DNA from: Flavobacteriales bacterium
GTDB lineage: Bacteria; Bacteroidota; Bacteroidia; Flavobacteriales_F; PHOS-HE28
NCBI GenBank assembly: GCA_023957375.1
Contig: JAMLHB010000001.1
Coordinates: forward strand, 1,528,245 to 1,592,244
DNA: 64,000 nucleotides
Direction: 5' to 3'
Under the pieces are notes generated by a model, which had not been told where the DNA came from, searched no databases, and was given only the letters and a program-made list of their open reading frames with translations. Numbering within the stretch: position 1 is the stretch's first letter; each line of letters opens with the position of its first letter. The position numbers were made by a program, and so were the translations under genes. This document shows, one piece after another, positions 1-64,000 of this stretch.

Positions 1-383
1 GGCTTCCGGAACAGGTAACGCGTGAGGAAGATGCCCGTCTTGTCGTTGCTCTGCACACCTGCCGTTACTTGGTACAGCTCCCAGCCTTCCGCCGTGTACT
101 TGTTGATGTTGTCCACGATCACGCGGTCGTTGTTGGCCACATTTTTAAAGTTGATGCCGGCGAGGCTGTAAAAGTTCAACAGGTCCTTGCCCACCTCTTG
201 GCTCTCATCGTCGCTGATGATCACCCGTGAGCGGCCCAGGCCGCCGGGGATGACGCTCTCAATGGTGGAGAACTGCCTGTACGTGTACTGGGTGGCCTGC
301 GGCACGGGCCGGAAGCTGTAACCGAGAAAGAGGGCTACCGCAAAACCGGCACCCAACAAAACGGAACGGAAATTTGTATGCAT
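1..383 (-). CDS. Partial secreted or membrane-anchored hypothetical protein
   Basis: The reading frame starts at an ATG at 383 and is still open at base 1, so the C-terminus lies outside the window (127 codons visible). The N-terminus has a hydrophobic stretch (SVLLGAGFAVALFLGYSF) that fits a signal anchor or signal peptide. The later segment INKYTAEGWELYQVTAG resembles the conserved end of small DUF4177-like proteins, but that resemblance is weak. It is divergent from the operon that starts at 436. No function can be assigned. Confidence 0.75.
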   Translation of the reverse strand, partial: MHTNFRSVLLGAGFAVALFLGYSFRPVPQATQYTYRQFSTIESVIPGGLGRSRVIISDDESQEVGKDLLNFYSLAGINFKNVANNDRVIVDNINKYTAEGWELYQVTAGVQSNDKTGIFLTRYLFRK

Positions 384-391
384 GTTGGTTC

Positions 392-399
392 TTACTTTG
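392..399 (+). promoter_or_regulatory. Probable -7 promoter box for the 436-4449 operon
   Basis: TTACTTTG differs at one base from the Bacteroidota -7 consensus TAnnTTTG and lies 36 bases before the ATG at 436, in the 52 bp spacer between divergent genes. No clear -33 element is visible. Confidence 0.4.
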
Positions 400-435
400 T
401 GCGTTGAATCCAAGCAATAGTAAACCATTGAACCC

Positions 436-879
436 ATGCTTACCAAATTTTCGAGGCTGCTGCTTCTGTCAGTGCTTGTTCCGGCGTGTTTGATCGCCAC
501 CGCGCAAACCAAGGTCACCATTACGGCTGTGCAGGCGGTGGACGGCCAGAACACGGTCCAAGGCACGGACGCTACCATTGAGCTGGCGCGCGCCGAAGGC
601 TCGGGCGGCTCACCGATCCTCAGCGCCGGCGACCTGACAGCCAAGGTGCAGGCCAAGGTTTCATCGCACAACGTGCGGCGCAGCAGCGTGAAGGATTCGG
701 CCGTGAACCTGATCATGGAGATCAGCATGCAGGCCGGCAAGGACAAGGACAGCAAGCGCGTGGAGAAGATCTTCTACATGGACCAGGCGCGAACTTCAAC
801 GGTCACCCAGAAATTCAATTTCAAGCACGGCATCACCATGCGCACCATCACCCTCTCCTTCAACGTAGCGGTGGAATGA
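436..879 (+). CDS. Secreted hypothetical protein, first gene of a five-gene operon
   Basis: A 147-residue protein with a typical Sec signal peptide: positive start, hydrophobic core LLLLSVLVPACLI, likely cleavage after ATAQ near residue 24. The mature part is about 120 residues, rich in beta-type alternation (KVTITAVQAVDGQ, TITLSFNVAVE), and has no recognisable catalytic motif. The stop overlaps the ATG of the acyl-CoA synthetase gene by four bases (ATGA), so the two are probably translated together. I do not recognise the family; a periplasmic or surface beta-sandwich protein is the most that can be inferred. Confidence 0.8.
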   Translation: MLTKFSRLLLLSVLVPACLIATAQTKVTITAVQAVDGQNTVQGTDATIELARAEGSGGSPILSAGDLTAKVQAKVSSHNVRRSSVKDSAVNLIMEISMQAGKDKDSKRVEKIFYMDQARTSTVTQKFNFKHGITMRTITLSFNVAVE

Positions 880-2645
880 GGCCGAACCCCACCCGTTTGT
901 TCGACTTCCTGGACCTGCAACTGGCGGAATTCCCGCAGGAGGTTTGCATCGCCACCAAGGAAAAAGGTACTTGGCACAACTACACCACCGCCGACGTGGT
1001 CACCCATGGCGAGCAATTGGCCATCGGCCTGATGGCCTTGGGGATCAAGCCGGGCGACCGCGTGGCCATGGCCAGCGGCAACCGCAGCGAATGGTGCATC
1101 GTGGACCAAGCCTTGCTGCGCATGGGTGCGGTGAGCGTGCCCATTTACCCCACCAGCAGCGTGGAGGATTACGCCTACATCCTCCACCATGCCGGGGTGC
1201 GCCTGTTCTTCGCCAGCAACCAGGAACTGTATGACAAGGCCCATGCAGCGGCCGCCAGCGTGCCATCGCTCCAGCACATCTACACCTTCGACCATCTGGA
1301 CGGGCTGCCGCACTGGAGCTCGTTGCTGAAGGAAGATGCCGGCCTGCGCGCCACGTTGGAGCTGTACAAGGCCTCGGTGAAGCAGGACGACCTGGCCACC
1401 ATCATCTACACCAGTGGCACCACGGGCAAGCCCAAGGGCGTGATGCTGAGCCACCACAACGTGGCCAGCAACGTGGAAGCCAGCGCGGACCGCCTGCCGG
1501 TGGAAGTGGGCTCGCGGTGCATCAGCTTCCTGCCGCTGTGCCACATCTATGAGCGCATGCTGATGTACCTCTACCAGCGCACCGGCATGGCCATCCATTT
1601 CCAAGAGACCCTGGATGACCTCGGGACACGGATCAAGGAAGTGCGGCCCCACGTGTTCACCGGCGTGCCGCGCCTGCTGGAGAAGATCTACGATTCGATC
1701 ATCGCCAAGGGGGAAGCGCTCACCGGGGTGAAGCGCAAGCTCTTCTTTTGGGCGCTGGACCTGGGCGAACGTTACGACGTGCACGGGCGCTCCGCCTGGT
1801 ACAACTTCCAGCTCCGCATCGCCCGCAAGCTCATCTTCAGCAAATGGCAGGAGGCCCTGGGCGGCGAAGTGCTGTGCGTGGCCAGCGGCAGTGCGGCACT
1901 GCATCCCCGGCTCGCACGCATCTATAATGCCGCCGGCATCCCCGTGATGGAAGGATACGGGCTTACGGAAACCTCGCCGGTGGTGAGCGTGAACGATGCC
2001 CGCAACGATGGGCTCCGCTTTGGCAGCGTGGGCAAGCCGCTGCGCAACGTGCAAGTGCAGATCGCCGATGACGGCGAGATCCTGATCAAGGGGCCCAACG
2101 TGATGCTGGGCTACTATAAGGACCCGGACAACACGGCCTTGGCCATCGATGCGGAGGGTTGGCTGCACTCGGGCGACATAGGCAAAATGGATGGTGACGG
2201 CTTCCTCTTCATCACGGACCGGAAGAAGGAAATGTTCAAGACCAGCGGCGGCAAGTACGTGGCCCCGCAAGTGATCGAAAACAAGCTGCGCGCCTCGCGC
2301 TTCATTGAGCAGGCCATGGTGATCGGCGAGAACCACAAGTTCCCCGCCGCGCTCATCGTGCCCAGTTTCCCGTTCCTGAAGGACTATTGCGCGTTGAAGG
2401 GCATTCCGTTCACCGGCCAAGAAGCCCTTGTGCACGATGCCGCCATCATCGCACGCCTGCAACAAGAGGTGGACAAGGTGAACCAAGGCCTGGGCCACTG
2501 GGAACAGATCAAAAAATTCGCCCTTTTGTCGAGCGAGTGGACCATCGACGGGGGCGAGTTCACCCCCTCGCTGAAACTCCGCCGCAAGCCTATCTTGGCC
2601 AAATATGCCAAGGAAGTAGGCAAGATCTATGGCGATGCATCCTGA
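876..2645 (+). CDS. Long-chain acyl-CoA synthetase (AMP-forming, ANL superfamily)
   Basis: A 589-residue cytoplasmic enzyme of the AMP-binding family that activates fatty acids to acyl-AMP and then acyl-CoA. All core motifs are present: the phosphate loop YTSGTTGKPKG near residue 178, the adenine-binding GYGLTETSP near 361, GWLHSGDIG near 428 with the ATP-ribose Asp, and the hinge and catalytic-lysine region DRKKEMFKTSGGKYV near 447. Length and the KEMFKTSGGKYVAP signature fit the FadD15/long-chain subgroup common in Bacteroidota. The start overlaps the upstream stop (ATGA). Substrate chain length cannot be read from the sequence. Confidence 0.93.
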   Translation: MRPNPTRLFDFLDLQLAEFPQEVCIATKEKGTWHNYTTADVVTHGEQLAIGLMALGIKPGDRVAMASGNRSEWCIVDQALLRMGAVSVPIYPTSSVEDYAYILHHAGVRLFFASNQELYDKAHAAAASVPSLQHIYTFDHLDGLPHWSSLLKEDAGLRATLELYKASVKQDDLATIIYTSGTTGKPKGVMLSHHNVASNVEASADRLPVEVGSRCISFLPLCHIYERMLMYLYQRTGMAIHFQETLDDLGTRIKEVRPHVFTGVPRLLEKIYDSIIAKGEALTGVKRKLFFWALDLGERYDVHGRSAWYNFQLRIARKLIFSKWQEALGGEVLCVASGSAALHPRLARIYNAAGIPVMEGYGLTETSPVVSVNDARNDGLRFGSVGKPLRNVQVQIADDGEILIKGPNVMLGYYKDPDNTALAIDAEGWLHSGDIGKMDGDGFLFITDRKKEMFKTSGGKYVAPQVIENKLRASRFIEQAMVIGENHKFPAALIVPSFPFLKDYCALKGIPFTGQEALVHDAAIIARLQQEVDKVNQGLGHWEQIKKFALLSSEWTIDGGEFTPSLKLRRKPILAKYAKEVGKIYGDAS

Positions 2646-2675
2646 ACATCCTACCTTCCAAGCCCTTCACCAACC

Positions 2676-3068
2676 ATGCGAACCCTTGCAACCCCGATCC
2701 TGTTGAGCCTTCTGCTTCTTGCGACCGCCTGTAAAAAGGAGGAGGGCGAGGGCGGCAAAGCCGTGATCAAGGGCACCGTGCTGCGGCAGGACGTGAACGC
2801 CGTGGGAAACCCCATCGGCAATCCCTACCCTTACCAAGACCAACGCGTTTACATCATTTACGGCGACAACGAATTCCAGGATGATGACGTGCGCACCGGG
2901 CCCAATGGGAATTTCGAGTTCCGCTGGCTTCGCAAGGGGGACTACACCGTCTACACGTTCGGCGAATGCAACTGCCCCGGTAAAAGCGTGGTCATCACCC
3001 ACCGGGTGAGCATCGACGGCAAGAAGGATGTGGTGATCGTGCCCACCATGATCGCCGACAACTTTTGA
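2676..3068 (+). CDS. Small lipoprotein with carboxypeptidase-regulatory-like fold
   Basis: A 130-residue protein with a lipoprotein signal peptide ending in the lipobox LATAC, so the Cys near residue 19 is probably lipidated. The mature part has the pattern of a single transthyretin-like/carboxypeptidase regulatory domain (IKGTVL near the start, then PNGNFEFRWLRKGDYTVYTF), usually a structural domain. It starts 30 bp after the acyl-CoA synthetase stop, the only gap in the operon. TACCTTCC at 2652-2659 resembles a -7 box and could give an internal promoter. The stop overlaps the TTG start of the next gene. Confidence 0.8.
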   Translation: MRTLATPILLSLLLLATACKKEEGEGGKAVIKGTVLRQDVNAVGNPIGNPYPYQDQRVYIIYGDNEFQDDDVRTGPNGNFEFRWLRKGDYTVYTFGECNCPGKSVVITHRVSIDGKKDVVIVPTMIADNF

Positions 3069-3787
3069 AAACCACCCGCCATATCCTGGCCGTGCTGCTT
3101 GCCGCCGCGGCCACCGGTGCCGCCCGTGCCCAGGGCGAAGCGCCCCTGCGCTTGGTCAATGACGCACAACTGTGGTTCAGCGCGGCCACTGAGTTCAAGC
3201 CATTCCGCAAAAAACAGGGCCAAGTGGCGCAAGCCCGCTTCTTCCGCAAGCTGCGCGCCACCGTGGAGCTGGACTTGAGGTTGAAGGAAAACGCCTCCGA
3301 GCTTAACCAGACCAACATCAACGCCGGGCTCTTTTACGCCATCACCAACTACATGCGGGTGGGCTCCGAATACCGGTACAGCATCCGGGACCCGTACAGC
3401 GCCAATCGGCACCGGATCGATGCACAACTGCGTTTCAAGGGAAAGAAAGGGCGCCTGGACGGTGACTTCCGCACGAAATACCAGCACTCATTCGTAGCCC
3501 CAAAAAAGTTGCGGACCGAGCTCCGCAACCGCATCGGCCTGGAATACGACATCCCGAAGTGGAAGCTGGACCCCATTGTGAACGTGGAATCGTTCACCGC
3601 CCTGCACTACACCGGCAACCGCTTAGTGGGCATGCGCTACGACCTCGGCACGGAGTTCAGGCTGGACAAGAACAAGCAAACCACGTTGGAGATCACCCTG
3701 CGCCACGACAGGGAAATGAACATCAAGGAACCTGACCATGCCTGGGTACTGGCCCTGGCTTTTGAATATTCCCCCAAGAAAAAGTGA
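3065..3787 (+). CDS. DUF2490 family outer-membrane protein
   Basis: A 240-residue protein with a signal peptide (cleavage probably after ARAQ near residue 23). The mature part alternates polar and hydrophobic residues in the manner of a small outer-membrane beta barrel. The order of motifs (LWFSAATEFKPF, LRATVELDLRLKEN, YRYSIRDPYSANRHRI, LRNRIGLEYDIPKW, LALAFEYSPKKK) fits DUF2490, described in Bacteroidota as a putative outer-membrane protein of unknown role. The start is TTG, chosen because it overlaps the upstream stop (TTGA) and leads straight into the signal peptide. The end overlaps the next gene's GTG by four bases. Confidence 0.85.
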   Translation: MKTTRHILAVLLAAAATGAARAQGEAPLRLVNDAQLWFSAATEFKPFRKKQGQVAQARFFRKLRATVELDLRLKENASELNQTNINAGLFYAITNYMRVGSEYRYSIRDPYSANRHRIDAQLRFKGKKGRLDGDFRTKYQHSFVAPKKLRTELRNRIGLEYDIPKWKLDPIVNVESFTALHYTGNRLVGMRYDLGTEFRLDKNKQTTLEITLRHDREMNIKEPDHAWVLALAFEYSPKKK

Positions 3788-4449
3788 AAAACGCACCTTT
3801 CCTCCGCGCCGGCATCTTCCTGGCGATCTTCTTCGCCGCCGTCACCATTGGCTACTTCCTGTTGCGCCCGTCGGACGAACTGCCCATCTATCATCCCTCC
3901 CAACTGGACGTCCGCCTCGTGGACCGATCGGTGCGGGATGCCAAGGGCGAACACCACATCAAGCCCTTCCGCCTGATCGACCAGGACGGGGACAGCCTCT
4001 TCCTGGCCGACGTGCAGGGCAAGGTGCTGCTCACCGACTTCTTCTTCACCACGTGCGGCACCATTTGCCCCAAGATGAGCACCCAGATGGCCCGCGTGCA
4101 GGAAGCATTTGCCCAGGATGACCGCGTGCTGCTGCTCTCGCATTCGGTGACGCCGGAAGCCGATTCCGTGCCCGTTCTGCACGCCTACGCCAAGGAATAC
4201 GGCGTGGAGCACCACCGCTGGCGTCTGCTCACCGGCGACCGCAAACAGATCTACGACCTGGCCCGCACCAGCTACTTTGCCGTGATGGACCACGGCGACG
4301 GCGGCCCCGACGACTTCGTGCACACGGAGAACTTCGTGCTGGTGGACCCGCAAGGCCGGCTGCGCGGTTTCTACGACGGCACCAAGGCCAAGGAAGTGGA
4401 CCAGGCGATCAAGGATATGCGCAAGCTGCTGAAGGAGATGAAGGGCTGA
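3784..4449 (+). CDS. SCO1/SenC family copper-binding thioredoxin-fold protein
   Basis: A 221-residue protein with one N-terminal membrane anchor (AGIFLAIFFAAVTIGYFLL) and a periplasmic thioredoxin-like domain. The copper site is complete: CGTICP (Cys91 and Cys95 approximately) and the distal His in DFVHTENFVL near residue 180. SCO proteins deliver copper to the CuA centre of cytochrome c oxidase or act as thiol reductases. No oxidase genes are nearby, so the partner is unknown. The GTG start overlaps the previous stop (GTGA). It is the last gene of the operon that begins at 436. Confidence 0.92.
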   Translation: MKNAPFLRAGIFLAIFFAAVTIGYFLLRPSDELPIYHPSQLDVRLVDRSVRDAKGEHHIKPFRLIDQDGDSLFLADVQGKVLLTDFFFTTCGTICPKMSTQMARVQEAFAQDDRVLLLSHSVTPEADSVPVLHAYAKEYGVEHHRWRLLTGDRKQIYDLARTSYFAVMDHGDGGPDDFVHTENFVLVDPQGRLRGFYDGTKAKEVDQAIKDMRKLLKEMKG

Positions 4450-4513
4450 ACCGGCCGCTGCCACCCTACAGGCCATCGGGTCTGAACCGCCCGTTGAGCC
4501 AGCGGTCTCGATC

Positions 4514-4850
4514 AGTTGTTCGTTGTCAGTTGTTAGGGTTGACACGGCACATGGCGCGCGGTGGCCAATTCGTTGAGTTGAATCTCCGCCGACATTAGGG
4601 TTGCCCCCTCTGAACTGCGGAGTACCTTCAGACCCGGAATATGCAGTAGCTTGACTACTACGACCCGGAAACGCTTTACCACAGTGCGTTTCACGCATTT
4701 TCGTTCCTCACCGGGAGCGTGGCCCCGCTTTCGTCACGAAAATGCCTGTGGCTGTGCGTTTCCGGCTCTCGCAACGTCAGCTACTTCATAATCCGGGTCA
4801 GAACGCGTTGGATCGGTCCTGACAACGAACAACTTTCTACAAACAACCAG
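4514..4850. repeat. Large nested inverted-repeat element in a convergent spacer, with heptamer arms
   Basis: This fills most of the 460 bp gap between the SCO and DUF488 genes; no gene is credible here. Outer arms: AGTTGTTCGTTGTCAG at 4514-4529 is perfectly inverted at 4819-4834. Each arm is built of 7 bp units: TGTTCGT, TGTCAGT, TGTTAGG from 4517, and CCTGACA, ACGAACA, ACTTTCT, ACAAACA from 4818. Inner arms: 4631-4651 pairs with 4780-4800 at 19 of 21 positions. Further in, CCGGAAACGC and CACGCATTTTCGT segments pair with 4757-4764 and 4736-4745, allowing a loop of about 10 bases. The symmetry suggests a MITE-like or cruciform-forming element, but no transposase is nearby. Confidence 0.7.
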
Positions 4851-4909
4851 TCGAAACTTCAAATTCAGCCGGCAGTTGCGGACCCCAGGCCCGTTGGCCT
4901 TGTGCTACT

Positions 4910-5464
4910 CTACAGGTCGCGTGCAAAGGGCAAGGGATCTTCCACCGGCCCGTAATAGAGCTTCCCGTTCCTCAACCGCGCCGCCCCGGTCCATGGGTGT
5001 TCCTCCGCTTGGCCCAGCCCCTCGATGTGGTGCACCTGCCATCCATCCGCCTTAAGCCGGTCCGCAAGCATGGAACGGTGGCAGCGCCACCACAACACCT
5101 CGCTGCACATCATGCAGGTGCGTTGGCGCAGGGCCAGTCCCTTCAGTTCCTCCAGCCCTTGTTCAAAGGCCGGATCGTTCATCATATAGTCCGCATAACC
5201 GCGGAAGGCGGGATGCCGCCACACCGTGTTCGGCGAATCCTTCAACACCTTGCGCCTTCCGCCCAACGCCCGGACGTGCACATACTCAATGCCCGCCGCT
5301 GCCAGTTCCTTCGGCATCACCTCCTTGTTGAACCAAGGCACCCGCCGCGAACCGGGGTAGCTGCGCACATCCGCCAACACCTCAATACGGAATGCCTTCA
5401 GCCAAGCTAGGAACTCCTCCAAGGGATGCGTGGAGTGGCCAATGGTCCAGATCTCATGTTCCAT
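4910..5464 (-). CDS. DUF488 domain-containing protein
   Basis: A 184-residue cytoplasmic protein. The family start IWTIGHSTHPLEEFLAWL is followed by the hallmarks DVRSYPGSRRVPWFNKE, a YxHVxALGGRR element and a C-terminal MMCSEVLWWRCHRSMLAD block (the family's C-E-x-x-x-CHR motif). DUF488 proteins are widespread but have no agreed function. The ATG at 5464 is preferred over an upstream one near 5611 because the extra residues would translate the heptamer repeat array and have no family homology. The gene is transcribed toward the SCO gene. Confidence 0.88.
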   Translation of the reverse strand: MEHEIWTIGHSTHPLEEFLAWLKAFRIEVLADVRSYPGSRRVPWFNKEVMPKELAAAGIEYVHVRALGGRRKVLKDSPNTVWRHPAFRGYADYMMNDPAFEQGLEELKGLALRQRTCMMCSEVLWWRCHRSMLADRLKADGWQVHHIEGLGQAEEHPWTGAARLRNGKLYYGPVEDPLPFARDL

Positions 5465-5532
5465 AGCGCCTGCCAAAGCAACGCCTAAGTCCCGATAGTG
5501 TTCCGAGGGAAGTGCCGGAGGGTTTGGGGATT

Positions 5533-5740
5533 GTCCCGTGTCTGCTGTCCCATGCCTGACTGTCCTATGCCTGACTGTCCTATGCCTGCTGTCCCATGTC
5601 TGCTGTCCCATGTCTGTTGTCCTATGCCTGACTGCCTTAGGTCCTATGCAGTGCGTTGGACCAAAGCGTCAAAGCATAGGACCTAGAACAGCAAGCATAG
5701 GACATCATACAACAAGCATAGAACATCGTGCAGCAGCCAT
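5533..5740. repeat. Heptamer tandem-repeat array with facing inverted array
   Basis: From 5533 to about 5647 the top strand is a nearly unbroken run of 7 bp units with the form TGNNNNN (TGTCCCG, TGTCTGC, TGTCCCA, TGCCTGA, TGTCCTA and so on, about 16 units with an occasional extra C). From 5678 to 5740 come inverted 7 bp units of the form NNNNNCA (TAGAACA, GCAAGCA, TAGGACA, TCATACA, ACAAGCA, TAGAACA, TCGTGCA, GCAGCCA). The array occupies the spacer between the divergent DUF488 and ABC-F genes, ending about 35 bp before the ABC-F promoter box. Confidence 0.85.
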
Positions 5741-5775
5741 GGCACGGTCCAGATCTCCGGCCCCACCCTCCCCCG

Positions 5776-5783
5776 TACCTTCG
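5776..5783 (+). promoter_or_regulatory. -7 promoter box of the ABC-F gene
   Basis: TACCTTCG followed by CGCC matches the TAnnTTYG-GCGCC motif seen before many genes in this window. It lies 31 bases upstream of the ATG at 5815. Confidence 0.55.
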
Positions 5784-5814
5784 CGCCCCGCCAGTAATTC
5801 CGGGCCTCCCCCTC

Positions 5815-7674
5815 ATGAACTGCCTTTCCGTGGAACGCATCAGCAAGCGCTATGGCCCGCGCCTGTTGTTCGAGGATATTTCCTTCGGCCTGGAGAAGGG
5901 CCAGAAGACCGCCATCGTGGCACGCAACGGCACGGGCAAGAGCACCTTGCTGAAGTGCATCGCGGGGCTGGAGACGCCCGACACGGGCACCGTGACCTTC
6001 AACAAGGGCTTGCGCGTGGGCTACTTAGACCAGCACGTGGAAATGACCGCCAGCCGTTCCCTGGTGGATGAGATGCTGGACCGCGACGACCCCATTTCCG
6101 AGGCCATACGCACCTACGAGCACCTAGCCGCCAAGCACGCGGACGGCGATGCCTTGAACGCCGCGATCACCCGCATGACCGAGCTGGGGGCATGGGACCA
6201 TGAGGCGCGCATCAAGCGGCTGCTGTTCCAATTCGGCCTGCGCGACTTGGAGCAGCCCGTTAACACGCTCAGCGGCGGGCAACAGAAACGCTTGGCCATG
6301 GCCAAGGTGCTGATCGACCTGCCCGACGTGCTGATCCTGGACGAGCCCACCAACCACCTGGACCTGCACATGATCGAGCAGCTGGAGGCCGAGCTCTCCG
6401 CCCCCAACGCCACCCTGCTGCTGGTAACCCACGACCGGTATTTCCTGGACAACGTGTGCAACGAGATCATTGAACTGGAATTCGGCGAATTCACCCGCTA
6501 CAAGGGTAACTACAGCTACTACGTGGAGAAAAAGGCCGCCCTGGAAGAGGTGCGCAACGCCACCCAACAACACCTGCGCGGACTGATGCGCAGCGAACTG
6601 GAGTGGGTGCGCAAGATGCCCCGCGCACGCGGCACCAAGAGCAAGAGCCGCCTGCAGGCCTTCGGCACCTTGAAGGACCTCGCCGGGCGCAACTTCGACC
6701 AGGAGCAGGTGCGCATTGACATCAAGAGCTCCCGCCTCGGCGGCAAGGTGATCGAGGCCCGCAACCTCACCAAAAGTTTCGGCAGCAAGAAGATCGTGGA
6801 GCACTTCAACTACTCGATCAAGGCCGGCGACCGCATCGGCATCGTGGGTCCCAACGGCATCGGCAAAAGCACCTTCGTGCAACTGCTCACCAAACAACTG
6901 GGGCCCGACGCGGGCAAGGTGTCTATTGGCGACACCGTGGTACTGGGCTACTTCGGCCAGCAGGGCCTGCAGCTCAAGGAGGACATGCGCGTGATCGAGG
7001 TGGTGCGCGCCATTGCCGAGGAGATCCCCATGAGCAAGGGCCGCACGCTCTCCGCATCCCAACTGTTGGAACGCTTCCTCTTCGACAAGGAACAACAATA
7101 CCAGTACGCCAGCACCCTCAGCGGCGGTGAACGGCGCCGGCTGCACCTGTGCACCGTGCTGATGAAGAACCCCAACGTGCTGGTGCTGGACGAACCCACC
7201 AACGACCTCGACATCCCCACCCTCAATGCATTGGAGGACTTCCTCACCGACCTGGACATCTGCCTGCTGATCGTGAGCCACGACCGCTTCTTCATGGACA
7301 AGCTCTGCACCAAGCTGCTGGTCTTCGAGGGGGATGGCGTGGTGAAGGAGTGGGTGCACACCTACACCGAGCTGCGCGAAATGCAGCGGGACCAGGAGAA
7401 GGAGGTGAAAGCCGTGAGGGAGGTGAAAGCGGAAAAGCCGCGCACCCCGACGAACAAGTTGACGTACGGCGAGCGCATAGAGTTGAGGAAGATCGACAAA
7501 GAACTTCCCGCTTTGGAGAAAAAGAAAGAGGAAACCTTGGCCGAGATGGCCGAAAAGGCCTCGGACCACCATGCCGTGATGGAGCTTTCCATCAAGCTGG
7601 AAAAAGTGGCCAGTGAACTGGAGCGCTTGGGCGACCGGTGGTTAGTGCTGATGGAGAAGGAGGAGGGTGCGTAG
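5815..7674 (+). CDS. uup: ABC-F family ATPase, Uup-like
   Basis: A 619-residue soluble protein with two ABC ATPase domains and no membrane segments. Domain 1 has Walker A ARNGTGKST near residue 35, signature LSGGQQKR near 151 and Walker B LILDEPTNHLD near 173. Domain 2 has GPNGIGKST near 345, LSGGERRR near 434 and VLVLDEPTNDLD near 456. A linker rich in basic residues (MPRARGTKSKSRLQ) separates them, and a charged C-terminal coiled coil (about 550-615) is typical of Uup. ABC-F proteins act on the ribosome; Uup has also been linked to branched-DNA metabolism. The first Walker A begins with Ala rather than the common Gly. The ATG at 5815 gives the family N-terminus (LSVERISKRYGPR). Confidence 0.92.
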   Translation: MNCLSVERISKRYGPRLLFEDISFGLEKGQKTAIVARNGTGKSTLLKCIAGLETPDTGTVTFNKGLRVGYLDQHVEMTASRSLVDEMLDRDDPISEAIRTYEHLAAKHADGDALNAAITRMTELGAWDHEARIKRLLFQFGLRDLEQPVNTLSGGQQKRLAMAKVLIDLPDVLILDEPTNHLDLHMIEQLEAELSAPNATLLLVTHDRYFLDNVCNEIIELEFGEFTRYKGNYSYYVEKKAALEEVRNATQQHLRGLMRSELEWVRKMPRARGTKSKSRLQAFGTLKDLAGRNFDQEQVRIDIKSSRLGGKVIEARNLTKSFGSKKIVEHFNYSIKAGDRIGIVGPNGIGKSTFVQLLTKQLGPDAGKVSIGDTVVLGYFGQQGLQLKEDMRVIEVVRAIAEEIPMSKGRTLSASQLLERFLFDKEQQYQYASTLSGGERRRLHLCTVLMKNPNVLVLDEPTNDLDIPTLNALEDFLTDLDICLLIVSHDRFFMDKLCTKLLVFEGDGVVKEWVHTYTELREMQRDQEKEVKAVREVKAEKPRTPTNKLTYGERIELRKIDKELPALEKKKEETLAEMAEKASDHHAVMELSIKLEKVASELERLGDRWLVLMEKEEGA

Positions 7675-7680
7675 AGATCA

Positions 7681-7744
7681 GTTCGCAGGGTGAAGTTCGT
7701 AGGGCATGGTTCGTAGGGTGCACCTGCGTACCACGAACTACGGA
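7681..7744. repeat. 14 bp tandem repeat and hairpin in a convergent spacer
   Basis: GTTCGYAGGG occurs three times at exact 14 bp spacing (7681, 7695, 7709) and is followed by an inverted copy (ACCACGAAC at 7730-7738, then TACGG). The last direct copy and the inverted copy can form a short hairpin. The element sits between the convergent ends of the ABC-F and pseudouridine synthase genes and may serve as a bidirectional terminator, although there is no T-run. Its layout (direct units then inverted units) resembles the arrays at 4.5, 5.6 and 50.7 kb. Confidence 0.6.
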
Positions 7745-7758
7745 CGATATCCTCCCCC

Positions 7759-8859
7759 CTATTTCAAATTGTTCGCCTCCTCCGCATCCGGCTCCACACC
7801 GGGATCTTCCAAGGGCCGAGCGGCCGTGTAGGTGCGCCAACGGGCCAGCACCGCCTCCATGTCGGCGGGCAGCGGGCTCTGGAAGCGCATGCGTTTGCCC
7901 GTCGCGGGGTGGTCGATCTCCAACACTGCGGCGTGCAGTGCCTGGCGCGGCAGCAGGCCGAAGCAATTCTCCACGAACTGCCTGTACTTGGTGAACACGG
8001 TGCCTTTCAGCACACGATCGCCGCCATAGGCCGCATCGTTGAAAAGAGGATGGCCGATGTGCTTCATGTGCGCCCGGATCTGGTGGGTGCGGCCGGTCTC
8101 CAACTTGCACTCCACCAGCGTCACGTACGTGAAGCGCTCCAGCACCCTCCAGTGGGTCACCGCTTGCTTCCCCTGCTCCGGGTCCACTGGCACGGACATC
8201 ACTGTGCGGTCCTTCGGCGATCGGTCGAGGTTGCCCTCGATGGTGCCCTCTTCCGCATCGAAATCGCCCCACACCAGGGCTTGGTACCGGCGGTCGTTGG
8301 TGCGCTCGTAGAACTGGCGCGCCAGATGGGCCATGGCATCCTCCGTTTTGCCCACCACCATCACCCCGCTGGTGTCCTTGTCCAAGCGGTGTACCAGACC
8401 GGGACGTGGCACGGGTTGGTTGGGTGAGGAGGGCAACTTGCCGAAATGGAACAACAGGGCGTTTACCAAGGTGCCCGTCCAGTTGCCGTGCCCGGGATGC
8501 ACCACCAAGCCGGCCTGCTTGTTGATCACCACGATCTGCGCATCCTCATACAATACCTCCAAGGGGATATCCTCGGGCAGCAGTTCCACCTCGCGCACGG
8601 GCTGCGGCAGCACCAAGGTGACCACATCGCGGGGCTTCACCTTGTAGCTGGGCTTCTCCGGCTTGCCGTTCACCAATACGTTGCCGTTCCGCGAGGCGGC
8701 GGCGATGCGCGTGCGCGAGGCCCCGCCCATGCGGTCGAACAGGAATTTGTCCAAGCGCACGGGTCCTTGGCCGGGGTCGGCCACCACGCGGTGATGCTCG
8801 TAGAGCTCCTGGTCCTCGCCGTTGTCCGTTTCGGCCGGAGCGTCCCTGTCCGTTTTCAT
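7759..8859 (-). CDS. RluA family pseudouridine synthase (RluD-like)
   Basis: A 366-residue enzyme that isomerises uridine to pseudouridine in RNA. An N-terminal S4 RNA-binding domain (about 35-95: RLDKFLFDRM, RIAAASRNGNVLVNG) precedes the catalytic domain, whose motif HRLDKDTSG near residue 155 carries the catalytic Asp. GRTHQIRAHMKHIGHPL is the second family block. S4 plus catalytic domain fits RluD/RluC rather than RluA. The ATG at 8859 is used; it shares one base with the upstream stop (TGATG), and a TTG one codon earlier is less likely. Operon with the PASTA and T9SS cargo genes upstream. A C-terminal acidic tail of about 25 residues is not conserved in the family. Confidence 0.93.
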   Translation of the reverse strand: MKTDRDAPAETDNGEDQELYEHHRVVADPGQGPVRLDKFLFDRMGGASRTRIAAASRNGNVLVNGKPEKPSYKVKPRDVVTLVLPQPVREVELLPEDIPLEVLYEDAQIVVINKQAGLVVHPGHGNWTGTLVNALLFHFGKLPSSPNQPVPRPGLVHRLDKDTSGVMVVGKTEDAMAHLARQFYERTNDRRYQALVWGDFDAEEGTIEGNLDRSPKDRTVMSVPVDPEQGKQAVTHWRVLERFTYVTLVECKLETGRTHQIRAHMKHIGHPLFNDAAYGGDRVLKGTVFTKYRQFVENCFGLLPRQALHAAVLEIDHPATGKRMRFQSPLPADMEAVLARWRTYTAARPLEDPGVEPDAEEANNLK

Positions 8860-11123
8860 CAATGTTGCACGATCAAACGGCCCTGCCCGACGGTTTCACC
8901 GCCCCGGCCGATGAGCCGCACCACATACAATCCTTCGGCCACGCCCTGCAACGAAAACTGCTCCCCCCAACGGTCCCAATCGCGTACCACTCGGCCCATG
9001 GGATCGATCAGCTGCACACGTGCCACCTGCGCGGTCCCTTGCTCCACCTTCACGTGGAAGACATCACCCGCAGGGTTGGGGTACAGGCTGAAGACTGCGT
9101 TCGCCCCAGGCTGCTCCCCGACCCCTGCAAAAGGGTCCACGGCGGCCACCATCACCGGGCGGATCATCCAGGAGGCTTGCTGCGCCGACTGCTGCCAGCC
9201 CTGCCCCACTTTGTAGAACATCTTGTCCTGGTTGTTGCGGTTCTTGTCCATGCCCAGGTTCATCCGCATGTCGTTGGTTTGTACCCAGCCCACATAAAAG
9301 GTTCCGTCCACGGCAATAGTGCTGTCCAAGGGATATTCCATGAAGTTGTCCGGTCCCCAGAGACGGTATTCCGGGCTGCTGAAAGAGACGTTCTGGAAGA
9401 GGACCACCTCGGGGTCGAGGCTCTTCCACACGGTGATGATGAAGGAGCCGTTTGCGGGGTTGTTCACCGGCGGCGGATCGTAGGTGAAGATGGGCGCGAA
9501 GTAGAGCCTCAGGGCCCGCAGGGAATCCTCGCCCTGGGTATCGAAACGATAGGCCTGCATGGCCCCGGCAGCGTTCAGGCTGTAGCCCGCCTCCGCCGTG
9601 CCGTCGTCGTAGGCGTAGTAGTTGCTGATCTCCTGCACATAGCGCATGGTGTCGTTGTAGGCGCAGGCATCCGGGGTGGCGTTGGTCCAGAACTTGGTGG
9701 TGACGAAAGCGGCATCCGGGCAGGCTCCGAGGTCGTACACCAACGGATTGCCCCCACTGTTCACCGGGTGGGTGGTGTTGAACGAACTGTGGGCATTGCC
9801 GCTGATGTTGTTCCCGTATCCATTGCGCGCGGCGCTCCAGCCACAGCCCGAGTCCACCAAGTAGCCCCAGGTGATGAATTTGTCCTGCAGGTCGTTGTTG
9901 CGCTGCAGCAAGTTCACCTCGGCGGCCATGTAGCTTGCCGGGGCCTGGGTGAACTTGGCGAACGGCACCGAGGTATAGGTCTGCAGCAGGCCGGCCTCCG
10001 CGTACACGAAGGCCACGTCCTGCAGCACCGTATCGGTGGCGGTGCGGTTGCGGTCCAGGCGCACATAGTCAATGTGCCACTGGTCCACCATGCCCCCCAA
10101 GGAGGCATCGTTGCGGAAGCGCATCCGGAAATCAGCCTTCAGGAACTTGGCGTCGGTAATGGGCACCATGATCTGGCGGAACTGGTCGGGCGCTGCCGTG
10201 CCCGGGCGGCTCCATACGCGGAACCAGGTTTGCTCCTGGGGGGCGAACAGTTCCAGGTACAAGCTGTCCTCGGCATGGGCCAGTTCATCGCCACTGCGGC
10301 CGATGGGCTCGCAGAAGAAGCTCAGGTAGACGCTGTCGCTTGCCGGGAAGGCCAGGTTGATCGGCACGGAGGTAAGCTTGTCCGCCGGGCCGTTCACGTT
10401 GGGGTTGGTGGGATCATAAGGGTAGCCGGTGCGGTCCATGCCGTCCAGCGTGGCCACGCCAATGGAGGGCGGATCGATGGGGAATGAGTTGTTCACGTAG
10501 GCATCGTCATCCTCCCAGAGGATCCAAGGGCGCGGGCTGTTGTCCGGGTTGATGTAGGTGCGCGGGTCCGGGTCCACGATATACACCATCATGGAATCCT
10601 GGAGGAAGGTGGGTTCCACGGCCAGCGTGTCCGGGCCGTTTCCGCCCACGGCATCCAGAATGGTATACGGCGGCCAGAGGAACATGCTCTGCTGGGCAGG
10701 CGGGTAGCTGCTGAGGTCGCGCACAATGGCGACGATGGCCGGCAAGGTGTCGATGATGATGGTGTCCGCCCCTGTATCGATGGTGTAGCGCAAGGCCGGA
10801 TCGGTGATGAAGGCCATGTCCGGTGTGCTGGCGCCGCCCACTTCAATGCGGTAGATGGTTTCCGAATAATGCACGTCCGCGTCGCCTTGCAACGCATTGC
10901 GGTGGCGCGTGCGGTCCACCGAAAAGTCGTCGATCACCGGCAAGGTTTGGCCCAGGTTCTGGTACAGGTACACCTCGTTGAGGCCACCGGCCTTTTCCTG
11001 CGCCGGTTGTGTGCCGGGCCGGGGGATGAAGCCCAGTGGTGAAATGATCTCTTGCGCAAGCAGCGGGCAGGCCAGCACCACGGTCGGCAACAGGAGTGTG
11101 CAAAAGCGTACGAATGCGCTCAT
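8859..11123 (-). CDS. Secreted T9SS type A cargo protein, large hypothetical
   Basis: A 754-residue protein with a signal peptide ending near CPLLAQE and a C-terminal type A sorting domain (VFSLYPNPAGDVFHV, then QLIDPMGRVVR and GLYVVRLIGRGG). T9SS carries such proteins across the outer membrane and a sortase-like protein removes the tail. The central part has many Asp/Asn/Gly-rich loops and beta segments and no recognised enzyme motif; a surface-exposed structural or adhesive role is the safest guess. It lies between the PASTA and pseudouridine synthase genes and overlaps the latter by one base. The start at 11123 places the signal peptide correctly. Confidence 0.85.
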   Translation of the reverse strand: MSAFVRFCTLLLPTVVLACPLLAQEIISPLGFIPRPGTQPAQEKAGGLNEVYLYQNLGQTLPVIDDFSVDRTRHRNALQGDADVHYSETIYRIEVGGASTPDMAFITDPALRYTIDTGADTIIIDTLPAIVAIVRDLSSYPPAQQSMFLWPPYTILDAVGGNGPDTLAVEPTFLQDSMMVYIVDPDPRTYINPDNSPRPWILWEDDDAYVNNSFPIDPPSIGVATLDGMDRTGYPYDPTNPNVNGPADKLTSVPINLAFPASDSVYLSFFCEPIGRSGDELAHAEDSLYLELFAPQEQTWFRVWSRPGTAAPDQFRQIMVPITDAKFLKADFRMRFRNDASLGGMVDQWHIDYVRLDRNRTATDTVLQDVAFVYAEAGLLQTYTSVPFAKFTQAPASYMAAEVNLLQRNNDLQDKFITWGYLVDSGCGWSAARNGYGNNISGNAHSSFNTTHPVNSGGNPLVYDLGACPDAAFVTTKFWTNATPDACAYNDTMRYVQEISNYYAYDDGTAEAGYSLNAAGAMQAYRFDTQGEDSLRALRLYFAPIFTYDPPPVNNPANGSFIITVWKSLDPEVVLFQNVSFSSPEYRLWGPDNFMEYPLDSTIAVDGTFYVGWVQTNDMRMNLGMDKNRNNQDKMFYKVGQGWQQSAQQASWMIRPVMVAAVDPFAGVGEQPGANAVFSLYPNPAGDVFHVKVEQGTAQVARVQLIDPMGRVVRDWDRWGEQFSLQGVAEGLYVVRLIGRGGETVGQGRLIVQH

Positions 11124-11136
11124 GGTTCGATGATTT

Positions 11137-11910
11137 TCAAGGCGTGGCGGCCGTGGTGTCCATGGTGAGCCATACATCCACCGCGCCGCCGGGGCTTACC
11201 AGCTCTTCCGGGCCGGGCGCAGGGAACTGGCGCACCACGCGTGCCAACGCCGTATCGCAGCCGTTATTGCCGCACCCCTGCACTTGCACCACCAAGCCCA
11301 AGTTCAACGCTGCCATGGACAACACGGCCTTCATCTCCGCGAAACCCATGCCGCGCAGGTCCGGTACTGGCACCCGCTCCCCATGCTGGCCCTGGCCCAG
11401 CACCAACGTGATCGCCTCGCCCTTGCGGATCCGGCTTTCCGGTGCGATGGGCTGGCCTTTGTACAATTGTGCCAGTACGCAATCCAGGCAGGGGTCGGGC
11501 TTGTACTGCACTTCGGCCACCTTCAGGCCCAGGATCTCCATGACGCTGATCGCTTGGCGCTTGCTCAAGTTCACCAAGGCCGGCATGTTCAGCATCTTTG
11601 GCTGGCTGGCGTTCAGCACCAAATAAACGGTGCGGTCCGGTTTCACGAACCGTCCGCTGTCCGGGTCCTGGTCTACCACGGTCCCCTTCGGGGCCTCGTC
11701 GGAATATACGGAATCGATCACCTCCGCCTGCAGCCCGATGGCCTGAAGCGCGTCGGCGGCCTCGTTGTAGGTCATCGCCTTCAGGTCGGGCACCTTCACC
11801 TTCACGTTGTGCCGCGTATAGGCGCCCATCCACACCCAAGCGCCCAGCACCAGCAAGGCGGCCAGTACAACGGGGGCCAAGATCAGGAAAAGTCGTTTTC
11901 CGCCGGTCAT
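11137..11910 (-). CDS. Membrane-anchored PASTA domain protein without kinase domain
   Basis: A 257-residue protein: a short cytoplasmic N-terminus, one membrane helix (LFLILAPVVLAALLVLGAWVW), then three PASTA-like repeats outside the membrane (VPDLKAMTYNEAADALQAIG; MPALVNLSKRQAISVMEILG; VPDLRGMGFAEMKAVLSMAA). PASTA repeats bind uncrosslinked peptidoglycan or beta-lactams in kinases and penicillin-binding proteins. Here no kinase or transpeptidase domain is present. The gene is divergent from ddl, which makes the D-Ala-D-Ala end of the same polymer, so a cell-wall role is plausible. Two Cys pairs (PCLDC and GCGNNGC) may form disulfides. Confidence 0.88.
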   Translation of the reverse strand: MTGGKRLFLILAPVVLAALLVLGAWVWMGAYTRHNVKVKVPDLKAMTYNEAADALQAIGLQAEVIDSVYSDEAPKGTVVDQDPDSGRFVKPDRTVYLVLNASQPKMLNMPALVNLSKRQAISVMEILGLKVAEVQYKPDPCLDCVLAQLYKGQPIAPESRIRKGEAITLVLGQGQHGERVPVPDLRGMGFAEMKAVLSMAALNLGLVVQVQGCGNNGCDTALARVVRQFPAPGPEELVSPGGAVDVWLTMDTTAATP

Positions 11911-11942
11911 GCGCCATGCCGGACCCTTGGGACGGCAAGGCG

Positions 11943-11950
11943 CGAATATA
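11943..11950 (-). promoter_or_regulatory. -7 promoter box of the PASTA gene operon
   Basis: On the minus strand the site reads TATATTCG followed by CGCC, an exact TAnnTTYG match, 32 bases upstream of the ATG at 11910. It would drive the PASTA, T9SS cargo and pseudouridine synthase genes. Confidence 0.6.
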
Positions 11951-12057
11951 CTTCGCCAGCTACCGGCGGCATCAACATGCCGCCGTTGGCAGTTCCGCGC
12001 TTGAACCACGCTTCCGGCCCGCCGGCCCGCGATCTTTGGATCATCCAGCCAACAACC

Positions 12058-13056
12058 ATGCCCCTCCCCTTCATCGCCATCCTGCGCGGCGGTTACACCG
12101 GCGAATCAGTGATCAGCATGAAAAGCGCCCAAACCATGATGGACGTCATCGATCCCGCAAGGTTCGACCCGGCGTTCATTACCGTGGCCAGCGGTGCATG
12201 GACCTGCGAACGGGCCGATGGCGCAAAGCTCCCGTTCGATCGCGGCAACTTCACCGCCAACAGGGGCCATGGCCCGGAACGCTTTGATGCCGCCTTGATC
12301 GCCATCCACGGCACTCCGGGGGAAGACGGCAAGCTGCAAGGCTACTTGGACATGCTGGGCGTGCCCTACCAAACGGGCGGCGTGCTGAACATGGCGCTCA
12401 CCATGAGCAAATTCAGCACCACCGGACTATTGCGCCAAATGGGCTTCCCCGTGGCCACCTCCCTGCGGCTACACGGCCGGAATGCCGGAACGGAACAACG
12501 CATCCTGAAGGAAGTGGGCCTGCCCTGCTTCGTGAAGCCCGATACCAGCGGCAGCAGCTTAGGCATCAGCAAGGTGAAAACGGAAGCCGAACTGCAGTCG
12601 GCGTTGGACAAAGCCTTCGCCGAGGACAAGATCGTGATGTGCGAGGCGTTCATCAAGGGCAGGGAGCTCACCTGCGGGGTGATCAACCTCAAAGGCCGGG
12701 TGCAGGCGCTGCCCGTTTGCGAGATCCGCACGACCCATGAATTTTTCGACTTCGATGCCAAGTATCACGCTGCCGATACGGAGGAGCTGGTACCGGCACC
12801 CATTCCGGACGAAATTGCAGCCCTGGTGCAGCAGCGTTCAGCAGCCATCTACGAAGCACTGAACTGCAATGGCTTAGTGCGCATCGACCATTTCTGGCAG
12901 GAAGGCCAAGGCACCGGTAACAACGTGGTGACCATCGAGGTGAACACCGTGCCGGGCTTTACGCCGGTGAGCATTTTCCCGCGGATGTTGAAGGCTGCGG
13001 GCATTCCCGTTGCCGATGCGGTGAACGGCCTGGTGGCGGGGATGCTTCAGAGCTGA
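12058..13056 (+). CDS. ddl: D-alanine--D-alanine ligase
   Basis: A 332-residue ATP-grasp enzyme that joins two D-alanines for peptidoglycan precursors in the cytoplasm. The N-terminal AILRGGYTGES glycine-rich block, IHGTPGEDGKLQGYLDMLG, the ATP-binding FVKPDTSGSSLGISKV near residue 160 and the metal-binding EVNTVPGFTPVSIFP near 293 are all in place. GATCTTTG at 12031-12038 resembles a -7 box 19 bases upstream. The gene is divergent from the PASTA gene and its last 10 bases overlap the end of rdgB on the other strand. Confidence 0.96.
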   Translation: MPLPFIAILRGGYTGESVISMKSAQTMMDVIDPARFDPAFITVASGAWTCERADGAKLPFDRGNFTANRGHGPERFDAALIAIHGTPGEDGKLQGYLDMLGVPYQTGGVLNMALTMSKFSTTGLLRQMGFPVATSLRLHGRNAGTEQRILKEVGLPCFVKPDTSGSSLGISKVKTEAELQSALDKAFAEDKIVMCEAFIKGRELTCGVINLKGRVQALPVCEIRTTHEFFDFDAKYHAADTEELVPAPIPDEIAALVQQRSAAIYEALNCNGLVRIDHFWQEGQGTGNNVVTIEVNTVPGFTPVSIFPRMLKAAGIPVADAVNGLVAGMLQS

Positions 13057-13631
13057 CGCTCCGCCAGGAAGCGCACCAGCTTCCACACGGCATGTCCCCG
13101 GTGGCTGATGGCGTTCTTGCGCACGGCATCCAGTTCCGCAAAGGTCAGATCGCTCATTTCCGGAAGAAAAACGGGATCATAGCCGAAGCCGTTTGTGCCC
13201 CGTTCTTCCCGGGTGATCGTTCCGCGCACTTCCCCCTCGAAGAGGTGCTCGCCCTCCTGCCCCACCAGGGCGATCACCGTGCGAAAGCGCGCACGTCGGT
13301 CTTTTACGCCCTGCAACTCATGTAGCAATTTGGCCACGTTGGCCTTGTCGTCCTTCTGCGGCCCGGCATAGAATGCGGAATCTACGCCCGGTGCACCGCC
13401 TAGGGCATCCACCTCCAAGCCGGAATCATCGGCAATGCAGGGCAGGCCCGTGCGCTCATGCGCAAAACGTGCTTTTTCCAGGGCATTCGCCGCGAACGTG
13501 TTCCCGGTTTCGGGGAGGTCGGTGGGCAGGCCCGCATCGCGCAGGCCGAGCAGTTCCAGGTGGTGTGGTAGCATGGCGCGCAGTTCGGCAAGCTTGCCGG
13601 GGTTGCCGGTGCAGAGGAGGAGCTGGGGCAT
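13047..13631 (-). CDS. rdgB: XTP/dITP pyrophosphatase (Ham1/RdgB)
   Basis: A 194-residue cytosolic enzyme that hydrolyses non-canonical purine triphosphates (ITP, XTP) to monophosphates and so protects DNA and RNA. Family blocks: LCTGNPGKLAELRAML at the start, DDSGLEVDALGGAPGVDS near residue 68, FEGEVRGTI, GTNGFGYDPVFLP near 150 and the C-terminal SHRGHAVWKL. The ATG at 13631 gives the standard N-terminus. It converges on ddl with a 10 bp overlap of the two coding ends. Confidence 0.95.
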   Translation of the reverse strand: MPQLLLCTGNPGKLAELRAMLPHHLELLGLRDAGLPTDLPETGNTFAANALEKARFAHERTGLPCIADDSGLEVDALGGAPGVDSAFYAGPQKDDKANVAKLLHELQGVKDRRARFRTVIALVGQEGEHLFEGEVRGTITREERGTNGFGYDPVFLPEMSDLTFAELDAVRKNAISHRGHAVWKLVRFLAERQL

Positions 13632-13705
13632 GGGGAATACGTGGGATGCAACGACACAATTCAAGGCTCCTGTTATCCTTGTCCATGGGCGGCCTGCCGC
13701 ACCCT

Positions 13706-13713
13706 TATCTTCG
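13706..13713 (+). promoter_or_regulatory. -7 promoter box at the head of the glycan locus
   Basis: TATCTTCG matches TAnnTTYG and lies 21 bases before the ATG at 13735. It is the best candidate for the promoter that opens the 13.7-26.4 kb run of plus-strand glycan genes. Confidence 0.5.
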
Positions 13714-13734
13714 GCAACAACTTCTCCAAGGATT

Positions 13735-14658
13735 ATGCGGGAATATGCATATTTCAAGGGATCTGGGTGGAAAACAAGAACCTTCAACCTGTTCCGGCGG
13801 ACGTTCAAATGGGGCCCTCTTGAGAGGCTGCTCCAGAAACAAGTGCAAGGAAAGCCTCCAGGCAAAGGCTGGGCGAAGTTAGTTCCTGCGGAGTATCTTT
13901 ATGCCCCTGGTTCATGGCGCACGGTGGTCCGTGGCAAGCATGAAATGCGGCTCGACCTGTCCAACACAACAGACCACTGGGCCTGTTTTGCCATGAGCGA
14001 ACCCGCCCATTCCGCCTTTGAAAAACACCTCAAACTGGGCTGCACCGTGGTGGACATTGGTGCCAATATCGGTGTGCAAACGCTTGCGTATTCCGCAATA
14101 GCAGGAATTGGGGGCCGGGTGATCTCGCTGGAACCGCATCCTGAAACATTCAAGCGGTTGGAGCATCACCTCCAGATCAACGGGATAACCAATGTTACCG
14201 CGTTGAACGTTGGCATCGGCCAAGAGGAATCCGTGGTGACGATGTACGAAGTGGTTGCATCCAACTCAGGCATGAACCGGATCATCCCCACCATGGATAC
14301 CCCGAATTTATTCCCGCATACCGAGGTGCGGATAACCCCTTTGGGCACCATTCTCCATGGCCTTGGTGTTGAACACGTCGACGCGATCAAGATCGATGTG
14401 GAAGGATTTGAAATGGAAGTACTAAAGGGATGCCGCTCCACCTTGCTGAAGGATATGCCGACGCTGTTGGTGGAAGTGGACGATGACAATCTGAGGGAAA
14501 ACCGATCTTCAGCGAAGGAACTGGCCACGTTTTTGGCTTCGCTGGATTACACGATCCGAATGGCGCATGACGGGGCCGCCATCCCTGGCAACCTGGAGCA
14601 CACGCATTTCGATATCCTCTGTACCAACGCCGGGATCAAGCAGGAACATGCTTCCTGA
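13735..14658 (+). CDS. FkbM family methyltransferase
   Basis: A 307-residue SAM-dependent O-methyltransferase of the FkbM family. Motif I is DIGANIGVQT near residue 107, and the family-defining IKIDVEGFEMEVLKG is near 217. Such enzymes methylate sugar hydroxyls in surface glycans or natural products. The ATG at 13735 follows AAGGATT, a usable ribosome-binding site. It opens the glycan locus; the next gene starts 101 bp later. Substrate unknown. Confidence 0.88.
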   Translation: MREYAYFKGSGWKTRTFNLFRRTFKWGPLERLLQKQVQGKPPGKGWAKLVPAEYLYAPGSWRTVVRGKHEMRLDLSNTTDHWACFAMSEPAHSAFEKHLKLGCTVVDIGANIGVQTLAYSAIAGIGGRVISLEPHPETFKRLEHHLQINGITNVTALNVGIGQEESVVTMYEVVASNSGMNRIIPTMDTPNLFPHTEVRITPLGTILHGLGVEHVDAIKIDVEGFEMEVLKGCRSTLLKDMPTLLVEVDDDNLRENRSSAKELATFLASLDYTIRMAHDGAAIPGNLEHTHFDILCTNAGIKQEHAS

Positions 14659-14759
14659 GCAGCGTGCAAAGGCCAAAGGGGCTGGCAGCCACCTGGTCTT
14701 CGCCTGTCCTGTTGAAATACGTACTCTTGCATGCACACTTGGCAAGAAAGAAAAAAGGC

Positions 14760-15821
14760 ATGGGAAAAACCATCCTGATCACCGGCGGGGCCGGCTTTGT
14801 GGGATCGAGCTTGGCATTGCACCTGAAGGCGGAGTCCCCCCAAGACCGGGTGATCTCTTTTGACAACTTACGAAGGCGGGGCAGCGAGCTGAACATCCCG
14901 AGGCTGAAAGCCAATGGTATCGAATTCATCCACGGGGATGTGCGATCGGCTGCCGACGTGGGCGGGCTGCCGCCGTTTGACCTGCTGATCGAATGTTCTG
15001 CAGAGCCATCGGTAATGGCAGGGTACGGTGCGGATGCCCGCTACGTGGTGGACACCAACCTCATGGGAACGGTGAACTGCCTCGAGGCAGCGGCCCAGTA
15101 CAAGGCAGACGTGCTGTTCATGAGCACCAGCCGGGTGTACCCGATCGCGGCCATCAATGAGCTATGCGTGGAATCCGAAAAGGGATTCACTCTCAGGGAA
15201 GGCGCAACACCCGGTGCTACGAAAATGGGAATTGCCGAAGACTTCCCACTGGCCGGGATCCGTTCCCTTTACGGGGCCACTAAGTTGGCCAGCGAACTCC
15301 TGATCGCGGAATATGCTGAAATACATGGGCTTCGTGCCGTGGTGAACCGCTGCGGCGTGATCGCCGGCCCCTGGCAAATGGGGAAAACCGACCAAGGCTT
15401 CGTTTTGCTTTGGATCGCCCGGCACCATTGGGAACTTCCACTGAGCTACATCGGGTTCGGTGGCAAGGGCTCACAGGTGCGTGACGTATTGCACATCGAT
15501 GACCTGTGCGAATTGATAGGCACGCAGGTTGGTGCCATGGAAGAGCTCCAAGGCAAAACCTTCAATGTTGGCGGCGGCGCGGCAAATAGCGCTTCATTAC
15601 GCGGATTCACCGAGCTGTCCGCCTCCATCACCGGGAATAGGATTACCGTGGCAAGCGACCCGGCTGAACGGCCTGGCGACCTCAAGCTGTACGTCACCGA
15701 TAATTCGCGCGTATCGGAGGCCACCGGCTGGGCACCCCGGCGCAACCTGCCTACCTTGGTCGCCGATTCCTACCAATGGCTGTTGGACAACGAAGACCTG
15801 CTACGGCCCATTCTTTCCTGA
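14760..15821 (+). CDS. NAD-dependent epimerase/dehydratase, CDP-paratose 2-epimerase-like
   Basis: A 353-residue extended short-chain dehydrogenase. The NAD loop is TGGAGFVGS at residues 8-16, [15 protein letters not shown] follows it as in CDP-tyvelose/paratose epimerases, and the catalytic pair is in YGATK (Tyr171, Lys175). The later block [19 protein letters not shown] and [12 protein letters not shown] also fits that family. It would interconvert nucleotide-activated sugars for the glycan made here. The ATG at 14760 follows a purine-rich stretch (GAAAGAAAAAAGG). A second, diverged member follows 7 bp later. Confidence 0.88.
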
Positions 15822-15828
15822 TCAATTC

Positions 15829-16893
15829 ATGAGAACCGTTCTTATCACGGGCTCGGGCGGCCTGATCGGCGGTACCGCGACCCGTTATTTCAGCAACCTC
15901 GCGAACTGCGTAGTTGGTATCGATAACGACATGCGACGTGTCTTCTTCGGCGAGGAGGCCAGCACGTCCTGGCATGTAAGGCAACTCCAGGAGGAAATGC
16001 CCAACTACATGCACCACAACACGGACATCCGTGACAGGGAAGCACTGGAGCGCATCTTCATGGAGCATGGGAAGGACATCGACCTGGTGATCCACACGGC
16101 GGCACAACCCAGCCACGACAAGGCAGCACAGATCCCTTTCCTGGATTTCGAGGTAAATGCCAACGGCACCCTGAACCTGCTGGAAATGACGCGCCAGCAT
16201 TGTCCGGAGGCTGTGTTCATCTTCACCAGCACCAACAAGGTATACGGCGATGCCCCCAACAACCTTCCACTGGCGGAGCTGGAAACCCGCTGGGAAGTGG
16301 CGCAGGACCATCCCTACTACGAGCACGGAATCGATGAGCACTTGACCATCGACCAGTCCAAGCACAGCCTGTTCGGCGCCTCCAAGGTGGCAGCAGACAT
16401 CATGGTGCAGGAGTACGGCCGCTATTTCGGCATGAAGACAGGCATCTTCCGCGGAGGATGCCTCACAGGCCCCAAGCATAGCGGCACGCAACTGCACGGT
16501 TTCCTTTCCTACCTGATGAAATGCGCCTTGGACAAGCGCCCGTACACGATCTTCGGCTACAAAGGGAAGCAGGTGCGCGACAATATCCACAGCGATGACC
16601 TGGTGGCCATGTTCGACGCCTTCCGGAAAAACCCCAGGGAGGCAGCAGTATACAATGCCGGCGGTGGCCGTTTCGCCAACTGTTCCATGCTGGAGGCCAT
16701 CGGAATGTGCGAGCGGATCACGGGGAACAAAATGAACATTACACTGAGTGACACCAACCGCATTGGCGACCATATCTGGTACGTGAGCGACCTGAGCCGC
16801 TTCAAGACCGACTACCCCGACTGGCACCCCCAATACGGCATCGAGGAAACCTTGATCCAAATCTTCGAGGAGTTCAGGAAAAGGCCGCACTGA
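15829..16893 (+). CDS. NAD-dependent epimerase/dehydratase with Phe in place of the catalytic Tyr
   Basis: A 354-residue extended short-chain dehydrogenase related to the gene just upstream. The NAD loop TGSGGLIGG (residues 7-15), STNKVYGDA, and [17 protein letters not shown] fit the CDP-tyvelose/paratose 2-epimerase group. The usual YxxxK reads LFGASK here, so Phe182 stands where the catalytic Tyr normally is, with Lys186 kept. The codon is TTC, so this is not a misread stop or frame. Either a different acid-base residue is used or the protein acts with its neighbour. Its stop overlaps the next start (TGATG). Confidence 0.87.
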
Positions 16894-17540
16894 TGAACTT
16901 GGACCGCATCTATTCCTATCGTTTTCGCAATGTGGACCGGGGCAAACGCACGATGGTCTGGCAGGAATTGGCCAAGTTTATTCATGCGAAACTCGGTTCT
17001 CCGGAAATCATGCTGGACCCCGCGGCAGGAATGTGCGAATTCATCAATGCCGCGCCGGTACGGGAAAAGTGGGGGGTGGACGTCAACGAACCTTTCATAC
17101 GGGCCCATGCGTCCGAGGAGGTGAAGATCGTGATCGGGGATACTCGTACGGTGGAATTACCGAGCGGGTACTTCGATGCCATTTTCGTAAGCAATTTCCT
17201 CGAACACCTGAACAGTCAAGAGGAGGTTGCTGAATTCCTGTCGAAATTGCATGGCCACCTCAAACCCAACGGCCGCATCGCGGTAATGGGTCCCAATTTC
17301 AAATACGTCTTCAAAGAGTATTTCGACTTTGCCGACCACACGGTGATCCTCTCGGAGCTCGGCGCCGCAGAACACCTGTACGGTGCCGGGTTCGAGGTGG
17401 AGGCTATCTATCCCCGGTTTCTGCCCCTCTCCTTCCGCGGGCGCCTTCCAGTGAACCGGTTTCTGGTGCGCAGTTACTTGGCCATGCCATGGGTATGGCC
17501 ACTATTCGGGAAACAATTCCTACTAATTGGGCGGAAGTGA
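16893..17540 (+). CDS. Class I SAM-dependent methyltransferase
   Basis: A 215-residue methyltransferase. Motif I is degenerate (MLDPAAGMCEFINA near residue 40) but the acidic end of strand 2 (GVDVNEPF), the motif IV region (FDAIFVSNFLEHL) and LKPNGRIAVMGPN follow in the right order, as in Methyltransf_11-type enzymes. Placed inside the glycan operon, it probably methylates a sugar or a lipid carrier intermediate. The start shares one base with the upstream stop. The C-terminus ends in a hydrophobic segment (LAMPWVWPLFGKQFLL) that may associate with the membrane. Confidence 0.82.
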   Translation: MNLDRIYSYRFRNVDRGKRTMVWQELAKFIHAKLGSPEIMLDPAAGMCEFINAAPVREKWGVDVNEPFIRAHASEEVKIVIGDTRTVELPSGYFDAIFVSNFLEHLNSQEEVAEFLSKLHGHLKPNGRIAVMGPNFKYVFKEYFDFADHTVILSELGAAEHLYGAGFEVEAIYPRFLPLSFRGRLPVNRFLVRSYLAMPWVWPLFGKQFLLIGRK

Positions 17541-18280
17541 AGCTCAGCATTGTCATACCCGCCCACAATGAGGAAGGGAGCATCCAAGCTACATTGGAGA
17601 GCCTGCATACCGTGTTGACACGGGAGGCAATCCCTTTTGAAACTGTGGTGGTGAACGACCACAGCAGCGATGGTACGCTGGCGATCATCAGGCAAATGCA
17701 AACCAGGGAGTCACGGATCCATGTAGTGGACAACCAAGGCCCCGGCGGATACGGCCACGCAGTGCGGCAAGGATTGAAGGTATTCACCGGTGACTGTGTC
17801 GCGATTATGATGGCCGACTTAAGCGATGATCCGGAAGACCTGGTCCGTTTCTATGGCAAATTGGTGGAAGGATATGATTGCGTATTCGGAACGCGTTGGT
17901 CCAAAGGGGGCAACGTGATCGATTATCCCTGGCCCAAACGAGTGATCAACCGTACGGCCAACACATTGGTTCGCATCGCCTTCAACCTCCGTTATAATGA
18001 CTGCACCAATGCCTTCAAACTGTACCGGAGGCATACGATCGATGGATTGCACCCATTGCTCAGCCCGCATTTCAACCTGACCCTGGAGCTTCCATTGAAA
18101 GCCATTGTGCGAGGGTACACCTATGCAGTTGTTCCCAACTCATGGCGGAACCGCAAAAGCGGTGTTTCCAAATTGAAGATCAAAGAGATGGGGAGCAGGT
18201 ATTTCTTTATTATGCTCTACTGCCTGATCGAGAAGTATTTCTCAAAAGGCGATTTCAAGAAGCCGGAATTGCTACAATGA
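17537..18280 (+). CDS. Glycosyltransferase family 2 (polyprenyl-phosphate type)
   Basis: A 247-residue GT-A enzyme. The N-terminus LSIVIPAHNEEGSIQATL, VVVNDHSSDGT and MMADLSDDPEDL (metal-binding acidic cluster) are typical of GT2 enzymes that transfer a sugar to polyprenyl phosphate (DPM1/GtrB group); GTRWSKGG and a C-terminal LKIKEMGSRYFF block also fit. The GTG at 17537 is chosen because it overlaps the previous stop (GTGA), as most genes here do, and begins right at the domain. An ATG at 17489 would add 16 residues and a 52 bp overlap. Confidence 0.87.
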   Translation: MKLSIVIPAHNEEGSIQATLESLHTVLTREAIPFETVVVNDHSSDGTLAIIRQMQTRESRIHVVDNQGPGGYGHAVRQGLKVFTGDCVAIMMADLSDDPEDLVRFYGKLVEGYDCVFGTRWSKGGNVIDYPWPKRVINRTANTLVRIAFNLRYNDCTNAFKLYRRHTIDGLHPLLSPHFNLTLELPLKAIVRGYTYAVVPNSWRNRKSGVSKLKIKEMGSRYFFIMLYCLIEKYFSKGDFKKPELLQ

Positions 18281-19689
18281 GCTTGCGGGAACTGCTTTCC
18301 GGAGCCCGGCTCTACCGGTTGCTGCTTCTGCTCAATGGATTGGCCACTTTAGCCGTTTGTTGGGGCTTTCGCCACCACCTCGGCAACGATGCCTGGAGCT
18401 ATACCACCTTGGCTGATGGGATCTTGCACGGCAAGTATTCGCTATGGTGGCGGCTTCCTGTGAGTATTCCCGACACGTTTCGAAATCCCGGATATCCTTT
18501 GTTCGTTGCCGCTTTCCGTTGGTTCACGGAAAGCCCGGTCCCCCTCCAATGCGCCCAGTTGTTAATGTACTTCGCCTCGGTCATACTGATGCTCCGCACC
18601 ATCGGCCTGCTGGGTGGGGGAACAATGGCCAAGAATGTATTTCTTCTTATTCTGTTGCCCAGCATCGATCTTCCCTACTATATCCCAACCATCTTCCCGG
18701 AAGTGGTGACCATGTTCCTGATCTGTGCCTTCGTTTATACTGAGGTCTCCGGACCACGGACGTGGAGGCGTATAGCAATGCTGGCACTGCTGTCAGGAAT
18801 GGCCTTCCAAATGCGCTCTTCATTGCTGCTGTTTCCCGTGTTCTGGATAGTGGCCCGTTGGCTTTTGGAACGGAAAGCCTTCCCATGGAGCCATGCCACA
18901 ACCATGTTGGGGGTCTTCGGTACAACATTGTTTCCTTATGCAATGTGGAACAAGTCCCATCATGGCGTGTTCCGGCCAACCCCTTTGGAAGGTGGAGCGG
19001 GTGCCATGCACATCGGCTGGTGGATCGGCAAAATTCCCGGCCACACCGAGCACTGGTACTGGGGAAATGTGGCAAACCATGAGCTGATCCCTTTAACGGG
19101 CAATGCGGACATACCGGCAAATATTGAGGTATTTGATGCTGAATGGTCCGCGATCGATTCCGGCTTGGCACCCCTGCTTACCCGAACAGACAGTATCATG
19201 TTGGACTCCTTTGCCATGAACCCGCGCAACTTCCGCACCTTTAATACGCGGTATACACTGGCACGGGAAGAGGCCTTGAAGAAAGCGGTTTACAGGCATG
19301 TGCTTGAAGAGCCGGGGTATACGATAGCATTGAAGGCCTATACCGCAATACGTCTGTGGGTAACCGGCATCAACGTTGAGCAATTCAACAATTCCACATT
19401 GAAGGGAAAACTCCTTCAACTCTATCCGCTTTTGCTTACCCTCGGTATTTTTCTGCTTGCCGTGTGTTGTATTCCGATCGCACTCTTGCGCCACCGCCCA
19501 ATGCTGTACACCCTACTACCGCTGTTGATCCCTGTCGTGTACTTGGGGTTGGTCCATATACCTTTTACCATCCAGGCACGATACACTATTCCGGTAAGGA
19601 TATTGCTCTTCGCTGCCATGGCGCTCTCCATCGAAAAAATGGCCGGCCCAGGGCCCCGTGTTACCGAAATATCCGGAAAGCCGGACTGA
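18277..19689 (+). CDS. Polytopic membrane protein, probable GT-C glycosyltransferase
   Basis: A 470-residue protein with about ten predicted membrane helices, including LLLLLNGLATLAVCWGF, AMLALLSGMAF and LLLTLGIFLLAVCCIPIALL. The first loop after helix 1 has an acidic residue (GNDAWSYTTLADGIL), followed by NPGYPLFVAAF, a pattern common to GT-C enzymes that use polyprenyl-phosphate sugars. It follows a polyprenyl-phosphate-type GT2 gene with an ATGA overlap, so that enzyme could make its donor. Exact family not assigned; a non-enzymatic membrane protein is the alternative. Confidence 0.75.
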   Translation: MSLRELLSGARLYRLLLLLNGLATLAVCWGFRHHLGNDAWSYTTLADGILHGKYSLWWRLPVSIPDTFRNPGYPLFVAAFRWFTESPVPLQCAQLLMYFASVILMLRTIGLLGGGTMAKNVFLLILLPSIDLPYYIPTIFPEVVTMFLICAFVYTEVSGPRTWRRIAMLALLSGMAFQMRSSLLLFPVFWIVARWLLERKAFPWSHATTMLGVFGTTLFPYAMWNKSHHGVFRPTPLEGGAGAMHIGWWIGKIPGHTEHWYWGNVANHELIPLTGNADIPANIEVFDAEWSAIDSGLAPLLTRTDSIMLDSFAMNPRNFRTFNTRYTLAREEALKKAVYRHVLEEPGYTIALKAYTAIRLWVTGINVEQFNNSTLKGKLLQLYPLLLTLGIFLLAVCCIPIALLRHRPMLYTLLPLLIPVVYLGLVHIPFTIQARYTIPVRILLFAAMALSIEKMAGPGPRVTEISGKPD

Positions 19690-19706
19690 TCGTACCTCTT
19701 ATTAGT

Positions 19707-20849
19707 ATGGCGCGGATGAAAGTGGTGATCGTGGAAACCGTGCACGCCCAGTACGGCCTTACCCAGGCTGAACTATTTCATGAAGCACAAAAGGTCTTCT
19801 TCACAACGAAGAAGGTGGGAGACCAGATGCATGCCCTCGGTCCGGGCCTTTGCGAGGGCCAGTTCATTACCATACACGATGTGGGCGAAGCATGCCAGGA
19901 GATCATCCGCTACTGCAACCGGGAGCAAGTAGACTTGCTCTCATTCAGCCCGATCTTCTCCAATTTTGAGAGCGTGCTGCGGATTGCCGAGGGAGTGAGG
20001 GCCTCTACGGCAATTACCATCCACAACCTGAACTACTGGTTTAACGCACGGTTCAGAACCTGGAAGTATTACAAGCAAAGGCGCCTCAAACAGCGGGTCC
20101 TGGAAGCTTTCGACCATATTGTGGTAGACGAAGGACTCCTTGCCTACTTGAAGAACGAAAGGCCACGGTTGTTCCGGAATTACAGCTTTCTGGCAGTGCC
20201 GTTTACCCTCTTTCATGAACGCGGGCCATCACGGCACAAGCGCAGCGCTGATGAACAAGGCCGGTTGAAAGTGGTGCTGCCGGGCTCCATCTATCAGGAA
20301 AGCCGCAATTACCAAGCGGTGTTGGAAGTGATCGAACGGTTTGCCATGGAAAGAGCTGCGATCACATTCTCTTTTGCAGGGCCCGCTATTGGTGAACATG
20401 GCCGGAAGGTGGTGAAGCGATTGGAACAGGCCAATCAAAGGTGTGCCGGTATCGCCGCCTATTATCCCATGGGGATTCCGGAAACCAGTAACCTGTTTGA
20501 ACGCGAAATGGAAACTGCGGATGTTTTGCTCTCGCCGCTCAATGCCGTGTTTGATGCGTTGGGCACCCGTGAATATTACGGAAAAACCAAAGTCCCCGGT
20601 GCCACTGGCGATATGATTACCTACCAATTGCCGGGCATCATCCCAGAATACGTGCCCATACCACCCGGGCTGAAGGGGTCGGTTTTCCATTATTTCACCG
20701 CCTCTGAACTATTCCAGCTATTGAACCGGTTCATGAGCGAGCCCCAAGCACTGCAACAGGCCCGGGATCAGGCCCGCGCCAACGCATACCACTACTCCGC
20801 AGAGGTGGTACGCACCGGATTGGCACCGCTGATGGGGCAAGGCCGCTAA
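19707..20849 (+). CDS. Glycosyltransferase, GT-B fold (GT4-like)
   Basis: A 380-residue protein. The N-terminal half holds a Rossmann-like start (MKVVIVETVHAQYGL) and TAITIHNLNYWFNAR; the C-terminal half has VVLPGSIYQESRNY and a donor-site-like stretch ending in TGDMITYQLPGIIPEYV. The overall plan is that of retaining GT-B glycosyltransferases, though the usual E-x7-E motif is not clear. ATG at 19707 and ATG at 19716 are both possible. Spacing to the previous gene is 17 bp. Donor and acceptor unknown. Confidence 0.7.
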   Translation: MARMKVVIVETVHAQYGLTQAELFHEAQKVFFTTKKVGDQMHALGPGLCEGQFITIHDVGEACQEIIRYCNREQVDLLSFSPIFSNFESVLRIAEGVRASTAITIHNLNYWFNARFRTWKYYKQRRLKQRVLEAFDHIVVDEGLLAYLKNERPRLFRNYSFLAVPFTLFHERGPSRHKRSADEQGRLKVVLPGSIYQESRNYQAVLEVIERFAMERAAITFSFAGPAIGEHGRKVVKRLEQANQRCAGIAAYYPMGIPETSNLFEREMETADVLLSPLNAVFDALGTREYYGKTKVPGATGDMITYQLPGIIPEYVPIPPGLKGSVFHYFTASELFQLLNRFMSEPQALQQARDQARANAYHYSAEVVRTGLAPLMGQGR

Positions 20850-20884
20850 GCAAACAGCCCCTTCCGGGACCAAATAGGGGGGAC

Positions 20885-20892
20885 TATTTTCG
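20885..20892 (+). promoter_or_regulatory. -7 promoter box before the sulfotransferase gene
   Basis: TATTTTCG followed by CCGC matches TAnnTTYG and lies 25 bases upstream of the ATG at 20918, in the 68 bp gap that breaks the glycan operon. Confidence 0.55.
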
Positions 20893-20917
20893 CCGCACCC
20901 ACCATCCATTGCCCCGC

Positions 20918-21787
20918 ATGCTCAGAGTATTCTTCGGCCAACACAAATGTGCTTCCAAATGGGTGGCGCTCCTGATCGAGCGCATGTGCAATGAACTCGG
21001 CTGGAAAAGCACCATTGCCTACCGCGTGCGGATCAATGGACATGGGGGATTGCGCCAGCTGATCGAGAACGAAAAGCCGGATTTCCTGATCATCCCGGAG
21101 GCCGATGTGGACCAAGTGGCAGAAATACCGGTGCCGTTCAAGGGCTTCCACATCACCCGAGACCCCAGGGACATAGTGGTCTCCGGCTATTTTTCGCATC
21201 TGAAAGTGCATGCCTTGGTGGACGACCCTGCCTTGGGCGTTACCATGGAACACCGCAAGCTCCTGCAAAGGCTGCCGAAAAAGGAGGGCATCGACCTGGA
21301 GATCGCCACCATCGCCCGGGTACCTTTGCAGCACCTTCACCAGTGGAACTATGAAGACCCACGGATCCTCGAGACCACATTCACCCGCCTGACCTCTTCC
21401 TCGTTCGAAGAATTGGCCGGCATTCTTGCCTTCCTGGGAATGATCAAACAGCAGAACCGATGGACCTTCGGATCTCGCTGTTACATTAACCGCCTGCTCA
21501 AGCGATTCGGCATGGGCGGCCTGCGGATGCGAGCCGAGAGTTACGCTCCCGCCCAGTTGCGAAAAACCTTGCGTGACCTGTCATTCGAGAACCTGAGGCG
21601 TGGTAAGCCATGGTGGCTGAACCAGCGTGGAGCGCATTACCGCAAAGGGAGGCCGGGCAATTGGATGGAGCACATGGACCCGGGCCAGGAGGCCGAGATC
21701 GAAAGGCTCTTCCCAGGCTTGATCGCACGGGCAGGTGAAAGCCGTCAAATAGCGCCACCTGCCATGGACCTTCGATCCGGGCAATGA
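20918..21787 (+). CDS. Sulfotransferase domain protein
   Basis: A 289-residue cytosolic protein with the two PAPS-binding elements of sulfotransferases: the 5'-phosphosulfate loop region FFGQHKCASKWV at residues 5-16 and the 3'-phosphate loop ITRDPRDIVVSGYFSH near 80. The late motif RKGRPGNWMEHM near 242 corresponds to the RKGxxGxW element. It would move sulfate from PAPS to a sugar hydroxyl or amine. Being among glycosyltransferases, it probably sulfates the surface glycan. The ATG at 20918 follows its own promoter box. Confidence 0.85.
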   Translation: MLRVFFGQHKCASKWVALLIERMCNELGWKSTIAYRVRINGHGGLRQLIENEKPDFLIIPEADVDQVAEIPVPFKGFHITRDPRDIVVSGYFSHLKVHALVDDPALGVTMEHRKLLQRLPKKEGIDLEIATIARVPLQHLHQWNYEDPRILETTFTRLTSSSFEELAGILAFLGMIKQQNRWTFGSRCYINRLLKRFGMGGLRMRAESYAPAQLRKTLRDLSFENLRRGKPWWLNQRGAHYRKGRPGNWMEHMDPGQEAEIERLFPGLIARAGESRQIAPPAMDLRSGQ

Positions 21788-21839
21788 TGGAAACCTGTGG
21801 ATCACTGATCCACCAACCGCGCGCATACGGCACAGGGAA

Positions 21840-22952
21840 ATGGAGTTGAAGGGCTTGAACATCGTCATTATCTCCAACGAAGGATGGGGGGATGTGTGGT
21901 ATTCCAAACACAACTACGCATACGAATTGTCCAAGTTCAACCAGGTGTTGTTCATCGACCCTCCGCCACCCTGGTCATTTCATCGGCCCATGGCGTGCCG
22001 GATCTCCGTCAACCAGGTGATGGACAACCTCCGCGTGCTGCGCTACAACAATGTCCTTCCCTCATTTAGTCAAGCGAGCTATGGCCTGAACAATGCATGG
22101 GTGAGCAAAGCGATAAGCAAATATCTGCAGGCAGACCAATGGCCAGTGGACCTTATTCTCACCTTCGATCCGGCCCGCCTGCACAACCCCGCGCTGTTGG
22201 GTGCAAGGGGTTCTCTCTTTATCGCCGTGGACAAGTACATCCTTTCACTTCGTGGCGAGCCGGACCTGTACCGGAACGTGGACGGCATTGTGGCGATAAG
22301 CCGGTCGTTCAATGAGTTCTACCAACCCTATGGCAAGCCCATCCTGAATATCGGCCACGGTATTTCAAACGAAGAATTCACCGCCCCCGCACTGAACCAT
22401 CCGTACGGCGATTTCGCCTTGTACATCGGAGGCCTTGATAAACGCGTGGACCTGTCCTTGACCATGCGCCTTGTGGAAGACCACCCGGAGGTTCCATTCG
22501 TGTTCATCGGCGCATTCAAGCTGAAAGGCAATGCCCTGGCTGAGGAGCTCTTCCTGCATGGGAAGTACAAGAACGTGCACCTTCCCGGAGTAAAGCCGTT
22601 CAAGGAACTCAAAACCTGGATAGCCGCTTCACGCTTCTGCCTGGCACCGATGGACATCAGCATACCCGGGAACGACATCTCGCACCATAAGGTCTTGCAG
22701 TACCTGGCCTTCGGCAAGCCCATATTCTCCACTGTTTTCTCCGAATACAAGGACATGAAGCACCTCCTGTACATGAACAACAACCCGGCTGAGCTGACAG
22801 GCCTGCTCTCCTCCTTCCTTGGCACAACAGAGCCCGAAGCCCTTGTGCAGGCACGGATCGCCATGGCCCGAAAGCATTCCTACCGGTCCATTCTCGCCCA
22901 GATCGGTGAATTCCTCGGCATGGCGGCGCCCACCCTCTCCAGCGGCAAGTAA
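21840..22952 (+). CDS. Glycosyltransferase, GT-B fold (GT4/GT1-like)
   Basis: A 370-residue protein with an N-terminal Rossmann half (LNIVIISNEGWGDVWYSKHNYAYEL, VLFIDPPPPW) and a C-terminal donor half (YIGGLDKRVDLSL, VHLPGVKPFKELKTWI, HHKVLQYLAFGKPIFST). This arrangement is typical of bacterial surface-glycan glycosyltransferases of the WcaK/TuaH kind. The last motif contacts the nucleotide sugar. It starts 52 bp after the sulfotransferase gene, same strand. Confidence 0.82.
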   Translation: MELKGLNIVIISNEGWGDVWYSKHNYAYELSKFNQVLFIDPPPPWSFHRPMACRISVNQVMDNLRVLRYNNVLPSFSQASYGLNNAWVSKAISKYLQADQWPVDLILTFDPARLHNPALLGARGSLFIAVDKYILSLRGEPDLYRNVDGIVAISRSFNEFYQPYGKPILNIGHGISNEEFTAPALNHPYGDFALYIGGLDKRVDLSLTMRLVEDHPEVPFVFIGAFKLKGNALAEELFLHGKYKNVHLPGVKPFKELKTWIAASRFCLAPMDISIPGNDISHHKVLQYLAFGKPIFSTVFSEYKDMKHLLYMNNNPAELTGLLSSFLGTTEPEALVQARIAMARKHSYRSILAQIGEFLGMAAPTLSSGK

Positions 22953-23007
22953 GAACTCGGCCTTTTATAGTTTCTTTGGCCTGCCCTTGCGGCCGTGGAC
23001 AGACCCC

Positions 23008-24135
23008 ATGCACGTGCTTCACACCTTTGCCAACTGCTCCAGCGTGCCCTATATGAGCTGGTTCGCGGCACGGGCCCATAAGGAAGGCGTCCTGCGCTAT
23101 TCGTTTATCCTCATGCACCACGAGCGACCGAGGATGATCGATGAGATGGAGGCACTGGGCTTTAAGTGCATCTGGATCAAATACAGCGACCAGCGGCGAA
23201 AGAGCGGTATGCTAAAGGCATTTCCGCTGATGTGGTGGCACATGATGAGGCTGCGGCCGGACATCGTACATAGCCACTTGTTCGACGACACCGTGCCTGC
23301 GATGCTCGCGGCCTGGTTAGCCGCGATCAAGGTGCGGGCGGTGACCAAGCAGTGGACCGGTTTCCACTGGTTGCAAGCACCCAAATGGGTGTGGGTGGAC
23401 AAGCTGGTGAACCGCCTCGGCACCGACTTGATCGCCGTGTCCGGCGAATGCAGGGAATTCATGCTGGAAACCGAACATGCCGACCAGAGAAAAGTGAGCA
23501 TGGTGCACCACGGCATCGACCCGGACCAAGAAACCCGGCGCGACCCCATGGTGATGGACCGATTGAAGAAGGAGCTTGGAACGGATGGGCACTTCCCCGT
23601 GATCGGTACTGTGGCACGGCTGATCCAGTGGAAGGGACACCATCGAATATTGGACGCGGCCAAGGCGGTGGTGGCCAAGTATCCCAAGGCTTTGTTCCTC
23701 TTTTGCGGCTTGGGGGAATTGGAGTGGAGCTTACGGGAGCGCGTCCGAAAAGAGGGGCTCCAGGACCATGTCAGGTTCACAGGCTGGATTGACCGCAGTG
23801 CAATGCCATCCTTCTACGGATTACTGGACATTTACCTCCATGCGGCCCAACTCGAGCCCTTCGGCTTTGTTTTTACCGAGGCCATGATGAACGCCGTGCC
23901 CATGGTAACAACACCTACCGGCGCCGGACTGGATGCCATCGAAGACGGCAAGAGCGGCATTCTGGTGGAGCGCAACGGTGCAGCCATAGCGGAAGGCATC
24001 GTGCGCATGTTGCAGCTGGACCGCAAGGCGGTGGGCTTGGCAGGACGCGAGGCCGCCATGCGCATGTACCCGTTCAGCAACATGTGGGAAGGCACCATGG
24101 AGGTGTACCGGAAATCATTGGCCCGGACAAAATGA
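23008..24135 (+). CDS. Glycosyltransferase family 4
   Basis: A 375-residue retaining GT-B enzyme. Acceptor half: HTFANCSSVPYMSWFAARA, RPDIVHSHLFDD. Donor half: VHHGIDPD, GTVARLIQWKGHHRILDAA near residue 200, and the E-x7-E motif in EPFGFVFTEAMMNAVPMV near 281. All GT4 landmarks are present. The stop overlaps the next start (ATGA). Sugar specificity cannot be read. Confidence 0.92.
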   Translation: MHVLHTFANCSSVPYMSWFAARAHKEGVLRYSFILMHHERPRMIDEMEALGFKCIWIKYSDQRRKSGMLKAFPLMWWHMMRLRPDIVHSHLFDDTVPAMLAAWLAAIKVRAVTKQWTGFHWLQAPKWVWVDKLVNRLGTDLIAVSGECREFMLETEHADQRKVSMVHHGIDPDQETRRDPMVMDRLKKELGTDGHFPVIGTVARLIQWKGHHRILDAAKAVVAKYPKALFLFCGLGELEWSLRERVRKEGLQDHVRFTGWIDRSAMPSFYGLLDIYLHAAQLEPFGFVFTEAMMNAVPMVTTPTGAGLDAIEDGKSGILVERNGAAIAEGIVRMLQLDRKAVGLAGREAAMRMYPFSNMWEGTMEVYRKSLARTK

Positions 24136-25046
24136 GCAAGCCGGGGGTTTCCGTGATCATACCCGCGTACAATGCAGGACCTTGGCTGAAGGAGGCTATC
24201 GACAGTGTACGTGCGCAAACCTTCCAGGATTGGGAGCTGATCGTGGTGAATGACGGCTCCACGGACAACACGGCGCAGGTGGCCCGTGAACACAGCGACC
24301 CGCGCATTCATGTGATCGACCAGGTGAATAGCGGCGTAAGCGCGGCACGCAATACCGGCATCGCCATGGCGCGTGGAGGTATCATCGGCTTCTTGGACGC
24401 GGACGATGCCATGCTTCCGGACAATCTGCAACAGAAGGTGGACCTGATGTTGAAAACCGGCGTGGATTGGGTCTTTGGCGACATGATCCCCTGTGACCCG
24501 CACCTGCAGCCCAAAGGTGGGGTGATGACGGGCACTGATGGTGACGTGAAGAGCATGCTGCTGCTGAACGTGGGCACCGTGGTGCCCATCGCGTGCAGCA
24601 ATGTGCTGGCCAGGCGGCATTGCTTTGAACAGGGAGTGGCATTCGATACCACGTTGTCCAATTCCGCCGACCAAGACTTCACGCTTCAACTGGCCCATCG
24701 TTTCAGCTATCGCCACCTGTCCGCTGCGCTGGGCAAATACCGCGTGCTGCCCTCCAGCATGAGCAAGAATGTGCTGCGCTACCAAGAGGATCATCTCCGC
24801 TTCTTCAAGAAGGTGCGCCAGCAGGGACACCTGGCCAACCCGAACTTCCGCAGAACGTGCATGGCCAATGTGTACTGGGCCATCGGCGGTACGTGGTGGC
24901 GGCAGGCCCGAAAACCCCTCAAGGCCGTCCCCTTCTTCTTCCGCGCCTTGGCGCTATCCCCGGCAGTGCTCGCCAGGCCCCTGCTTAAGCGCTTCACGGG
25001 CTGCAAAGGAACCGGCGTTTCATTGCCCAAACCACCGGAACAGTGA
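24132..25046 (+). CDS. Glycosyltransferase family 2
   Basis: A 304-residue GT-A inverting glycosyltransferase: VSVIIPAYNAGPWLKEAI at the start, VVNDGSTDNT, and the metal-binding FLDADDAMLPDNL near residue 90. NSADQDFTLQLAHRF marks the acceptor-side acidic motif. The overlap with both neighbours (ATGA before, GTGA after) ties it into the same operon as the GT4 enzyme and the flippase. Confidence 0.92.
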   Translation: MSKPGVSVIIPAYNAGPWLKEAIDSVRAQTFQDWELIVVNDGSTDNTAQVAREHSDPRIHVIDQVNSGVSAARNTGIAMARGGIIGFLDADDAMLPDNLQQKVDLMLKTGVDWVFGDMIPCDPHLQPKGGVMTGTDGDVKSMLLLNVGTVVPIACSNVLARRHCFEQGVAFDTTLSNSADQDFTLQLAHRFSYRHLSAALGKYRVLPSSMSKNVLRYQEDHLRFFKKVRQQGHLANPNFRRTCMANVYWAIGGTWWRQARKPLKAVPFFFRALALSPAVLARPLLKRFTGCKGTGVSLPKPPEQ

Positions 25047-26386
25047 GCTTGAAGCGGGGCATATTCTACACGTTCCTCACCCAGGTGCCCACCCTGCTCC
25101 TGTTCTTCGTGGCTAGCACCCTGATGACCCGTTCCCTCGGTGATGAAGGCCGGGGCGAATTTGCGCTTTTCCAGAACCTGGTGGCCCTGGTGACCATGGT
25201 GCTCGGCTTCAGCCTCAACTTCGGCACCACCTATTTCACGGCCAAGGACCAAGGTGACCCAACCCGCATGGTGCGGGTGTGCACAAGCCTGCTGATGGTG
25301 AACCTGATCGCCGTGCCCCTGCTGTTCCTGGTCGTCTTCAGCAATTCCAGGCTGCAGCGTGTTTTTCTGCCCGCCAATACCATGCACTGGGCCTACCTGC
25401 TGTACTTGGTCGTGCTCGTACTGCTCACCCAGGTCAACAACTTCATCAACAGCATCCTGCTCGGGCTAAAGAAGTTCCAGATCATCAACCGGATGAGCAT
25501 CTTCACCGCCGCCATCAGTGCCATCGGCTACACCTCGCTCTACTTCCTGCAAGACCGGCTCGATCAGACTTGGTTACTTCCGGTGGTGCTGTCCCTCCAT
25601 TTGTCATACATCCTGATAAACACCATTTTTTGGGTGTACTCCTATATCCGGGTGGTGGGCATCAGGCCCAGGCCAACTTGGTCCTGGGCGATCATCCGGC
25701 CCGTGCTGACATTCGTGCTGGTGGCCTATGTGGCCAACTCCATGAACCTGGTGAACTACCGCTTCAACATTTGGGTGGTGGACCACTACACCGGCACTGC
25801 ACAGCTCGGACTTTATGCAGTGGCGCTCGGTTTGGCGCAATTGCTGTTCTACGTACCAGACCCCTTCACCACCGTGGTGCAACCTTACCTGTATGGCGAG
25901 ATGAACCGCGACCTGCTGGCCAAGTTCAAGTTCATCATGCGCCTGAATTTCACCACAGTGGCCACGATGGCGCTGACGCTGGCGTTCATCGCGCCATGGC
26001 TGGTGCCCATGCTTTTCGGCAAGGTGTTTGCCGGAGCCGTGCCCGCCCTGTACTGGCTGTTGCCGGGCATCACCTTTGCCGCCAGTTCCAAGCTACTGGG
26101 GCCTTTGGTGGTGCAGGGCAACCTGATCCGCTTCAACCTTTACGGAGTAGCTGCTGCAACATTGGTCACCATCACGCTCAGCTTCCTCCTGATCCCCTCA
26201 ATGGGCATCAAAGGTGCCGGCATCGCAAGCTCCCTCTCTTTCCTCGCCAACCTCATTGTGCAATGCGTGGTGGTGAGCCGCAGAATGAAGATCACCATCT
26301 GGGACATGTTCATTCTTCGCCCCAGCGATATCGCGTTGTTCTGGGAGATTGCGCAACGCCGGATGCCCGTAGTCATTCGCCGCTGA
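25043..26386 (+). CDS. Polysaccharide flippase (Wzx/MATE-like superfamily)
   Basis: A 447-residue integral membrane protein with about 12-14 helices. The N-terminus GIFYTFLTQVPTLLLFFVAS and SLGDEGRGEFALFQNLVALV match the opening of oligosaccharide flippases (loss of a GEFG-type loop between helices 1 and 2 would argue against it, and it is present). Flippases move lipid-linked repeat units across the inner membrane. GTG start, overlapping the previous stop (GTGA). It is the last gene of the plus-strand run; the next genes face it. Confidence 0.88.
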   Translation: MSLKRGIFYTFLTQVPTLLLFFVASTLMTRSLGDEGRGEFALFQNLVALVTMVLGFSLNFGTTYFTAKDQGDPTRMVRVCTSLLMVNLIAVPLLFLVVFSNSRLQRVFLPANTMHWAYLLYLVVLVLLTQVNNFINSILLGLKKFQIINRMSIFTAAISAIGYTSLYFLQDRLDQTWLLPVVLSLHLSYILINTIFWVYSYIRVVGIRPRPTWSWAIIRPVLTFVLVAYVANSMNLVNYRFNIWVVDHYTGTAQLGLYAVALGLAQLLFYVPDPFTTVVQPYLYGEMNRDLLAKFKFIMRLNFTTVATMALTLAFIAPWLVPMLFGKVFAGAVPALYWLLPGITFAASSKLLGPLVVQGNLIRFNLYGVAAATLVTITLSFLLIPSMGIKGAGIASSLSFLANLIVQCVVVSRRMKITIWDMFILRPSDIALFWEIAQRRMPVVIRR

Positions 26387-26422
26387 AACTACGGGATGTC
26401 CCGATAACCGGATATCCTGGGC

Positions 26423-27655
26423 TCATGTACGGGGCACGTCCCCTGCTGCATCCAAGGCATCATGCAGCACCTCCACCATGCGCGAGGTATCCCTGTACCG
26501 CAGCGCCACCTCAACGCATCTCCGCTGTATAGCCCCCGATCCATCCTGGGCCACTTTCTCCAGCCATTCCCGGAATCTGCTCTCATCGATGGTCAACAAG
26601 TCCGGGATGACAAGGCCCACCCCATGGTCCCGGGTTATCTGCCAATCATCAGAGATGCCCTCCGGTATGATGATGGGCAGGCCTGCGGCCCAGTAGAGTG
26701 CGCTTTTCACCGGCGTGCGGAATACCTGCGAAGGGGTGGGCGGCACCGCAATGACGCCCATATCGGAGGCCGACAGGTAGTCCGGCAACTCGGATGGTGG
26801 CACAGGCCCGGTTATGACCGCCCGATTACCCAAGCCCAGAGAGGCCACAAGTTCTTGCAATTTTCCACCATGCTCCGGGAAGGTGACGATGAGATGGCGG
26901 ACTCGCGGGTCCATGTCGCAGGTCATGCGCATGAACCGTGCATATTCCGCCTCACTGTAGTACAGGCCATTGAACTTTCCGGCGTAGCAAAGCACGATGC
27001 ATCCGTCCAACCCATACTTATGCCTCACGACCGTGCGCTGAACCTCCCTTCTCCTGTTCGCAGCCACATCGATGGTCACCCCTTGATGTACAACGTGCGC
27101 TGGCGACCCGCCCTGCCTAATCAACCGGAAGGCCGCTATGGTAGGGGCCACCACCACATCCGCATTGCGCAGTTGGCGCTGCTCGAAGTATTGCGCCACA
27201 CGCACCTTCAACGTCCCCTGCTTCCAGCGGCCCAGCTCCAACATGTACCTGCTGTGGGGTTCGAAGCTCACCAACACAAAATGGTCGAACCCCAGTGAAC
27301 GGAGGATGCTGGCATAAGAACCCGGCATGGACAGGAATGCCACCACTGTTTTCCGTTGCGCACCCCGGGCGAAGGCCAAGCTTTTCAGGCAGAACGTGGC
27401 CGTGTTCCGCAGGCGTTGCAGGAGTTGCCTGCCCTTCACATCATAGCGCATCGGGCACCACTTGATCCCGTTGGCTGCCATCTTCGCCAACACCTCCTGC
27501 GATGCCTCCTGCCCATCCGGCTCCTCAGTGAAGAACAGCATCGGCCGGGGCCTTTCCCGTTGAAGCTTCAAGGCATATTCGAGCATCAATGTGGAAACCA
27601 ACGGGTCGTTGATCCCATGCCCACAGGCCACCACCAAACACTCTTCCCGCTTCAT
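26423..27655 (-). CDS. Glycosyltransferase, GT4-like
   Basis: A 410-residue GT-B protein: N-terminal LVVACGHGINDPL, middle VHQGVTIDVA, donor half CIVLCYAGKFNGLYYSEAEY, ITGPVPPSELPDYLSASDMG near residue 285, and a final TPVKSALYWAAGLPIIIPEG that replaces the usual E-x7-E block. This is the plan of GT4 enzymes with a diverged donor site. ATGA overlap with the upstream membrane gene shows the two are co-expressed. It converges on the flippase gene with 36 bp between. Confidence 0.82.
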   Translation of the reverse strand: MKREECLVVACGHGINDPLVSTLMLEYALKLQRERPRPMLFFTEEPDGQEASQEVLAKMAANGIKWCPMRYDVKGRQLLQRLRNTATFCLKSLAFARGAQRKTVVAFLSMPGSYASILRSLGFDHFVLVSFEPHSRYMLELGRWKQGTLKVRVAQYFEQRQLRNADVVVAPTIAAFRLIRQGGSPAHVVHQGVTIDVAANRRREVQRTVVRHKYGLDGCIVLCYAGKFNGLYYSEAEYARFMRMTCDMDPRVRHLIVTFPEHGGKLQELVASLGLGNRAVITGPVPPSELPDYLSASDMGVIAVPPTPSQVFRTPVKSALYWAAGLPIIIPEGISDDWQITRDHGVGLVIPDLLTIDESRFREWLEKVAQDGSGAIQRRCVEVALRYRDTSRMVEVLHDALDAAGDVPRT

Positions 27656-29127
27656 CCCGCTATCAAATCCGGCATTCTGTATGCCCTTCCCTGCGGCCCC
27701 GTTCGGTCGCGAGACGGGTCACCGTTCAAATAATCCCGAATGTTGAACTTCACTCCTTGGGCCTTGGCATTCAATCGCTCGCGGTTCAAATGGTCAACGA
27801 TGTACAAAAAACTGACCAGGAAGGGCACCAGGACGATCTTGAAACGCACCAACGCCCCAAAGTTGGGCGTGGTGAGGCCGATCATGAAGCCGTATATCAC
27901 GCTGAAGGTGACACAGGTCATCACCAAGGGGTTGCCCCGGATGGCCCGGAAGAGGAACCAGCCTCTTGTGCGCCACAACACCAACAGCGCGAACCCGAGG
28001 AGCCAGGCGTTCTCCAAGGCACTGATGACCACCACGATGCTGCGTGCCTCCCATAGATAGGGCCGGAAAAGCGCGGCATTGATCGCCACTGGCGCCTTCT
28101 TCAACACGCCGCCCAGCGTACCGTCCAGCTCGCCGATATCGAAATAATTACTGCCATACTCCTCCGCGCGCTGCATGTCCCGTTGGATGTTCATGGTGGT
28201 GTTCATGGCCTCGTCCAGGCTGAATTTCCCGAGATCGTCCCCCATCGTGTCCAGAATGAAAAATGAACCGCCTGATAACACCAGCAACATCATGGGCAGG
28301 GTGAGCAGCCGGACCAGCATGTTCTTGAGCTTGACCACCCGGAAATAGAACAGCCAAAGCAGCGTCACGGGCATCAGGATCATGAAGATGTACGGCTTCA
28401 CCAGGATAAGCAGCAGGCCTGCCACCACAAGCCCCAATACGTTCCCGATGATCCGGTCCTTCTTGAAAAAAACCTGGTCGAAACAATACACCCACCAGCA
28501 GGTGGCACTGATCGTAATGGTGTCCTTCATGATCCCCGATCCCCAGAATACCACGGACGGCATGTACAGGAAGGCAATGGCGAATTTGTCCTTCAATTTC
28601 GGAAAATAACCGACGAATGTTTGGTAGCACCGCCAAATGCCGATATAGGACAAGCTGGACAATAACAGGGCTGTAAGCACATAACTGTTGAAGGCCAGCA
28701 GTACGAGCGGGGTGATGAACCGGACCACCATGAAAGTCCGCGAGTCATAGTAGACATACTCGTACGGCTTTGCGGGCAGCGAACCGAAGAGGGCAAGGTG
28801 TGCCGGGTCATTCGGGCCGAACAGCACTTTCAGGAATGATAGCAGGTCCGCCCCGGCCAATCGGCCCACGGCCACTGATGAATAGAAATAGGCGATCGTG
28901 TCGCCTGCCTCGTAGTAATAGAAATAGATCAGGCTAAACACCATGGCACCACCGACCTTGGCATAGAGCCCGGTGAGCAGGTGCTTGTATTCAGGCTCCA
29001 GCTTGATGCGGAGCTTTTTCCTTCGGCTGAAATAAAGGTACAGGCAGACGAGGTATACTACGCACATTAACCATTCCCACGGGTCGATGCCCACTTCACC
29101 GTGGTAGTACAACCAAATCAGCAACAT
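27652..29127 (-). CDS. Polytopic membrane protein, possible Wzy-like polymerase
   Basis: A 491-residue protein with about 10-12 hydrophobic helices (WEWLMCVVYLVCLYLYF, FITPLVLLAFNSYVLTALLL, VLGLVVAGLLLILVKPYIFMIL and others) and one long loop around residues 285-345 (LGKFSLDEAMNTTMNIQRDM). Size, helix number and the large loop resemble O-antigen or repeat-unit polymerases, and no other polymerase candidate is in the locus. Sequence motifs do not prove it; a GT-C enzyme is the alternative. The gene is divergent from the short dehydrogenase at 29220. Confidence 0.65.
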   Translation of the reverse strand: MLLIWLYYHGEVGIDPWEWLMCVVYLVCLYLYFSRRKKLRIKLEPEYKHLLTGLYAKVGGAMVFSLIYFYYYEAGDTIAYFYSSVAVGRLAGADLLSFLKVLFGPNDPAHLALFGSLPAKPYEYVYYDSRTFMVVRFITPLVLLAFNSYVLTALLLSSLSYIGIWRCYQTFVGYFPKLKDKFAIAFLYMPSVVFWGSGIMKDTITISATCWWVYCFDQVFFKKDRIIGNVLGLVVAGLLLILVKPYIFMILMPVTLLWLFYFRVVKLKNMLVRLLTLPMMLLVLSGGSFFILDTMGDDLGKFSLDEAMNTTMNIQRDMQRAEEYGSNYFDIGELDGTLGGVLKKAPVAINAALFRPYLWEARSIVVVISALENAWLLGFALLVLWRTRGWFLFRAIRGNPLVMTCVTFSVIYGFMIGLTTPNFGALVRFKIVLVPFLVSFLYIVDHLNRERLNAKAQGVKFNIRDYLNGDPSRDRTGPQGRAYRMPDLIAG

Positions 29128-29219
29128 CGCCTCAAAGGTCGGCGAATTGACCCTAATCGCGGTTGGACAAACCCATATCGCACGCTTGCCCGGATGCCGT
29201 TACGTCCTTTCTTTGCCCC

Positions 29220-29924
29220 ATGGTGGTCGGCTCCGGGTTGGTGGCCCGCGCATTTGATGTTTTCCGGCGGAATGACCGGGTGCTCATATTTGCTTCCGGC
29301 GTTTCGAATTCATCCACGGCCTCCGAGGATGCGTATCAACGGGAGCGGGACCTGCTGCTCGAATGCGCCGGTTCCGGGAAGCGGATCGCCTATTTCAGTA
29401 CCGTCAGCATCATGGATACCACCTTGGCCAATTCGGGGTACATCCGCCATAAATTGGCAATGGAAGAGCTCGTACGCGCCACCTTCAGGAACTATACCAT
29501 ATTCCGATTGCCCAATTTGATAGGCAACACGTCGAACCCGCATACTTTGGGCAATTACATGCGGGACAGGATCCTGGCGGGCGGGGTACTGCATGTGCAT
29601 GCCAAGGCCTGCCGCTACCTGATGGATGTGGAGGACATGGCCCGCGCATGCCGGGATATCTTGGAGCGTGGACTGTTCGCAGACGCCACAATGAATGTCT
29701 GCTTCGACCCTCCGGTAACTGTTCCCGCCATGGTACGGTTCATGGAACAGCTGATGGGTAAAAAGGGCAAGGTGGTGGAAGATGACCGGGGCGATTGTTA
29801 CGACGTGGACAACGCGCCGTTCAAGCAACATTGGACCGGAGCAATGGGCCTGCCGTGGCCACCAGCGGACGATTGGAAAAGGGTCCTACGGAAGTATTAC
29901 GATACGCAGGTCCCTACGCATTGA
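29220..29924 (+). CDS. Short atypical NAD-dependent epimerase/dehydratase-like protein (paralogue A)
   Basis: A 234-residue protein related to extended short-chain dehydrogenases but about 60-100 residues shorter. VVGSGLVARAF at the start may be the nucleotide loop, FSTVSIMD corresponds to the catalytic Ser/Thr strand, and YIRHK supplies the YxxxK pair near residue 81. FRLPNLIGNTSNPHTL and KACRYLMDVEDMARA follow. A close paralogue lies at 42914, and both share the sequence before the start (CCTTTCTTTGC, CCCATGGT). Both sit head-to-head with glycan genes and near methyltransferases, so a sugar-modifying role is likely. Confidence 0.8.
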   Translation: MVVGSGLVARAFDVFRRNDRVLIFASGVSNSSTASEDAYQRERDLLLECAGSGKRIAYFSTVSIMDTTLANSGYIRHKLAMEELVRATFRNYTIFRLPNLIGNTSNPHTLGNYMRDRILAGGVLHVHAKACRYLMDVEDMARACRDILERGLFADATMNVCFDPPVTVPAMVRFMEQLMGKKGKVVEDDRGDCYDVDNAPFKQHWTGAMGLPWPPADDWKRVLRKYYDTQVPTH

Positions 29925-30009
29925 ATTCTCCCTTCAACGTGCTACGCATAAATTTAGCCGTCATCGGACAAGTGAATTCCACTAAGCCACAAGCATCCCA
30001 CAGCCGCAA

Positions 30010-30891
30010 ATGCCGCTCACGCAAGCACGCCCATGCCCGGTATGTGCATCACAGGACCACGTGCTGATCACCGTGCCCAGGGATCAACACCTGGCGCGGT
30101 GCCGTAACTGTGGAATGGTGTACACCCGTTGGGAACCCAGCAACGAGGAATTAGGGGCCTATTACGGCTCCTATCCGGTGGTGGAGGATATGTCCCAAGT
30201 TACCCTGAAGCGGTATGACGAACTTTTGGAGCGGTTCGGGACATACCGGAAAACCGGGAAGATCTTGGATGTCGGGTGTGGCAGCGGTGCCTTTCTGCAG
30301 CGTGCCAAGTTCCGTGGATGGAATGCCTTCGGCACAGAATTCGGCGGAGGCCCCATCGCGGCTTGCCGGCAAAGGGGCATTGCCGTATTCGAGGGCCCGC
30401 TGGAACCCCGCGACCATCCCGCCGAGGGCTATGATGTGATCTGTTCCTTCGAGGTGGTGGAGCACGTCGCACATCCACGGGAAGAAATCGGCAAAATGCT
30501 GCAACTCCTCAGGCCGGGCGGTCTGCTCTATCTCACGGTGCCCAACTACAATTGCTTGGCACGCCGCATCGACCGTAACCATTGGAACATCATCAACTAC
30601 CCCGAACACTTGAACCACTTCACCCCCCGGACCTTCCGGCGGATGCTGCGCGAAAAGGGGCTGCAAAGGTCGTGGCTCACCACCACCGGATTCAGCTTAG
30701 AGCGGTGGATGACCAAGAAACAGGACGATGAGGTTGGAAAAAAAGATGCGCACCGGGCACAGGATGAATTCCGGGAAACGATCGAATCCCGGGCATACCT
30801 CCGTTTCGCCAAAGCTTCGATCAATGCGGTCCTCAACCTGTTCCACCTTGGGGATTCGATGAAGGCGGGTTATATCAAACCGGCAACCTGA
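30010..30891 (+). CDS. SAM-dependent methyltransferase with N-terminal zinc-ribbon-like motif
   Basis: A 293-residue protein. Two cysteine pairs at the N-terminus (CPVC near 9-12 and CRNC near 31-34) form a likely zinc ribbon, followed by a class I methyltransferase fold: motif I ILDVGCGSGAFLQRA near residue 85, YDVICSFEVVEHVAHP near 140, LRPGGLLYLTVPNYN near 170. This combination is common among methyltransferases in bacterial glycan and nucleotide-sugar clusters. It starts 85 bp after paralogue A. Confidence 0.88.
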   Translation: MPLTQARPCPVCASQDHVLITVPRDQHLARCRNCGMVYTRWEPSNEELGAYYGSYPVVEDMSQVTLKRYDELLERFGTYRKTGKILDVGCGSGAFLQRAKFRGWNAFGTEFGGGPIAACRQRGIAVFEGPLEPRDHPAEGYDVICSFEVVEHVAHPREEIGKMLQLLRPGGLLYLTVPNYNCLARRIDRNHWNIINYPEHLNHFTPRTFRRMLREKGLQRSWLTTTGFSLERWMTKKQDDEVGKKDAHRAQDEFRETIESRAYLRFAKASINAVLNLFHLGDSMKAGYIKPAT

Positions 30892-30907
30892 ACTGTTGGT
30901 GGATCCC

Positions 30908-31927
30908 ATGGCTCTTGAAACCGTCTCCTGCTCAGCCACCCCGAACCGGCCCGGGGCCTTCGTTATCTCCCTCGATTTTGAACTCCTCTGGGGCATGCGG
31001 GACAAACGGACAGTGGATGCCTACATGCCGCACTTCATTGGTGCACGAAAAGCCATACCGCTGTTGTTGGAAACGTTCGACCGCCATGGGGTGAAGGCCA
31101 CCTTCGCCACGGTGGGGCTGTTGTTCTTCGGGGACAAGGAGCGCATGCTTGCTGCCCTGCCTTCCGAACGGCCATCATACAGCAATAGGCAGCTTTCGCC
31201 ATACAACGGCCATTTCGACACCGTCGGCGCCGATGAGGACTCAGACCCCTACCACTTCGGTGAATCGCTGATCCGGGTGATCAAACACCATCCTGCCCAT
31301 GAAATCGCCTGTCACACGTTTTCACATTACTACTGCCTGGAATCAGGCCAAACCCAAGTGCAATTTGCCGCTGACATCCAAGCTGCCATGGACTCCGCAC
31401 GGTTCATGGGGGTGGAATTGAAAAGCTTAGTCTTTCCCAGGAACCAGTTCAATCCGGAATACCTCGCCTTGTGCAAGGAGAAAGGTATCAGGTCCTTCCG
31501 GGGAAATGAAACCAACTGGCTCCACACAGCACGCAGCGGCGAGCAGGAAAGCCTTCTCAGGCGCGGCTTCAGGCTGCTCGATGCCTGGCTGAACCTCACC
31601 GGGCCCAACTGCCATGCTTATCCACGGGAGCAGCCCGGGTTGCCGTTGAACATTCCCTCAAGCCGGTTCCTGAGGCCTTGGAACTCCAAGCTGCGCATGC
31701 TGGAGGGCCTGCGGCTTAAGAGGATCACAAAGGCCATGGACCATGCCGCCCGCACCGGCACCATCTTCCATCTATGGTGGCATCCTCATAATTTCGGGGT
31801 GAACATCATGGAGAACTTGGCTTTCCTTTCCAAAATACTCCAGCACTACGGCGAATTGCACAGGGTCCATGGCATGCAGAGCCTCACCATGCGGGAAGTA
31901 GTGGACAAGGCAAGTGAAGATGCCTGA
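30908..31927 (+). CDS. Polysaccharide deacetylase (NodB homology domain)
   Basis: A 339-residue protein of the carbohydrate esterase 4 superfamily. NodB motifs: ISLDFELLWG (first Asp) near residue 22, HTFSH near 137 with the two metal-binding His, FPRNQFNPEYL near 175, and HLWWHPHNF near 280. It would remove an acetyl group from an N-acetylated amino sugar. No signal peptide is seen, so it probably acts on a cytoplasmic intermediate. ATG at 30908 is used; GTG 30899 and TTG 30896 are possible. Overlaps the formyltransferase gene, which could re-acylate the freed amine. Confidence 0.88.
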   Translation: MALETVSCSATPNRPGAFVISLDFELLWGMRDKRTVDAYMPHFIGARKAIPLLLETFDRHGVKATFATVGLLFFGDKERMLAALPSERPSYSNRQLSPYNGHFDTVGADEDSDPYHFGESLIRVIKHHPAHEIACHTFSHYYCLESGQTQVQFAADIQAAMDSARFMGVELKSLVFPRNQFNPEYLALCKEKGIRSFRGNETNWLHTARSGEQESLLRRGFRLLDAWLNLTGPNCHAYPREQPGLPLNIPSSRFLRPWNSKLRMLEGLRLKRITKAMDHAARTGTIFHLWWHPHNFGVNIMENLAFLSKILQHYGELHRVHGMQSLTMREVVDKASEDA

Positions 31928-32687
31928 GCAACTCATTGTACTGATCGGTCGCGAAGGGGCCAGTACCAATATCCTCTTCCAAGCCTTGGATGCCCATTAT
32001 GAGGTGCATGTGATCCATGAGGAACCGCCGGCAACACGGAAGTTATTGCGCTGGCGGGTGAAGCAGGTGGGGCCGTTCCGCCTCGCGGGCCAGATGCTCT
32101 TCCAAATTGGCATTGCATTGCCCATGGGCCGCCTTTCCGCAGGACGGAGAAGGGCGATCCTGAAGCAAGTTGGGGCATTGGATTTACCGCCACCACCGGA
32201 AAAAGTTTCACGCACCGCTTCGGTGAACAGCCCAGACCTCTTGGAACAACTCAAGGCATTGGCACCAAGCTTAGTGGTGATCAACGGTACCCGGATCCTC
32301 ACTGCGCACACCCTAAGGGCCATCGGCATCCCGGTGCTCAACGTCCACGCAGGCATCACCCCGAAGTACCGCGGTGTGCACGGCGGCTACTGGGCCTTGG
32401 TGAACAAGGACGCGGCGCATTGCGGCGTTACGGTACACGTGGTGGATGCGGGGATCGACACCGGTGGGATCCTGCACCAAGCCCTGATCCATCCGTCCCC
32501 CAAGGACAACTTCACCACGTATCCAGCACTGCAGCTTGTAGCTGGCAGTAAGCTGCTGGTCCAGGCCGTCCAAGAGGTGCTTGATGGCAGGTACCAGGTG
32601 ATAAAACCCACCACCACGGATCGCAGATGGTACCACCCTACCTTGTGGGGGTATATCTGGTTCCGGCTTTCCCGCAAGGTGCGGTAA
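31920..32687 (+). CDS. Formyltransferase family protein (possible sugar N-formyltransferase)
   Basis: A 255-residue protein with the formyltransferase catalytic triad context: LNVHAGITPKYRGVHGGYWA (Asn and His) near residue 142 and the Asp in VDAGIDTGGILHQA near 180. It is shorter than methionyl-tRNA formyltransferase and lacks its C-terminal domain. In glycan loci such proteins transfer formyl from N10-formyl-THF to amino sugars. It overlaps the deacetylase gene by eight bases, which supports a deacetylate-then-formylate pair. A GTG at 31914 is an alternative start. Confidence 0.83.
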   Translation: MPEQLIVLIGREGASTNILFQALDAHYEVHVIHEEPPATRKLLRWRVKQVGPFRLAGQMLFQIGIALPMGRLSAGRRRAILKQVGALDLPPPPEKVSRTASVNSPDLLEQLKALAPSLVVINGTRILTAHTLRAIGIPVLNVHAGITPKYRGVHGGYWALVNKDAAHCGVTVHVVDAGIDTGGILHQALIHPSPKDNFTTYPALQLVAGSKLLVQAVQEVLDGRYQVIKPTTTDRRWYHPTLWGYIWFRLSRKVR

Positions 32688-32699
32688 ATAACCGTTCGA

Positions 32700-33611
32700 T
32701 CAGCTTACCCGATTCGGCCTCCAATTGCGCAAGTCAACGAGCCTGTAGCTTCCCACATCAACATGGCCCATGCCGGCAACGGTCAATTCGGGCCTCAGTG
32801 CGGCTTGCGCCTTGCGCAGGCCATCCTTCACCGATAGCGGAATGTACTTGCGTGCCCAGTGGCGCAGTGTGCTTTCACCTTCGCGCACCGTATTGGACCT
32901 GACTGACTCCACCCTGGACCACGCATCCTCATAATCGCTTTGTTGCGGAACGTGAAACTCGTCCATCACACCAGTTTTCCGAGCCACTATTGCGAGCATC
33001 ACAGGCTGCGTACTGGTCAATGTGCCACGACGTCCTACATGCTTCGGATCGTTGATCTCTAACCAATCGTTCCCGGTTTGCAAGAACATGCCGCTCACCT
33101 CAAATCCATTCGGCTGGGAAAAGATGCGGTAGTACAACTCCGGGCTGAACTGATAGAACCCATGGCCCATCTGGTTGTCCGCAGGGGTGATCCCCACATA
33201 GTGCCCGCCAATGGCGATCATATCCATACAACTCCGGATGGCGTTGGGAAAATGGAACACATGTTCAATGGTGCCCCCATCCAGGATGCAGTCAAATAAT
33301 CCATGGAGATCAGCCTTCACCGGCCGGTTCAAGTCATGCACAATGGAGGCCCCCTCGTAATCCGAGGCGTCCATGCTCTCCACCGTCCGGGCCCCCATTG
33401 CCATTAGAAAGGGTTCGCAGTACCCCGTTCCCACATGCCAATCCGCTTTCAATTCCAATGTCAAACCAAATTCGGATGCCAGGTTGGCCACTTCAACGGG
33501 TGAGATGAACATCTGTTGGCGTCCCAACGTCAGTGTCCTGTTCCAAGAAAGGCCGTCATAACTTTTATGTGCATGAAGCAGGAATTCGCACGACTTCTTG
33601 GTCAACCCCAT
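32700..33611 (-). CDS. Hypothetical protein with methyltransferase-like fold
   Basis: A 303-residue cytoplasmic protein. VGTGYCEPFLMAMGA may be a degenerate SAM loop, followed by SMDASDYEGASIVHDLNRP and the conspicuous FDCILDGGTIEHVFHFP, then IAIGGHYVGITPADNQMGH and FYQFSPELYYRIFS. The order resembles class I methyltransferases found in surface polysaccharide clusters, but motif I is not standard, so activity is uncertain. The ATG at 33611 lies 25 bases downstream of an exact TATATTTG box. It converges on the formyltransferase gene with a 12 bp gap. Confidence 0.7.
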   Translation of the reverse strand: MGLTKKSCEFLLHAHKSYDGLSWNRTLTLGRQQMFISPVEVANLASEFGLTLELKADWHVGTGYCEPFLMAMGARTVESMDASDYEGASIVHDLNRPVKADLHGLFDCILDGGTIEHVFHFPNAIRSCMDMIAIGGHYVGITPADNQMGHGFYQFSPELYYRIFSQPNGFEVSGMFLQTGNDWLEINDPKHVGRRGTLTSTQPVMLAIVARKTGVMDEFHVPQQSDYEDAWSRVESVRSNTVREGESTLRHWARKYIPLSVKDGLRKAQAALRPELTVAGMGHVDVGSYRLVDLRNWRPNRVS

Positions 33612-33635
33612 GATCCGCTGCTTAGCAATATGGCG

Positions 33636-33643
33636 CAAATATA
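33636..33643 (-). promoter_or_regulatory. -7 promoter box, exact Bacteroidota consensus
   Basis: On the minus strand this reads TATATTTG followed by CGCC, a perfect TAnnTTTG. It is 25 bases upstream of the ATG at 33611 in an AT-richer spacer. It is the clearest promoter in the window. Confidence 0.7.
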
Positions 33644-33737
33644 GCCTCGCCTATTTCCGCATCCTGCCGATCCGCTATGCATGCTTGCCTGTAAAAATAT
33701 CGCTCTCGTAACCGGGTATGGTGCCATGGTTTTATCA

Positions 33738-34202
33738 CTACCCATGATGATACCCCGTCCCTTTCAAGATCGATAGCGCCCGGTACAGCTGCTCGGCAAA
33801 CAGCACCCGCACCAACTGATGGGGAAACACCATCGGCGACAGGGACAGTACCAGGTCCGCGCGCTCCCGCACCGCCTCCGTCATGCCGTAGGCACCGCCG
33901 ATCACAAAAGCCAGTTCACGCGCGCCCTGGTCGCGCCAGGTGCCCAGCCGCTGTGCAAAGCCCGGGCTGGTGAGCTGTTTGCCCCGTTCATCCAGCACCA
34001 CCACCTTTTCGCCGGGCTTCAGCGCGGCCAGGATCCGTTCGCTCTCCGTGCGCTGCTGCCAGGCCGGCTCACCCCGCCCCGCCTCCGGCAGCACCACTTC
34101 CTCCAGCTTGGCCATGTGGCGGATCCGGGCCAAATAGTGGCCCAAACCGTCGGCCACCCAGCCGCGTTCGGTGCGCCCCACCACGATCAAACGGAAGTTC
34201 AT
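33738..34202 (-). CDS. rlmH: 23S rRNA (pseudouridine1915-N3)-methyltransferase RlmH
   Basis: A 154-residue SPOUT methyltransferase that modifies position 1915 of 23S rRNA at the 70S ribosome. The N-terminus FRLIVVGRTERGWV, VVLDERGKQLTSPGFAQRL, the knot FVIGGAYGMTEAVRERADL and C-terminal FPHQLVRVLFAEQLYRALSI are all family blocks. The ATG at 34202 gives the standard length; longer upstream starts add residues without homology. It is followed on the other strand by DUF4783 and nadC. rlmH is an integration site for other elements in staphylococci, but no integrase or repeat is seen here. Confidence 0.96.
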   Translation of the reverse strand: MNFRLIVVGRTERGWVADGLGHYLARIRHMAKLEEVVLPEAGRGEPAWQQRTESERILAALKPGEKVVVLDERGKQLTSPGFAQRLGTWRDQGARELAFVIGGAYGMTEAVRERADLVLSLSPMVFPHQLVRVLFAEQLYRALSILKGTGYHHG

Positions 34203-34322
34203 GCCTCGATCACGGGATGGATGCAGGGACGCCCATAAGCCTGTTGACAACCCTGTACTTGTTCGTAACTCACCATCTTGCACGGCCCCAAATGTGGCCC
34301 GTTCTTTGCAAACTTGCTTCGC

Positions 34323-34736
34323 ATGCGAAACTCTCCCATCATCAGAACGGCCTTACTGTTGGCTTCCATCTTGGCCTTCAGCGGGTTGATGGCCCAAGGA
34401 AGCGTCAAAGACCAGGTGGTGGCCGCCATTGGCACAGGCAATTCCGCAGCCTTGGCCAAGCATATGGTGGCCAATGTGGACATGACGCTGCCTTCGGCCA
34501 GCGATTATTACAGCAAGGCGCAGGCCGAGCAGATCCTCCGCAAGTTTTTCGAGGAGAACCCCGCCAAGGGCCTCTCCATCGTGCATGAGGGAGCCAACCG
34601 CGGAGGTGACAGCTATTACATCGGTAACTTGGCCACGGCCAAGGGGGACTTCCGGGTGACCTTTTTCCTGAAGAAGACCGGTGAGCTCTACCAAGTGAAA
34701 CAGTTGCGCATGGAGGCCGGACGCGCAGACCGCTGA
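34323..34736 (+). CDS. DUF4783 secreted protein
   Basis: A 137-residue protein with a signal peptide (ALLLASILAFSGLMAQ) and a DUF4783-type body (IGTGNSAALAKHMVANVDMT, YYSKAQAEQILRKFF, FRVTFFLKKTGELYQVKQLR), a small cone-like fold found in Bacteroidota. Function unknown. GTTCTTTG at 34301-34308 is a likely -7 box. Its stop shares one base with the nadC start (TGATG), so it heads a nadC-YihY operon. Confidence 0.87.
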   Translation: MRNSPIIRTALLLASILAFSGLMAQGSVKDQVVAAIGTGNSAALAKHMVANVDMTLPSASDYYSKAQAEQILRKFFEENPAKGLSIVHEGANRGGDSYYIGNLATAKGDFRVTFFLKKTGELYQVKQLRMEAGRADR

Positions 34737-35581
34737 TGCTGCCTGCAGGAACCCAAGAACTGATCGAACGGGCCTTTGCCGAGGACGTTGGCGATGGTGA
34801 CCACACGTCCCTGTCCACCATCCCTGCGGAAGCCCACGGCGGTGCGCACCTGCTGGTGAAGGGCACGGGGGTGCTGGCCGGGCTGGAGCTGGCAAAGGCC
34901 ATCTGCGCACGCACGGACTTGAAGCTCAACCTGCGGCCGCTGCTGATGGACGGAGCACAGGTAGTGCCCGGCGACGTGGCCTTTACCCTCAGTGGGCCTT
35001 CGCGGAGCATCCTGCTGGTGGAGCGCACCGTGCTGAACTTCATGCAGCGCATGAGCGGCATCGCCACACTGACCCGGGCCTTCGTGAATGCCGTGGAAGG
35101 CACTAAATGCCGCGTGCTGGACACCCGTAAAACCACGCCGGGGCTGCGCGCCATCGAAAAGTGGGCCGTGCGCATCGGCGGCGGCATGAACCACCGAATG
35201 GGGTTGTACGACATGATGATGATCAAGGACAACCACGCGGATTTCGCGGGGGGCATACCACAGGCGATCGGACGTGCCAAGGATTACCTCGGCCGGCACA
35301 ACCTGTCCATGCCCATTGAAGTGGAAACACGCAATTTGGCCGAAGTGGAGCAAGTGCTCAGCACGGGCGGCGTACAGCGCATCATGCTGGACAACTTCAG
35401 CACCACGGAGCTCCGCCATGCCGTGCAAATGATCCAAGGCCGGTACGAAACGGAGGCCAGCGGCGGGATCACCTTGGAAACTGCCCGTTCCTACGCCCAA
35501 TGCGGCGTGGACTTCATTTCCGTGGGCGCCCTCACGCACTCGGTGCCGAGCCTCGACCTCAGCCTCAAAGCCATGGGCTGA
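34736..35581 (+). CDS. nadC: Nicotinate-nucleotide diphosphorylase (carboxylating)
   Basis: A 281-residue enzyme that converts quinolinate and PRPP to nicotinate mononucleotide in NAD synthesis. All active-site blocks are seen: DTRKTTPGLRAIEKWA near residue 133, GGGMNHRMGLYDMMMIKDNH near 147, EVETRNLAEVEQVL, MLDNFS and EASGGITLETARSYA near 238. Length is normal. It is flanked by DUF4783 and YihY genes with one-base stop/start overlaps, and no nadA or nadB is in the window. Confidence 0.96.
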   Translation: MLPAGTQELIERAFAEDVGDGDHTSLSTIPAEAHGGAHLLVKGTGVLAGLELAKAICARTDLKLNLRPLLMDGAQVVPGDVAFTLSGPSRSILLVERTVLNFMQRMSGIATLTRAFVNAVEGTKCRVLDTRKTTPGLRAIEKWAVRIGGGMNHRMGLYDMMMIKDNHADFAGGIPQAIGRAKDYLGRHNLSMPIEVETRNLAEVEQVLSTGGVQRIMLDNFSTTELRHAVQMIQGRYETEASGGITLETARSYAQCGVDFISVGALTHSVPSLDLSLKAMG

Positions 35582-36531
35582 TGCCGCTGAACCTGGCGCG
35601 CAAGATCCTCTTCTCGCGGCCCGTGCGCCGGGCCATCGGCCTGCTCCAGCGCATCGTATTGCCGGGCTTCGGCGGCTTCAGCGTGTACCACATCTCGCGC
35701 TTCTTCTTCCATGCCCTCTTCAAGGGCAACCTGGTGGACCGCGCCGCAGCCATCAGCTTTCGCCTCTTCACCGCGCTCTTCCCAGCGATCATCGTGCTGC
35801 TCACCCTGATCCCCTTCATCCCCGTTCCGGATTTCCAGCTCAAGCTCATGGGCTCCTTCGAGGCCATGCTCCCCCATGAGGTGTACCGCTTCATCGAGGG
35901 CTTGTTGCACGACCTGGTGTTGCGCAAGCACAGCGCGCTGCTGAGCATCAGCTTCGTGTTCGGCCTGTACCTGGCCAGCAACAGCATGCACGCCATCCTG
36001 CAAGGCTTCCGGCAGAGCGCCTATGTGACCGAATGGTACCGCCCCTGGAAGCAGCGCTTAGTGAGCCTGTTGTTGATGTTCCTCTTCACCCTGCTGTGCG
36101 TGGTGGCCACCGCGCTGCTCACGGCCAGTTCCTGGGGCCGCTCCCTGATGCACGACCACGGTGACCACTTCCATTTTCTGGAAAGCGCGGCGTTCACCAT
36201 TGCAGGATGGGTGGTGTCGGTGCTGTTGGTGCTGTCCGCCATCTCCATGCTGTACCACGCCGGCAGCCCCGGCAAGCGGCGTTTCCAGCTGATCACCCCC
36301 GGCGCAGTGCTGGCCATCGTGCTGATCTTCCTGCTCTCGCGCGCCTTGGCCTTCGTGTTCACCAACGTCACCGATTACAACGCGTTGTACGGCTCCATCG
36401 GGGTGATCCTTGCCGTGCAGCTCTGGCTCTACTTCAACATGATCGTGCTATTGATCGGCTATGAGCTGAACACCAGCATCGCCAAGGCCAAGCGCGAACA
36501 CAGCAAAGAGCTGAAGCCCGGGGTCCCTTGA
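35581..36531 (+). CDS. YihY/virulence factor BrkB family membrane protein
   Basis: A 316-residue inner-membrane protein with about six helices. Family blocks: GFSVYHISRFFFHALFKG, RAAAISFRLFTALFPAIIVL near residue 60, the SNSMHAILQGFRQ helix near 140, and FTNVTDYNALYGSIGVILA with the conserved YGS near 270, ending in ELNTSIAKAK. The family is widespread, its role disputed; it is often misannotated as RNase BN. Last gene of the DUF4783-nadC run. Confidence 0.93.
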   Translation: MPLNLARKILFSRPVRRAIGLLQRIVLPGFGGFSVYHISRFFFHALFKGNLVDRAAAISFRLFTALFPAIIVLLTLIPFIPVPDFQLKLMGSFEAMLPHEVYRFIEGLLHDLVLRKHSALLSISFVFGLYLASNSMHAILQGFRQSAYVTEWYRPWKQRLVSLLLMFLFTLLCVVATALLTASSWGRSLMHDHGDHFHFLESAAFTIAGWVVSVLLVLSAISMLYHAGSPGKRRFQLITPGAVLAIVLIFLLSRALAFVFTNVTDYNALYGSIGVILAVQLWLYFNMIVLLIGYELNTSIAKAKREHSKELKPGVP

Positions 36532-36604
36532 TCAACGGTGGCCGCCTCCGGGGCGGTTCAGGCAAGCCCGGCCATGCCGCCGGTGAATATCCGGATGGCA
36601 ACGG

Positions 36605-36612
36605 GTAATTTG
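36605..36612 (+). promoter_or_regulatory. Probable -7 box for the M1 peptidase gene
   Basis: GTAATTTG followed by CGCCC differs at two positions from TAnnTTTG when aligned at its end (one base short between TA and TTTG). It lies 22 bases upstream of the ATG at 36635 and has the GCGCC extension typical of this window. Confidence 0.35.
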
Positions 36613-36634
36613 CGCCCGGTACAGCCGATCACCC

Positions 36635-39600
36635 ATGTGGAGACCTTCCTTTCTTTTCGCCCTGCTTCTGCCCGGCATCGTGGCCGCCCAAGCCTACGAC
36701 CCGCTACATCCGCCCAATACCTTCCGGCACGCGGACAATCCGTACTACTGGCAAAACTCCACGCCACGCCCGGGCTATTGGCAACAGGACGTGCACTACA
36801 ACATGGCCGCCAAGCTCGACGAGGAAAACGACCTGATCCAAGGCTCCGCCGTGCTCACCTACTGGAACAATTCCCCCGACACGCTGCGCGAGGTGTTCTT
36901 CCACCTCTATGCCAACGCCGCGCGAAAGGACAGCTACCGTAGCACGCTCATGGGGCCGGGGCATTGGCTGCGCGGCGACCACCAGGGAACCGAGGTCACC
37001 ACCATGACGGCCGACGGCCAAGAGCTGGTGCGCGAGGTGGACAACACGGTCATGCGCGTCACGCTTGCACGCCCGCTGCTCCCAGGCGGAAGCGTGGAGT
37101 TCCGTTATGCCTTCAACACCCGCTACGGGGGCATGAGCCGCATGAAGACCTACAAGCAATGGGGCTTCAAGCACTTCAACGGCACCCAGTGGTACCCGCG
37201 CATCAGCGTGTACGACCGCAAGTTCGGCTGGGACACCCAGCAGCACCTGGGCCACGAATACTACGGCGACTTCGGCACCTTCGATGTAAGCTTGGACATG
37301 CCCAATGACATGGTGGTGGAAGCCACCGGATGGCTGCAGAACCCGGAGGAGGTGATGCCGCCGGATCTGCGCCGCAAGCTCGATATCGCCAACTTCAAGG
37401 ACAAGCCCATGGGAGAGGTGCCTTCCGTGATAACACCCTACCAGCCCGGCGTGCGCAAGGTGTGGCGCTACCACGCCGAGAACGTGCACGACTTTGCCTT
37501 CACGGCCGACCCCACCTACCGCATCGGAGAGGCCGAATGGAACGGGATCAAGTGCATAGCGGTGGCCTGCGAGCCGCACGCCGCCAAATGGCAGAACGCG
37601 GCCGAATATGCTGCCCTCTGCATCAAGACCTTGAGCAACCTGGTCGGGCCCTACGGCTATCCGAAGATGGTGGTGGCCGACGCACGCGACGGCATGGAAT
37701 ACCCCATGCTCACGCTGGACAGTGGCGAGGAACCCGACTACCGCACCCTCTTCATGCACGAGATCGGCCACAACTGGTTCTTCGGCATGGTGGGCAACAA
37801 CGAAACCTATCGCGCCATGCTGGACGAAGGCTTCACCCAGTTCATTGAAACCATGGGCATGGAGATCGCCGATGGCGACACCTTGGTGGAGGAAGCACCC
37901 GCCAATGCCTACGCCAGGCGATGGACCAACCCCCAGCTCGCCCGGGACCGCCTGGCCTACAACAGCTACATGCACGCCGCCGTGCGCAACGCGCTGCCCC
38001 CGGTCAACGTGCACAGCGATGAATATGCACGCCTTCCAACAGGTTACCGCATGGTGTACTACAAAACGGCCACCATGCTCTTCAACCTGCAATACACCTT
38101 GGGCGACTCACTCTTCCTGGGGGCGCTGCGCCATTACTTCAACCAGTGGAAGTTCAAGCACCCCTACATGGAGGACATGCGCCAGAGCTTCACCGACTAC
38201 ACCAAAACCGACCTCAACTGGTTCTTCGACCAGTGGATCGAAACCGGCAAGGTCCTGGATTATGCCGTAAAAGGCGTGAAGAACCGCAAGGCGGACAGCG
38301 GGCAGGTGATCCACTTCCGCCGCGTGGGCGACATGCAGATGCCCATCGACTTCACCGTTATCGCCAACAACGGCAAGACCTATCCATTCCACATCCCCAA
38401 CAACTGGTTCGTGAAGCAAACACAAGCCACCGTGCTGCCACGGTGGATCGGCTTTGATGACCTGGCCCGGGACTACCACGCCCGCGTAGACATCCCTACG
38501 GGCATCACCAACGTGCAGATCGATACCACCTTCCGCTTAGGCGATGCCAACCCGCTGAACAACAGCCTGCGTTTCCCGCTTACCAGCACCTTCGACAGCC
38601 ACATCCGCAATGCCCCCGACCGGCGCAGCTACGAGAGCTTCGTGCGCCCGGACCTGTGGTACAACGGCTTCGACGGCATCAAGGCAGGCGTACACTTCAA
38701 CGGCAGTTTCTTCCGCTACAAGCACAAGGTGTGGTTCACCGCCTGGCTGAACACCGGCCTGGGCCAGAGCCTGCCCGGCGGAGGCGTGAACACCGCCTAC
38801 GACCCCATCAACTTCAACTTCCGCTACGAGAACGGCACCGGCCGGTTGCTCAATGGCTCCAGCGTGCACGTGGCAGCACGACTGCTCGACGGGCTGGAGC
38901 AGTATGAAGGCGGGTTCAAGTGGGACATCCCCTTCACCAACACTTCGCTCTACACCAACGCCAAATTCATGCTGCGGCGCGACAGCGCCGACCTCACCTA
39001 CCTGCTCTACCCCGGCCTGTGGCAATTGAACGCGCTCAACAGCACCTGGAACACCGGCGTGGAGCACCGCTACAACTGGAGCAAGGGCAATGGATCGGTG
39101 GCGCTGGATGTTCGCACGGCCGGCGTTGGCGCGGCATTCCCCTTTGCACAAGCCGCCGCCACCGCGATCAACAGCACCCGTTTGGGCCGCTTGGATCTGC
39201 GCACCCGGGCCATGGCGCAGTACGGCAGCGGCAACACCCCGCGCGAAAGCCAGCTCTACCTCGCCGGCGCCTCGCCCGAAGACCTGATGGACAACAAGTA
39301 TGTGCGCAGCATCGGCTTCGTGCCGTTCGATTGGATGGGCTACGGCGCCGGCCTCAACCACTTCCACCAAAGCGGCGGACTGGGCCTGCGCGGCTACGCG
39401 GGCTATTTGGCCCCCGAGGACATCGGTGGCGGCAACACCATCCTCACCTACGCCGGCAACACCGGTGCCGCCATCAATGCCGAACTGGACCTCGACGGGC
39501 TGGTGCGCTTCCGCCCCGGCAAGCTGGCCGACTACCTGCACCTGGACGTGTACCTCTTCGGCGACGTGGGCACCATGGGCTACCGCACGGTAACCGACTT

Positions 39601-39805
39601 GGGCACACCGCAGGTGAAGCTGGCCCTGCCCCGTGCCGATGCCGGGGCCGGTGCCGCCCTCACCATAAAAAAGTTCGGCCCCTTGGACCACATCAAGCCG
39701 CTCACCATCCGCTTCGACATGCCCTTGGTGCTTTCCGCCATACCCGCCGGTGAAAGCGAGCACGTGGCCTTCCGGTATGTGGTGGGGATCGGGAGGAGTT
39801 TTTAA
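36635..39805 (+). CDS. Secreted M1 family zinc metallopeptidase
   Basis: A 1056-residue protein with a short signal peptide (SFLFALLLPGIVAAQ). The M1 domain has the aminopeptidase exopeptidase-site equivalent DGMEYPMLT near residue 352 (GMEY instead of GAMEN) and the zinc site HEIGHNWFFG with His375, Glu376, His379 and the third ligand Glu398 in LDEGFTQF. After about residue 580 comes a second half of some 450 residues rich in alternating beta strands (YRYKHKVWF, GLRGYAGYLAPEDIGGGNT, ending in YVVGIGRSF), which fits an outer-membrane-barrel-like domain. Such fused M1 proteins occur in Bacteroidota. Its last 129 bp are duplicated downstream. Confidence 0.9.
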   Translation: MWRPSFLFALLLPGIVAAQAYDPLHPPNTFRHADNPYYWQNSTPRPGYWQQDVHYNMAAKLDEENDLIQGSAVLTYWNNSPDTLREVFFHLYANAARKDSYRSTLMGPGHWLRGDHQGTEVTTMTADGQELVREVDNTVMRVTLARPLLPGGSVEFRYAFNTRYGGMSRMKTYKQWGFKHFNGTQWYPRISVYDRKFGWDTQQHLGHEYYGDFGTFDVSLDMPNDMVVEATGWLQNPEEVMPPDLRRKLDIANFKDKPMGEVPSVITPYQPGVRKVWRYHAENVHDFAFTADPTYRIGEAEWNGIKCIAVACEPHAAKWQNAAEYAALCIKTLSNLVGPYGYPKMVVADARDGMEYPMLTLDSGEEPDYRTLFMHEIGHNWFFGMVGNNETYRAMLDEGFTQFIETMGMEIADGDTLVEEAPANAYARRWTNPQLARDRLAYNSYMHAAVRNALPPVNVHSDEYARLPTGYRMVYYKTATMLFNLQYTLGDSLFLGALRHYFNQWKFKHPYMEDMRQSFTDYTKTDLNWFFDQWIETGKVLDYAVKGVKNRKADSGQVIHFRRVGDMQMPIDFTVIANNGKTYPFHIPNNWFVKQTQATVLPRWIGFDDLARDYHARVDIPTGITNVQIDTTFRLGDANPLNNSLRFPLTSTFDSHIRNAPDRRSYESFVRPDLWYNGFDGIKAGVHFNGSFFRYKHKVWFTAWLNTGLGQSLPGGGVNTAYDPINFNFRYENGTGRLLNGSSVHVAARLLDGLEQYEGGFKWDIPFTNTSLYTNAKFMLRRDSADLTYLLYPGLWQLNALNSTWNTGVEHRYNWSKGNGSVALDVRTAGVGAAFPFAQAAATAINSTRLGRLDLRTRAMAQYGSGNTPRESQLYLAGASPEDLMDNKYVRSIGFVPFDWMGYGAGLNHFHQSGGLGLRGYAGYLAPEDIGGGNTILTYAGNTGAAINAELDLDGLVRFRPGKLADYLHLDVYLFGDVGTMGYRTVTDLGTPQVKLALPRADAGAGAALTIKKFGPLDHIKPLTIRFDMPLVLSAIPAGESEHVAFRYVVGIGRSF

Positions 39806-39823
39806 GCAGGAACCGGATCCACC

Positions 39824-40239
39824 CAACTTGGTCAAGCCATGAACAGGCCAGGAAATTTCGAGGAACGACGCAGGCTTCCAAAGGCCATTGGGCCACAATG
39901 CAACATACTAAGCCAGGTATACCCGCTCTGCCAACACCTCAATCCTCGTGAAAGTGCTGTTAAGCTGAATGGGAAGACTAAACGCCATGCAGCAATCGCC
40001 TGCCTTTCCGAAGGAAGACCCTGAAAGGGTCACACAGCGTAGAAAAGGCGATCAACGGTTCCACGACCCTGAAGGGGTCGCACAAATGCGGATGAACCAT
40101 AGGATTCCGTGAAGACCCCATTGCTCTGTGACCCCTTCAGGGTCAACCGTATTCCTTCCTTCCATGCTACGTTCTGAGACCCTTTCAGGGTCTACCTCAA
40201 CCCTTAAACAGCGGCACGGGACTTATTGGACAAGTCAGT
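39824..40239. other. Non-coding spacer between two copies of the M1 gene end
   Basis: No plausible gene; only short spurious frames. The spacer lies between the 129 bp direct repeats and holds four palindromes described separately. The part up to 40016 shows no other recognisable structure. Confidence 0.6.
40017..40192. repeat. Four 15 bp GACCCTGAAAGGGTC-type palindromes
   Basis: Copies at 40017-40031 (GACCCTGAAAGGGTC), 40065-40079 (GACCCTGAAGGGGTC), 40130-40144 (GACCCCTTCAGGGTC) and 40178-40192 (GACCCTTTCAGGGTC). The first two have one orientation and the last two the reverse, so the array is itself mirror-like. Spacing is about 48, 65 and 48 bases. Each can form a short hairpin. Confidence 0.85.
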
Positions 40240-40368
40240 AAGCCGCTCACCATCCGCTTCGACATGCCCTTGGTGCTTTCCGCCATCCCCGCCGGGGAAA
40301 CGGAACATGTGGCGTTCCGCTATGTGGTGGGGATCGGGCGGAGTTTTTGAGCAGGAACCGGATCCACC
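40240..40368 (+). pseudogene. 129 bp duplicate of the M1 peptidase gene 3' end
   Basis: This block aligns without gaps to 39695-39823 with 10 base differences. It would encode the last 36 residues of the peptidase (PLTIRFDMPLVLSA through YVVGIGRSF) and a TGA stop at 40348-40350, then 18 bases of matching downstream sequence. Nine of the differences are silent (counting the stop codon TAA/TGA); the only amino-acid change is Ser to Thr. No start codon or upstream part is present, so it is a remnant. The pattern suggests it came from a once-functional paralogue rather than a recent copy. Confidence 0.88.
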
Positions 40369-40400
40369 TACATTGCGCCATCCTTTTCAACCATCGGAAC

Positions 40401-41594
40401 ATGAAACCCTTGATCCTGCTCGCCAGTTCCCTCCTGTATGTGAACTGCACGGCCCAGTACTGGAGCCAAGACCCGAACCTTGCAGGCACCGCCCGCTGGG
40501 GGGCGGTGGGCTTCGCCACGGCCACCCATGGCTACATCTGCACCGGCGTAAGCAATGGAGGCAGCAACCTCGGCGACCTGTGGCAATGGAACCCGACATC
40601 CAACTCGTGGGCACAAAAGGCGGATTTCCCCGGCGGCCCACGCAGGGAGGGTGCAGCATTCTCCATCAATGGCATCGGCTACGTGGGCTTTGGGCGCTTG
40701 GGCCCTTCCGGTCCTTTCTTCAACGACCTGTGGGCCTACGATCCCGCCACGAACGCATGGGCCCAGAAAGCTTCCCTGCCCGCTGCGGGCAGAGCCGCCC
40801 CCGGCGTTTTCGTGCTAAACGGCAAGGCCTACCTCGTGAGCGGCTGCACCGGGCCGGCTCCCTACCCGAACGACCTTTGGGAATATGACCCGGCCACCAA
40901 TGCTTGGACGCAGCGGGCAAACCTGCCGTTCACCGGCCGCTCAGGGCCCATTGCCTTCGCCGTGTGGGGCAAAGGCTACATCGGTGGCGGCAATGACAAC
41001 AGCAGCGACCTGAACTCCACGGATTTCTGGGCATACAACCCGGCGACGGACAACTGGACCCAACGTGCAGATGTGCCAGGGCCTGCCCGCAGAACGGGTA
41101 ATGCCTTTGTGGTGAACAACATTCCGTACGCGGGTGGTGGATGGAACGGATCCTCCTATCTGGTGGACATGTACGCCTATAACCCATGGGCAAACAGTTG
41201 GACAACCATCAACAACTTTGGCGGTGCAGGCGCCCACACACCGGTGGCGTTTTCCATCGGGGGCACGGGCTACATGGGCACGGGCAGCACCAGCAGTGGT
41301 GCCACTGCCCAATTCTGGGAGTACAAGGGCGGGCCGGTGGGCATCGATGAGACCCCTACGGCATCCGCCATCCATCCGGTATTCCAACAAGACCAGATCA
41401 CCTTGAACGGATGGGCACCGGGACTGGCCGACGCATATACCATCCTGGATGCCAGTGGCCGCATCATCAGTACGGGGCACTTGGGCAGCTTGCTGATCGA
41501 GGTGCCGAAGAACTGCAGCGAGGGCGTGTATGCCTTGCTGCTGTCCAAAGGGAATGCACCGCTCGGCACTTGGCGCTTTGCCGTACTGCATTGA
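40401..41594 (+). CDS. Kelch-repeat surface protein with T9SS C-terminal tail
   Basis: A 397-residue protein with a signal peptide (LILLASSLLYVNCTAQ). At least five Kelch-type repeats follow, each with a blade such as NDLWAYDPATNAWAQKASLP, NDLWEYDPATNAWTQRANLP and DFWAYNPATDNWTQRADVP, so a beta propeller is expected (about residues 25-320). The last 75 residues have a sorting-domain pattern (AYTILDASGRIISTG, EGVYALLLSKGNAPLGTWRFAVL), compatible with T9SS type A, though the usual YPNP start is lost. Probably a surface adhesin or binding protein. Confidence 0.87.
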   Translation: MKPLILLASSLLYVNCTAQYWSQDPNLAGTARWGAVGFATATHGYICTGVSNGGSNLGDLWQWNPTSNSWAQKADFPGGPRREGAAFSINGIGYVGFGRLGPSGPFFNDLWAYDPATNAWAQKASLPAAGRAAPGVFVLNGKAYLVSGCTGPAPYPNDLWEYDPATNAWTQRANLPFTGRSGPIAFAVWGKGYIGGGNDNSSDLNSTDFWAYNPATDNWTQRADVPGPARRTGNAFVVNNIPYAGGGWNGSSYLVDMYAYNPWANSWTTINNFGGAGAHTPVAFSIGGTGYMGTGSTSSGATAQFWEYKGGPVGIDETPTASAIHPVFQQDQITLNGWAPGLADAYTILDASGRIISTGHLGSLLIEVPKNCSEGVYALLLSKGNAPLGTWRFAVLH

Positions 41595-41628
41595 CCGGGC
41601 CGAGGCATTGCTGGCACGATGCATCACC

Positions 41629-41768
41629 CGCCCGCGTTTGCAACGCAGGCGTACCATCCCGGTCGTTTGCAACGACCATCCCCAAACTATTCCCGCTGGC
41701 CACCAGCACCTGTTGCATGTGCGCGCTGCAAGCGCGCCTGGACCTTCGCCCGCGTTGCAAACGCGGGC
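41629..41768. repeat. Cluster of TTGCAA-centred palindromes between convergent genes
   Basis: Four palindromes: an imperfect one at 41629-41651 (CCCGCGTTTGCAACGC core), GGTCGTTTGCAACGACC at 41661-41677, GCGCGCTGCAAGCGCGC at 41721-41737, and a 21 bp one at 41748-41768 (CCGCGTTGCAAACGCGG core). All are hairpins around TTGCAA or CTGCAAG. They fill the 197 bp between the Kelch protein and a glycosyltransferase gene and may act as terminators for both, without T-runs. Confidence 0.75.
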
Positions 41769-41791
41769 GAGTGGGGGGCGAGTGTAGGGCC

Positions 41792-42862
41792 TTACTTCTT
41801 GACCATCCCCTCAACCAGTGCAAGGAACTTCCGCCTTTCGGACGGAGGGAACTTGTCCATGATGCGCTGACGTGCGTTGTGCCCCATGGCCTCCAGATCG
41901 GCAGCCAAGGCCAGTTCGATCAACTGCTGCAAGCTTTCCGGGTCCTTGCGTTCCAACAGGAAGCCCGAATCACCCACTATTTCCGGCAGGGCGGCCACGG
42001 TGCTGGCAATGGGCACGCATTCACATAGCATGGCCTCACAGGGTGCACTGGGGAAGCCCTCCCAAATGCTGAGCTGCAGGTAGAACCGGTGCCGCGCGTA
42101 GAATGCGGGCAGCTCGCCGTACGGAATGAACCCATGCAGCTCCACGTTCGGCGGAACGCGGTCATACTTCATGGCCGGCGTATTCCCCAAAATGGTGAAC
42201 GTACACTGCGGAAACCGGTCGGCCATTTCAAAGATCAGGTCGATGCCCTTGCGGTGGAAATTCGGTGCGTTCATCTGGGCCGCCGTAATGAAGCTCATCG
42301 GCTGCTTGTCCACATCGCAACGGAACCGAGCAGGGTCGTACCCGTAGGCGATCACCGTGTATGGCGTGCGGATCTGCGGGAACAACCCGCGATAGCCCTG
42401 GGCCGGGGAGTCCTGCGGGTCCGAGGTATAGGTGTGCCGGCTTTCCACCAAGGCCTCATCCACCGGTGCCAGGTGGGCCGCCAGCTGCAACGACCACTTC
42501 GTGATCGGCCCCAGCGGCCAGCGCGTGAAATTGCCATAGCCGATGGAGGGGAACTTCACGCAGTCCGTTCCCCCGAGCACCAGCAGCACAGGCTTCCCCA
42601 TCAGGCGGCCCAGCAAGGCCGGCAGCAAGGAGTGGTAGCCGGCAAACTGGCACACGGCCACCGAGCTGGACGGCAGGTGGCGCAGCAGGAAAAACAACTG
42701 GTGCAGCAAGGTGAACGGGGTATGCCACTTCCGCCGGGGTTTGAAGTGAAAAACCTTCACATCAAACCTCTCGCCCAACAGTTTGATGTCATTGGCTGCG
42801 AAGGACACCAGCACGGGTGTGCAGTAAACCAGCTTGGGCCGGGCACCGGCAGGCTTCACCAT
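41792..42862 (-). CDS. Glycosyltransferase family 4
   Basis: A 356-residue GT-B protein: N-terminal PKLVYCTPVLVSFAANDIKL, acceptor half LLVLGGTDCVKFPSIGYGNF, and donor half YGYDPARF, ILGNTPAMKYDRVPPNVELH, then SIWEGFPSAPCEAMLCECVP with the E-x7-E-type motif near residue 270. Retaining sugar transfer to a surface glycan or lipid is inferred. It is divergent from the short dehydrogenase paralogue at 42914 with a 51 bp spacer that must contain both promoters. Confidence 0.88.
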   Translation of the reverse strand: MVKPAGARPKLVYCTPVLVSFAANDIKLLGERFDVKVFHFKPRRKWHTPFTLLHQLFFLLRHLPSSSVAVCQFAGYHSLLPALLGRLMGKPVLLVLGGTDCVKFPSIGYGNFTRWPLGPITKWSLQLAAHLAPVDEALVESRHTYTSDPQDSPAQGYRGLFPQIRTPYTVIAYGYDPARFRCDVDKQPMSFITAAQMNAPNFHRKGIDLIFEMADRFPQCTFTILGNTPAMKYDRVPPNVELHGFIPYGELPAFYARHRFYLQLSIWEGFPSAPCEAMLCECVPIASTVAALPEIVGDSGFLLERKDPESLQQLIELALAADLEAMGHNARQRIMDKFPPSERRKFLALVEGMVKK

Positions 42863-42913
42863 GCGGCGAAACTACGGGCGGCGGTTCATGCGCAACCCCT
42901 TTCTTTGCGCCCC

Positions 42914-43612
42914 ATGGTCCTCGGCTCCGGCTTGATCGCACGCGCTTTCGAACACTTTCGGGACGATGCCCGCGTGCTCATCTTCGCCTCGGGCGTATCC
43001 AACTCGTCCACAGCCACTGAAGCCGATTACGCCCGGGAGCGGAACCTGTTGCTGCAACAGACAGGCACCACCGCCCGGTTGGTCTATTTCAGCACCTGCA
43101 GCCTCTTCGACCCTGCCCTGCAGAAATCGGGATACATCCGGCACAAGCTGCAAATGGAGGAGCTGGTCCGCAGCCGGTTCCCGGACCACTTGATCTTGCG
43201 CTTGCCCAACGTGGTGGGCCATACGCCCAATCCGCACACCTTGACCAACCACATCCGCAACTGCCTGCTCTCCGGAGAGCCGCTCACCATACAGACCAAG
43301 GCCTGCCGGTATTTGATGGGTGTGGACATGGCAGCGACGGCATGCACGCCACTGATCCTCTGCCCGGCCCCGGATGAACGCACCGTGAACGTGTGCTTGG
43401 ACAAGCCCGTGCCGGTACCGGACCTGGTGGAGGCCATGGAAGCATTGCTTGAACGCAAGGCCAAGGCACAACCCGTGGCCAAGGGTTCCTGCTATGAGGT
43501 GGGCAATACCCTCTTCAAGCGTCATTGGCTGGCAACCATGGAGCTCCCCTGGCCTGATGACGACCATTGGCGCACGATGTTGGCCACCTACTACGGGAGT
43601 GCGGCACAGTGA
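42914..43612 (+). CDS. Short atypical NAD-dependent epimerase/dehydratase-like protein (paralogue B)
   Basis: A 232-residue protein closely related to the one at 29220: VLGSGLIARAF, FASGVSNSSTA (identical in both), YIRHKLQMEELV with the YxxxK pair, LRLPNVVGHTPNPHTL and KACRYLMGVDMAATA. The start is the ATG at 42914, and the bases just before it (CCTTTCTTTGCGCCC) match paralogue A. It is divergent from a GT4 gene and followed by a TylF-like methyltransferase on the opposite strand. The shared context with paralogue A points to a role in sugar modification. Confidence 0.8.
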   Translation: MVLGSGLIARAFEHFRDDARVLIFASGVSNSSTATEADYARERNLLLQQTGTTARLVYFSTCSLFDPALQKSGYIRHKLQMEELVRSRFPDHLILRLPNVVGHTPNPHTLTNHIRNCLLSGEPLTIQTKACRYLMGVDMAATACTPLILCPAPDERTVNVCLDKPVPVPDLVEAMEALLERKAKAQPVAKGSCYEVGNTLFKRHWLATMELPWPDDDHWRTMLATYYGSAAQ

Positions 43613-43630
43613 GGATCGGGTTGGCCTGGT

Positions 43631-44395
43631 TCAGGCCTTTATGCCAATGCGCCCCGTGTAATCGATCCGGTTGAGCAGCATGTGGATCTTCTGCTCGTCG
43701 AAATACTCCAGCACCGCTTTGCGCGCGCCCTCCCAATGGCCGAAATCATCGATGATGAGCACGCCGCGCTGTACCAGTTTGGGGTAGAGGTGCACCAGTT
43801 CATGCCGTGTGGAGGCATACCAATCCGTGTCTAACCGCAGTAACGCGATGCCACTTGCCGGTACGGAGGAAGGCAAGGTGTCCTCCACCTTCCCCTTGAC
43901 CAAATGGACCCGCTCCGCCGGGTAGCCGGTGCTGCGCATGTGCTGCATCACCTCCTCCACGGGAGAGCGGCACCAGTCCGATGCATCATCGGCTGTGGCG
44001 GTTTCCTCAAATGTTCCCGATGCTCCTTCCCCCTTGAACGTGCGGTCAACCTCCTCCGGCCTGCTCATCCCCTCGAACGTATCGAACAGGTAGATGTCCC
44101 GGTCGGTGATGCCGCGCTGCTTCAGGCAGAGGGCCATCATCATGGCACTCCCGCCCTTCCAAACGCCGCATTCCACGAAGGCCCCTTCCAGCTTGGCGTC
44201 CACCACGTACATGCATGCGTTGTACAACGCATGCAACCGCTCCCTGGAGGTCATGGTATACGGGCTGCAACGGGCGTACAGGTCCGTGAACACGGGGTCA
44301 TCCATCAATGCGGGATCGCGTACTTCCGTGCCGCTCTGTTTCAACAGCCACTGGCCGGAATTCCTCAACACTTTCGCTGCGATGCTGTTTCCCAT
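43631..44395 (-). CDS. TylF/MycF family sugar O-methyltransferase
   Basis: A 254-residue SAM-dependent methyltransferase of the macrocin O-methyltransferase family. Blocks: LHALYNACMYVVDAKLEGAF, VECGVWKGGSAMMMALCLK (SAM loop) near residue 74, IYLFDTFEGMSRPEEVD near 101, LLRLDTDWYASTRHELVHLY near 186 and IIDDFGHWEGARKAV near 215 with the metal-binding Asp pair. Members methylate deoxysugars in antibiotics and surface glycans. It converges on paralogue B with an 18 bp gap. Confidence 0.9.
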   Translation of the reverse strand: MGNSIAAKVLRNSGQWLLKQSGTEVRDPALMDDPVFTDLYARCSPYTMTSRERLHALYNACMYVVDAKLEGAFVECGVWKGGSAMMMALCLKQRGITDRDIYLFDTFEGMSRPEEVDRTFKGEGASGTFEETATADDASDWCRSPVEEVMQHMRSTGYPAERVHLVKGKVEDTLPSSVPASGIALLRLDTDWYASTRHELVHLYPKLVQRGVLIIDDFGHWEGARKAVLEYFDEQKIHMLLNRIDYTGRIGIKA

Positions 44396-44497
44396 GGGAA
44401 GTGGATGGCCCTGCGATGCTCCTCCACGGTGATTTCTGCCGGCAGTGGTGCGCTTGGGGGGCGGAAAATTAACTTGCGCCGCTCATTTCCCCCATGG

Positions 44498-45178
44498 ATG
44501 TCCTTGTTCGATCTGATCCCCAATAGCGTGGCCAAACCGGCGTACCGCGCCTTGAACCGCCTGATGAACAAGGCGCGGAAAGTGCAGAGCGGCCGCATCC
44601 CCGTGGTGGAATTGGAAGCCCAACACATCCGCAACCTTCGGGTGGTGTTGGACAGGAGCTCATTGCTGGAAGCCCTCCCAAAAGGGGGCGAGGTAGCCGA
44701 AATGGGTGTGGCCCATGGTGACTTTTCCGCCATGATCTTGGAGATCTGCAAGCCTGACAAACTCCATCTCGTCGATTTCTGGGGCAGCGAGCGCTATGCT
44801 TCCGGGAGAGTGCGCGTGGAAACACGGTTCCAACAACAGATCCGGGAGGGGCGCGTGGTGATCGACCTGGGCCTCTCAACGGACGTGCTGCCGAGGTTCC
44901 GTGACGGGCAGTTTGATTGGGTGTACATCGATACGGACCACGGCTACGAGGTGACCGCCGCTGAGCTGGAACTGGCCCGCACCAAGGTGAAACCGGGGGG
45001 CATCATCGCCGGGCACGATTACATCACGGGCAACTGGGACGACGGTGTGCGCTACGGCGTGGTGGAAGCCGTCCACGAGTTCTGCGTGAAACACAACTGG
45101 GAGCTGATCCTGTTGACGCATGAAACGGACCGGCACTTGAGCTTCGCGATCCGCGAGCTGCCTGCACCCCAAGCATAA
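44498..45178 (+). CDS. Class I SAM-dependent methyltransferase (Methyltransf_24-like)
   Basis: A 226-residue protein. SAM loop VAEMGVAHGDFSAMILE near residue 65, LHLVDFWGSERY near 87, WVYIDTDHGYEVTAAELE near 145 and KPGGIIAGHDYIT near 165 show a Methyltransf_24-type fold. The GHDY and DTDHGY motifs resemble cephalosporin hydroxylase/rhamnosyl O-methyltransferase groups. It lies in the second glycan cluster between the TylF gene (divergent) and a flippase (convergent), so the substrate is probably a sugar. The ATG at 44498 is chosen; TTAACTTG with GCGCC 23 bases upstream is a weak -7 box. Confidence 0.83.
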   Translation: MSLFDLIPNSVAKPAYRALNRLMNKARKVQSGRIPVVELEAQHIRNLRVVLDRSSLLEALPKGGEVAEMGVAHGDFSAMILEICKPDKLHLVDFWGSERYASGRVRVETRFQQQIREGRVVIDLGLSTDVLPRFRDGQFDWVYIDTDHGYEVTAAELELARTKVKPGGIIAGHDYITGNWDDGVRYGVVEAVHEFCVKHNWELILLTHETDRHLSFAIRELPAPQA

Positions 45179-45203
45179 CGGGCGGGGTCCATCCGGCGAA
45201 GAC

Positions 45204-46703
45204 TCAGGGCTTCCGCACCATCCCACCCAGACCGCCCGTCAATTTGAGCACCTGCGCACCCAGCTCGGGTGCAATGCCCAGCAAGTGCACCAACGGCCAG
45301 TATAGGGCCGCCAGCAGGAGCGTGCGCCAGATCATGTCCACCACCACCGGACCATGGTGGGGCAACCACGAAAAAGCGGCAAGCACCACCAGTATCACGC
45401 CCATGGCGCGAAGGGTCTGCCCGTCAAAAGGCCACAACTTGAACTTCCGGTAGAGGAAAACAATGCGCCAGCCCACCACGGCAACAATGGAAAAGAGCGA
45501 GCTCCAGGCAGCACCGGGCATGCCCCAGTACAGGATCAGCACATAATCCAACACAATGGTCAGCACCAGCAGCACGGCACCGCTCACCGCATCGAACCAA
45601 TAGCTGCGCGAAGTGCTGATGACCCCGGCACCAAGGCCGCCAGCAAGGCTCAGGACGTTTGTGGCGCCCAAGATCAGCAGCACGGGCTTGCCCACGGCAT
45701 ACGCGGGGTCCAGGAAGCTGAACAAGGCATCCACATTGGCCCACAGGCAGAGGAAGATGAACGCCGCCACCACGATCTGAATGATCGCCGTGCGGTGGTA
45801 CAGCATCTGGATCTTGGCATGGTCCCGCTTCTTCCAGGCCTCGGCCAGCAGCGGGATCACCGGCTGCATCAACGCGCGGGCGGGCAGCATGATCACGCTC
45901 GCCAGGAACATGGCCACCGCGTAGTACGCCACCTGTGAGAGGCCATTGGTGAGCATGGCGCCGATCATCACCTGGTCGATGTTGCCCACCGCGATCGCCG
46001 CCAGGCCGCTGCCGAAAGTGAACAGGCTGTAGCGCACCATGCTCCTGCGCATGCGCTTGCCCACCCGCATGCGGCCAAGGCCCAGCCTGAATTCACCGGC
46101 ACGCCACAGATCGAACAGCAGCACGCCGGTGGTGAGCACGAAGGTGGCCACGTACAGCCACAGGAACAGCGTGAAGCCCATGTCCAACAACGCGTATGCC
46201 GCGATCAGCGCCGTTTGCAGGACGCGCAACAGGAATTCGCGGGCAAAGACGGGAGCGATGCTGCGGTGTACCGAGCGGCTGAAGCCGCGCAGCACCAGCA
46301 ACCACACCTCGGCCATCACCAAGGGCAGCACCAGCATGCCGAAGCGCTGATAGAGGCCGCTGCCATCGTTGAACCAGATCGTGAAGCGATGGTGGAACAC
46401 GGCCAGCACCAGCATGGCAATGAGGCCGCCCGCGGTGGCCACGCCGAGAATAAGACCGAAGAGGCCGCGGTGGCCGTTGGCCTTGTCGCGGAAGTACGGG
46501 AAGTAGCGGATCACGGTGTTCTCGCCGCCGAGGTGCGCCACCTGTGCGGCCACCACGGCGATGCTCACCAGCAGGCGCGTCAAGCCAAACTCATCGGGCG
46601 AGAGCAGGCGCGGGAAGAGCAGCGCCATGTTCACGAAGCCCAAACCCATGCCCACTATAGTGAGCAGGGTGTTCCAAGTGGCTTGGCGTGCTACGATGCC
46701 CAT
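45204..46703 (-). CDS. Polysaccharide biosynthesis flippase (second Wzx-like)
   Basis: A 499-residue integral membrane protein with about 12-14 helices. The start GIVARQATWNTLLTIVGMGLGF and SPDEFGLTRLLVSIAVVAAQ match the opening of flippases of the RfbX/Wzx type (the DEFG loop after helix 1 is typical). GNIDQVMIGAMLTNGLSQVAYYAVA around residue 245 is the second-half entry. It carries lipid-linked glycan across the membrane. This is a second flippase, unlike the one at 25043 in sequence. ATG 46703 gives the family N-terminus. Confidence 0.9.
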   Translation of the reverse strand: MGIVARQATWNTLLTIVGMGLGFVNMALLFPRLLSPDEFGLTRLLVSIAVVAAQVAHLGGENTVIRYFPYFRDKANGHRGLFGLILGVATAGGLIAMLVLAVFHHRFTIWFNDGSGLYQRFGMLVLPLVMAEVWLLVLRGFSRSVHRSIAPVFAREFLLRVLQTALIAAYALLDMGFTLFLWLYVATFVLTTGVLLFDLWRAGEFRLGLGRMRVGKRMRRSMVRYSLFTFGSGLAAIAVGNIDQVMIGAMLTNGLSQVAYYAVAMFLASVIMLPARALMQPVIPLLAEAWKKRDHAKIQMLYHRTAIIQIVVAAFIFLCLWANVDALFSFLDPAYAVGKPVLLILGATNVLSLAGGLGAGVISTSRSYWFDAVSGAVLLVLTIVLDYVLILYWGMPGAAWSSLFSIVAVVGWRIVFLYRKFKLWPFDGQTLRAMGVILVVLAAFSWLPHHGPVVVDMIWRTLLLAALYWPLVHLLGIAPELGAQVLKLTGGLGGMVRKP

Positions 46704-46911
46704 TGGGTCCGCAAGATGGCACGGATATGTCCTCTGTACCCCATCCGGACCAAAAGCTGGGGCTTGCCTACACGCGTATGTCGGCTCGGCATGTTTGTGG
46801 CGCCCAACACTTAAGCCCCGGATCCCTACATAAAGCCTTCGACACGCGTAGCGGTACTTGGAGAACACCTCCGAACATATCTTGCACTACACTTGACCCG
46901 CCCAACAGCGT
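46704..46911. other. Divergent spacer between flippase and T9SS type B protein
   Basis: 208 bp with no gene. A weak -7-like TATCTTG lies near 46879 for the plus-strand gene. No repeat or hairpin of note was seen. Confidence 0.4.
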
Positions 46912-49419
46912 ATGCGCTCCGCTCCTTCCTGGTTATTGCTGGTCTGTTGCGTTCTTATTGGAACCAGATCCCCGGCACAGGAAAATAACCATTGGTTCTT
47001 TGGGCATAACGTCAGACTTGACTTCAACGGAGGAGCCCCATTGGCGACCACAGGCCCATTGGAGGCCTTGGAAGGCACCGCAACCATTTCGGACCAAGGC
47101 GGAAATCTGCTGTTCTATACCAATGGTACAACAATTTGGGACCGGAATGGCAATGTGATGCCGAACGGGTCCGGAGTGCTCGGAGGCGCATCCAGCACAC
47201 AGGCTGCCTTGATCGTTGCAAAACCGGGTAGCTGCGGGATCTACTATGTCTTTACCACCCAAGACCATTTGCAGAGCGGGGATCTCCGGTATTCCGTGGT
47301 GGACATGTGCCTGAACAATGGATCTGGCGATGTGGTACCAGGTGAGAAGAACATCCTTCTCAACACGCCTTGCGGCGAGAAACTTACTGCCGTCCCGAAT
47401 ACCGCAGGCACCGGCTACTGGGTTATTGGCCACCGATTGGGAAGCAATGAGTTCATCGCCTATTCCCTTACTGCAGCAGGCCTCGACCTCTCGCCGGTGA
47501 TCAGCGGCACTGGTGCCTACCAAGCCAGTAATTGCACGATCGGCCCCTTGAAAGCCTCACCTGACGGGACCAGATTGGTGTGCATGACAACATTTTGCAA
47601 TTCCGTTGAACTATTCGATTTCAATGCGACGAACGGCGTGGTGGGCAATCCGTTGAACCTGACGAACCAGCACAGCCTTCCAAGTGGATGTTATGGCGCG
47701 GAATTCAGCCCTGATGGCCAGTTCTTGTACATTTCCACAACATGGATCACCAACAACCTTTACCAAATAAGCCTGACCAACTCCACTTCCTTGACGATCG
47801 CCAACGGGCCTTTGGGCGGATATCATTTCGGTGCCCTGCAATCAGCCCCGGATGGCCGCATTTACATGGCCCGGCCTGGCGAAGCCTTTGTTGATGTCAT
47901 TGCCTCACCCGACGCTTCGGGAACAGGCTGCAACTACCTCCCCGGTGGCCTGCCCCTGGCAGCCGGCACCTCCAGTGATCTCGGCATGCCCTGCATGATC
48001 CCCGCCACCATCCTGCAAACAGATACCGGTACTATACCGTTCAACCTCGGACCCGACACCGCCTTTTGCGGCGGATCTTTCACATTGACCGCACCCGCTG
48101 GATGCAGCAACATTTTCCTATGGCAGGACGGTTCCTCCGCTAATTCATTCACGGTATCACAACCGGGGACCTACTGGGTGCGTGTTTCCAATTCATGCGG
48201 AAGCGGTTCCGATACAATTTCCGTGTTCTCCGTGGGGCAAGCAATTGCCAACCTCGGACCGGACACGGCCCTGTGCGCGGGTTCTTCCATCATACTGGCC
48301 GCCCCGGCCGGTGCAGACAGCATTGTATGGCAGGACGGCAGCACCTTGGATGAATACACCGTCACGCTCCCAGGCACTTATTGGGCCCAAGTATTTTTCG
48401 GAACATGCATTGGGCAGGATTCCGTGATCGTATCCAGCATGCCCCAACCGCAGGCGGGGTTCTCCTACTCGGTTGACACATGCACCGGAACGGTGCAATT
48501 CATTGATGCTTCCCAAGGAGCTTCTGAATTGGAATGGGATTTCAGTGACGGGACAACAAGTACCGCGTTATCCCCGGAACACATCTATGCCGATCCAGGA
48601 TCCCATGCCGTTACGCTTCATGTGGCTAATGCCTGTGGTTCCGATGAAGTGGTTCAGCAGGTCGTTATTCCTGATGCCGGCCAAGTCCTTTTGAACGGGC
48701 CCGATTTAATCTGCACCGGCATTCCGGCAACCTATGAAGCATCTCTCATGGGGGCGGTTCCCTCTACCATCTCCTGGTCAAACGGCATTACAGACACACT
48801 GTCCATCACGTTCAGTCCGGATTCGAGCCTATGGCTGTCCATCACGGTACCCACCACCTTGGGGTGTGTACTGTCAGACAGCATCTTCATCAATCTCAGC
48901 CCACCGCCCGTCGCCGGTTTCAGCATCATCGGGCCCGGCAAGCTCTGTTCGGACTCGCCGATCACGCTGGGTATCGCCTACCCCGACAATGACCTCCAGG
49001 GCATCACTTGGTCCACTGGCGATTCCACGGCCACCATCACCCTCGTTCCGGTGCAAGGACAAGTGGTCTCCGTGGTGGCCACCACCGCGCAGGGCTGCCC
49101 ACTGACCGCCTCGGACACACTGGACTTCGCGGGCTACGGCGGGGCGAGTGACGCATTCATCCCCAACGTGTTCACGCCGAACGGGGATGGGATCAACGAG
49201 GTCTTCGCGCCGGAGGTCCCTGCTGGCTTCATCAGCATGGACATTTTCAACCGCTGGGGGCAGGAGCTCTACCACACCAACAGTACGGACCAGCCGTGGC
49301 ACGGCGATCATAGGGCCAGCCCAGTCCCGGACGGCACGTACACATACATCGTGAAGTGGGCGGATCAATGCACTGGGAAAGAGCGGCAGAAGATCGGCCA
49401 CGTCACGGTACTGCGCTGA
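46912..49419 (+). CDS. Secreted PKD-domain protein with T9SS type B sorting domain
   Basis: An 835-residue protein. Signal peptide WLLLVCCVLIGTRSPAQ; N-terminal propeller-like part (about 25-360: NNHWFFGHNVRLDFNGG, FTTQDHLQSGDLRYSVVDM, YGAEFSPDGQFLYIST, SAPDGRIYMARPGEAF); several Ig/PKD-like modules (repeated LGPDTALCAGSSI and WQDGSSANSFTVSQPGTYWV, then EWDFSDGTT near 545); and a C-terminal gliding-motility-associated domain (FIPNVFTPNGDGINEVFAP, FNRWGQELYHT, PDGTYTYIVKW) of type B. Such proteins are exported by the T9SS and stay at the surface. Its last 17 bases overlap the opposite glycosyltransferase gene. Confidence 0.93.
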   Translation: MRSAPSWLLLVCCVLIGTRSPAQENNHWFFGHNVRLDFNGGAPLATTGPLEALEGTATISDQGGNLLFYTNGTTIWDRNGNVMPNGSGVLGGASSTQAALIVAKPGSCGIYYVFTTQDHLQSGDLRYSVVDMCLNNGSGDVVPGEKNILLNTPCGEKLTAVPNTAGTGYWVIGHRLGSNEFIAYSLTAAGLDLSPVISGTGAYQASNCTIGPLKASPDGTRLVCMTTFCNSVELFDFNATNGVVGNPLNLTNQHSLPSGCYGAEFSPDGQFLYISTTWITNNLYQISLTNSTSLTIANGPLGGYHFGALQSAPDGRIYMARPGEAFVDVIASPDASGTGCNYLPGGLPLAAGTSSDLGMPCMIPATILQTDTGTIPFNLGPDTAFCGGSFTLTAPAGCSNIFLWQDGSSANSFTVSQPGTYWVRVSNSCGSGSDTISVFSVGQAIANLGPDTALCAGSSIILAAPAGADSIVWQDGSTLDEYTVTLPGTYWAQVFFGTCIGQDSVIVSSMPQPQAGFSYSVDTCTGTVQFIDASQGASELEWDFSDGTTSTALSPEHIYADPGSHAVTLHVANACGSDEVVQQVVIPDAGQVLLNGPDLICTGIPATYEASLMGAVPSTISWSNGITDTLSITFSPDSSLWLSITVPTTLGCVLSDSIFINLSPPPVAGFSIIGPGKLCSDSPITLGIAYPDNDLQGITWSTGDSTATITLVPVQGQVVSVVATTAQGCPLTASDTLDFAGYGGASDAFIPNVFTPNGDGINEVFAPEVPAGFISMDIFNRWGQELYHTNSTDQPWHGDHRASPVPDGTYTYIVKWADQCTGKERQKIGHVTVLR

Positions 49420-50719
49420 CCGGACCTTGGCTCCTGGGTACGCCGCGCCGGGCCACCGATACCAGTACTTCCGCCACGTGCGCGCAGGTGGTCTTCCGCG
49501 ACCACCTCGGGTCGGGCTCACAGCGTGCCACCGTGAACATGGCCTTGATCCGATCCCGCTGCTCCATCAAGCCCGGCCTGTTGATCACGGCATGTGGTGC
49601 TCGGTCCAGCACGCGCGACACATCGCCTTCCACCGGGCCCACTGCCAGTACCGGCCGGCCGGTGCTCACGTATTCGAAGAGCTTGCCCGGCAGGATGCCC
49701 ATCAGGTTGGGCGTATCGTTCACCAGTAACAGCAGGGCCCGCGCGCGCTGCATGTGGCGCATGGCTTCTTCATGCGAAACGCGCCCGGTGCGCTCCAAGT
49801 GTGCGCCCAGCCCGGCTTCCGCCACGCTTTCCGCAATGGTGTGGTCCACCGGGCCCACGAACCGCAGCTTGAATTTTGCCGCGAAAACCGGGTCTTCATC
49901 GCAGAGCTGCTTCAACGCCCGCCACAGTTCCGGGGCATTGCGCGAGGGCGAAAGCGATCCGATGTGTACCAGGCTGAACGCTTCATCCACGGGTTCAGAC
50001 GGTGAAGGCAGATCGTCCGGATCGTAGCCGTTGGTGATCACCTCCACTTGCTTGGCGCCAAGCTTCTTCAGGTCATCGGCCCAGTGCCAGCTTACGCACA
50101 GCACCCGGTCCGCTTCGCGCAGCACTTCCCCTTCCAAGCGTTTATGCTTGGCATCCGCCCAGCGGGTCAACTTCAGTTGCGCATAAAAGTCGATGTCCGT
50201 CCACGGGTCGCGGAAGTCGGCGATCCACTTCACGCCCAGCGCGCGCTTCAATCCAAGGCCGATCAGGTGCATGCTGTGCGGCGGGCCGGTGGAGATGATG
50301 GCGTCCACGGGGTTCTTCCTCAGGTATTCCTTCAGGAATTTCACCGATGGCCGCACCCACCACACCCGCGCATCGGGGATGAAGAAGTTGCTGCGCACCC
50401 ACAGCGCGAGATCTTCCTTCCACCCGCCTTGCTTCTTTTCGTTGAGGAAGCCCACCTGCACCTTCTCCTTGGTGCTGCGACCGGTGAAGCGTTTGTACAG
50501 GTTGAACGGTTCGGTGATGGGGCGCTTCACCACCTCCAGGTCCTGGCTCACGTCCTTCAACAAGCCTGGATCATCGGCCACCACCTCCGGGTTTACCGGC
50601 GTGTAGATCACCGGTAGCCAACCGTGCTCCGGCAACAGTTTGCTGAGCTTCAGCCACCGGTATACACCCGCACCACCGTTCGGTGGCCAGTAGTAGGTGA
50701 TGATGAGGACGCGTTTCAT
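49403..50719 (-). CDS. Glycosyltransferase (GT4-like)
   Basis: A 438-residue GT-B protein. The start RVLIITYYWPPNGGAGVYRW and ISTGPPHSMHLIGLGLKRAL with WIADFRDPWTDIDFY are a well-conserved subfamily in Bacteroidota; donor half includes VITNGYDPDDLP, LVHIGSLSPSRNAPELWRAL near residue 258 and ILPGKLFEYVSTGRPVLAVG near 362. The ATG at 50719 is used; a longer frame would translate the heptamer repeat upstream. Next to YfhO, with which it probably shares a function in envelope glycan or teichoic-type modification, but not in the same tight operon (115 bp gap). Confidence 0.87.
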   Translation of the reverse strand: MKRVLIITYYWPPNGGAGVYRWLKLSKLLPEHGWLPVIYTPVNPEVVADDPGLLKDVSQDLEVVKRPITEPFNLYKRFTGRSTKEKVQVGFLNEKKQGGWKEDLALWVRSNFFIPDARVWWVRPSVKFLKEYLRKNPVDAIISTGPPHSMHLIGLGLKRALGVKWIADFRDPWTDIDFYAQLKLTRWADAKHKRLEGEVLREADRVLCVSWHWADDLKKLGAKQVEVITNGYDPDDLPSPSEPVDEAFSLVHIGSLSPSRNAPELWRALKQLCDEDPVFAAKFKLRFVGPVDHTIAESVAEAGLGAHLERTGRVSHEEAMRHMQRARALLLLVNDTPNLMGILPGKLFEYVSTGRPVLAVGPVEGDVSRVLDRAPHAVINRPGLMEQRDRIKAMFTVARCEPDPRWSRKTTCAHVAEVLVSVARRGVPRSQGPVSAVP

Positions 50720-50727
50720 GTGGGCGT

Positions 50728-50816
50728 TGTCGGTTGTCAGTTGTTGGTTGTCCGTTGCTCGTGTACCACGGCTGAATGGTCCAGTTTGCCTGACAACTGA
50801 CAACGACCAACTAACA
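50728..50816. repeat. Heptamer tandem repeats in facing inverted pair
   Basis: Five units TGTCGGT, TGTCAGT, TGTTGGT, TGTCCGT, TGCTCGT run from 50728 to 50762 and four inverted units CCTGACA, ACTGACA, ACGACCA, ACTAACA run from 50789 to 50816. The spacer between the arms is 26 bp. The inverted arm begins with CCTGACA, as does that at 4818. The element lies between two genes on the minus strand, so it is upstream of the glycosyltransferase gene. Confidence 0.85.
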
Positions 50817-50834
50817 ACTTAGAGATGATCCCCT

Positions 50835-53648
50835 TCACTCCTCCACCTCCCGCGTCCGCTTCACCTCAACCCCCAGCACCAGCAACACCAGTGCCAACAA
50901 CACGAACGAACTGACCGAGGAAATGGTGCCGCCCACTTGGTACGGCTTGCTTTCAATGTAGAACCGCACGGTATGCTCCCCTGCGGGCACCTTCATCGCG
51001 CGCAGCACGTAATCGGCACGCACGTACGGAGCGGGCTTGCCGTCGATCTCCGCCTTCCAATCCGGGCCGTACCAGATCTCGCTGAACACCACCACGCCAC
51101 CATTGGCGCTGTTCACCTGGTAGGTCAGTTCGTTGGTGCGGTACTCGGTCAAGCGGGCGTTGGCGGTGGGATCGGGCTTGGCGGCTCCGGCCACTTCGCC
51201 GAAGTAGCGGGCATCCACCAAGGCGGTGCGCTTGGGATCGATGGTGCCCAAGGTGGTGATCTCCTCGTCCGCGTTCTTCACCTCGCGCACTTCGTCCACG
51301 AACCAGGCGGAGCCCAGTGCATGGGTGTTGGTGATGGGCGCGCGGTCTTCTGCGTAGATGATGTACTTGGTGTTGAGCATGTTCAGCACCGGCTGGTGCG
51401 CCAGCACACTGTCGATGCGCTGCATGGTGGCGCCTTCGCCGAAGGCGCCGATCACCTTGTTCATCTCGGGCGAGATCTGGAACTCGATGAGCTCCTGGTA
51501 GCGCTTGAGCTTGGCACCGTGGTAGCCGCCGATGCTGCGGTGGAAGTAGCTCTCCCGCGTGCTTTGGAAGGTGCCGCGCAAGGACAGCACGCGGAAATCC
51601 GTGGTGCGGCGCAAGCTGGCGAAGCGCGTGTACACCTCGTCCTCCTTGCTCACCAGGCGCTGCGTGCCGCTGAGCTTGCTCTTGGCCTGCTTGAGCCGTG
51701 CCAGGGCCTGCTCGTAGTCGGCATCGGTGGCCGCGTTGCTTTCCGCCTGCAGGATCGCCATATCCGCCGGTTGCGGTTTGTAGGGGCGGTCGCTGCTGCT
51801 CTGGCCTTCCCAGGCGATGTACTGCCCCTTGGCGTCCTTGTCGTTGTTCACCCAGCGGCGGTCCACGCTCCACAGGTCGATCAGCACCAATGCCCCGATG
51901 CCTGCGAACAGCACGGCCGGGCCAATGCGCTTGCGGCCGAAGAGGAACAACAGGCCGCTGCCCAGGAGCACCAGCAGCAGGCTGCGCCAGGCATCGGCGC
52001 TGGCCACGCCGGTTCGCAGGGTCTTCAAGCTGTCGATGTAGTGCTGCGTGCCGGGATCGGTGGCCGCTTGTGCACTGAGCTGCGCCACTTCCTTATCGCT
52101 GAAAAACTCCAAGAAGCTGGCCGGGGCCACGGCCAACAGCAGCAGCACCAAGGACAAGGCCCCTGCCGTGAAGAGGAAGGTCCTTTCCGCGGGTTTGTCC
52201 CATTTGTCCCCTTTCACCAAGCGCTGCAGGTAAAGCACGCCCAGCACGGGGGCGGCCAATTCCACGATGACCAGGATGATGGTAACCGCGCGGAACTTGT
52301 TGTAGCCGGGCACGTGGTCCAGGAAGAAGTCCGTGAGCGGCATGAAGTTATCGCCCCAGCTGAGCAGCAGCGTGAGCAGGAAGGCGGCAAAGAGCGCGTA
52401 CGCCAAGGTGTCCTTCCACAAGAACAAACCCGCCAGCAGGTAGGCGATCAGCAGCAGGCCCACCAGCACCGGGCTGCCCATTTGCCCCATGAGCACCACC
52501 ACGGGTATGGCCGCCAGCATCCACCAGCGCGCGCGGGGTTCGGCCCCGGCCAGGAGCAACAGCATCAGCAGCACCACCACGGCCCCGATGTACACCGGCC
52601 CGCTGGTGAATTCCTGGTCGCCCCAATAGTTGTTCACGTAACCGCCACCTTGGTAAATGTCCAGCACCGCTTTGCGGAAGCCGGGGTCCTGGATGGCGGC
52701 CAGGTCTTCCTGGCTTTGGATCATCGATCCGCTGGCACCGCCCTTGATGTTGGGCACCAACAAGGAAAGGCTCTCCTGCTTGCCATAGCTCCAGTGCGTC
52801 ACGTAGTCGCGGTCCAGGCCGCTGGTCTTGTTGGCCACGTCGGGTGCACCATCGGGGCCGATGGTGAGCTCGCTTTTGCCACGCGTGGTGTATTGCCCGT
52901 ATTCCCAGGTGCTCCAGAGCAGGCCTGTGTTGCACATCAGGGCGAAGACCATGGCCACCACGCCCAGCGCGGCCCTGCCCGCAAACCCGGGCAGCTGCTT
53001 CTCCCGCACGGCGCGCACCAGCTCGGCCAGGCCGAACAAGCCCAGCAGCAGGGCCAGGTAGTAGGTGACCTGCAAGTGGTTGGCATGGACCTGCATGGCG
53101 AGGAACAGGGCGAACAACGCGGCACCCAGCAGCTTGCGCCCGCGCAACAGCACATACAGCCCGCCCAGCACCATGGGCATGTACCCCACCGCCGTGGCTT
53201 TGCTATTATGCCCCGCATGGATGATGATGAGGAAGTAGGAGGATAAAGCGAAGGCGATGGCCCCGAGGAGCGCCAGCCATGGATCCACCCGCAGGCAGGA
53301 GAGCAGGATGAACATGCCCACCAGATAAAGGAAGATGAACGAGGCCGGGCGCGGCAGGAAGCCGTGCATCACCGCATCCAGCCAATTGAGCGCGTTGGAA
53401 GGCCATACCACCCCGATCTGGTAGGCGGGCATGCCGCTGAACATGCTGCCGGTCCACAACGGCTCCTCGCCATCGAACGCCTCGCGGTGCTCCACCATTT
53501 CCTGGGCCATGCCCCGGTATTGCATGATGTCCTGCTGCTTCAACCGCTTACCTTCCAGCACCGGGCTGAAATAGCCTACGGCCAGCACAAAAAAGGCGGC
53601 TACGGCCACCACGTACGGCAGCCATTTCTTCCAAGGGGCGTTGCTCAT
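50835..53648 (-). CDS. YfhO family membrane protein
   Basis: A 937-residue protein with about 12-14 membrane helices in the first 570 residues and a large periplasmic domain plus a last helix near the C-terminus (ISSVSSFVLLALVLLVLGVEV). The start VVAVAAFFVLAVGYFSPVLEG, DIMQYRGMAQEMVEHREAF and LWTGSMFSGMPAYQIGVVWP are YfhO family blocks. In Gram-positives YfhO homologues glycosylate lipoteichoic acid; the role in Bacteroidota is not established, but GT-C type sugar transfer is probable. The ATG at 53648 shares a base with the DUF4834 stop (TGATG). Confidence 0.9.
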   Translation of the reverse strand: MSNAPWKKWLPYVVAVAAFFVLAVGYFSPVLEGKRLKQQDIMQYRGMAQEMVEHREAFDGEEPLWTGSMFSGMPAYQIGVVWPSNALNWLDAVMHGFLPRPASFIFLYLVGMFILLSCLRVDPWLALLGAIAFALSSYFLIIIHAGHNSKATAVGYMPMVLGGLYVLLRGRKLLGAALFALFLAMQVHANHLQVTYYLALLLGLFGLAELVRAVREKQLPGFAGRAALGVVAMVFALMCNTGLLWSTWEYGQYTTRGKSELTIGPDGAPDVANKTSGLDRDYVTHWSYGKQESLSLLVPNIKGGASGSMIQSQEDLAAIQDPGFRKAVLDIYQGGGYVNNYWGDQEFTSGPVYIGAVVVLLMLLLLAGAEPRARWWMLAAIPVVVLMGQMGSPVLVGLLLIAYLLAGLFLWKDTLAYALFAAFLLTLLLSWGDNFMPLTDFFLDHVPGYNKFRAVTIILVIVELAAPVLGVLYLQRLVKGDKWDKPAERTFLFTAGALSLVLLLLAVAPASFLEFFSDKEVAQLSAQAATDPGTQHYIDSLKTLRTGVASADAWRSLLLVLLGSGLLFLFGRKRIGPAVLFAGIGALVLIDLWSVDRRWVNNDKDAKGQYIAWEGQSSSDRPYKPQPADMAILQAESNAATDADYEQALARLKQAKSKLSGTQRLVSKEDEVYTRFASLRRTTDFRVLSLRGTFQSTRESYFHRSIGGYHGAKLKRYQELIEFQISPEMNKVIGAFGEGATMQRIDSVLAHQPVLNMLNTKYIIYAEDRAPITNTHALGSAWFVDEVREVKNADEEITTLGTIDPKRTALVDARYFGEVAGAAKPDPTANARLTEYRTNELTYQVNSANGGVVVFSEIWYGPDWKAEIDGKPAPYVRADYVLRAMKVPAGEHTVRFYIESKPYQVGGTISSVSSFVLLALVLLVLGVEVKRTREVEE

Positions 53649-53899
53649 CAATGCTCGGGTTTGTCCTTGATCACTTCGAAGTCGGCATCCTCCGCGTTCG
53701 GCGGCGGTGCACCGTGCCGGGTTTCGCTGATTCGCTCAATGCGCACATCGCCTTTGGGCCGGGAGGGTTCACCCGGTTGTTGCGGGCGGTGTGCCGCGTG
53801 CTTGGCACGCTGTGCACGCATCCACAGCCGCAGCACCTGCCAAATGATCAGCAGAACAAGGATGGTGCGCAGGGTGCCGTTGGCGGAAAGCAGATACAT
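53648..53899 (-). CDS. DUF4834 small membrane protein
   Basis: An 83-residue protein with one N-terminal membrane helix (LRTILVLLIIWQVLRLWM) and a basic then acidic, Pro-rich tail (QPGEPSRPKGDVRIER, EDADFEVIKDKPEH). Length and layout fit DUF4834, found in Bacteroidota next to YfhO. The start at 53899 lies only five bases from a TACATTCG box, so the transcript may be nearly leaderless. Coupled to YfhO by a one-base overlap. Confidence 0.8.
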   Translation of the reverse strand: MYLLSANGTLRTILVLLIIWQVLRLWMRAQRAKHAAHRPQQPGEPSRPKGDVRIERISETRHGAPPPNAEDADFEVIKDKPEH

Positions 53900-53904
53900 C
53901 GGCG

Positions 53905-53912
53905 CGAATGTA
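53905..53912 (-). promoter_or_regulatory. -7 promoter box of the DUF4834-YfhO operon
   Basis: On the minus strand the site reads TACATTCG followed by CGCC, an exact TAnnTTYG. Its downstream edge is five bases from the ATG at 53899, which would place the transcription start at or beside the start codon. Confidence 0.5.
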
Positions 53913-53980
53913 GGGGCACCTGTGTGCACCTCTCGATCCGGGCGCGGAGCCCTATTCCACTCCGTTCATTCCCAAAACCT

Positions 53981-53988
53981 TACCTTCG
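53981..53988 (+). promoter_or_regulatory. -7 promoter box of the DEAD-box helicase gene
   Basis: TACCTTCG followed by CGCC matches TAnnTTYG-GCGCC and lies 50 bases upstream of the ATG at 54039, giving a leader of about 45 bases with a T-rich start (CCCCTTTTTT). Confidence 0.55.
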
Positions 53989-54038
53989 CGCCCCTTTTTT
54001 CACGTGCCCGTAGCGGCCATCCCAGCTTTCCCATCCCC

Positions 54039-55742
54039 ATGTCCACTTTCGAATCGCTCGGCATCCGGGCAGAGATCCTGCGTTCCCTTGGCGAACTTGG
54101 CTTCGAAAAGCCCACTCCCGTGCAGGAAAGGACCATCCCGCACCTGCTCTCCGGCGAACACGACATGGTGGCGTTGGCGCAGACCGGCACCGGAAAAACC
54201 GCCGCCTTCGGCATTCCCCTGCTGGAACGCATCGATGTGCAGCAGCGCCAAGTTCAGGCCCTGGTGCTGGCCCCCACGCGCGAGTTGTGCGTGCAGATCG
54301 CCAAGGACCTCACGCACTTCTCATCCTACCTGCCGGGGATCCACGTGGTGCCCGTATACGGCGGTGCCAGCATCCGCGACCAGGTTCGCGGCATCCAGCG
54401 CGGCGCCAATGTGGTGGTGGCCACGCCCGGCCGCCTGATCGACCTGCTGGAGCGGGGTGCGGTAGACCTCGGCAACGTGCGCGTGGCCGTGTTGGACGAG
54501 GCCGACGAGATGCTCAACATGGGCTTCCAGGAGGACATCACCACCATTCTGGAGAAGACCCCGGGGACCAAGCGCACCTGGCTCTTCAGCGCCACCATGG
54601 GCCATGAGGTGCGCCGCATTGCCGGCAATTACATGCACGAACCCGAGGAGGTGAGCGTGGGCGGGGGCAACAAGGCCAACGCCGACATCACCCACCAGTA
54701 TGCCGTGGTGATGGCGCGCGACCGCTACTTGGCCCTCAAGCGATTCGTGGATGCCGACCCCGCCATGTTCGCCATCATCTTCTGCCGCACCAAGCAGGAA
54801 ACACAGGAACTGGCCGAACACCTCACCAAGGACGGCTACAATGCCGATGCCCTGCACGGTGACCTCAGCCAGCAGCAGCGCGACCGCGTGATGGCCCGCT
54901 ACCGCGCCCGCAACCTGCAACTGCTGGTGGCCACCGACGTGGCCGCCCGCGGCATCGATGTCAGCAACATCAGCCACGTGGTCCACTTCGACCTCCCCGG
55001 CGAGGTGGAGAGCTACACCCACCGCAGCGGCCGCACCGGCCGCGCCGGAAAAAGCGGCATCTCGCTAAGCATCATCGGCGTGCGCGACCTCTACAAGGTG
55101 CGCAGCCTGGAGCAACGCCTGAAGGTGCATTTCGCCTACGTGAAGGTGCCCGACGGCGCGGAGATCATGGAGCGCCAGCTGCTCACCTTCATCGGCCGCA
55201 TCAAGGAGGTGCAGGTGGACCACGACGCGGTTGGCCGTTTCCTCAACGAAGTAGCGCTGGACCTGGCCGACCTGAGCCGAGAGGAGCTGATCCAGCGCAT
55301 CGTCGCCCTCGAGTTCAACAAATTCCTCAAGCGGTACAAGGAAGCACGCGACCTGAACGTGGACCTCGCCGGCAAGGACCGCAAGCCCAGGACCGACCGG
55401 CCGATGCAGGAGGGCAACAAGCCCGCCTTCCAACGCCCCACCGGTCCCATGCGCTCCATGTTCATCAACCTGGGCACCAAGGACGGCTTCGACAAGGGAA
55501 AGATGCTCGGCTACCTCTGCGGCATCACCGGCCTCACCGGCCAGCACTTCGGGCGCATCCTGCTCAAGGACATGTACAGCTTCATCGACATTGATGCCGC
55601 CCGCTTCGATGAGGTGATCTCACACTTCCGCGCCGCCAACTACAAAGGCCGCCCCGTGCGCGTGGACGAGGGTGGCGGCGCCACCGGGGCCAAAGACTTC
55701 AAAGTGGTGAAGAAAAGGTTCAACAAGGCACGCCACGCATAG
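54039..55742 (+). CDS. DEAD-box RNA helicase with DbpA-type RNA-binding domain
   Basis: A 567-residue RNA helicase. Motifs: Q motif FEKPTPVQERTIPHLL, I AQTGTGKT near residue 47, Ia PTRELC, II LDEADEML near 153, III FSATM near 185, IV IIFCRTK, V ATDVAARGID near 300 and VI HRSGRTGRAG near 328. After a variable linker the C-terminal domain (about 470-540, MRSMFINLGTKDGFDKGKML) resembles the DbpA RNA-binding domain, as in CsdA/DeaD-type enzymes. Such helicases unwind RNA in ribosome assembly and cold adaptation. A basic tail (KRFNKARHA) follows. Confidence 0.94.
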   Translation: MSTFESLGIRAEILRSLGELGFEKPTPVQERTIPHLLSGEHDMVALAQTGTGKTAAFGIPLLERIDVQQRQVQALVLAPTRELCVQIAKDLTHFSSYLPGIHVVPVYGGASIRDQVRGIQRGANVVVATPGRLIDLLERGAVDLGNVRVAVLDEADEMLNMGFQEDITTILEKTPGTKRTWLFSATMGHEVRRIAGNYMHEPEEVSVGGGNKANADITHQYAVVMARDRYLALKRFVDADPAMFAIIFCRTKQETQELAEHLTKDGYNADALHGDLSQQQRDRVMARYRARNLQLLVATDVAARGIDVSNISHVVHFDLPGEVESYTHRSGRTGRAGKSGISLSIIGVRDLYKVRSLEQRLKVHFAYVKVPDGAEIMERQLLTFIGRIKEVQVDHDAVGRFLNEVALDLADLSREELIQRIVALEFNKFLKRYKEARDLNVDLAGKDRKPRTDRPMQEGNKPAFQRPTGPMRSMFINLGTKDGFDKGKMLGYLCGITGLTGQHFGRILLKDMYSFIDIDAARFDEVISHFRAANYKGRPVRVDEGGGATGAKDFKVVKKRFNKARHA

Positions 55743-55757
55743 TCCCTGCTGCACCGG

Positions 55758-55765
55758 TAACTTTG
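55758..55765 (+). promoter_or_regulatory. -7 promoter box of the msrA gene
   Basis: TAACTTTG is an exact TAnnTTTG, followed by TGCGCC. It ends nine bases before the ATG at 55775, so the leader is very short or absent. Confidence 0.6.
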
Positions 55766-55774
55766 TGCGCCGCC

Positions 55775-56428
55775 ATGGCGCATTCCTTTCCACTCCCCGC
55801 CGCGTTGCTGCTGCTGATCGCACCTTCGTGCGGGAACACCAGCGGTCCCACTGCGGCACTTTCCGATCAAGACATGCAGAAAGACCAGGACCTGTCCGGG
55901 CTGCACAAGGCCCACTTCGCAGAAGGTTGCTTTTGGTGCGCGGAGGAGATCTTCCAAAGTGTGCGGGGCGTCAAGTCCGTGATCAATGGCTATTCCGGGG
56001 GCACGGAGCCGAACCCCACGTATGAAGAAGTGAGCGAGGGTACCACTGGCCATGCCGAGGCCGTGGAGGTGTACTACGACAGCACCGTGGTGGACTACCC
56101 AACCTTGTTGAAGATCTTCTTTGCCAGCCAGGACCCCACCACACCCAGCCGCCAAGGCCCCGATGCCGGCCCGCAGTACCGTTCCGTCGCTTTCTATGAT
56201 ACCCCTGCGCAGAAAGTCCTGATCGAGGCCTATATCCATGAGCTTGATGCCTCCGGGCAGTACAACAGCCCAATCGTTACGGAAGTGGCGCCCTTTGTGA
56301 AGTTCTGGCCAGCTGAGGACTACCACCAGAATTATGCCGAGCGCAACCCGTCCCAGCCGTATATTTTGGGGGTATCCAAACCCCGCTTCGAGCGATTCAA
56401 GGCCAAGATGCCCGAGGTGCTGAAGTGA
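55775..56428 (+). CDS. msrA: Peptide-methionine (S)-S-oxide reductase, lipoprotein form
   Basis: A 217-residue enzyme that reduces methionine-S-sulfoxide. The active-site motif GCFWCAEE has Cys52 and Cys55; GYSGGTEPNPTYEEVSEGTTGHAEAVEVYYD, DAGPQYRSVAFYDT and ENYHQNY-type AEDYHQNYAERN are family blocks. The N-terminus carries a lipobox-like LLLLIAPSC, so the protein is likely an outer- or inner-membrane lipoprotein working in the periplasm rather than the usual cytosolic enzyme. It has its own promoter box and is downstream of the helicase gene. Confidence 0.92.
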   Translation: MAHSFPLPAALLLLIAPSCGNTSGPTAALSDQDMQKDQDLSGLHKAHFAEGCFWCAEEIFQSVRGVKSVINGYSGGTEPNPTYEEVSEGTTGHAEAVEVYYDSTVVDYPTLLKIFFASQDPTTPSRQGPDAGPQYRSVAFYDTPAQKVLIEAYIHELDASGQYNSPIVTEVAPFVKFWPAEDYHQNYAERNPSQPYILGVSKPRFERFKAKMPEVLK

Positions 56429-56450
56429 TTCGGCAGAGCGGCCCCAAGGA

Positions 56451-57710
56451 TCAATACGACCGCATGAAGCGCCGCACGGTGCTGCCTTGCGGGGTGATGA
56501 TGCGCAGCAAGTAGGTGCCCGGAAGCAGCGAAGACACATCCAAGGTGTTGTCCAAGCCACCACCCAGGCATGTCCGGCCGGTGGCGTCCATGACTTCGAA
56601 CCGGCCTTGAAAGGAAGTCAGCCCTGCGAGCTGAAGCTGTCCGGAGGAGGGATTGGGGTAGGCCTGCAACGCGGGGAACGGGTCCAGTTCCGCGAAGCCC
56701 ATTGAAGTATTGCGGTAGACGTGTCCTGCGGCAGCGCTGCCCGGGCGATAGCCAACAGCATAGATGCGTCCCTGGTATTCCTCGAAATCAAGGACACTCT
56801 CAATGGGCGGGATCCCCGGCAATTGGCTCCATGCCGACCCATCGAATAACAGCGCATTAGCGCCCGAAACCGTGCCGACGCTCATGCCAACGCCACCCAC
56901 CAAAAGGCCGGCGGAAGTGGATTCAAGTGACATGGCGCTACCTGCGGTGATGCTACCGCCCACCGGTTGCCAAACCGAGCCGTTCCAGCGCGCAATGCCA
57001 CCTGCAGCAACACCGCCCGCCGTGGTGAAAGCCCCCGCGGCATAAAGGAAGCCATCGTGCGCAACGATCGCCGTGCAGTAATTGTTGAAGCCGCCGCCCA
57101 CATCCTCCCAACCCGTACCGTTCCATTTGGCAACGTAACCGATGTTGGTGGAACCGCTATGGGTCATGGTGCCCGCCGCGTAGAGCGAGCCATTGAACGC
57201 TGCCAGTGCCAGCACGGAGTTGTCGAACCCGGCACCCATTGCCTGTGCCGTGGTCCCATTGTATTGCACGATGCGGGTTTGGGGAACCGTGAAGCTGCCG
57301 CCGAAGATCAGCAGGTTGTTCCAGTTGAGCATGGACAGCACGTTGATCGTGTTGTTGGTGCTTATCGGCCCGGCCGCCCACGTGCCACCAGCCCACTGCA
57401 CCGTACCGGCTTGGCCCGATTGGACCATGGTGCCGCCGCCGTACAATTGGTCGTTGTACACTTCCAAGCAGCTGAAGCCGCTCCCACCGAGCATGGTGGG
57501 GTGCATGCTGAAGGAGGTTCCGTTGTAGCTCATCGAGAAGTAGGTGGTCAGGCCGTTGAAGCGGGTCATGTTGCCGGCCAAGAACAACTTGCCGTCATAC
57601 ACCTTCATCACGTCGATGCTGGAATTGGCACTATCGCCAAGTTGGACCCACTGCGCGTGCAGGGTTCCGAGGCTGAGGAGTAAAGCGGTAAGTGTAGGGA
57701 TACGGCGCAT
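56451..57710 (-). CDS. Secreted beta-propeller protein with T9SS type A sorting domain
   Basis: A 419-residue protein: signal peptide LTALLLSLGTLHAQ, a chain of seven or so repeats with the pattern YDGKLFLAGNMTRFNG, YNDQLYGGGTMVQSGQ, FNGSLYAAGTMTHSGS, HDGFLYAAGAFTTAGG, and a C-terminal sorting domain (LQAYPNPSSGQLQL, FEVMDATGRTCLGG, LLPGTYLLRIITPQGST). The propeller-like blades resemble delta-60/Kelch-type repeats. Surface exposed; no catalytic motif. Start 57710, 20 bases from a TACATTCG box. Convergent with msrA. Confidence 0.9.
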   Translation of the reverse strand: MRRIPTLTALLLSLGTLHAQWVQLGDSANSSIDVMKVYDGKLFLAGNMTRFNGLTTYFSMSYNGTSFSMHPTMLGGSGFSCLEVYNDQLYGGGTMVQSGQAGTVQWAGGTWAAGPISTNNTINVLSMLNWNNLLIFGGSFTVPQTRIVQYNGTTAQAMGAGFDNSVLALAAFNGSLYAAGTMTHSGSTNIGYVAKWNGTGWEDVGGGFNNYCTAIVAHDGFLYAAGAFTTAGGVAAGGIARWNGSVWQPVGGSITAGSAMSLESTSAGLLVGGVGMSVGTVSGANALLFDGSAWSQLPGIPPIESVLDFEEYQGRIYAVGYRPGSAAAGHVYRNTSMGFAELDPFPALQAYPNPSSGQLQLAGLTSFQGRFEVMDATGRTCLGGGLDNTLDVSSLLPGTYLLRIITPQGSTVRRFMRSY

Positions 57711-57730
57711 TTGTTGATCGTTTATTGTGG

Positions 57731-57738
57731 CGAATGTA
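57731..57738 (-). promoter_or_regulatory. -7 promoter box of the T9SS cargo gene
   Basis: Minus-strand TACATTCG followed by CCAC, exact TAnnTTYG, 20 bases from the ATG at 57710. Confidence 0.55.
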
Positions 57739-57814
57739 TGAAAGCAGAATGTCCGTAAACGTTGGAACCCTCCTTGGCGCTCGTGTTCCCGCCCAACGCC
57801 TGATCCCACCGAAC

Positions 57815-58038
57815 AGGCGGGGCCACTTGTGACCATCCTTTTCTTGTGCTCAAGTTTCTCGCGCAGTCTGTGACTGCGCCATTACAGCGCTTCCAACCTC
57901 AGCAGGCCTGGCTTCCCCGTGATCTCCGGCGCCGAGCAGTACACATGGGCCTCAGTCAACTCCATGTAACCCTCATTGTCGCCAGTGCCCCGTTGCCCTT
58001 GCGCATGCCCGCCCGCGCGGAACACTTGCGACAATGAG
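57815..58038. repeat. Inverted-repeat elements in the 363 bp spacer before the four-helix-bundle gene
   Basis: No gene is visible from 57739 to 58073. Three structures are seen: AGGCGGGGCCACTTGTGA at 57815-57832, an inverted partial copy of the element at 61484-61543; a perfect hairpin GCGCAGTC-tgt-GACTGCGC at 57861-57879; and a 16 bp inverted repeat, 57972-57987 (CTCATTGTCGCCAGTG) with 58023-58038 (CACTTGCGACAATGAG), one mismatch, enclosing 35 bases. The last one shares its right half with the element at 61484-61543. Confidence 0.75.
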
Positions 58039-58073
58039 GAGGCAATGAAGGGTATTCGTGATATCTTGTTCCC

Positions 58074-58694
58074 ATGTCCGACAACACCGGCGATAGCAAA
58101 ATCTTCGGCAAGCACGGCGGCTTCGAAAAGCTGCTGAGCTACCAAGTGGCGGAATTACTGTATGACATCACCATGCGGTTCACGCCACGCTATATCCCGA
58201 ACCATAGCCGAACTAGGGACCAAATGGAACAAGCCGCGCGCAGTGGATCGCGGAACATTTCCGAGGGAAGCATCTTCAGTGCCACATCAAAGAAGCTGGA
58301 GATGAACCTGACGAATGTGGCACGGGCAAGTTTGATAGAGCTGAAGAAGGACTACGCCGCATTCCTCCGCCAGAACCGGTTGCCCACCTGGGCCCTTCAA
58401 GACCCCATTCGTCAAGAGTTGATCGACAAGCGGTTCAAGGCTGTGGACGAGGTGGCCCGGTGGGGTGCCGATGTACACAGGCGGACCCCGGAGCGCAGCT
58501 ATGCCGAGATCGCAGGCAACATCGGCCTTGTGTATTGCATGGTGGCGATAGGTCTGTTGGATCGGCAGTTGGTGCGGCAAGCCCGCGACTTCGAGAAGAA
58601 CGGAGGGTTCTCGGAGCGGTTGTACAAGACACGCAAGCAAAGCCGCGACTCCGAGCCGCCCAAGCCCGAGCCACCACAAGAGCCTGCGGCGTAG
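58074..58694 (+). CDS. Four-helix-bundle (23S rRNA intervening sequence-type) protein
   Basis: A 206-residue soluble protein. The segment GFEKLLSYQVAELLYDITMR, RYIPNHSRTRDQMEQAARSG and NISEGSIFSATSKKLEMNLT fits the S23/IVS four-helix-bundle family, and the later half matches the longer version with a suffix domain found in Bacteroidota. The tail is Lys/Pro/Glu-rich (SRDSEPPKPEPPQEPAA). IVS proteins are named after 23S rRNA insertions, but most are encoded away from rRNA and have no known function. ATG at 58074. Confidence 0.85.
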   Translation: MSDNTGDSKIFGKHGGFEKLLSYQVAELLYDITMRFTPRYIPNHSRTRDQMEQAARSGSRNISEGSIFSATSKKLEMNLTNVARASLIELKKDYAAFLRQNRLPTWALQDPIRQELIDKRFKAVDEVARWGADVHRRTPERSYAEIAGNIGLVYCMVAIGLLDRQLVRQARDFEKNGGFSERLYKTRKQSRDSEPPKPEPPQEPAA

Positions 58695-58715
58695 CTGCCT
58701 CTATGGGTAGACATT

Positions 58716-58943
58716 GATGGACACGGTGCGGTGCGCGCCACCGTGTCCATCAGTGTCCACCCGAGCAACGAAGGCAGCCGCGATGCCCGCGTGAACGATT
58801 GCAGCGGAAAGCCCGTAGGCGAGGAGCCCCGGCTCAAAACCGGGGCGACGAGTGCGGAGTTGCAGCGGAAAGCGCGGCCCCGAACGCCCTGAGCGGAGCC
58901 GAAGGGCGCGAAGGGGCACGCCCACCCTTCGGCTCCGCTCAGG
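58716..58943. repeat. Perfect inverted repeats in the spacer after the four-helix-bundle gene
   Basis: GATGGACACGGTG at 58716-58728 is inverted perfectly at 58739-58751 (13 bp arms, 10 base loop); it may end the four-helix-bundle transcript although no T-run follows. CCCCGG and CCGGGG form a small hairpin near 58827-58845. CCTGAGCGGAGCCGAAGGG at 58888-58906 is inverted perfectly at 58925-58943 (19 bp arms, 18 base spacer); this is a REP-like sequence of a type common in Bacteroidota. Confidence 0.85.
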
Positions 58944-58948
58944 ATGGG

Positions 58949-59128
58949 CTACCTGCTCAAATACATGCTCCTCTCCCCATACACCTGCCTCTGCCACGGT
59001 CCGCAAAGCCGGGCCTCGCAATGACGGAACGGATCCTTCAAATCCTTGATGAAGTAGATCGCCTCGCCGGTGCTCTTCATCTCGGGTCCGAGGCTCTTGT
59101 TCACGTTGGGGAACTTGTCGGTGTTCAT
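58949..59128 (-). pseudogene. carB: 3' fragment of carB with in-frame 39 nt repeat insertion
   Basis: The frame encodes about 59 residues: DKFPNVNKSLGPEMKSTGE aligns with the end of the second ATP-grasp unit of carbamoyl-phosphate synthase large subunit (E. coli reads KFPGVDPLLGPEMRSTGE), followed by AIYFIKDLKDPF and the terminal QVYGERSMYLSR, the ending I recall for the shorter Bacteroidota CarB. The rest of carB is absent. The ATG used here overlaps the stop of the DUF1016 nuclease gene (ATGA), so it may be co-translated. Between KDPF and QVYG lie 13 extra residues encoded by a repeat. Confidence 0.65.
58988..59026 (-). repeat. 39 nt CGTCATTGCGAG-type repeat inserted in the carB fragment
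   Basis: On the minus strand this begins CGTCATTGCGAGGCCCGGC, a Bacteroidota-type REP sequence. It encodes RHCEARLCGPWQR and splits DPF from QVYGERS without breaking the frame (39 nt = 13 codons). Confidence 0.6.
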
Positions 59129-60225
59129 TCGCTGAGCTCTCTTTCGATCTCCTTCACACTGGGCAGGGTGCCGCGCAGTCCCTTCGGCAAGGTAGCGACC
59201 AGTCGCGTGCGCCATTCGGCCACGCCGATGGGTTTGGCGACATCACGCAAGGCGTACTCCACCACGAGCTTGTCATTGTCCTTGCAGAGCAGCAAGCCGA
59301 TGGAGGGCTTGTCGTCCGGATGGCGTAGTTGCCCATCAACGGCGGTGAGGTAGAAGTTCATCTTGCCGGCATGCTCCGGCTCGAAGGGCTCCATCTTCAA
59401 CTCCACCACCACGTAGCAGCGAAGCTTGAGGTGGTAGAACAGCAGATCGAGGAAGTAGTCCTTGCGGCCCACCTTCAATGGCACCTGCCGGCCCACGAAG
59501 GCGAAGCCCGCGCCAAGTTCCAGCAGCACTCTCTGGATGTGGCCTACAAGGGCCAGTTCCAGGTCGCGCTCACGCATCTCGGCCGCGATGTTGAGGAACT
59601 CGAATATGTATGGGTCCTTGAGCGTCTGTTGTGCCAGGTCCGAGCGTTCGGGAGGCAGCGTCCGCTTGAAGTTCGTCACGGCCTTCCCCTGCCTCCGGTG
59701 CGCATGCGTGACCACTTGCGCATCGAGAACAGCACGGCTCCAGCCGTTGGCAATGGTGGCCTGGACGTACCAGAGGCGATGTTCGGGCTTCTTCACCTTG
59801 GCCAGTAGCAATACGTTATGGCCCCATGGAATTTGTCCAACAAGCTGTTGGACAATTGAGACCTTCGGGTAGGCCTCGGCGAAAGCCCGCATGTATAGTA
59901 GGTTCGAGCGCGAGAAACCACCCATGCCCGGAAACTCCCGGTGCAGGTCCCGGGCGATGCGCTCAACCACTTTGGCACCCCAGCCTTGCTTGCCCTGCCG
60001 TTCAATGATCTCCTTGCCGATGTGCCAGTAGAGCGTGACCAACTCGTGGTTCACCGCGATCACGGCACGCAACTGTGCGGCACGGATCCGTTCCTTCAGC
60101 GCCGCGAGCAGTTCCGCGTAGCCCTTGGGCATCACCTCAACGGCGCGTGTGCGCCGTTTGACCACAGCCTTGGGCTTTGCCACGCCCCTTGCGCGCTTGC
60201 GGGATGACGACTTCTTCTTCGGCAT
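59125..60225 (-). CDS. DUF1016/YhcG family protein with PDDEXK nuclease domain
   Basis: A 366-residue protein. A basic start (KKKSSSRKRARGVAKPKAV) leads to the N-terminal YhcG domain (about 40-190: VNHELVTLYWHIGKEIIERQ, FPGMGGFSRSNLLYMRAFAE, IVQQLVGQIPWGHNVLLLAK). The C-terminal nuclease-like domain (about 230-350) has VGRKDYFLDLLFYHLKLRCY followed by VVVELK, the D-(x)n-ExK pattern of PDDEXK enzymes, and LLCKDNDKLVVEYALRD. Such proteins are linked to DNA restriction or repair and often sit near type I restriction genes; none is present here. Its stop overlaps the start of the carB fragment. Confidence 0.9.
   Translation of the reverse strand: MPKKKSSSRKRARGVAKPKAVVKRRTRAVEVMPKGYAELLAALKERIRAAQLRAVIAVNHELVTLYWHIGKEIIERQGKQGWGAKVVERIARDLHREFPGMGGFSRSNLLYMRAFAEAYPKVSIVQQLVGQIPWGHNVLLLAKVKKPEHRLWYVQATIANGWSRAVLDAQVVTHAHRRQGKAVTNFKRTLPPERSDLAQQTLKDPYIFEFLNIAAEMRERDLELALVGHIQRVLLELGAGFAFVGRQVPLKVGRKDYFLDLLFYHLKLRCYVVVELKMEPFEPEHAGKMNFYLTAVDGQLRHPDDKPSIGLLLCKDNDKLVVEYALRDVAKPIGVAEWRTRLVATLPKGLRGTLPSVKEIERELSE
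59830..59858 (-). other. Near-palindrome inside the DUF1016 gene matching an upstream palindrome
   Basis: This segment encodes IVQQLVGQ. It matches 26 of 29 bases of the perfect palindrome at 60323-60351, in the same orientation, and itself can form a stem of TTGTCCAACA with TGTTGGACAA around three bases. Confidence 0.75.
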
Positions 60226-60728
60226 GCTCCGAAAGTAACACCGGCCTCGCATCAGCACTTCCGCAACAGTGGTTTTCCAGCTGTAGCACATGGCTGGCAA
60301 GGGCTACAGAGCGGGGCATTGCCAATTGTCCAACAGGCTGTTGGACAATTGACGCATGGCCGTTTTGGGACCAAAGCGAGGGCCAAGTGACGCCCGAATC
60401 GTTCGTGGAGGCGCTGAAAGGGTAGCCACGGCTACGAGTCGCAGGGTCGTCCGCTGGATTGCTTCGCAAAAACCTCGTGACAGCGGACAGACCCGGCGGA
60501 GGTTTGATGCCCCGCTCATTCCGCCGCTCGGCTGCGTCGAGTGGCTTCGCTTTCCCGGCCTCCGGCCGCTGACAAGTTGAAACACCGACCGCCAGAGGCG
60601 GAATGAGTTTGGCACTCGCGACACGCGAGCGCCGGTGTGAGATTCTGCCGCTCGGCTGCGCCCAGTGGCCTTGTGTTCCCGGCCGCTGGCCTGTCCTTGC
60701 TACCGCCTATACGGAATACTTACGGCGA
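60226..60728. other. 503 bp non-coding stretch with palindrome and repeats
   Basis: No gene is credible between the nuclease start and the toxin gene. The stretch holds the 29 bp palindrome at 60323-60351, a hairpin GTCCGCTG/CAGCGGAC around 60450-60490, one full (60521-60637) and one partial (60647-60691) copy of a repeat that recurs at 61319-61435. The nuclease promoter must lie here, but no TAnnTTYG box was found close to the start at 60225. Confidence 0.6.
60323..60351. repeat. 29 bp perfect palindrome upstream of the DUF1016 gene
   Basis: CAATTGTCCAACAG, one central G, then CTGTTGGACAATTG: perfect dyad symmetry. It lies 98 bp upstream of the DUF1016 ATG. The arm-arm match is 14 of 14. 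The position suits an operator or a REP-like hairpin, and it resembles 59830-59858 inside the gene. Confidence 0.85.
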
Positions 60729-61025
60729 TCAAGGGCCGTACTTGAGATGTGGCCTTCGGCTGGTGTGGCGTACTTGGTAAACCGTGATGGTCTCCCCGTC
60801 AACCGTATAAACGATGCGATAATGCGGAAACCCGGTGATGTATCCATACCGGTACACTCCCTTGCGCACTTGGTGGTGCGGGTTGGTTCGCAACTGCTTC
60901 AAGGCATTCTCGAGTTCATCGCTGAAGCGCTGCCCCAAACCCGGACGCTGTGCGTCATACCAATCGGCTATGGCCTCGATCTCCTCCTGCGCTTCGTCCC
61001 GTACGACCAGCGTAAAGGCGCTCAT
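60729..61025 (-). CDS. RelE/ParE superfamily toxin
   Basis: A 98-residue protein typical of type II toxins: LVVRDEAQEEIEAIADWYDA, GLGQRFSDELENALKQLRTN, RYGYITGFPHYRIVYTVDGE and VYQVRHTSRRP near the end. The FPHYRIVY strand and the C-terminal H-x-x-R-R-P are ParE/RelE landmarks. RelE members cut mRNA on the ribosome, ParE members inhibit gyrase; the sequence does not decide. The start overlaps the antitoxin stop by four bases (ATGA), as expected for such pairs. Confidence 0.92.
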   Translation of the reverse strand: MSAFTLVVRDEAQEEIEAIADWYDAQRPGLGQRFSDELENALKQLRTNPHHQVRKGVYRYGYITGFPHYRIVYTVDGETITVYQVRHTSRRPHLKYGP

Positions 61026-61258
61026 TTCCTCCCCATACGCAACCGGGCCATGGACTCCTCCAACGTGTAGGAAGTTCCTTCCCCACGCAAATGCCGCGCA
61101 CGTCGACGCTCCAGCTCAGCCCAGTCCTCATCGGTCATGTCCATGTCCGCTTCCGGCACCTCGGCCTCGATGGTCTTTGCAATGCGCTGCAAAGAGGCTT
61201 CATCCCACACCTGCATCAGCCGTTGGATGAGATCGAGTTTCTTCAGGGCGATGTCCAT
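61022..61258 (-). CDS. Antitoxin of the RelE/ParE-type pair (addiction module component)
   Basis: A 78-residue acidic protein: LKKLDLIQRLMQVWDEASLQ, IEAEVPEADMDMTDEDWAEL, RRRARHLRGEGTSYTLEES, then MARLRMGRK. Size, charge and position directly before the toxin fit an antitoxin; the sequence resembles the small addiction module protein group. The ATG at 61258 gives a compact start; further upstream residues lack similarity. The gene pair is flanked by repeat copies on both sides. Confidence 0.85.
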   Translation of the reverse strand: MDIALKKLDLIQRLMQVWDEASLQRIAKTIEAEVPEADMDMTDEDWAELERRRARHLRGEGTSYTLEESMARLRMGRK

Positions 61259-61483
61259 GGTAAAGGAGTGTTGAACAAAGGTAAGCAGCTCGTGCGGGTG
61301 GGTATGCATGGCCTAAAACCGCCGCTCGGCTGTGCCGAGTGGCCTTGCATTCCCGGCCGCTTGCCCATTACCAGTTGAAACACCGACCGCCAGAGGCGGA
61401 ATGAGCCAAGGCACTCGCTACACGCGAGCGCCGGTTGGGGGGCTGGGGTAGACACCCAGCGGGAGTCAAAAGAGCCAGGATGT

Positions 61484-61543
61484 TCACAAGTGGCCCGCCT
61501 GCCACCGCATGAGCTCGCCCGCGCAGAACACTTGTGACAATGA
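61484..61543. repeat. CACAAGTG/CACTTGTG repeat element, second copy
   Basis: Left arm CACAAGTG at 61485-61492 pairs with CACTTGTG at 61529-61536, followed by ACAATGAGG. The right half (CCCGCGCAGAACACTTGTGACAATGAGG, positions 61516-61543) matches 58012-58039, and the left part matches the inverse of 57815-57832. It lies in the 336 bp spacer 61259-61594, which holds no gene and also contains the repeat copy at 61319-61435. Confidence 0.7.
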
Positions 61544-61594
61544 GGGGTAGAACCCAGCCTTCGCAATGTTCGGTTCTTCGAGCTACCCAACAGT

Positions 61595-62422
61595 TTAGCG
61601 CACACTTCCACAATGCTCCCGAATCACTTGATACGCCTCGGTCACACCCAATTCACCCGCCCTGCTCAATGATCGACATCCCTCTGGAATTTGGCTGAGA
61701 GAAATCAATGTAATTCCCAAGTAGTAATAGGAACTCTTATCCTGATCATCTATCTCAATAGCTGCTCGAAAGTCTTGTACAGCTCCTCTTAAATCATCTA
61801 TTTTCATCTTACTATATCCGGATAAGCGATAAGCCGTGTTCTCAATATGGGGGAAACGTTTGGCTGTCGAATCTATATTTGCGAAATAGCTCTCCATGTC
61901 CGCAATGCAACCATAATAATCGTCCAATAAGACCTTGGATTCTCCTCTGAAGAAGTATGCATCGTTGTATTGGTACTGCATGGATATGCTAGCACCCTTT
62001 GTGTACCGCTTGCTTTCCGGATCCTGATAAACTGAGGATCCAACCCACCACGAAGAAAGCAGCGGGTCTGGGAACCGTGCTATGCTACGAGTAAAATCCT
62101 CAACTGCTTCCGGGTAGTGCTTTACCATGTAATGGCAGTACCCCCTTCGGAAATAGTTCCATCCGGTTGGATGCTTCCGCACCAGCTTGTCAAAATAAAT
62201 AATGGCTTCACCATACTTGCCTGAATCAAACATGGTGTTGGCAAGTGTTTCCGCATCGCTGCTGCCAATGTATCCTTGAATGGAGTCTCCAGTTTGATCT
62301 TTGTACTGTTGAAACAACATATTAAAGTATTGGCTCAACAAATCATCATCCTGTGCGTAACCCACATCGACAAGTGCCACAAACACTAATAACGACATTA
62401 CAATACGGAATACCATCGGCAT
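61595..62422 (-). CDS. Secreted tetratricopeptide-repeat protein
   Basis: A 275-residue protein with a signal peptide (VFRIVMSLLVFVALVDVGYAQ). TPR motifs: SGKYGEAIIYFDKLVRKHPT near residue 67, NYFRRGYCHYMVKHYPEAVE near 88, DAYFFRGESKVLLDDYYGC near 155, AYRLSGYSKMKIDDLRGAVQ near 190 and SSYYYLGITLISLSQIPEGC near 225. It probably assists an envelope complex as a protein-binding scaffold. AT-richer than the core genes, which suggests a different origin. Stop at 61595. Confidence 0.85.
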   Translation of the reverse strand: MPMVFRIVMSLLVFVALVDVGYAQDDDLLSQYFNMLFQQYKDQTGDSIQGYIGSSDAETLANTMFDSGKYGEAIIYFDKLVRKHPTGWNYFRRGYCHYMVKHYPEAVEDFTRSIARFPDPLLSSWWVGSSVYQDPESKRYTKGASISMQYQYNDAYFFRGESKVLLDDYYGCIADMESYFANIDSTAKRFPHIENTAYRLSGYSKMKIDDLRGAVQDFRAAIEIDDQDKSSYYYLGITLISLSQIPEGCRSLSRAGELGVTEAYQVIREHCGSVR

Positions 62423-62456
62423 AATTCGATGATTGCTGGAGGCTTGTAATCTCCGG

Positions 62457-62837
62457 TCACGCATTTTGGTAGCCACGATAGTTCACGAAGAACCCCTCTT
62501 CGCCATCCGCATTGCGCTCACCGGTGGACATGATTGCAACCGGAGCGAACATACAGGTGGCCCCGAAATTTACTGCCTGAGCCTCACAAGCACGCTTTGT
62601 TTCGGCCGGTAGATCCGGTAGCGGCCCGCGTGCGACCCTGACAACAAAGAAGGTGAGACGGCCTTGAATGGACGCTACGATCTGCGGCAACTTCTCCAAG
62701 TCCGTGTTCACTGCTTCAATAGTGTAGCCTTCTTTGACGAGGGCATCATGAACAACGCGAACCCCCAATGCGTGGTCCTTCTCCTGCGAGGAGGGCTTAG
62801 CCTGTTGAGCCTTGAAAAAGCGGTCAAATATGCCCAT
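62457..62837 (-). CDS. Hypothetical protein
   Basis: A 126-residue protein without signal peptide: GIFDRFFKAQQAKPSSQEKD, ALVKEGYTIEAVNTDLEKLP, LTFFVVRVARGPLPDLPAET and FFVNYRGYQ at the end. The pattern of alternating strands and helices suggests a small globular alpha/beta protein. Family unknown. ATG 62837 is preferred because the upstream in-frame residues look non-coding. A different gene lies on the other side 146 bp away. Confidence 0.7.
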   Translation of the reverse strand: MGIFDRFFKAQQAKPSSQEKDHALGVRVVHDALVKEGYTIEAVNTDLEKLPQIVASIQGRLTFFVVRVARGPLPDLPAETKRACEAQAVNFGATCMFAPVAIMSTGERNADGEEGFFVNYRGYQNA

Positions 62838-62983
62838 TCTCGATGTGGTCAAGCTGATGTGGCCGAGGCTTCCAAACGATGCGAATTTAGTGCTATCACC
62901 GTGGAAGGGCTGTCGGTCTTGGAACAGGCAAAGCTGCATATGGACTTGATCGAATGCTCCTTGAGATCATATCCACAAGCGCC

Positions 62984-63412
62984 TTATACATCCACGTCGT
63001 ACAAGTCACGTCCATTGCGAGGAATGTTTGGCACATGGAAGCCGCCGGGTTCGGGAATCTCTTCCACCAAGTTGAAGACAGCGCATTCATCAGGCAAAGG
63101 CTCGAAAATCAGTATGAACGTAGTAGTACCAGGCGGGACAGGCATCCATACCGGAACATAAGTGATGCCCTCCGCATGTATCATGGAACTGCGGTGGCCC
63201 GTTCGTTGACACACCAAGTAGGTACTGGGCCATATGCGTGCGCTGGCGCCCCAGACGGTACGAATGTGGCAACGTATGGTGACCTGCCCTTGCTCATCGA
63301 CCTGTGCCAACAGTTCTTCACGGATAGCAGGGTCTAACGGCTCCGTTTTCGTCGGAACGGAGATGACTTCTGTTTCGACGATCGTGTGAGCGTGCGGAGT
63401 GATCATTTGCAT
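62984..63412 (-). CDS. Hypothetical protein, unknown family
   Basis: A 142-residue protein without signal or membrane segment. Blocks that look conserved: IRTVWGASARIWPSTYLV, ITYVPVWMPVPPGTTTFILI and FNLVEEIPEPGGFHVPNIPR, ending in LYDVDV. Trp/Pro-rich beta segments suggest a small beta-sandwich. Start at 63412 (a second ATG at 63406 is possible). Spacing and strand match its neighbours, so it may be co-transcribed with them. Confidence 0.7.
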   Translation of the reverse strand: MQMITPHAHTIVETEVISVPTKTEPLDPAIREELLAQVDEQGQVTIRCHIRTVWGASARIWPSTYLVCQRTGHRSSMIHAEGITYVPVWMPVPPGTTTFILIFEPLPDECAVFNLVEEIPEPGGFHVPNIPRNGRDLYDVDV

Positions 63413-63495
63413 GTGTATACTTGAGGTTCCGTACAAATGCCTCTCACAGGTGACATCACATTGGGAGGTATCACTACAAACCAAGGAGAGAGTGT

Positions 63496-64000
63496 CTATC
63501 GAGTTGCGACAACCAGCAGAGCTAAGGCAGTAAATCCGATGGCGATTCCACGACCGCCCCCTTTTGAACGAACACGGTAGCCTGATGCATCCAGTATCGT
63601 GTAACTATTGGGCCCTCGCATCCTCACCCAGCCAACACAATCATTTCTGCTGTTCACTATCATGAAGAGGTTCCCGCTATGGTATCTTAACGTTCCGATC
63701 TGCTCCCCCGATTGCCCGGTTATACGATACGAATGGTGCCTCTCAAGTTTGCGGAAATTGGTATTGTACAGGGTCGCTGTACCGGGAGAATAGTAACGGC
63801 CATTTCGATGGTAATAGTTGTTCAGATATGTGTTAGCGTTTCCGGTTGCCACCTTTCCGGTATAAGGGTTCGTGCTCCCCGGATAGCTCCAGTTATTGTA
63901 GGGGTTGCCATCCGGTGACGACCGGTAGTGAGGCCGCACATAAGTGCCATCTTTCCGATAGTAGCCTTTGACATGGACCTGAGCGGCGAGGTCTGCCGTC
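63496..64000 (-). CDS. Partial hypothetical protein with PxYR-type repeat segment (5' end outside window)
   Basis: The frame is open at base 64000, so the N-terminus is missing; about 167 codons are visible. The visible start AQVHVKGYYRKDGTYVRPHYR, then SSPDGNPYNNWSYPGSTNPYTGKVAT is a composition-biased Tyr/Asn/Pro-rich segment known in secreted Bacteroidota proteins. It is followed by RKLERHHSYRITGQSGEQIG, WVRMRGPNSYTILDASGYRV and a last hydrophobic helix (GIAIGFTALALLVVATR). Function unknown; the last helix may anchor it. Confidence 0.75.
   Translation of the reverse strand, partial: TADLAAQVHVKGYYRKDGTYVRPHYRSSPDGNPYNNWSYPGSTNPYTGKVATGNANTYLNNYYHRNGRYYSPGTATLYNTNFRKLERHHSYRITGQSGEQIGTLRYHSGNLFMIVNSRNDCVGWVRMRGPNSYTILDASGYRVRSKGGGRGIAIGFTALALLVVATR

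Follow-up and report, generated by a model that had tools for sequence, protein, structure and literature searches.

Insertion sequences (ISs) of the ISAs1 family have CAGGG ends and target-site duplications (TSDs) of 8 to 10 bp, and TSDs in the IS1380 family range from 4 to 5 bp. The two families are reportedly combined in a mosaic from Paracoccus marcusii that, by its title, brings together ISPmar4 (ISAs1 family) and a module driven by IS1247a (IS1380 family). IS1247 of Paracoccus, itself of the IS1380 family, is listed with inverted repeats of 16/13 and a direct repeat of 5 bp (Table 2 of PMC3281130). The IS982-type MITECca01 of the endosymbiont Cardinium is described in PMC9769881 as multicopy and as also disrupting other mobile elements, and its likely parental IS is found in the same genome; by the same account, very few Cardinium MITEs are disrupted by other elements.

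Here, we followed up a palindrome predicted from the letters alone at positions 4514 to 4850 of a 64,000-nucleotide stretch of a Flavobacteriales genome (the whole stretch that was analyzed, hereafter the window). The best explanation, which we hold with high confidence, is a pair of nested non-autonomous transposable elements, an IS1380-type MITE inside an ISAs1-type MITE. The original prediction spoke of a decayed MITE-like or cruciform element; its MITE character is borne out by dispersed copies, terminal inverted repeats, TSDs, empty sites, and full-size ISs of this genome with matching or similar ends, but the single decayed palindrome has to be replaced by two elements. The inner one is a fairly intact MITE with an exact 5-bp TSD, nested off-center; its host MITE belongs to a different transposase family and is more eroded. 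Judging from their sequences, the outer element was most likely mobilized in trans by a transposase of ISAs1 type and the inner one by a transposase of IS1380 type. Mobile DNA of this sort is ordinary, but the nesting is unusually clear here.

Like the Paracoccus marcusii mosaic, if its title is taken as a guide, the locus joins the same two transposon families in one structure; there a full IS accompanies a mobilized module, whereas here a MITE lies within a MITE. As with MITECca01, we see multicopy IS-derived MITEs with a likely parental IS that disrupt mobile elements, but the IS family is a different one and the outer MITE has been interrupted repeatedly. In the literature that we covered (titles and abstract openings, with few subscription journals), we found no ISAs1- or IS1380-type MITEs of this bacterial group and no bacterial MITE nested in another. 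Both MITE families, although of a known kind, are apparently not yet described. What was an anonymous palindrome now stands as two types of mobile element, each with defined ends and duplications and a probable partner transposase, and both families become annotatable across the genus.

Two elements within one palindrome

The division into two elements is apparent from the distribution of copies. The original prediction had proposed a search for further copies, and these were present both in the source genome (3.83 Mb, 4 contigs) and in genomes of the same genus. A search of the source genome with positions 4500 to 4850 returned 36 matching pieces whose limits form blocks: query positions 1 to 133 and 299/301 to 351 recur together (the outer element) and positions 133 to 299 recur alone (the inner element), with both blocks in the window's arrangement at three places. 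The same blocks recur in the same-genus genomes. Matches to the query were found in 16 of 45 of these genomes (the source included), a count that overstates true copies because several matches consist of only 22 to 30 bp of a GTTGT-rich stretch.

Most of the predicted geometry held up. An inverted-repeat search recovered the outer arms, at 4514 to 4529 on the plus strand and 4819 to 4834 on the minus strand, as a perfect 16-nt inverted repeat. They are subterminal arms of the outer element, whose ends lie 45 bp beyond the left arm (4469) and 68 bp beyond the right arm (4902). The palindrome is real, and the true ends of the outer element fall outside the limits first given to it. As claimed, the two 21-nt inner arms agree at 19 positions, although the right one lies at 4779 to 4799 and had been placed one base too far along, at 4780 to 4800. 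Further inner arms do pair (4662 to 4684 with 4746 to 4768, 78%; 4692 to 4704 with 4736 to 4748, 92%), about a center at 4715 rather than near 4730. The roughly 100 extra bases noticed on the left are also there (4530 to 4632, versus ∼21 on the right), because the inner element is placed off-center within the outer one. Together, the inverted ends of both elements and the hairpin-like body of the inner one produce the palindromic look. Perfect inverted repeats of at least 16 nt within 400 nt are scarce in the 64-kb window, with 13 k-mer pairs at 5 places. Comparison with shuffled sequence had been suggested for the fold, which proved stable far beyond chance: the RNA fold of positions 4500 to 4850 has a z-score of −6.1 (0/100 shuffles as good), and the inner element alone reaches −8.45 as RNA and −7.9 as DNA (0/200 shuffles each).

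The inner element is an IS1380-type MITE of subfamily B, 165 bp long (4633 to 4797, plus strand) and near-palindromic over its whole length. It is flanked by exact copies of TCAGA at 4628 to 4632 and 4798 to 4802; the site reads as uninterrupted CTTCAGAACG in L006, an outer copy without insert that is continuous at both inner sites. A scan of the source genome for the inner ends, allowing up to 3 mismatches, returned 54 places versus 3 for a reversed control, mostly paired at a spacing of ∼168 bp. The family includes 23 full-length copies in this genome (167 to 188 bp when the flanking A and T are included in the scoring), and its bodies form at least two near-palindromic subfamilies, A and B. 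Among all loci read, 39 of the 40 paired inner ends enclose MITE-size sequences of 69 to 189 bp. Exact 5-bp duplications were found at 25 of these 39 in the source genome and its relatives (14 had none), and 24 of the 25 read TNNNA. In the target logo, which was built from 26 sites with a repeat picked from the 40, T and A each occur at 24 of 26. Based on this duplicated target, the inner element proper is CCCGG...CCGGG. A TSD of 3 or 4 bp was considered but given up in favor of 5 bp, which has precedent in the IS1380 family (the direct repeat of IS1247 is 5 bp). Among named genomes, inner copies with exact ends were found in 8 stretches of three metagenome-assembled genomes (MAGs) titled Flavobacteriales or Bacteroidetes bacterium.

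The outer element (4469 to 4902, plus strand) is an ISAs1-type MITE of 434 bp, or ∼264 bp after subtraction of the insert and one copy of its 5-bp TSD. We placed its ends using the margins of outer copies from the source and same-genus genomes, 19 on each side; the edges of the family are sharp, reading CAGGGCCATCGGG on the left and CCCGATGGCCCTG on the right. Relative to the end consensus CAGGGCCATCGGGYCTG, the window copy has lost one G on the left and carries two substitutions on the right. Its flanks, TGCCACCCTA (4459 to 4468) and TGCTACTCTA (4903 to 4912, overlapping the stop codon of a minus-strand open reading frame [ORF] at 4910 to 5611), are identical at 8 of 10 positions, and this imperfect TSD is consistent with an older insertion. 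The TSDs that were to be looked for according to the original prediction are present for both elements, exact for the inner one and, for the outer one, imperfect here and exact over 9 to 10 bp at some other copies. Counting 9- to 10-bp duplications with no more than one mismatch, 6 of 13 outer-family copies have one and 7 do not, and other short families with CAGGG-type ends have one in 11 of 14. Both features typical of ISAs1, the CAGGG ends and the TSD length, are thus present in the outer family. Both elements are short, lack a transposase, have dispersed copies and terminal inverted repeats, and have TSDs and empty sites. Some predicted ORFs of the window do run across the palindrome.

The source genome holds a rich set of ISAs1-type MITEs. 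Further short CAGGGC-ended families with 9- to 10-bp duplications were seen at L101 (4292 to 4494), L141, L146, L139, and L158, and also at L078 (1195 to 1439), L080, L103, L079, and L086; the one at L078 lies ∼60 bp from an inner-type element.

Probable partner transposases

The CAGGG-type ends and 9- to 10-bp duplications of the outer element suggested the ISAs1 family, and its transposase was then searched for and found. Three 1,216-bp ISAs1 elements, each with an exact 10-bp TSD, reside in the source genome (L163, L164, and L165); they are bounded by CAGGGCTATCGCGTCTT ends and encode a transposase of 368 amino acids (371.7 bits, cutoff of 70). The outer element shares with ISAs1-family ISs and their derived MITEs its CAGGG...CCCTG ends and its 9- to 10-bp duplications, but its consensus end agrees with the resident ISAs1 end at 14 of 17 positions and differs at 3, and no similarity of its body to the resident element is evident beyond the ends. 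Based on these differences, the resident ISAs1 element may not be the present partner of the outer family.

An IS1380-family element of 1,419 bp (contig C1, 733812 to 735230) carries an inner-type 17-bp end at both sides and encloses a 441-amino-acid ORF that matches Pfam DDE_Tnp_1_4 and scores 254 bits against the NCBIfam IS1380 model (cutoff of 180). The inner ends in the window differ from those of this element by one mismatch each over 17 bp. The element is single copy in the source genome, where no TSD of its own was found. With IS1380-family ISs and their derived MITEs, the inner element has in common a 5-bp target duplication, 17-bp ends, and a noncoding, multicopy nature; it is unlike them in having at least two near-palindromic subfamilies and in a likeness to the full-length element that is confined to the 17-bp ends, with nothing evident further in. 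We propose that both elements would be moved in trans by DDE transposases, the outer one by an enzyme of the ISAs1 family working at CAGGG-type ends and the inner one by an enzyme of the IS1380 family working at CCCGGATTATGCAGTAG-type ends.

Across 44 genomes, the IS1380 transposase exceeded its cutoff in 1 and the ISAs1 transposase in 3, and inner ends with at most one mismatch were present in 11. One further genome (G018) has near-identical C-terminal fragments of the IS1380 transposase at two contig ends. Thus, many carriers of inner ends show no partner transposase now; draft assemblies lose repeats.

Nested copies in diverged hosts

Inner elements have entered the outer family at two sites. 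Subfamily B sits at TCAGA in the window copy, L002, and L099, at the same base and in the same orientation. Alignment of outer copies places the second site at 4593 to 4597 (CATTA, plus strand), where the window copy is free; it is filled by subfamily A in forward orientation in L099, L126, and L127 and in reverse in L101 and L116 (G020), so that L099 carries both an A and a B insert. A different palindromic element occupies the A site in L115 (G020), whose left flank is similar to that of L101. Another observation concerns this third palindromic kind, which has ATACCA...TGGTAT ends and a similar CTTGCTC-TTTTCC stretch: it occurs in L115 (G020, contig C92) and L189 (1060 to 1530; G020, contig C242), that is, both inside an outer element and in a junction of the two genes that flank the outer element in the window.

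The inserts are much more alike than their hosts. Between the three B hosts, the inner element differs at 0 to 1 of 167 positions, whereas the left and right outer parts are 84 to 91% identical (86 to 88% taken together), and the A inserts of L099, L126, and L127 have identities of 0.976 to 0.994 versus 0.862 to 0.877 for the outer sequence. The right inner end reads CTACTTCATAAT in all three B hosts, and two solitary copies taken for comparison have CTACTGCATAAT; overall, copies at the same site have end changes in common (2 for B and 8 for A) that are absent from the solitary copies compared. A near-identical insert in outer copies of 86 to 88% identity argues against a recent spread of the two elements together. 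From the inner and outer identities and the common end changes, it is likely that the insert was copied recently from one diverged host to another, probably via recombination (gene conversion) between dispersed outer copies.

Two other accounts have to be weighed against gene conversion. The composite might have formed in one nesting event and then moved as a unit, ISAs1-type transposition giving the three B-bearing copies. The window copy, L002, and L099 do agree in insertion base, orientation, and right inner-end change, and L127 and L116, both outer copies with an A insert, are each flanked by an exact 9-bp TSD. We consider this account unlikely, however, given the near-identity of the inserts, A as well as B, within unlike outer sequences; the composites also do not cluster in the outer tree (where support is low). 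Recent spread as one unit is disfavored by these identities, and an old one would presuppose that the inner part changes more slowly than the outer. The other account, in which the outer copies were a landing pad for repeated, site-preferring insertion, is somewhat more plausible but still doubtful. In its favor, outer elements harbor 7 of the source genome's 23 full-length inner copies, versus 0.16 expected under a uniform model (12 outer copies, 11 of them counted, and an assumed intergenic share of 12%); this excess is overstated and indicative only, because the seven are not independent events. The A site is filled in both orientations, the apparent G020 counterpart of L101 has its different palindromic element at the same site, and outer differences persist to within ∼6 to 12 bp of the B insert. 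Against it, the general target is only TNNNA, and the common end changes of same-site copies are lacking in the solitary copies compared. Identity within 15 columns of the insert is raised at the A site among A-bearing copies (0.90 to 0.97 versus 0.77 for all pairs) and weakly at the B site (0.87 to 0.94 versus 0.85), the all-pair means leaving out L115, L121, L122, L123, and L128. Likewise, B-bearing copies all read TCAGA, including L099, whose relatives L101, L113, L118, and L119 read TGAGA; yet TCAGA is also found in L006 and L121, both of them empty. Gene conversion, which fits the TCAGA flank of L099, is the probable route, with repeated insertion as a possible alternative.

As a tentative reading, the outer family could be both a landing pad and an exchange platform, on which unrelated palindromic MITEs enter two fixed sites time and again and then spread by conversion between outer copies that had already diverged. 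If so, a non-autonomous element would multiply without transposition. Near-identical inserts at one base in diverged hosts are a natural experiment on gene conversion versus site preference, and more genomes would let the two be separated for bacterial MITEs.

The hairpin and the gene junction

The two arms of the inner element evolve together at least in subfamily A, a pattern that both selection and arm-to-arm correction fit. The subfamily A alignment has 18 sequences, among them L129B, which we retained despite a poor alignment toward its 3′ end. Pairing is preserved in 96.9% of its pair cells, and both partners have changed in 8 of 49 pairs; 0/500 shuffles reach either value, and slid controls give 1 to 2 such pairs. 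These values would favor selection acting on the hairpin itself, at the DNA or RNA level, for instance to protect transcript ends between convergent genes. We nevertheless regard that as quite improbable: further pair types are no more numerous than in shuffles (16 versus a mean of 16.5), several of the double changes trace to a single split into two sublineages, so that the events are few, and the pairing scheme itself came from this alignment. Moreover, in subfamily B, where 7 of 54 pairs have changed on both sides, the covariation term is unfavorable (+1.57), and template switching from arm to arm would give the same pattern without selection. No terminator or promoter was found at 4400 to 4960, and no Rfam family matched at gathering level; the sole match was to a snoRNA family, at 15.5 bits versus a gathering score of 42, and a structured RNA was rejected. 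A repetitive extragenic palindrome (REP) moved by a Y1 (RAYT) transposase is hardly credible as the identity of the palindrome. The source genome does have nine Pfam Y1_Tnp matches, one of them ∼2.4 kb from the L002 copy, but the end scan of that genome returned no inner ends beside the Y1_Tnp places. TSDs are present, whereas to our knowledge REPs moved by RAYT leave none, and DDE-type elements with such ends reside in the genome.

The outer element sits between convergent ORFs at 3784 to 4449, which we take to be SCO1-like, and at 4910 to 5611 (minus strand), presumably DUF488-like. The two genes are adjacent in 7 of 9 relative loci (L182 to L186, L188, and L189), and the outer element is absent from the junction in all seven, so the insertion is lacking from the relatives seen. 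Of these junctions, that of L182 resembles the outer element solely in GTTGT-rich sequence, and that of L189 holds other palindromic sequence. Tandem arrays of GTTGTCAGTTGTTGG-like 7-nt units lie between genes at L182 (1383 to 1480; G018), in this same junction, and at L125 in the source genome (C1, 1289600 to 1290500); they resemble the GTTGTTCGTTGTCAG stretch inside the outer element. A nearby intergenic region of the window (5532 to 5734) is repetitive and partly inverted: a sequence around TGTCCYATGYCTG recurs in five degenerate direct copies and a AAGCATAGGACAT-like sequence of 21 nt in three, and the two sets pair as inverted repeats (84 to 100%). Elsewhere in the source genome (C1, 1838521 to 1838755), CAGGGCGATCGTGCCTG recurs at an exact spacing of 109 bp (1838521, 1838630, and 1838739), with more copies nearby, in what looks like a tandem array.

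Follow-up and report, generated by a model that had tools for sequence, protein, structure and literature searches.

The duplicated 3' end of an M1 peptidase gene in the window, a stretch of 64,000 nucleotides of Flavobacteriales DNA, very probably reflects the insertion of a MITE-like element of 418 bp just behind the M1 stop codon with duplication of about 127 bp of the target. An empty site in a relative, related elements in sister species and direct repeats at all seven complete copies of the element together argue for an insertion with target duplication.

The two copies of the gene end (39695-39823 and 40240-40368) can be aligned without any gap over 129 bp, with 10 differences. They contain codons 1021-1056 of the M1 gene (36635-39805, 1056 aa), the stop codon and 18 bases 3' to it. 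Realignment confirmed the gapless match, the number of differences and the extent (last 36 codons, stop and 18 bases beyond) that had been proposed by an earlier inspection of the letters, referred to here as the sequence-only reading. In the same way, its single amino acid change from Ser to Thr was recovered, along with a change of the stop codon between TAA and TGA. The ungapped alignment score of the pair is 204, whereas 200 shuffles of the flank gave at most 29. Two features were absent from the sequence-only reading, namely the clustering of the differences and the position of the repeats, each directly against one end of an element that has inverted termini. As to the clustering, 47 identical bases are followed by 63 bp that contain all 10 differences and then by 19 identical bases, a range this narrow having a probability of P = 0.006. 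When bounded by the element ends, the duplication measures 127 bp. Its left copy (39695-39821, forward strand) is identical to the right copy (40240-40366, forward strand) at 117 of 127 positions and reaches the left end of the element with a gap of 0 bp; the 2 bp at this left junction (CC, 39822-39823, forward strand) can be assigned either to the left repeat or to the element.

The M1-family peptidase gene lies on the forward strand (Pfam PF01433, E 1.3e-15). The left repeat copy is the native 3' end of this gene, whose reading frame is intact. Orthologues were present in all 39 genomes searched. Downstream of the insertion lies an intact gene encoding a Kelch-repeat protein (40401-41594, forward strand; Pfam Kelch families). 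In G019, the nearest relative among the genomes searched, a single M1 tail is directly followed by the Kelch region, which constitutes an empty site. The segment from 40240 to 41596 is 92.7% identical to G019 and, once the element and one repeat are removed, the flanks in the window are collinear with G019 with one gap of 1 nt. The right copy, a non-functional gene tail collinear with the M1 tail and Kelch region of G019, is therefore in its native downstream context, and the element with one repeat is extra in the genome of the window (G000). No tRNA was found in the window, and tRNA-linked integration at the M1 site was rejected on this ground. Two further observations were made nearby. An imperfect inverted repeat with 50-nt arms that are 74% complementary and with CGCCCGCGTTTGCAACGC-type repeats is located behind the Kelch gene (41625-41773), and about 2.7 kb (46720-49470) finds no counterpart in the G019 contig, which is collinear elsewhere, corresponding to an insertion or a replacement.

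The element (39822-40239, forward strand) is a small non-autonomous, MITE-like sequence with terminal inverted repeats and internal REP-like hairpins. It aligns end to end with six complete relatives from G005 and G049 and is absent from the orthologous site of G019. Its left terminal inverted repeat is CCCAACTTGGTCAA (39822-39835, forward strand; consensus CCCGACTTGTCCAA), and the right one reads ACTGACTTGTCCAA inward (40226-40239, reverse strand). Four palindromes (GACCCTGAARGGGTC) are found internally, about 50-200 bp from the element ends, and form two nested inverted pairs. Palindromes 1 (GACCCTGAAAGGGTC, 40017-40031) and 2 (GACCCTGAAGGGGTC, 40065-40079) are on the forward strand; palindrome 3 (40130-40144, reverse strand) is the inverted partner of palindrome 2 and palindrome 4 (40178-40192, reverse strand) that of palindrome 1, each pairing with its partner in the fold. 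The palindrome motif has four exact matches in the window, for 0.25 expected with up to 2 mismatches. As a single strand, the element folds far better than shuffled sequence (z = -5.5). The nested pairing is kept in all copies, but with slight covariation (4 pairs), so that the fold is a consequence of the palindromes and is not proven separately. The longest listed open reading frame inside the element has 61 aa and no transposase is encoded. No integrase was detected within the 418 bp and no known RNA family matched.

A search with the window segment revealed, in G005, homologues of the 416 bp that separate the two 129-bp copies, and a search of the genus with one of these homologues revealed further copies in G049 and fragments in G050. 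Complete copies amount to seven in three genomes (one in the window, three in G005 and three in G049) and measure 418-440 bp, the six from sister species being 426-440 bp long and those within G005 about 82% alike. Inverted termini of the CCCGACTTGTCCAA type at both ends and the four palindromes are common to all seven. The terminus search covered 45 genomes of the genus, a search set at the level of the order giving the same set. Among 84,980 species genomes, the left-end pattern gave only five hits in three MAGs, apparently G005, G049 and G050, and a plasmid search for the element gave no match. In G049 and G050, several element ends lie beyond the limits of their contigs. In G050, the right end of an element is tandemly duplicated over 131 bp with 97% identity (L083:1310-1575, G050:C79).

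Direct repeats abut both termini with a gap of 0 bp in each of the seven complete copies. The window element is flanked by 127 bp of M1 tail. In G005, the repeats measure 137/131 bp in non-coding DNA (C67), 38 bp at the end of a gene named by eye as an HxlR-like regulator (C4) and 8 bp, perfect but short (C199). In G049, they measure 118 bp across the tails of two converging genes (C109), 79/78 bp in DNA beside a stretch that looks tRNA-like by eye (C93) and 7 bp, again perfect but short (C74). The five long pairs score 41-236, whereas shuffled sequences reach at most 28-37. The repeats that flank different copies are mutually unrelated in sequence, and the gene tails at two other element sites are single in relatives. 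Since unrelated repeats abut the termini in every complete copy, the repeated M1 tail is read as a long target-site duplication. As a control, 11 insertion sequence copies from four DDE families in the genome of the window (plus one sister copy) carry duplications of 4-14 bp. The long repeat pairs have diverged by 6-18%, which indicates that the insertions are old and that the repeats would presumably have been identical at the time of insertion. In G049, the duplicated gene tail occurs a third time beyond a cellular gene (L206:2718-2821, G049:C109); over 60 bp this copy and the second one share 98% identity, although each has about 87% identity to the functional tail. The adjacent stretch of 1.45 kb was considered as an autonomous element and rejected, as it holds an ordinary cellular gene.

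Elsewhere in the genus, two insertions of RAYT (Y1 transposase, IS200-like) units with flanking REP palindromes also sit between long direct repeats of gene 3' ends. One, at the acs tail, is flanked by 117-bp repeats in the genome of the window (L061:2234-2349 and 3059-3175, G000:C2 at about 169.7-170.7 kb) and by 144-bp repeats in G019 (L071, G019:C4); the other lies between gene-end repeats of about 100 bp in G010 (L157:1026-1125 and 1912-2010, G010:C190). Terminal inverted repeats like those of the 418-bp element are lacking in these units. According to PMC2817692, IS200/IS605 elements have neither terminal inverted repeats nor larger target duplications. The RAYT cases could mean that the long duplication stems from a process of the host and not from the transposase of the element, and for this reason a common host process stays a rival: an illegitimate event linked to replication or repair would produce a long target duplication whatever DNA is inserted. 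The same pattern is described for restriction-modification genes of Helicobacter pylori (PMC1643837, PMC3031569), and the RAYT units, devoid of terminal inverted repeats and placed between gene-tail repeats of about 100-144 bp, fit with it. However, the seven elements share exact termini that the repeats abut in every copy, which points to a transposase, and the duplications beside ordinary insertion sequences of that genome are short. As an explanation of the M1 site, the host process is distinctly unlikely.

The sequence-only reading had itself offered two origins, a 3' end brought in by an inserted element in the manner of an att site and the tail of a lost paralogue. It was upheld in part, as an inserted element does lie between the copies, and neither the carried tail nor the paralogue tail stood. 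In the comparison with relatives that it had suggested, G019 showed neither a tandem M1 gene nor the element. Integrative elements that carry a gene 3' end are known, prophages 21 and e14 in icd being examples, and the nearly exclusively synonymous differences would suit a tail from another genome left as attL/attR by an element that was since mostly lost. Nevertheless, the repeats beside related elements are unrelated in sequence and differ in length, so that no att sequence is common to the insertions and the tail was copied from the target at insertion; furthermore, the 418 bp lack an integrase and end in conserved inverted repeats. The att-site origin is accordingly refuted and retains a very small probability. 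An origin from a lost tandem M1 paralogue, or from an unequal exchange followed by deletion, is even less credible, for although the extra tail looks constrained by coding, G019 has a single gene without a further tail, neither a tandem M1 gene nor a second M1 tail was found at the locus in relatives, the other M1-protein matches in G000 are about 32% identical and, among the matches listed, end by residue 716 and thus short of the C-terminus, and the space between the copies is filled by a mobile element with exact ends whose family refutes this origin.

In the preferred reading of an insertion with target duplication, a transposase acting in trans would join the two element ends to opposite target strands at points 7-137 bp apart, and gap repair would then yield the long repeats. 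The M1 gene has retained its own tail as the left copy, while the native tail, joined to the Kelch gene, was left dead as the right copy. Both the M1 tail and the upstream region of the Kelch gene are kept, since the element has the target segment at either end. Such a dead copy would not be expected to stay synonymous only. Yet the coding-constrained look that the sequence-only reading attributed to the copy was borne out, the differences being mostly synonymous. At four sites, the right copy has a base found neither in the left copy nor in G019, and all four changes are synonymous (about 25% each at random, about 0.004 together). Near 38.7-39.0 kb, within the M1 gene, identity to G019 rises abruptly from about 80% on the left to about 93% on the right and remains high until 46.7 kb; this step marks a homologous-recombination boundary inside the M1 gene. 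The lack of decay in the right copy means that the insertion model needs an additional recombination step, and later recombination of uninserted alleles with the site would be the simplest account of the mostly synonymous differences. Overwriting of the right copy or of the left tail by an uninserted allele is reasonably likely compared with slow decay of a dead copy, as suggested by the four synonymous sites, the clustering of the differences and the identity step. On the other hand, very few sites are involved and 111 bp cannot resolve the order of events.

The enzyme that would move the element was sought among the hosts and their relatives. A transposase gene bearing the termini of the element was not found in any of the 45 congeneric genomes. 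The curated cut-off for IS1634 transposases (NF033559) was passed in none of G000, G005 and G049. A transposase above it occurs only in G043, and it was rejected as a partner since the element was not found in that genome and no matching termini surround its IS1634 gene. Other DDE families in G000, G005, G049 and G050 were rejected as well, their ends being different where readable and their duplications being 4-14 bp in the copies examined. Given the element ends lost at contig limits in G049 and G050, a partner may hide in assembly gaps. The seven duplication lengths (7, 8, 38, 78/79, 118, 127 and 137/131) lie near 7-8 modulo 10, with a best period of 9.95-10.1 bp and a p of 0.001-0.08 depending on the choice of lengths, for seven copies and a post hoc comparison; no periodicity is claimed. 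A tentative picture, rather unlikely as a whole, is that an enzyme from outside the IS1634 family moves the elements of this genus and attaches their ends to target positions separated by up to about 137 bp, that the spacings may cluster near multiples of about 10 bp through helix-phased strand transfer, and that the long duplications also arise with RAYT units, which are not known to duplicate their targets.

For most transposases, the length of the target duplication is fixed by the geometry of the enzyme. A compact family with duplications of 7-137 bp at readable sites offers a way to test how this spacing arises. In addition, long target duplication explains puzzling duplicated gene ends that might be mistaken for lost paralogues or att sites.

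Among known systems, IS1549 and IS1634 are reported to make long variable duplications of 8-514 bp, for which a review found no proposed mechanism, and within the IS1634 family such duplications are reported only for these two, most members having 5-6 bp (PMC2266710). The element of the window resembles them in outcome, its family also making long variable direct repeats of 7-137 bp, and CCCGACTT of the element fits the end signature of the IS1634 family, C-----YT (PMC2266710), which is a weak signature. It differs from that family in being non-coding, in measuring 418-440 bp and in having no IS1634 transposase above cut-off in its host genomes. Membership is not claimed and, as the enzyme was sought and not found, the element is not filed under IS1634. 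The IS1202 subgroup also makes unusually long duplications of 16-28 bp (PMC10132070), but these are shorter than those described here, and its ends start with TGT whereas those of the element start with CCC. Insertion with long target duplication is described for restriction-modification genes of H. pylori (PMC1643837, and PMC3031569 citing Nobusato et al. 2000). The likeness lies in the long variable direct target repeats that flank the inserted DNA; the DNA inserted there carries genes, whereas here a single element family with conserved inverted termini is involved. The palindromes GACCCTGAARGGGTC match those beside a RAYT gene (PF01797) in the same genome, which recalls REP/BIME and RAYT systems. 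In contrast to a RAYT/REP transposon, which has REP hairpins at or near its ends and no terminal inverted repeats, the palindromes of the element are internal and inverted termini are present. Finally, the BrickBuilt MITEs of Porphyromonas gingivalis are MITEs from Bacteroidota that have terminal inverted repeats and, inside, repeats able to form hairpins (PMC4596501). By description, the window element has both of these features, and it differs from BrickBuilt in the length of its target duplications, those quoted for BrickBuilt being short (PMC4596501).
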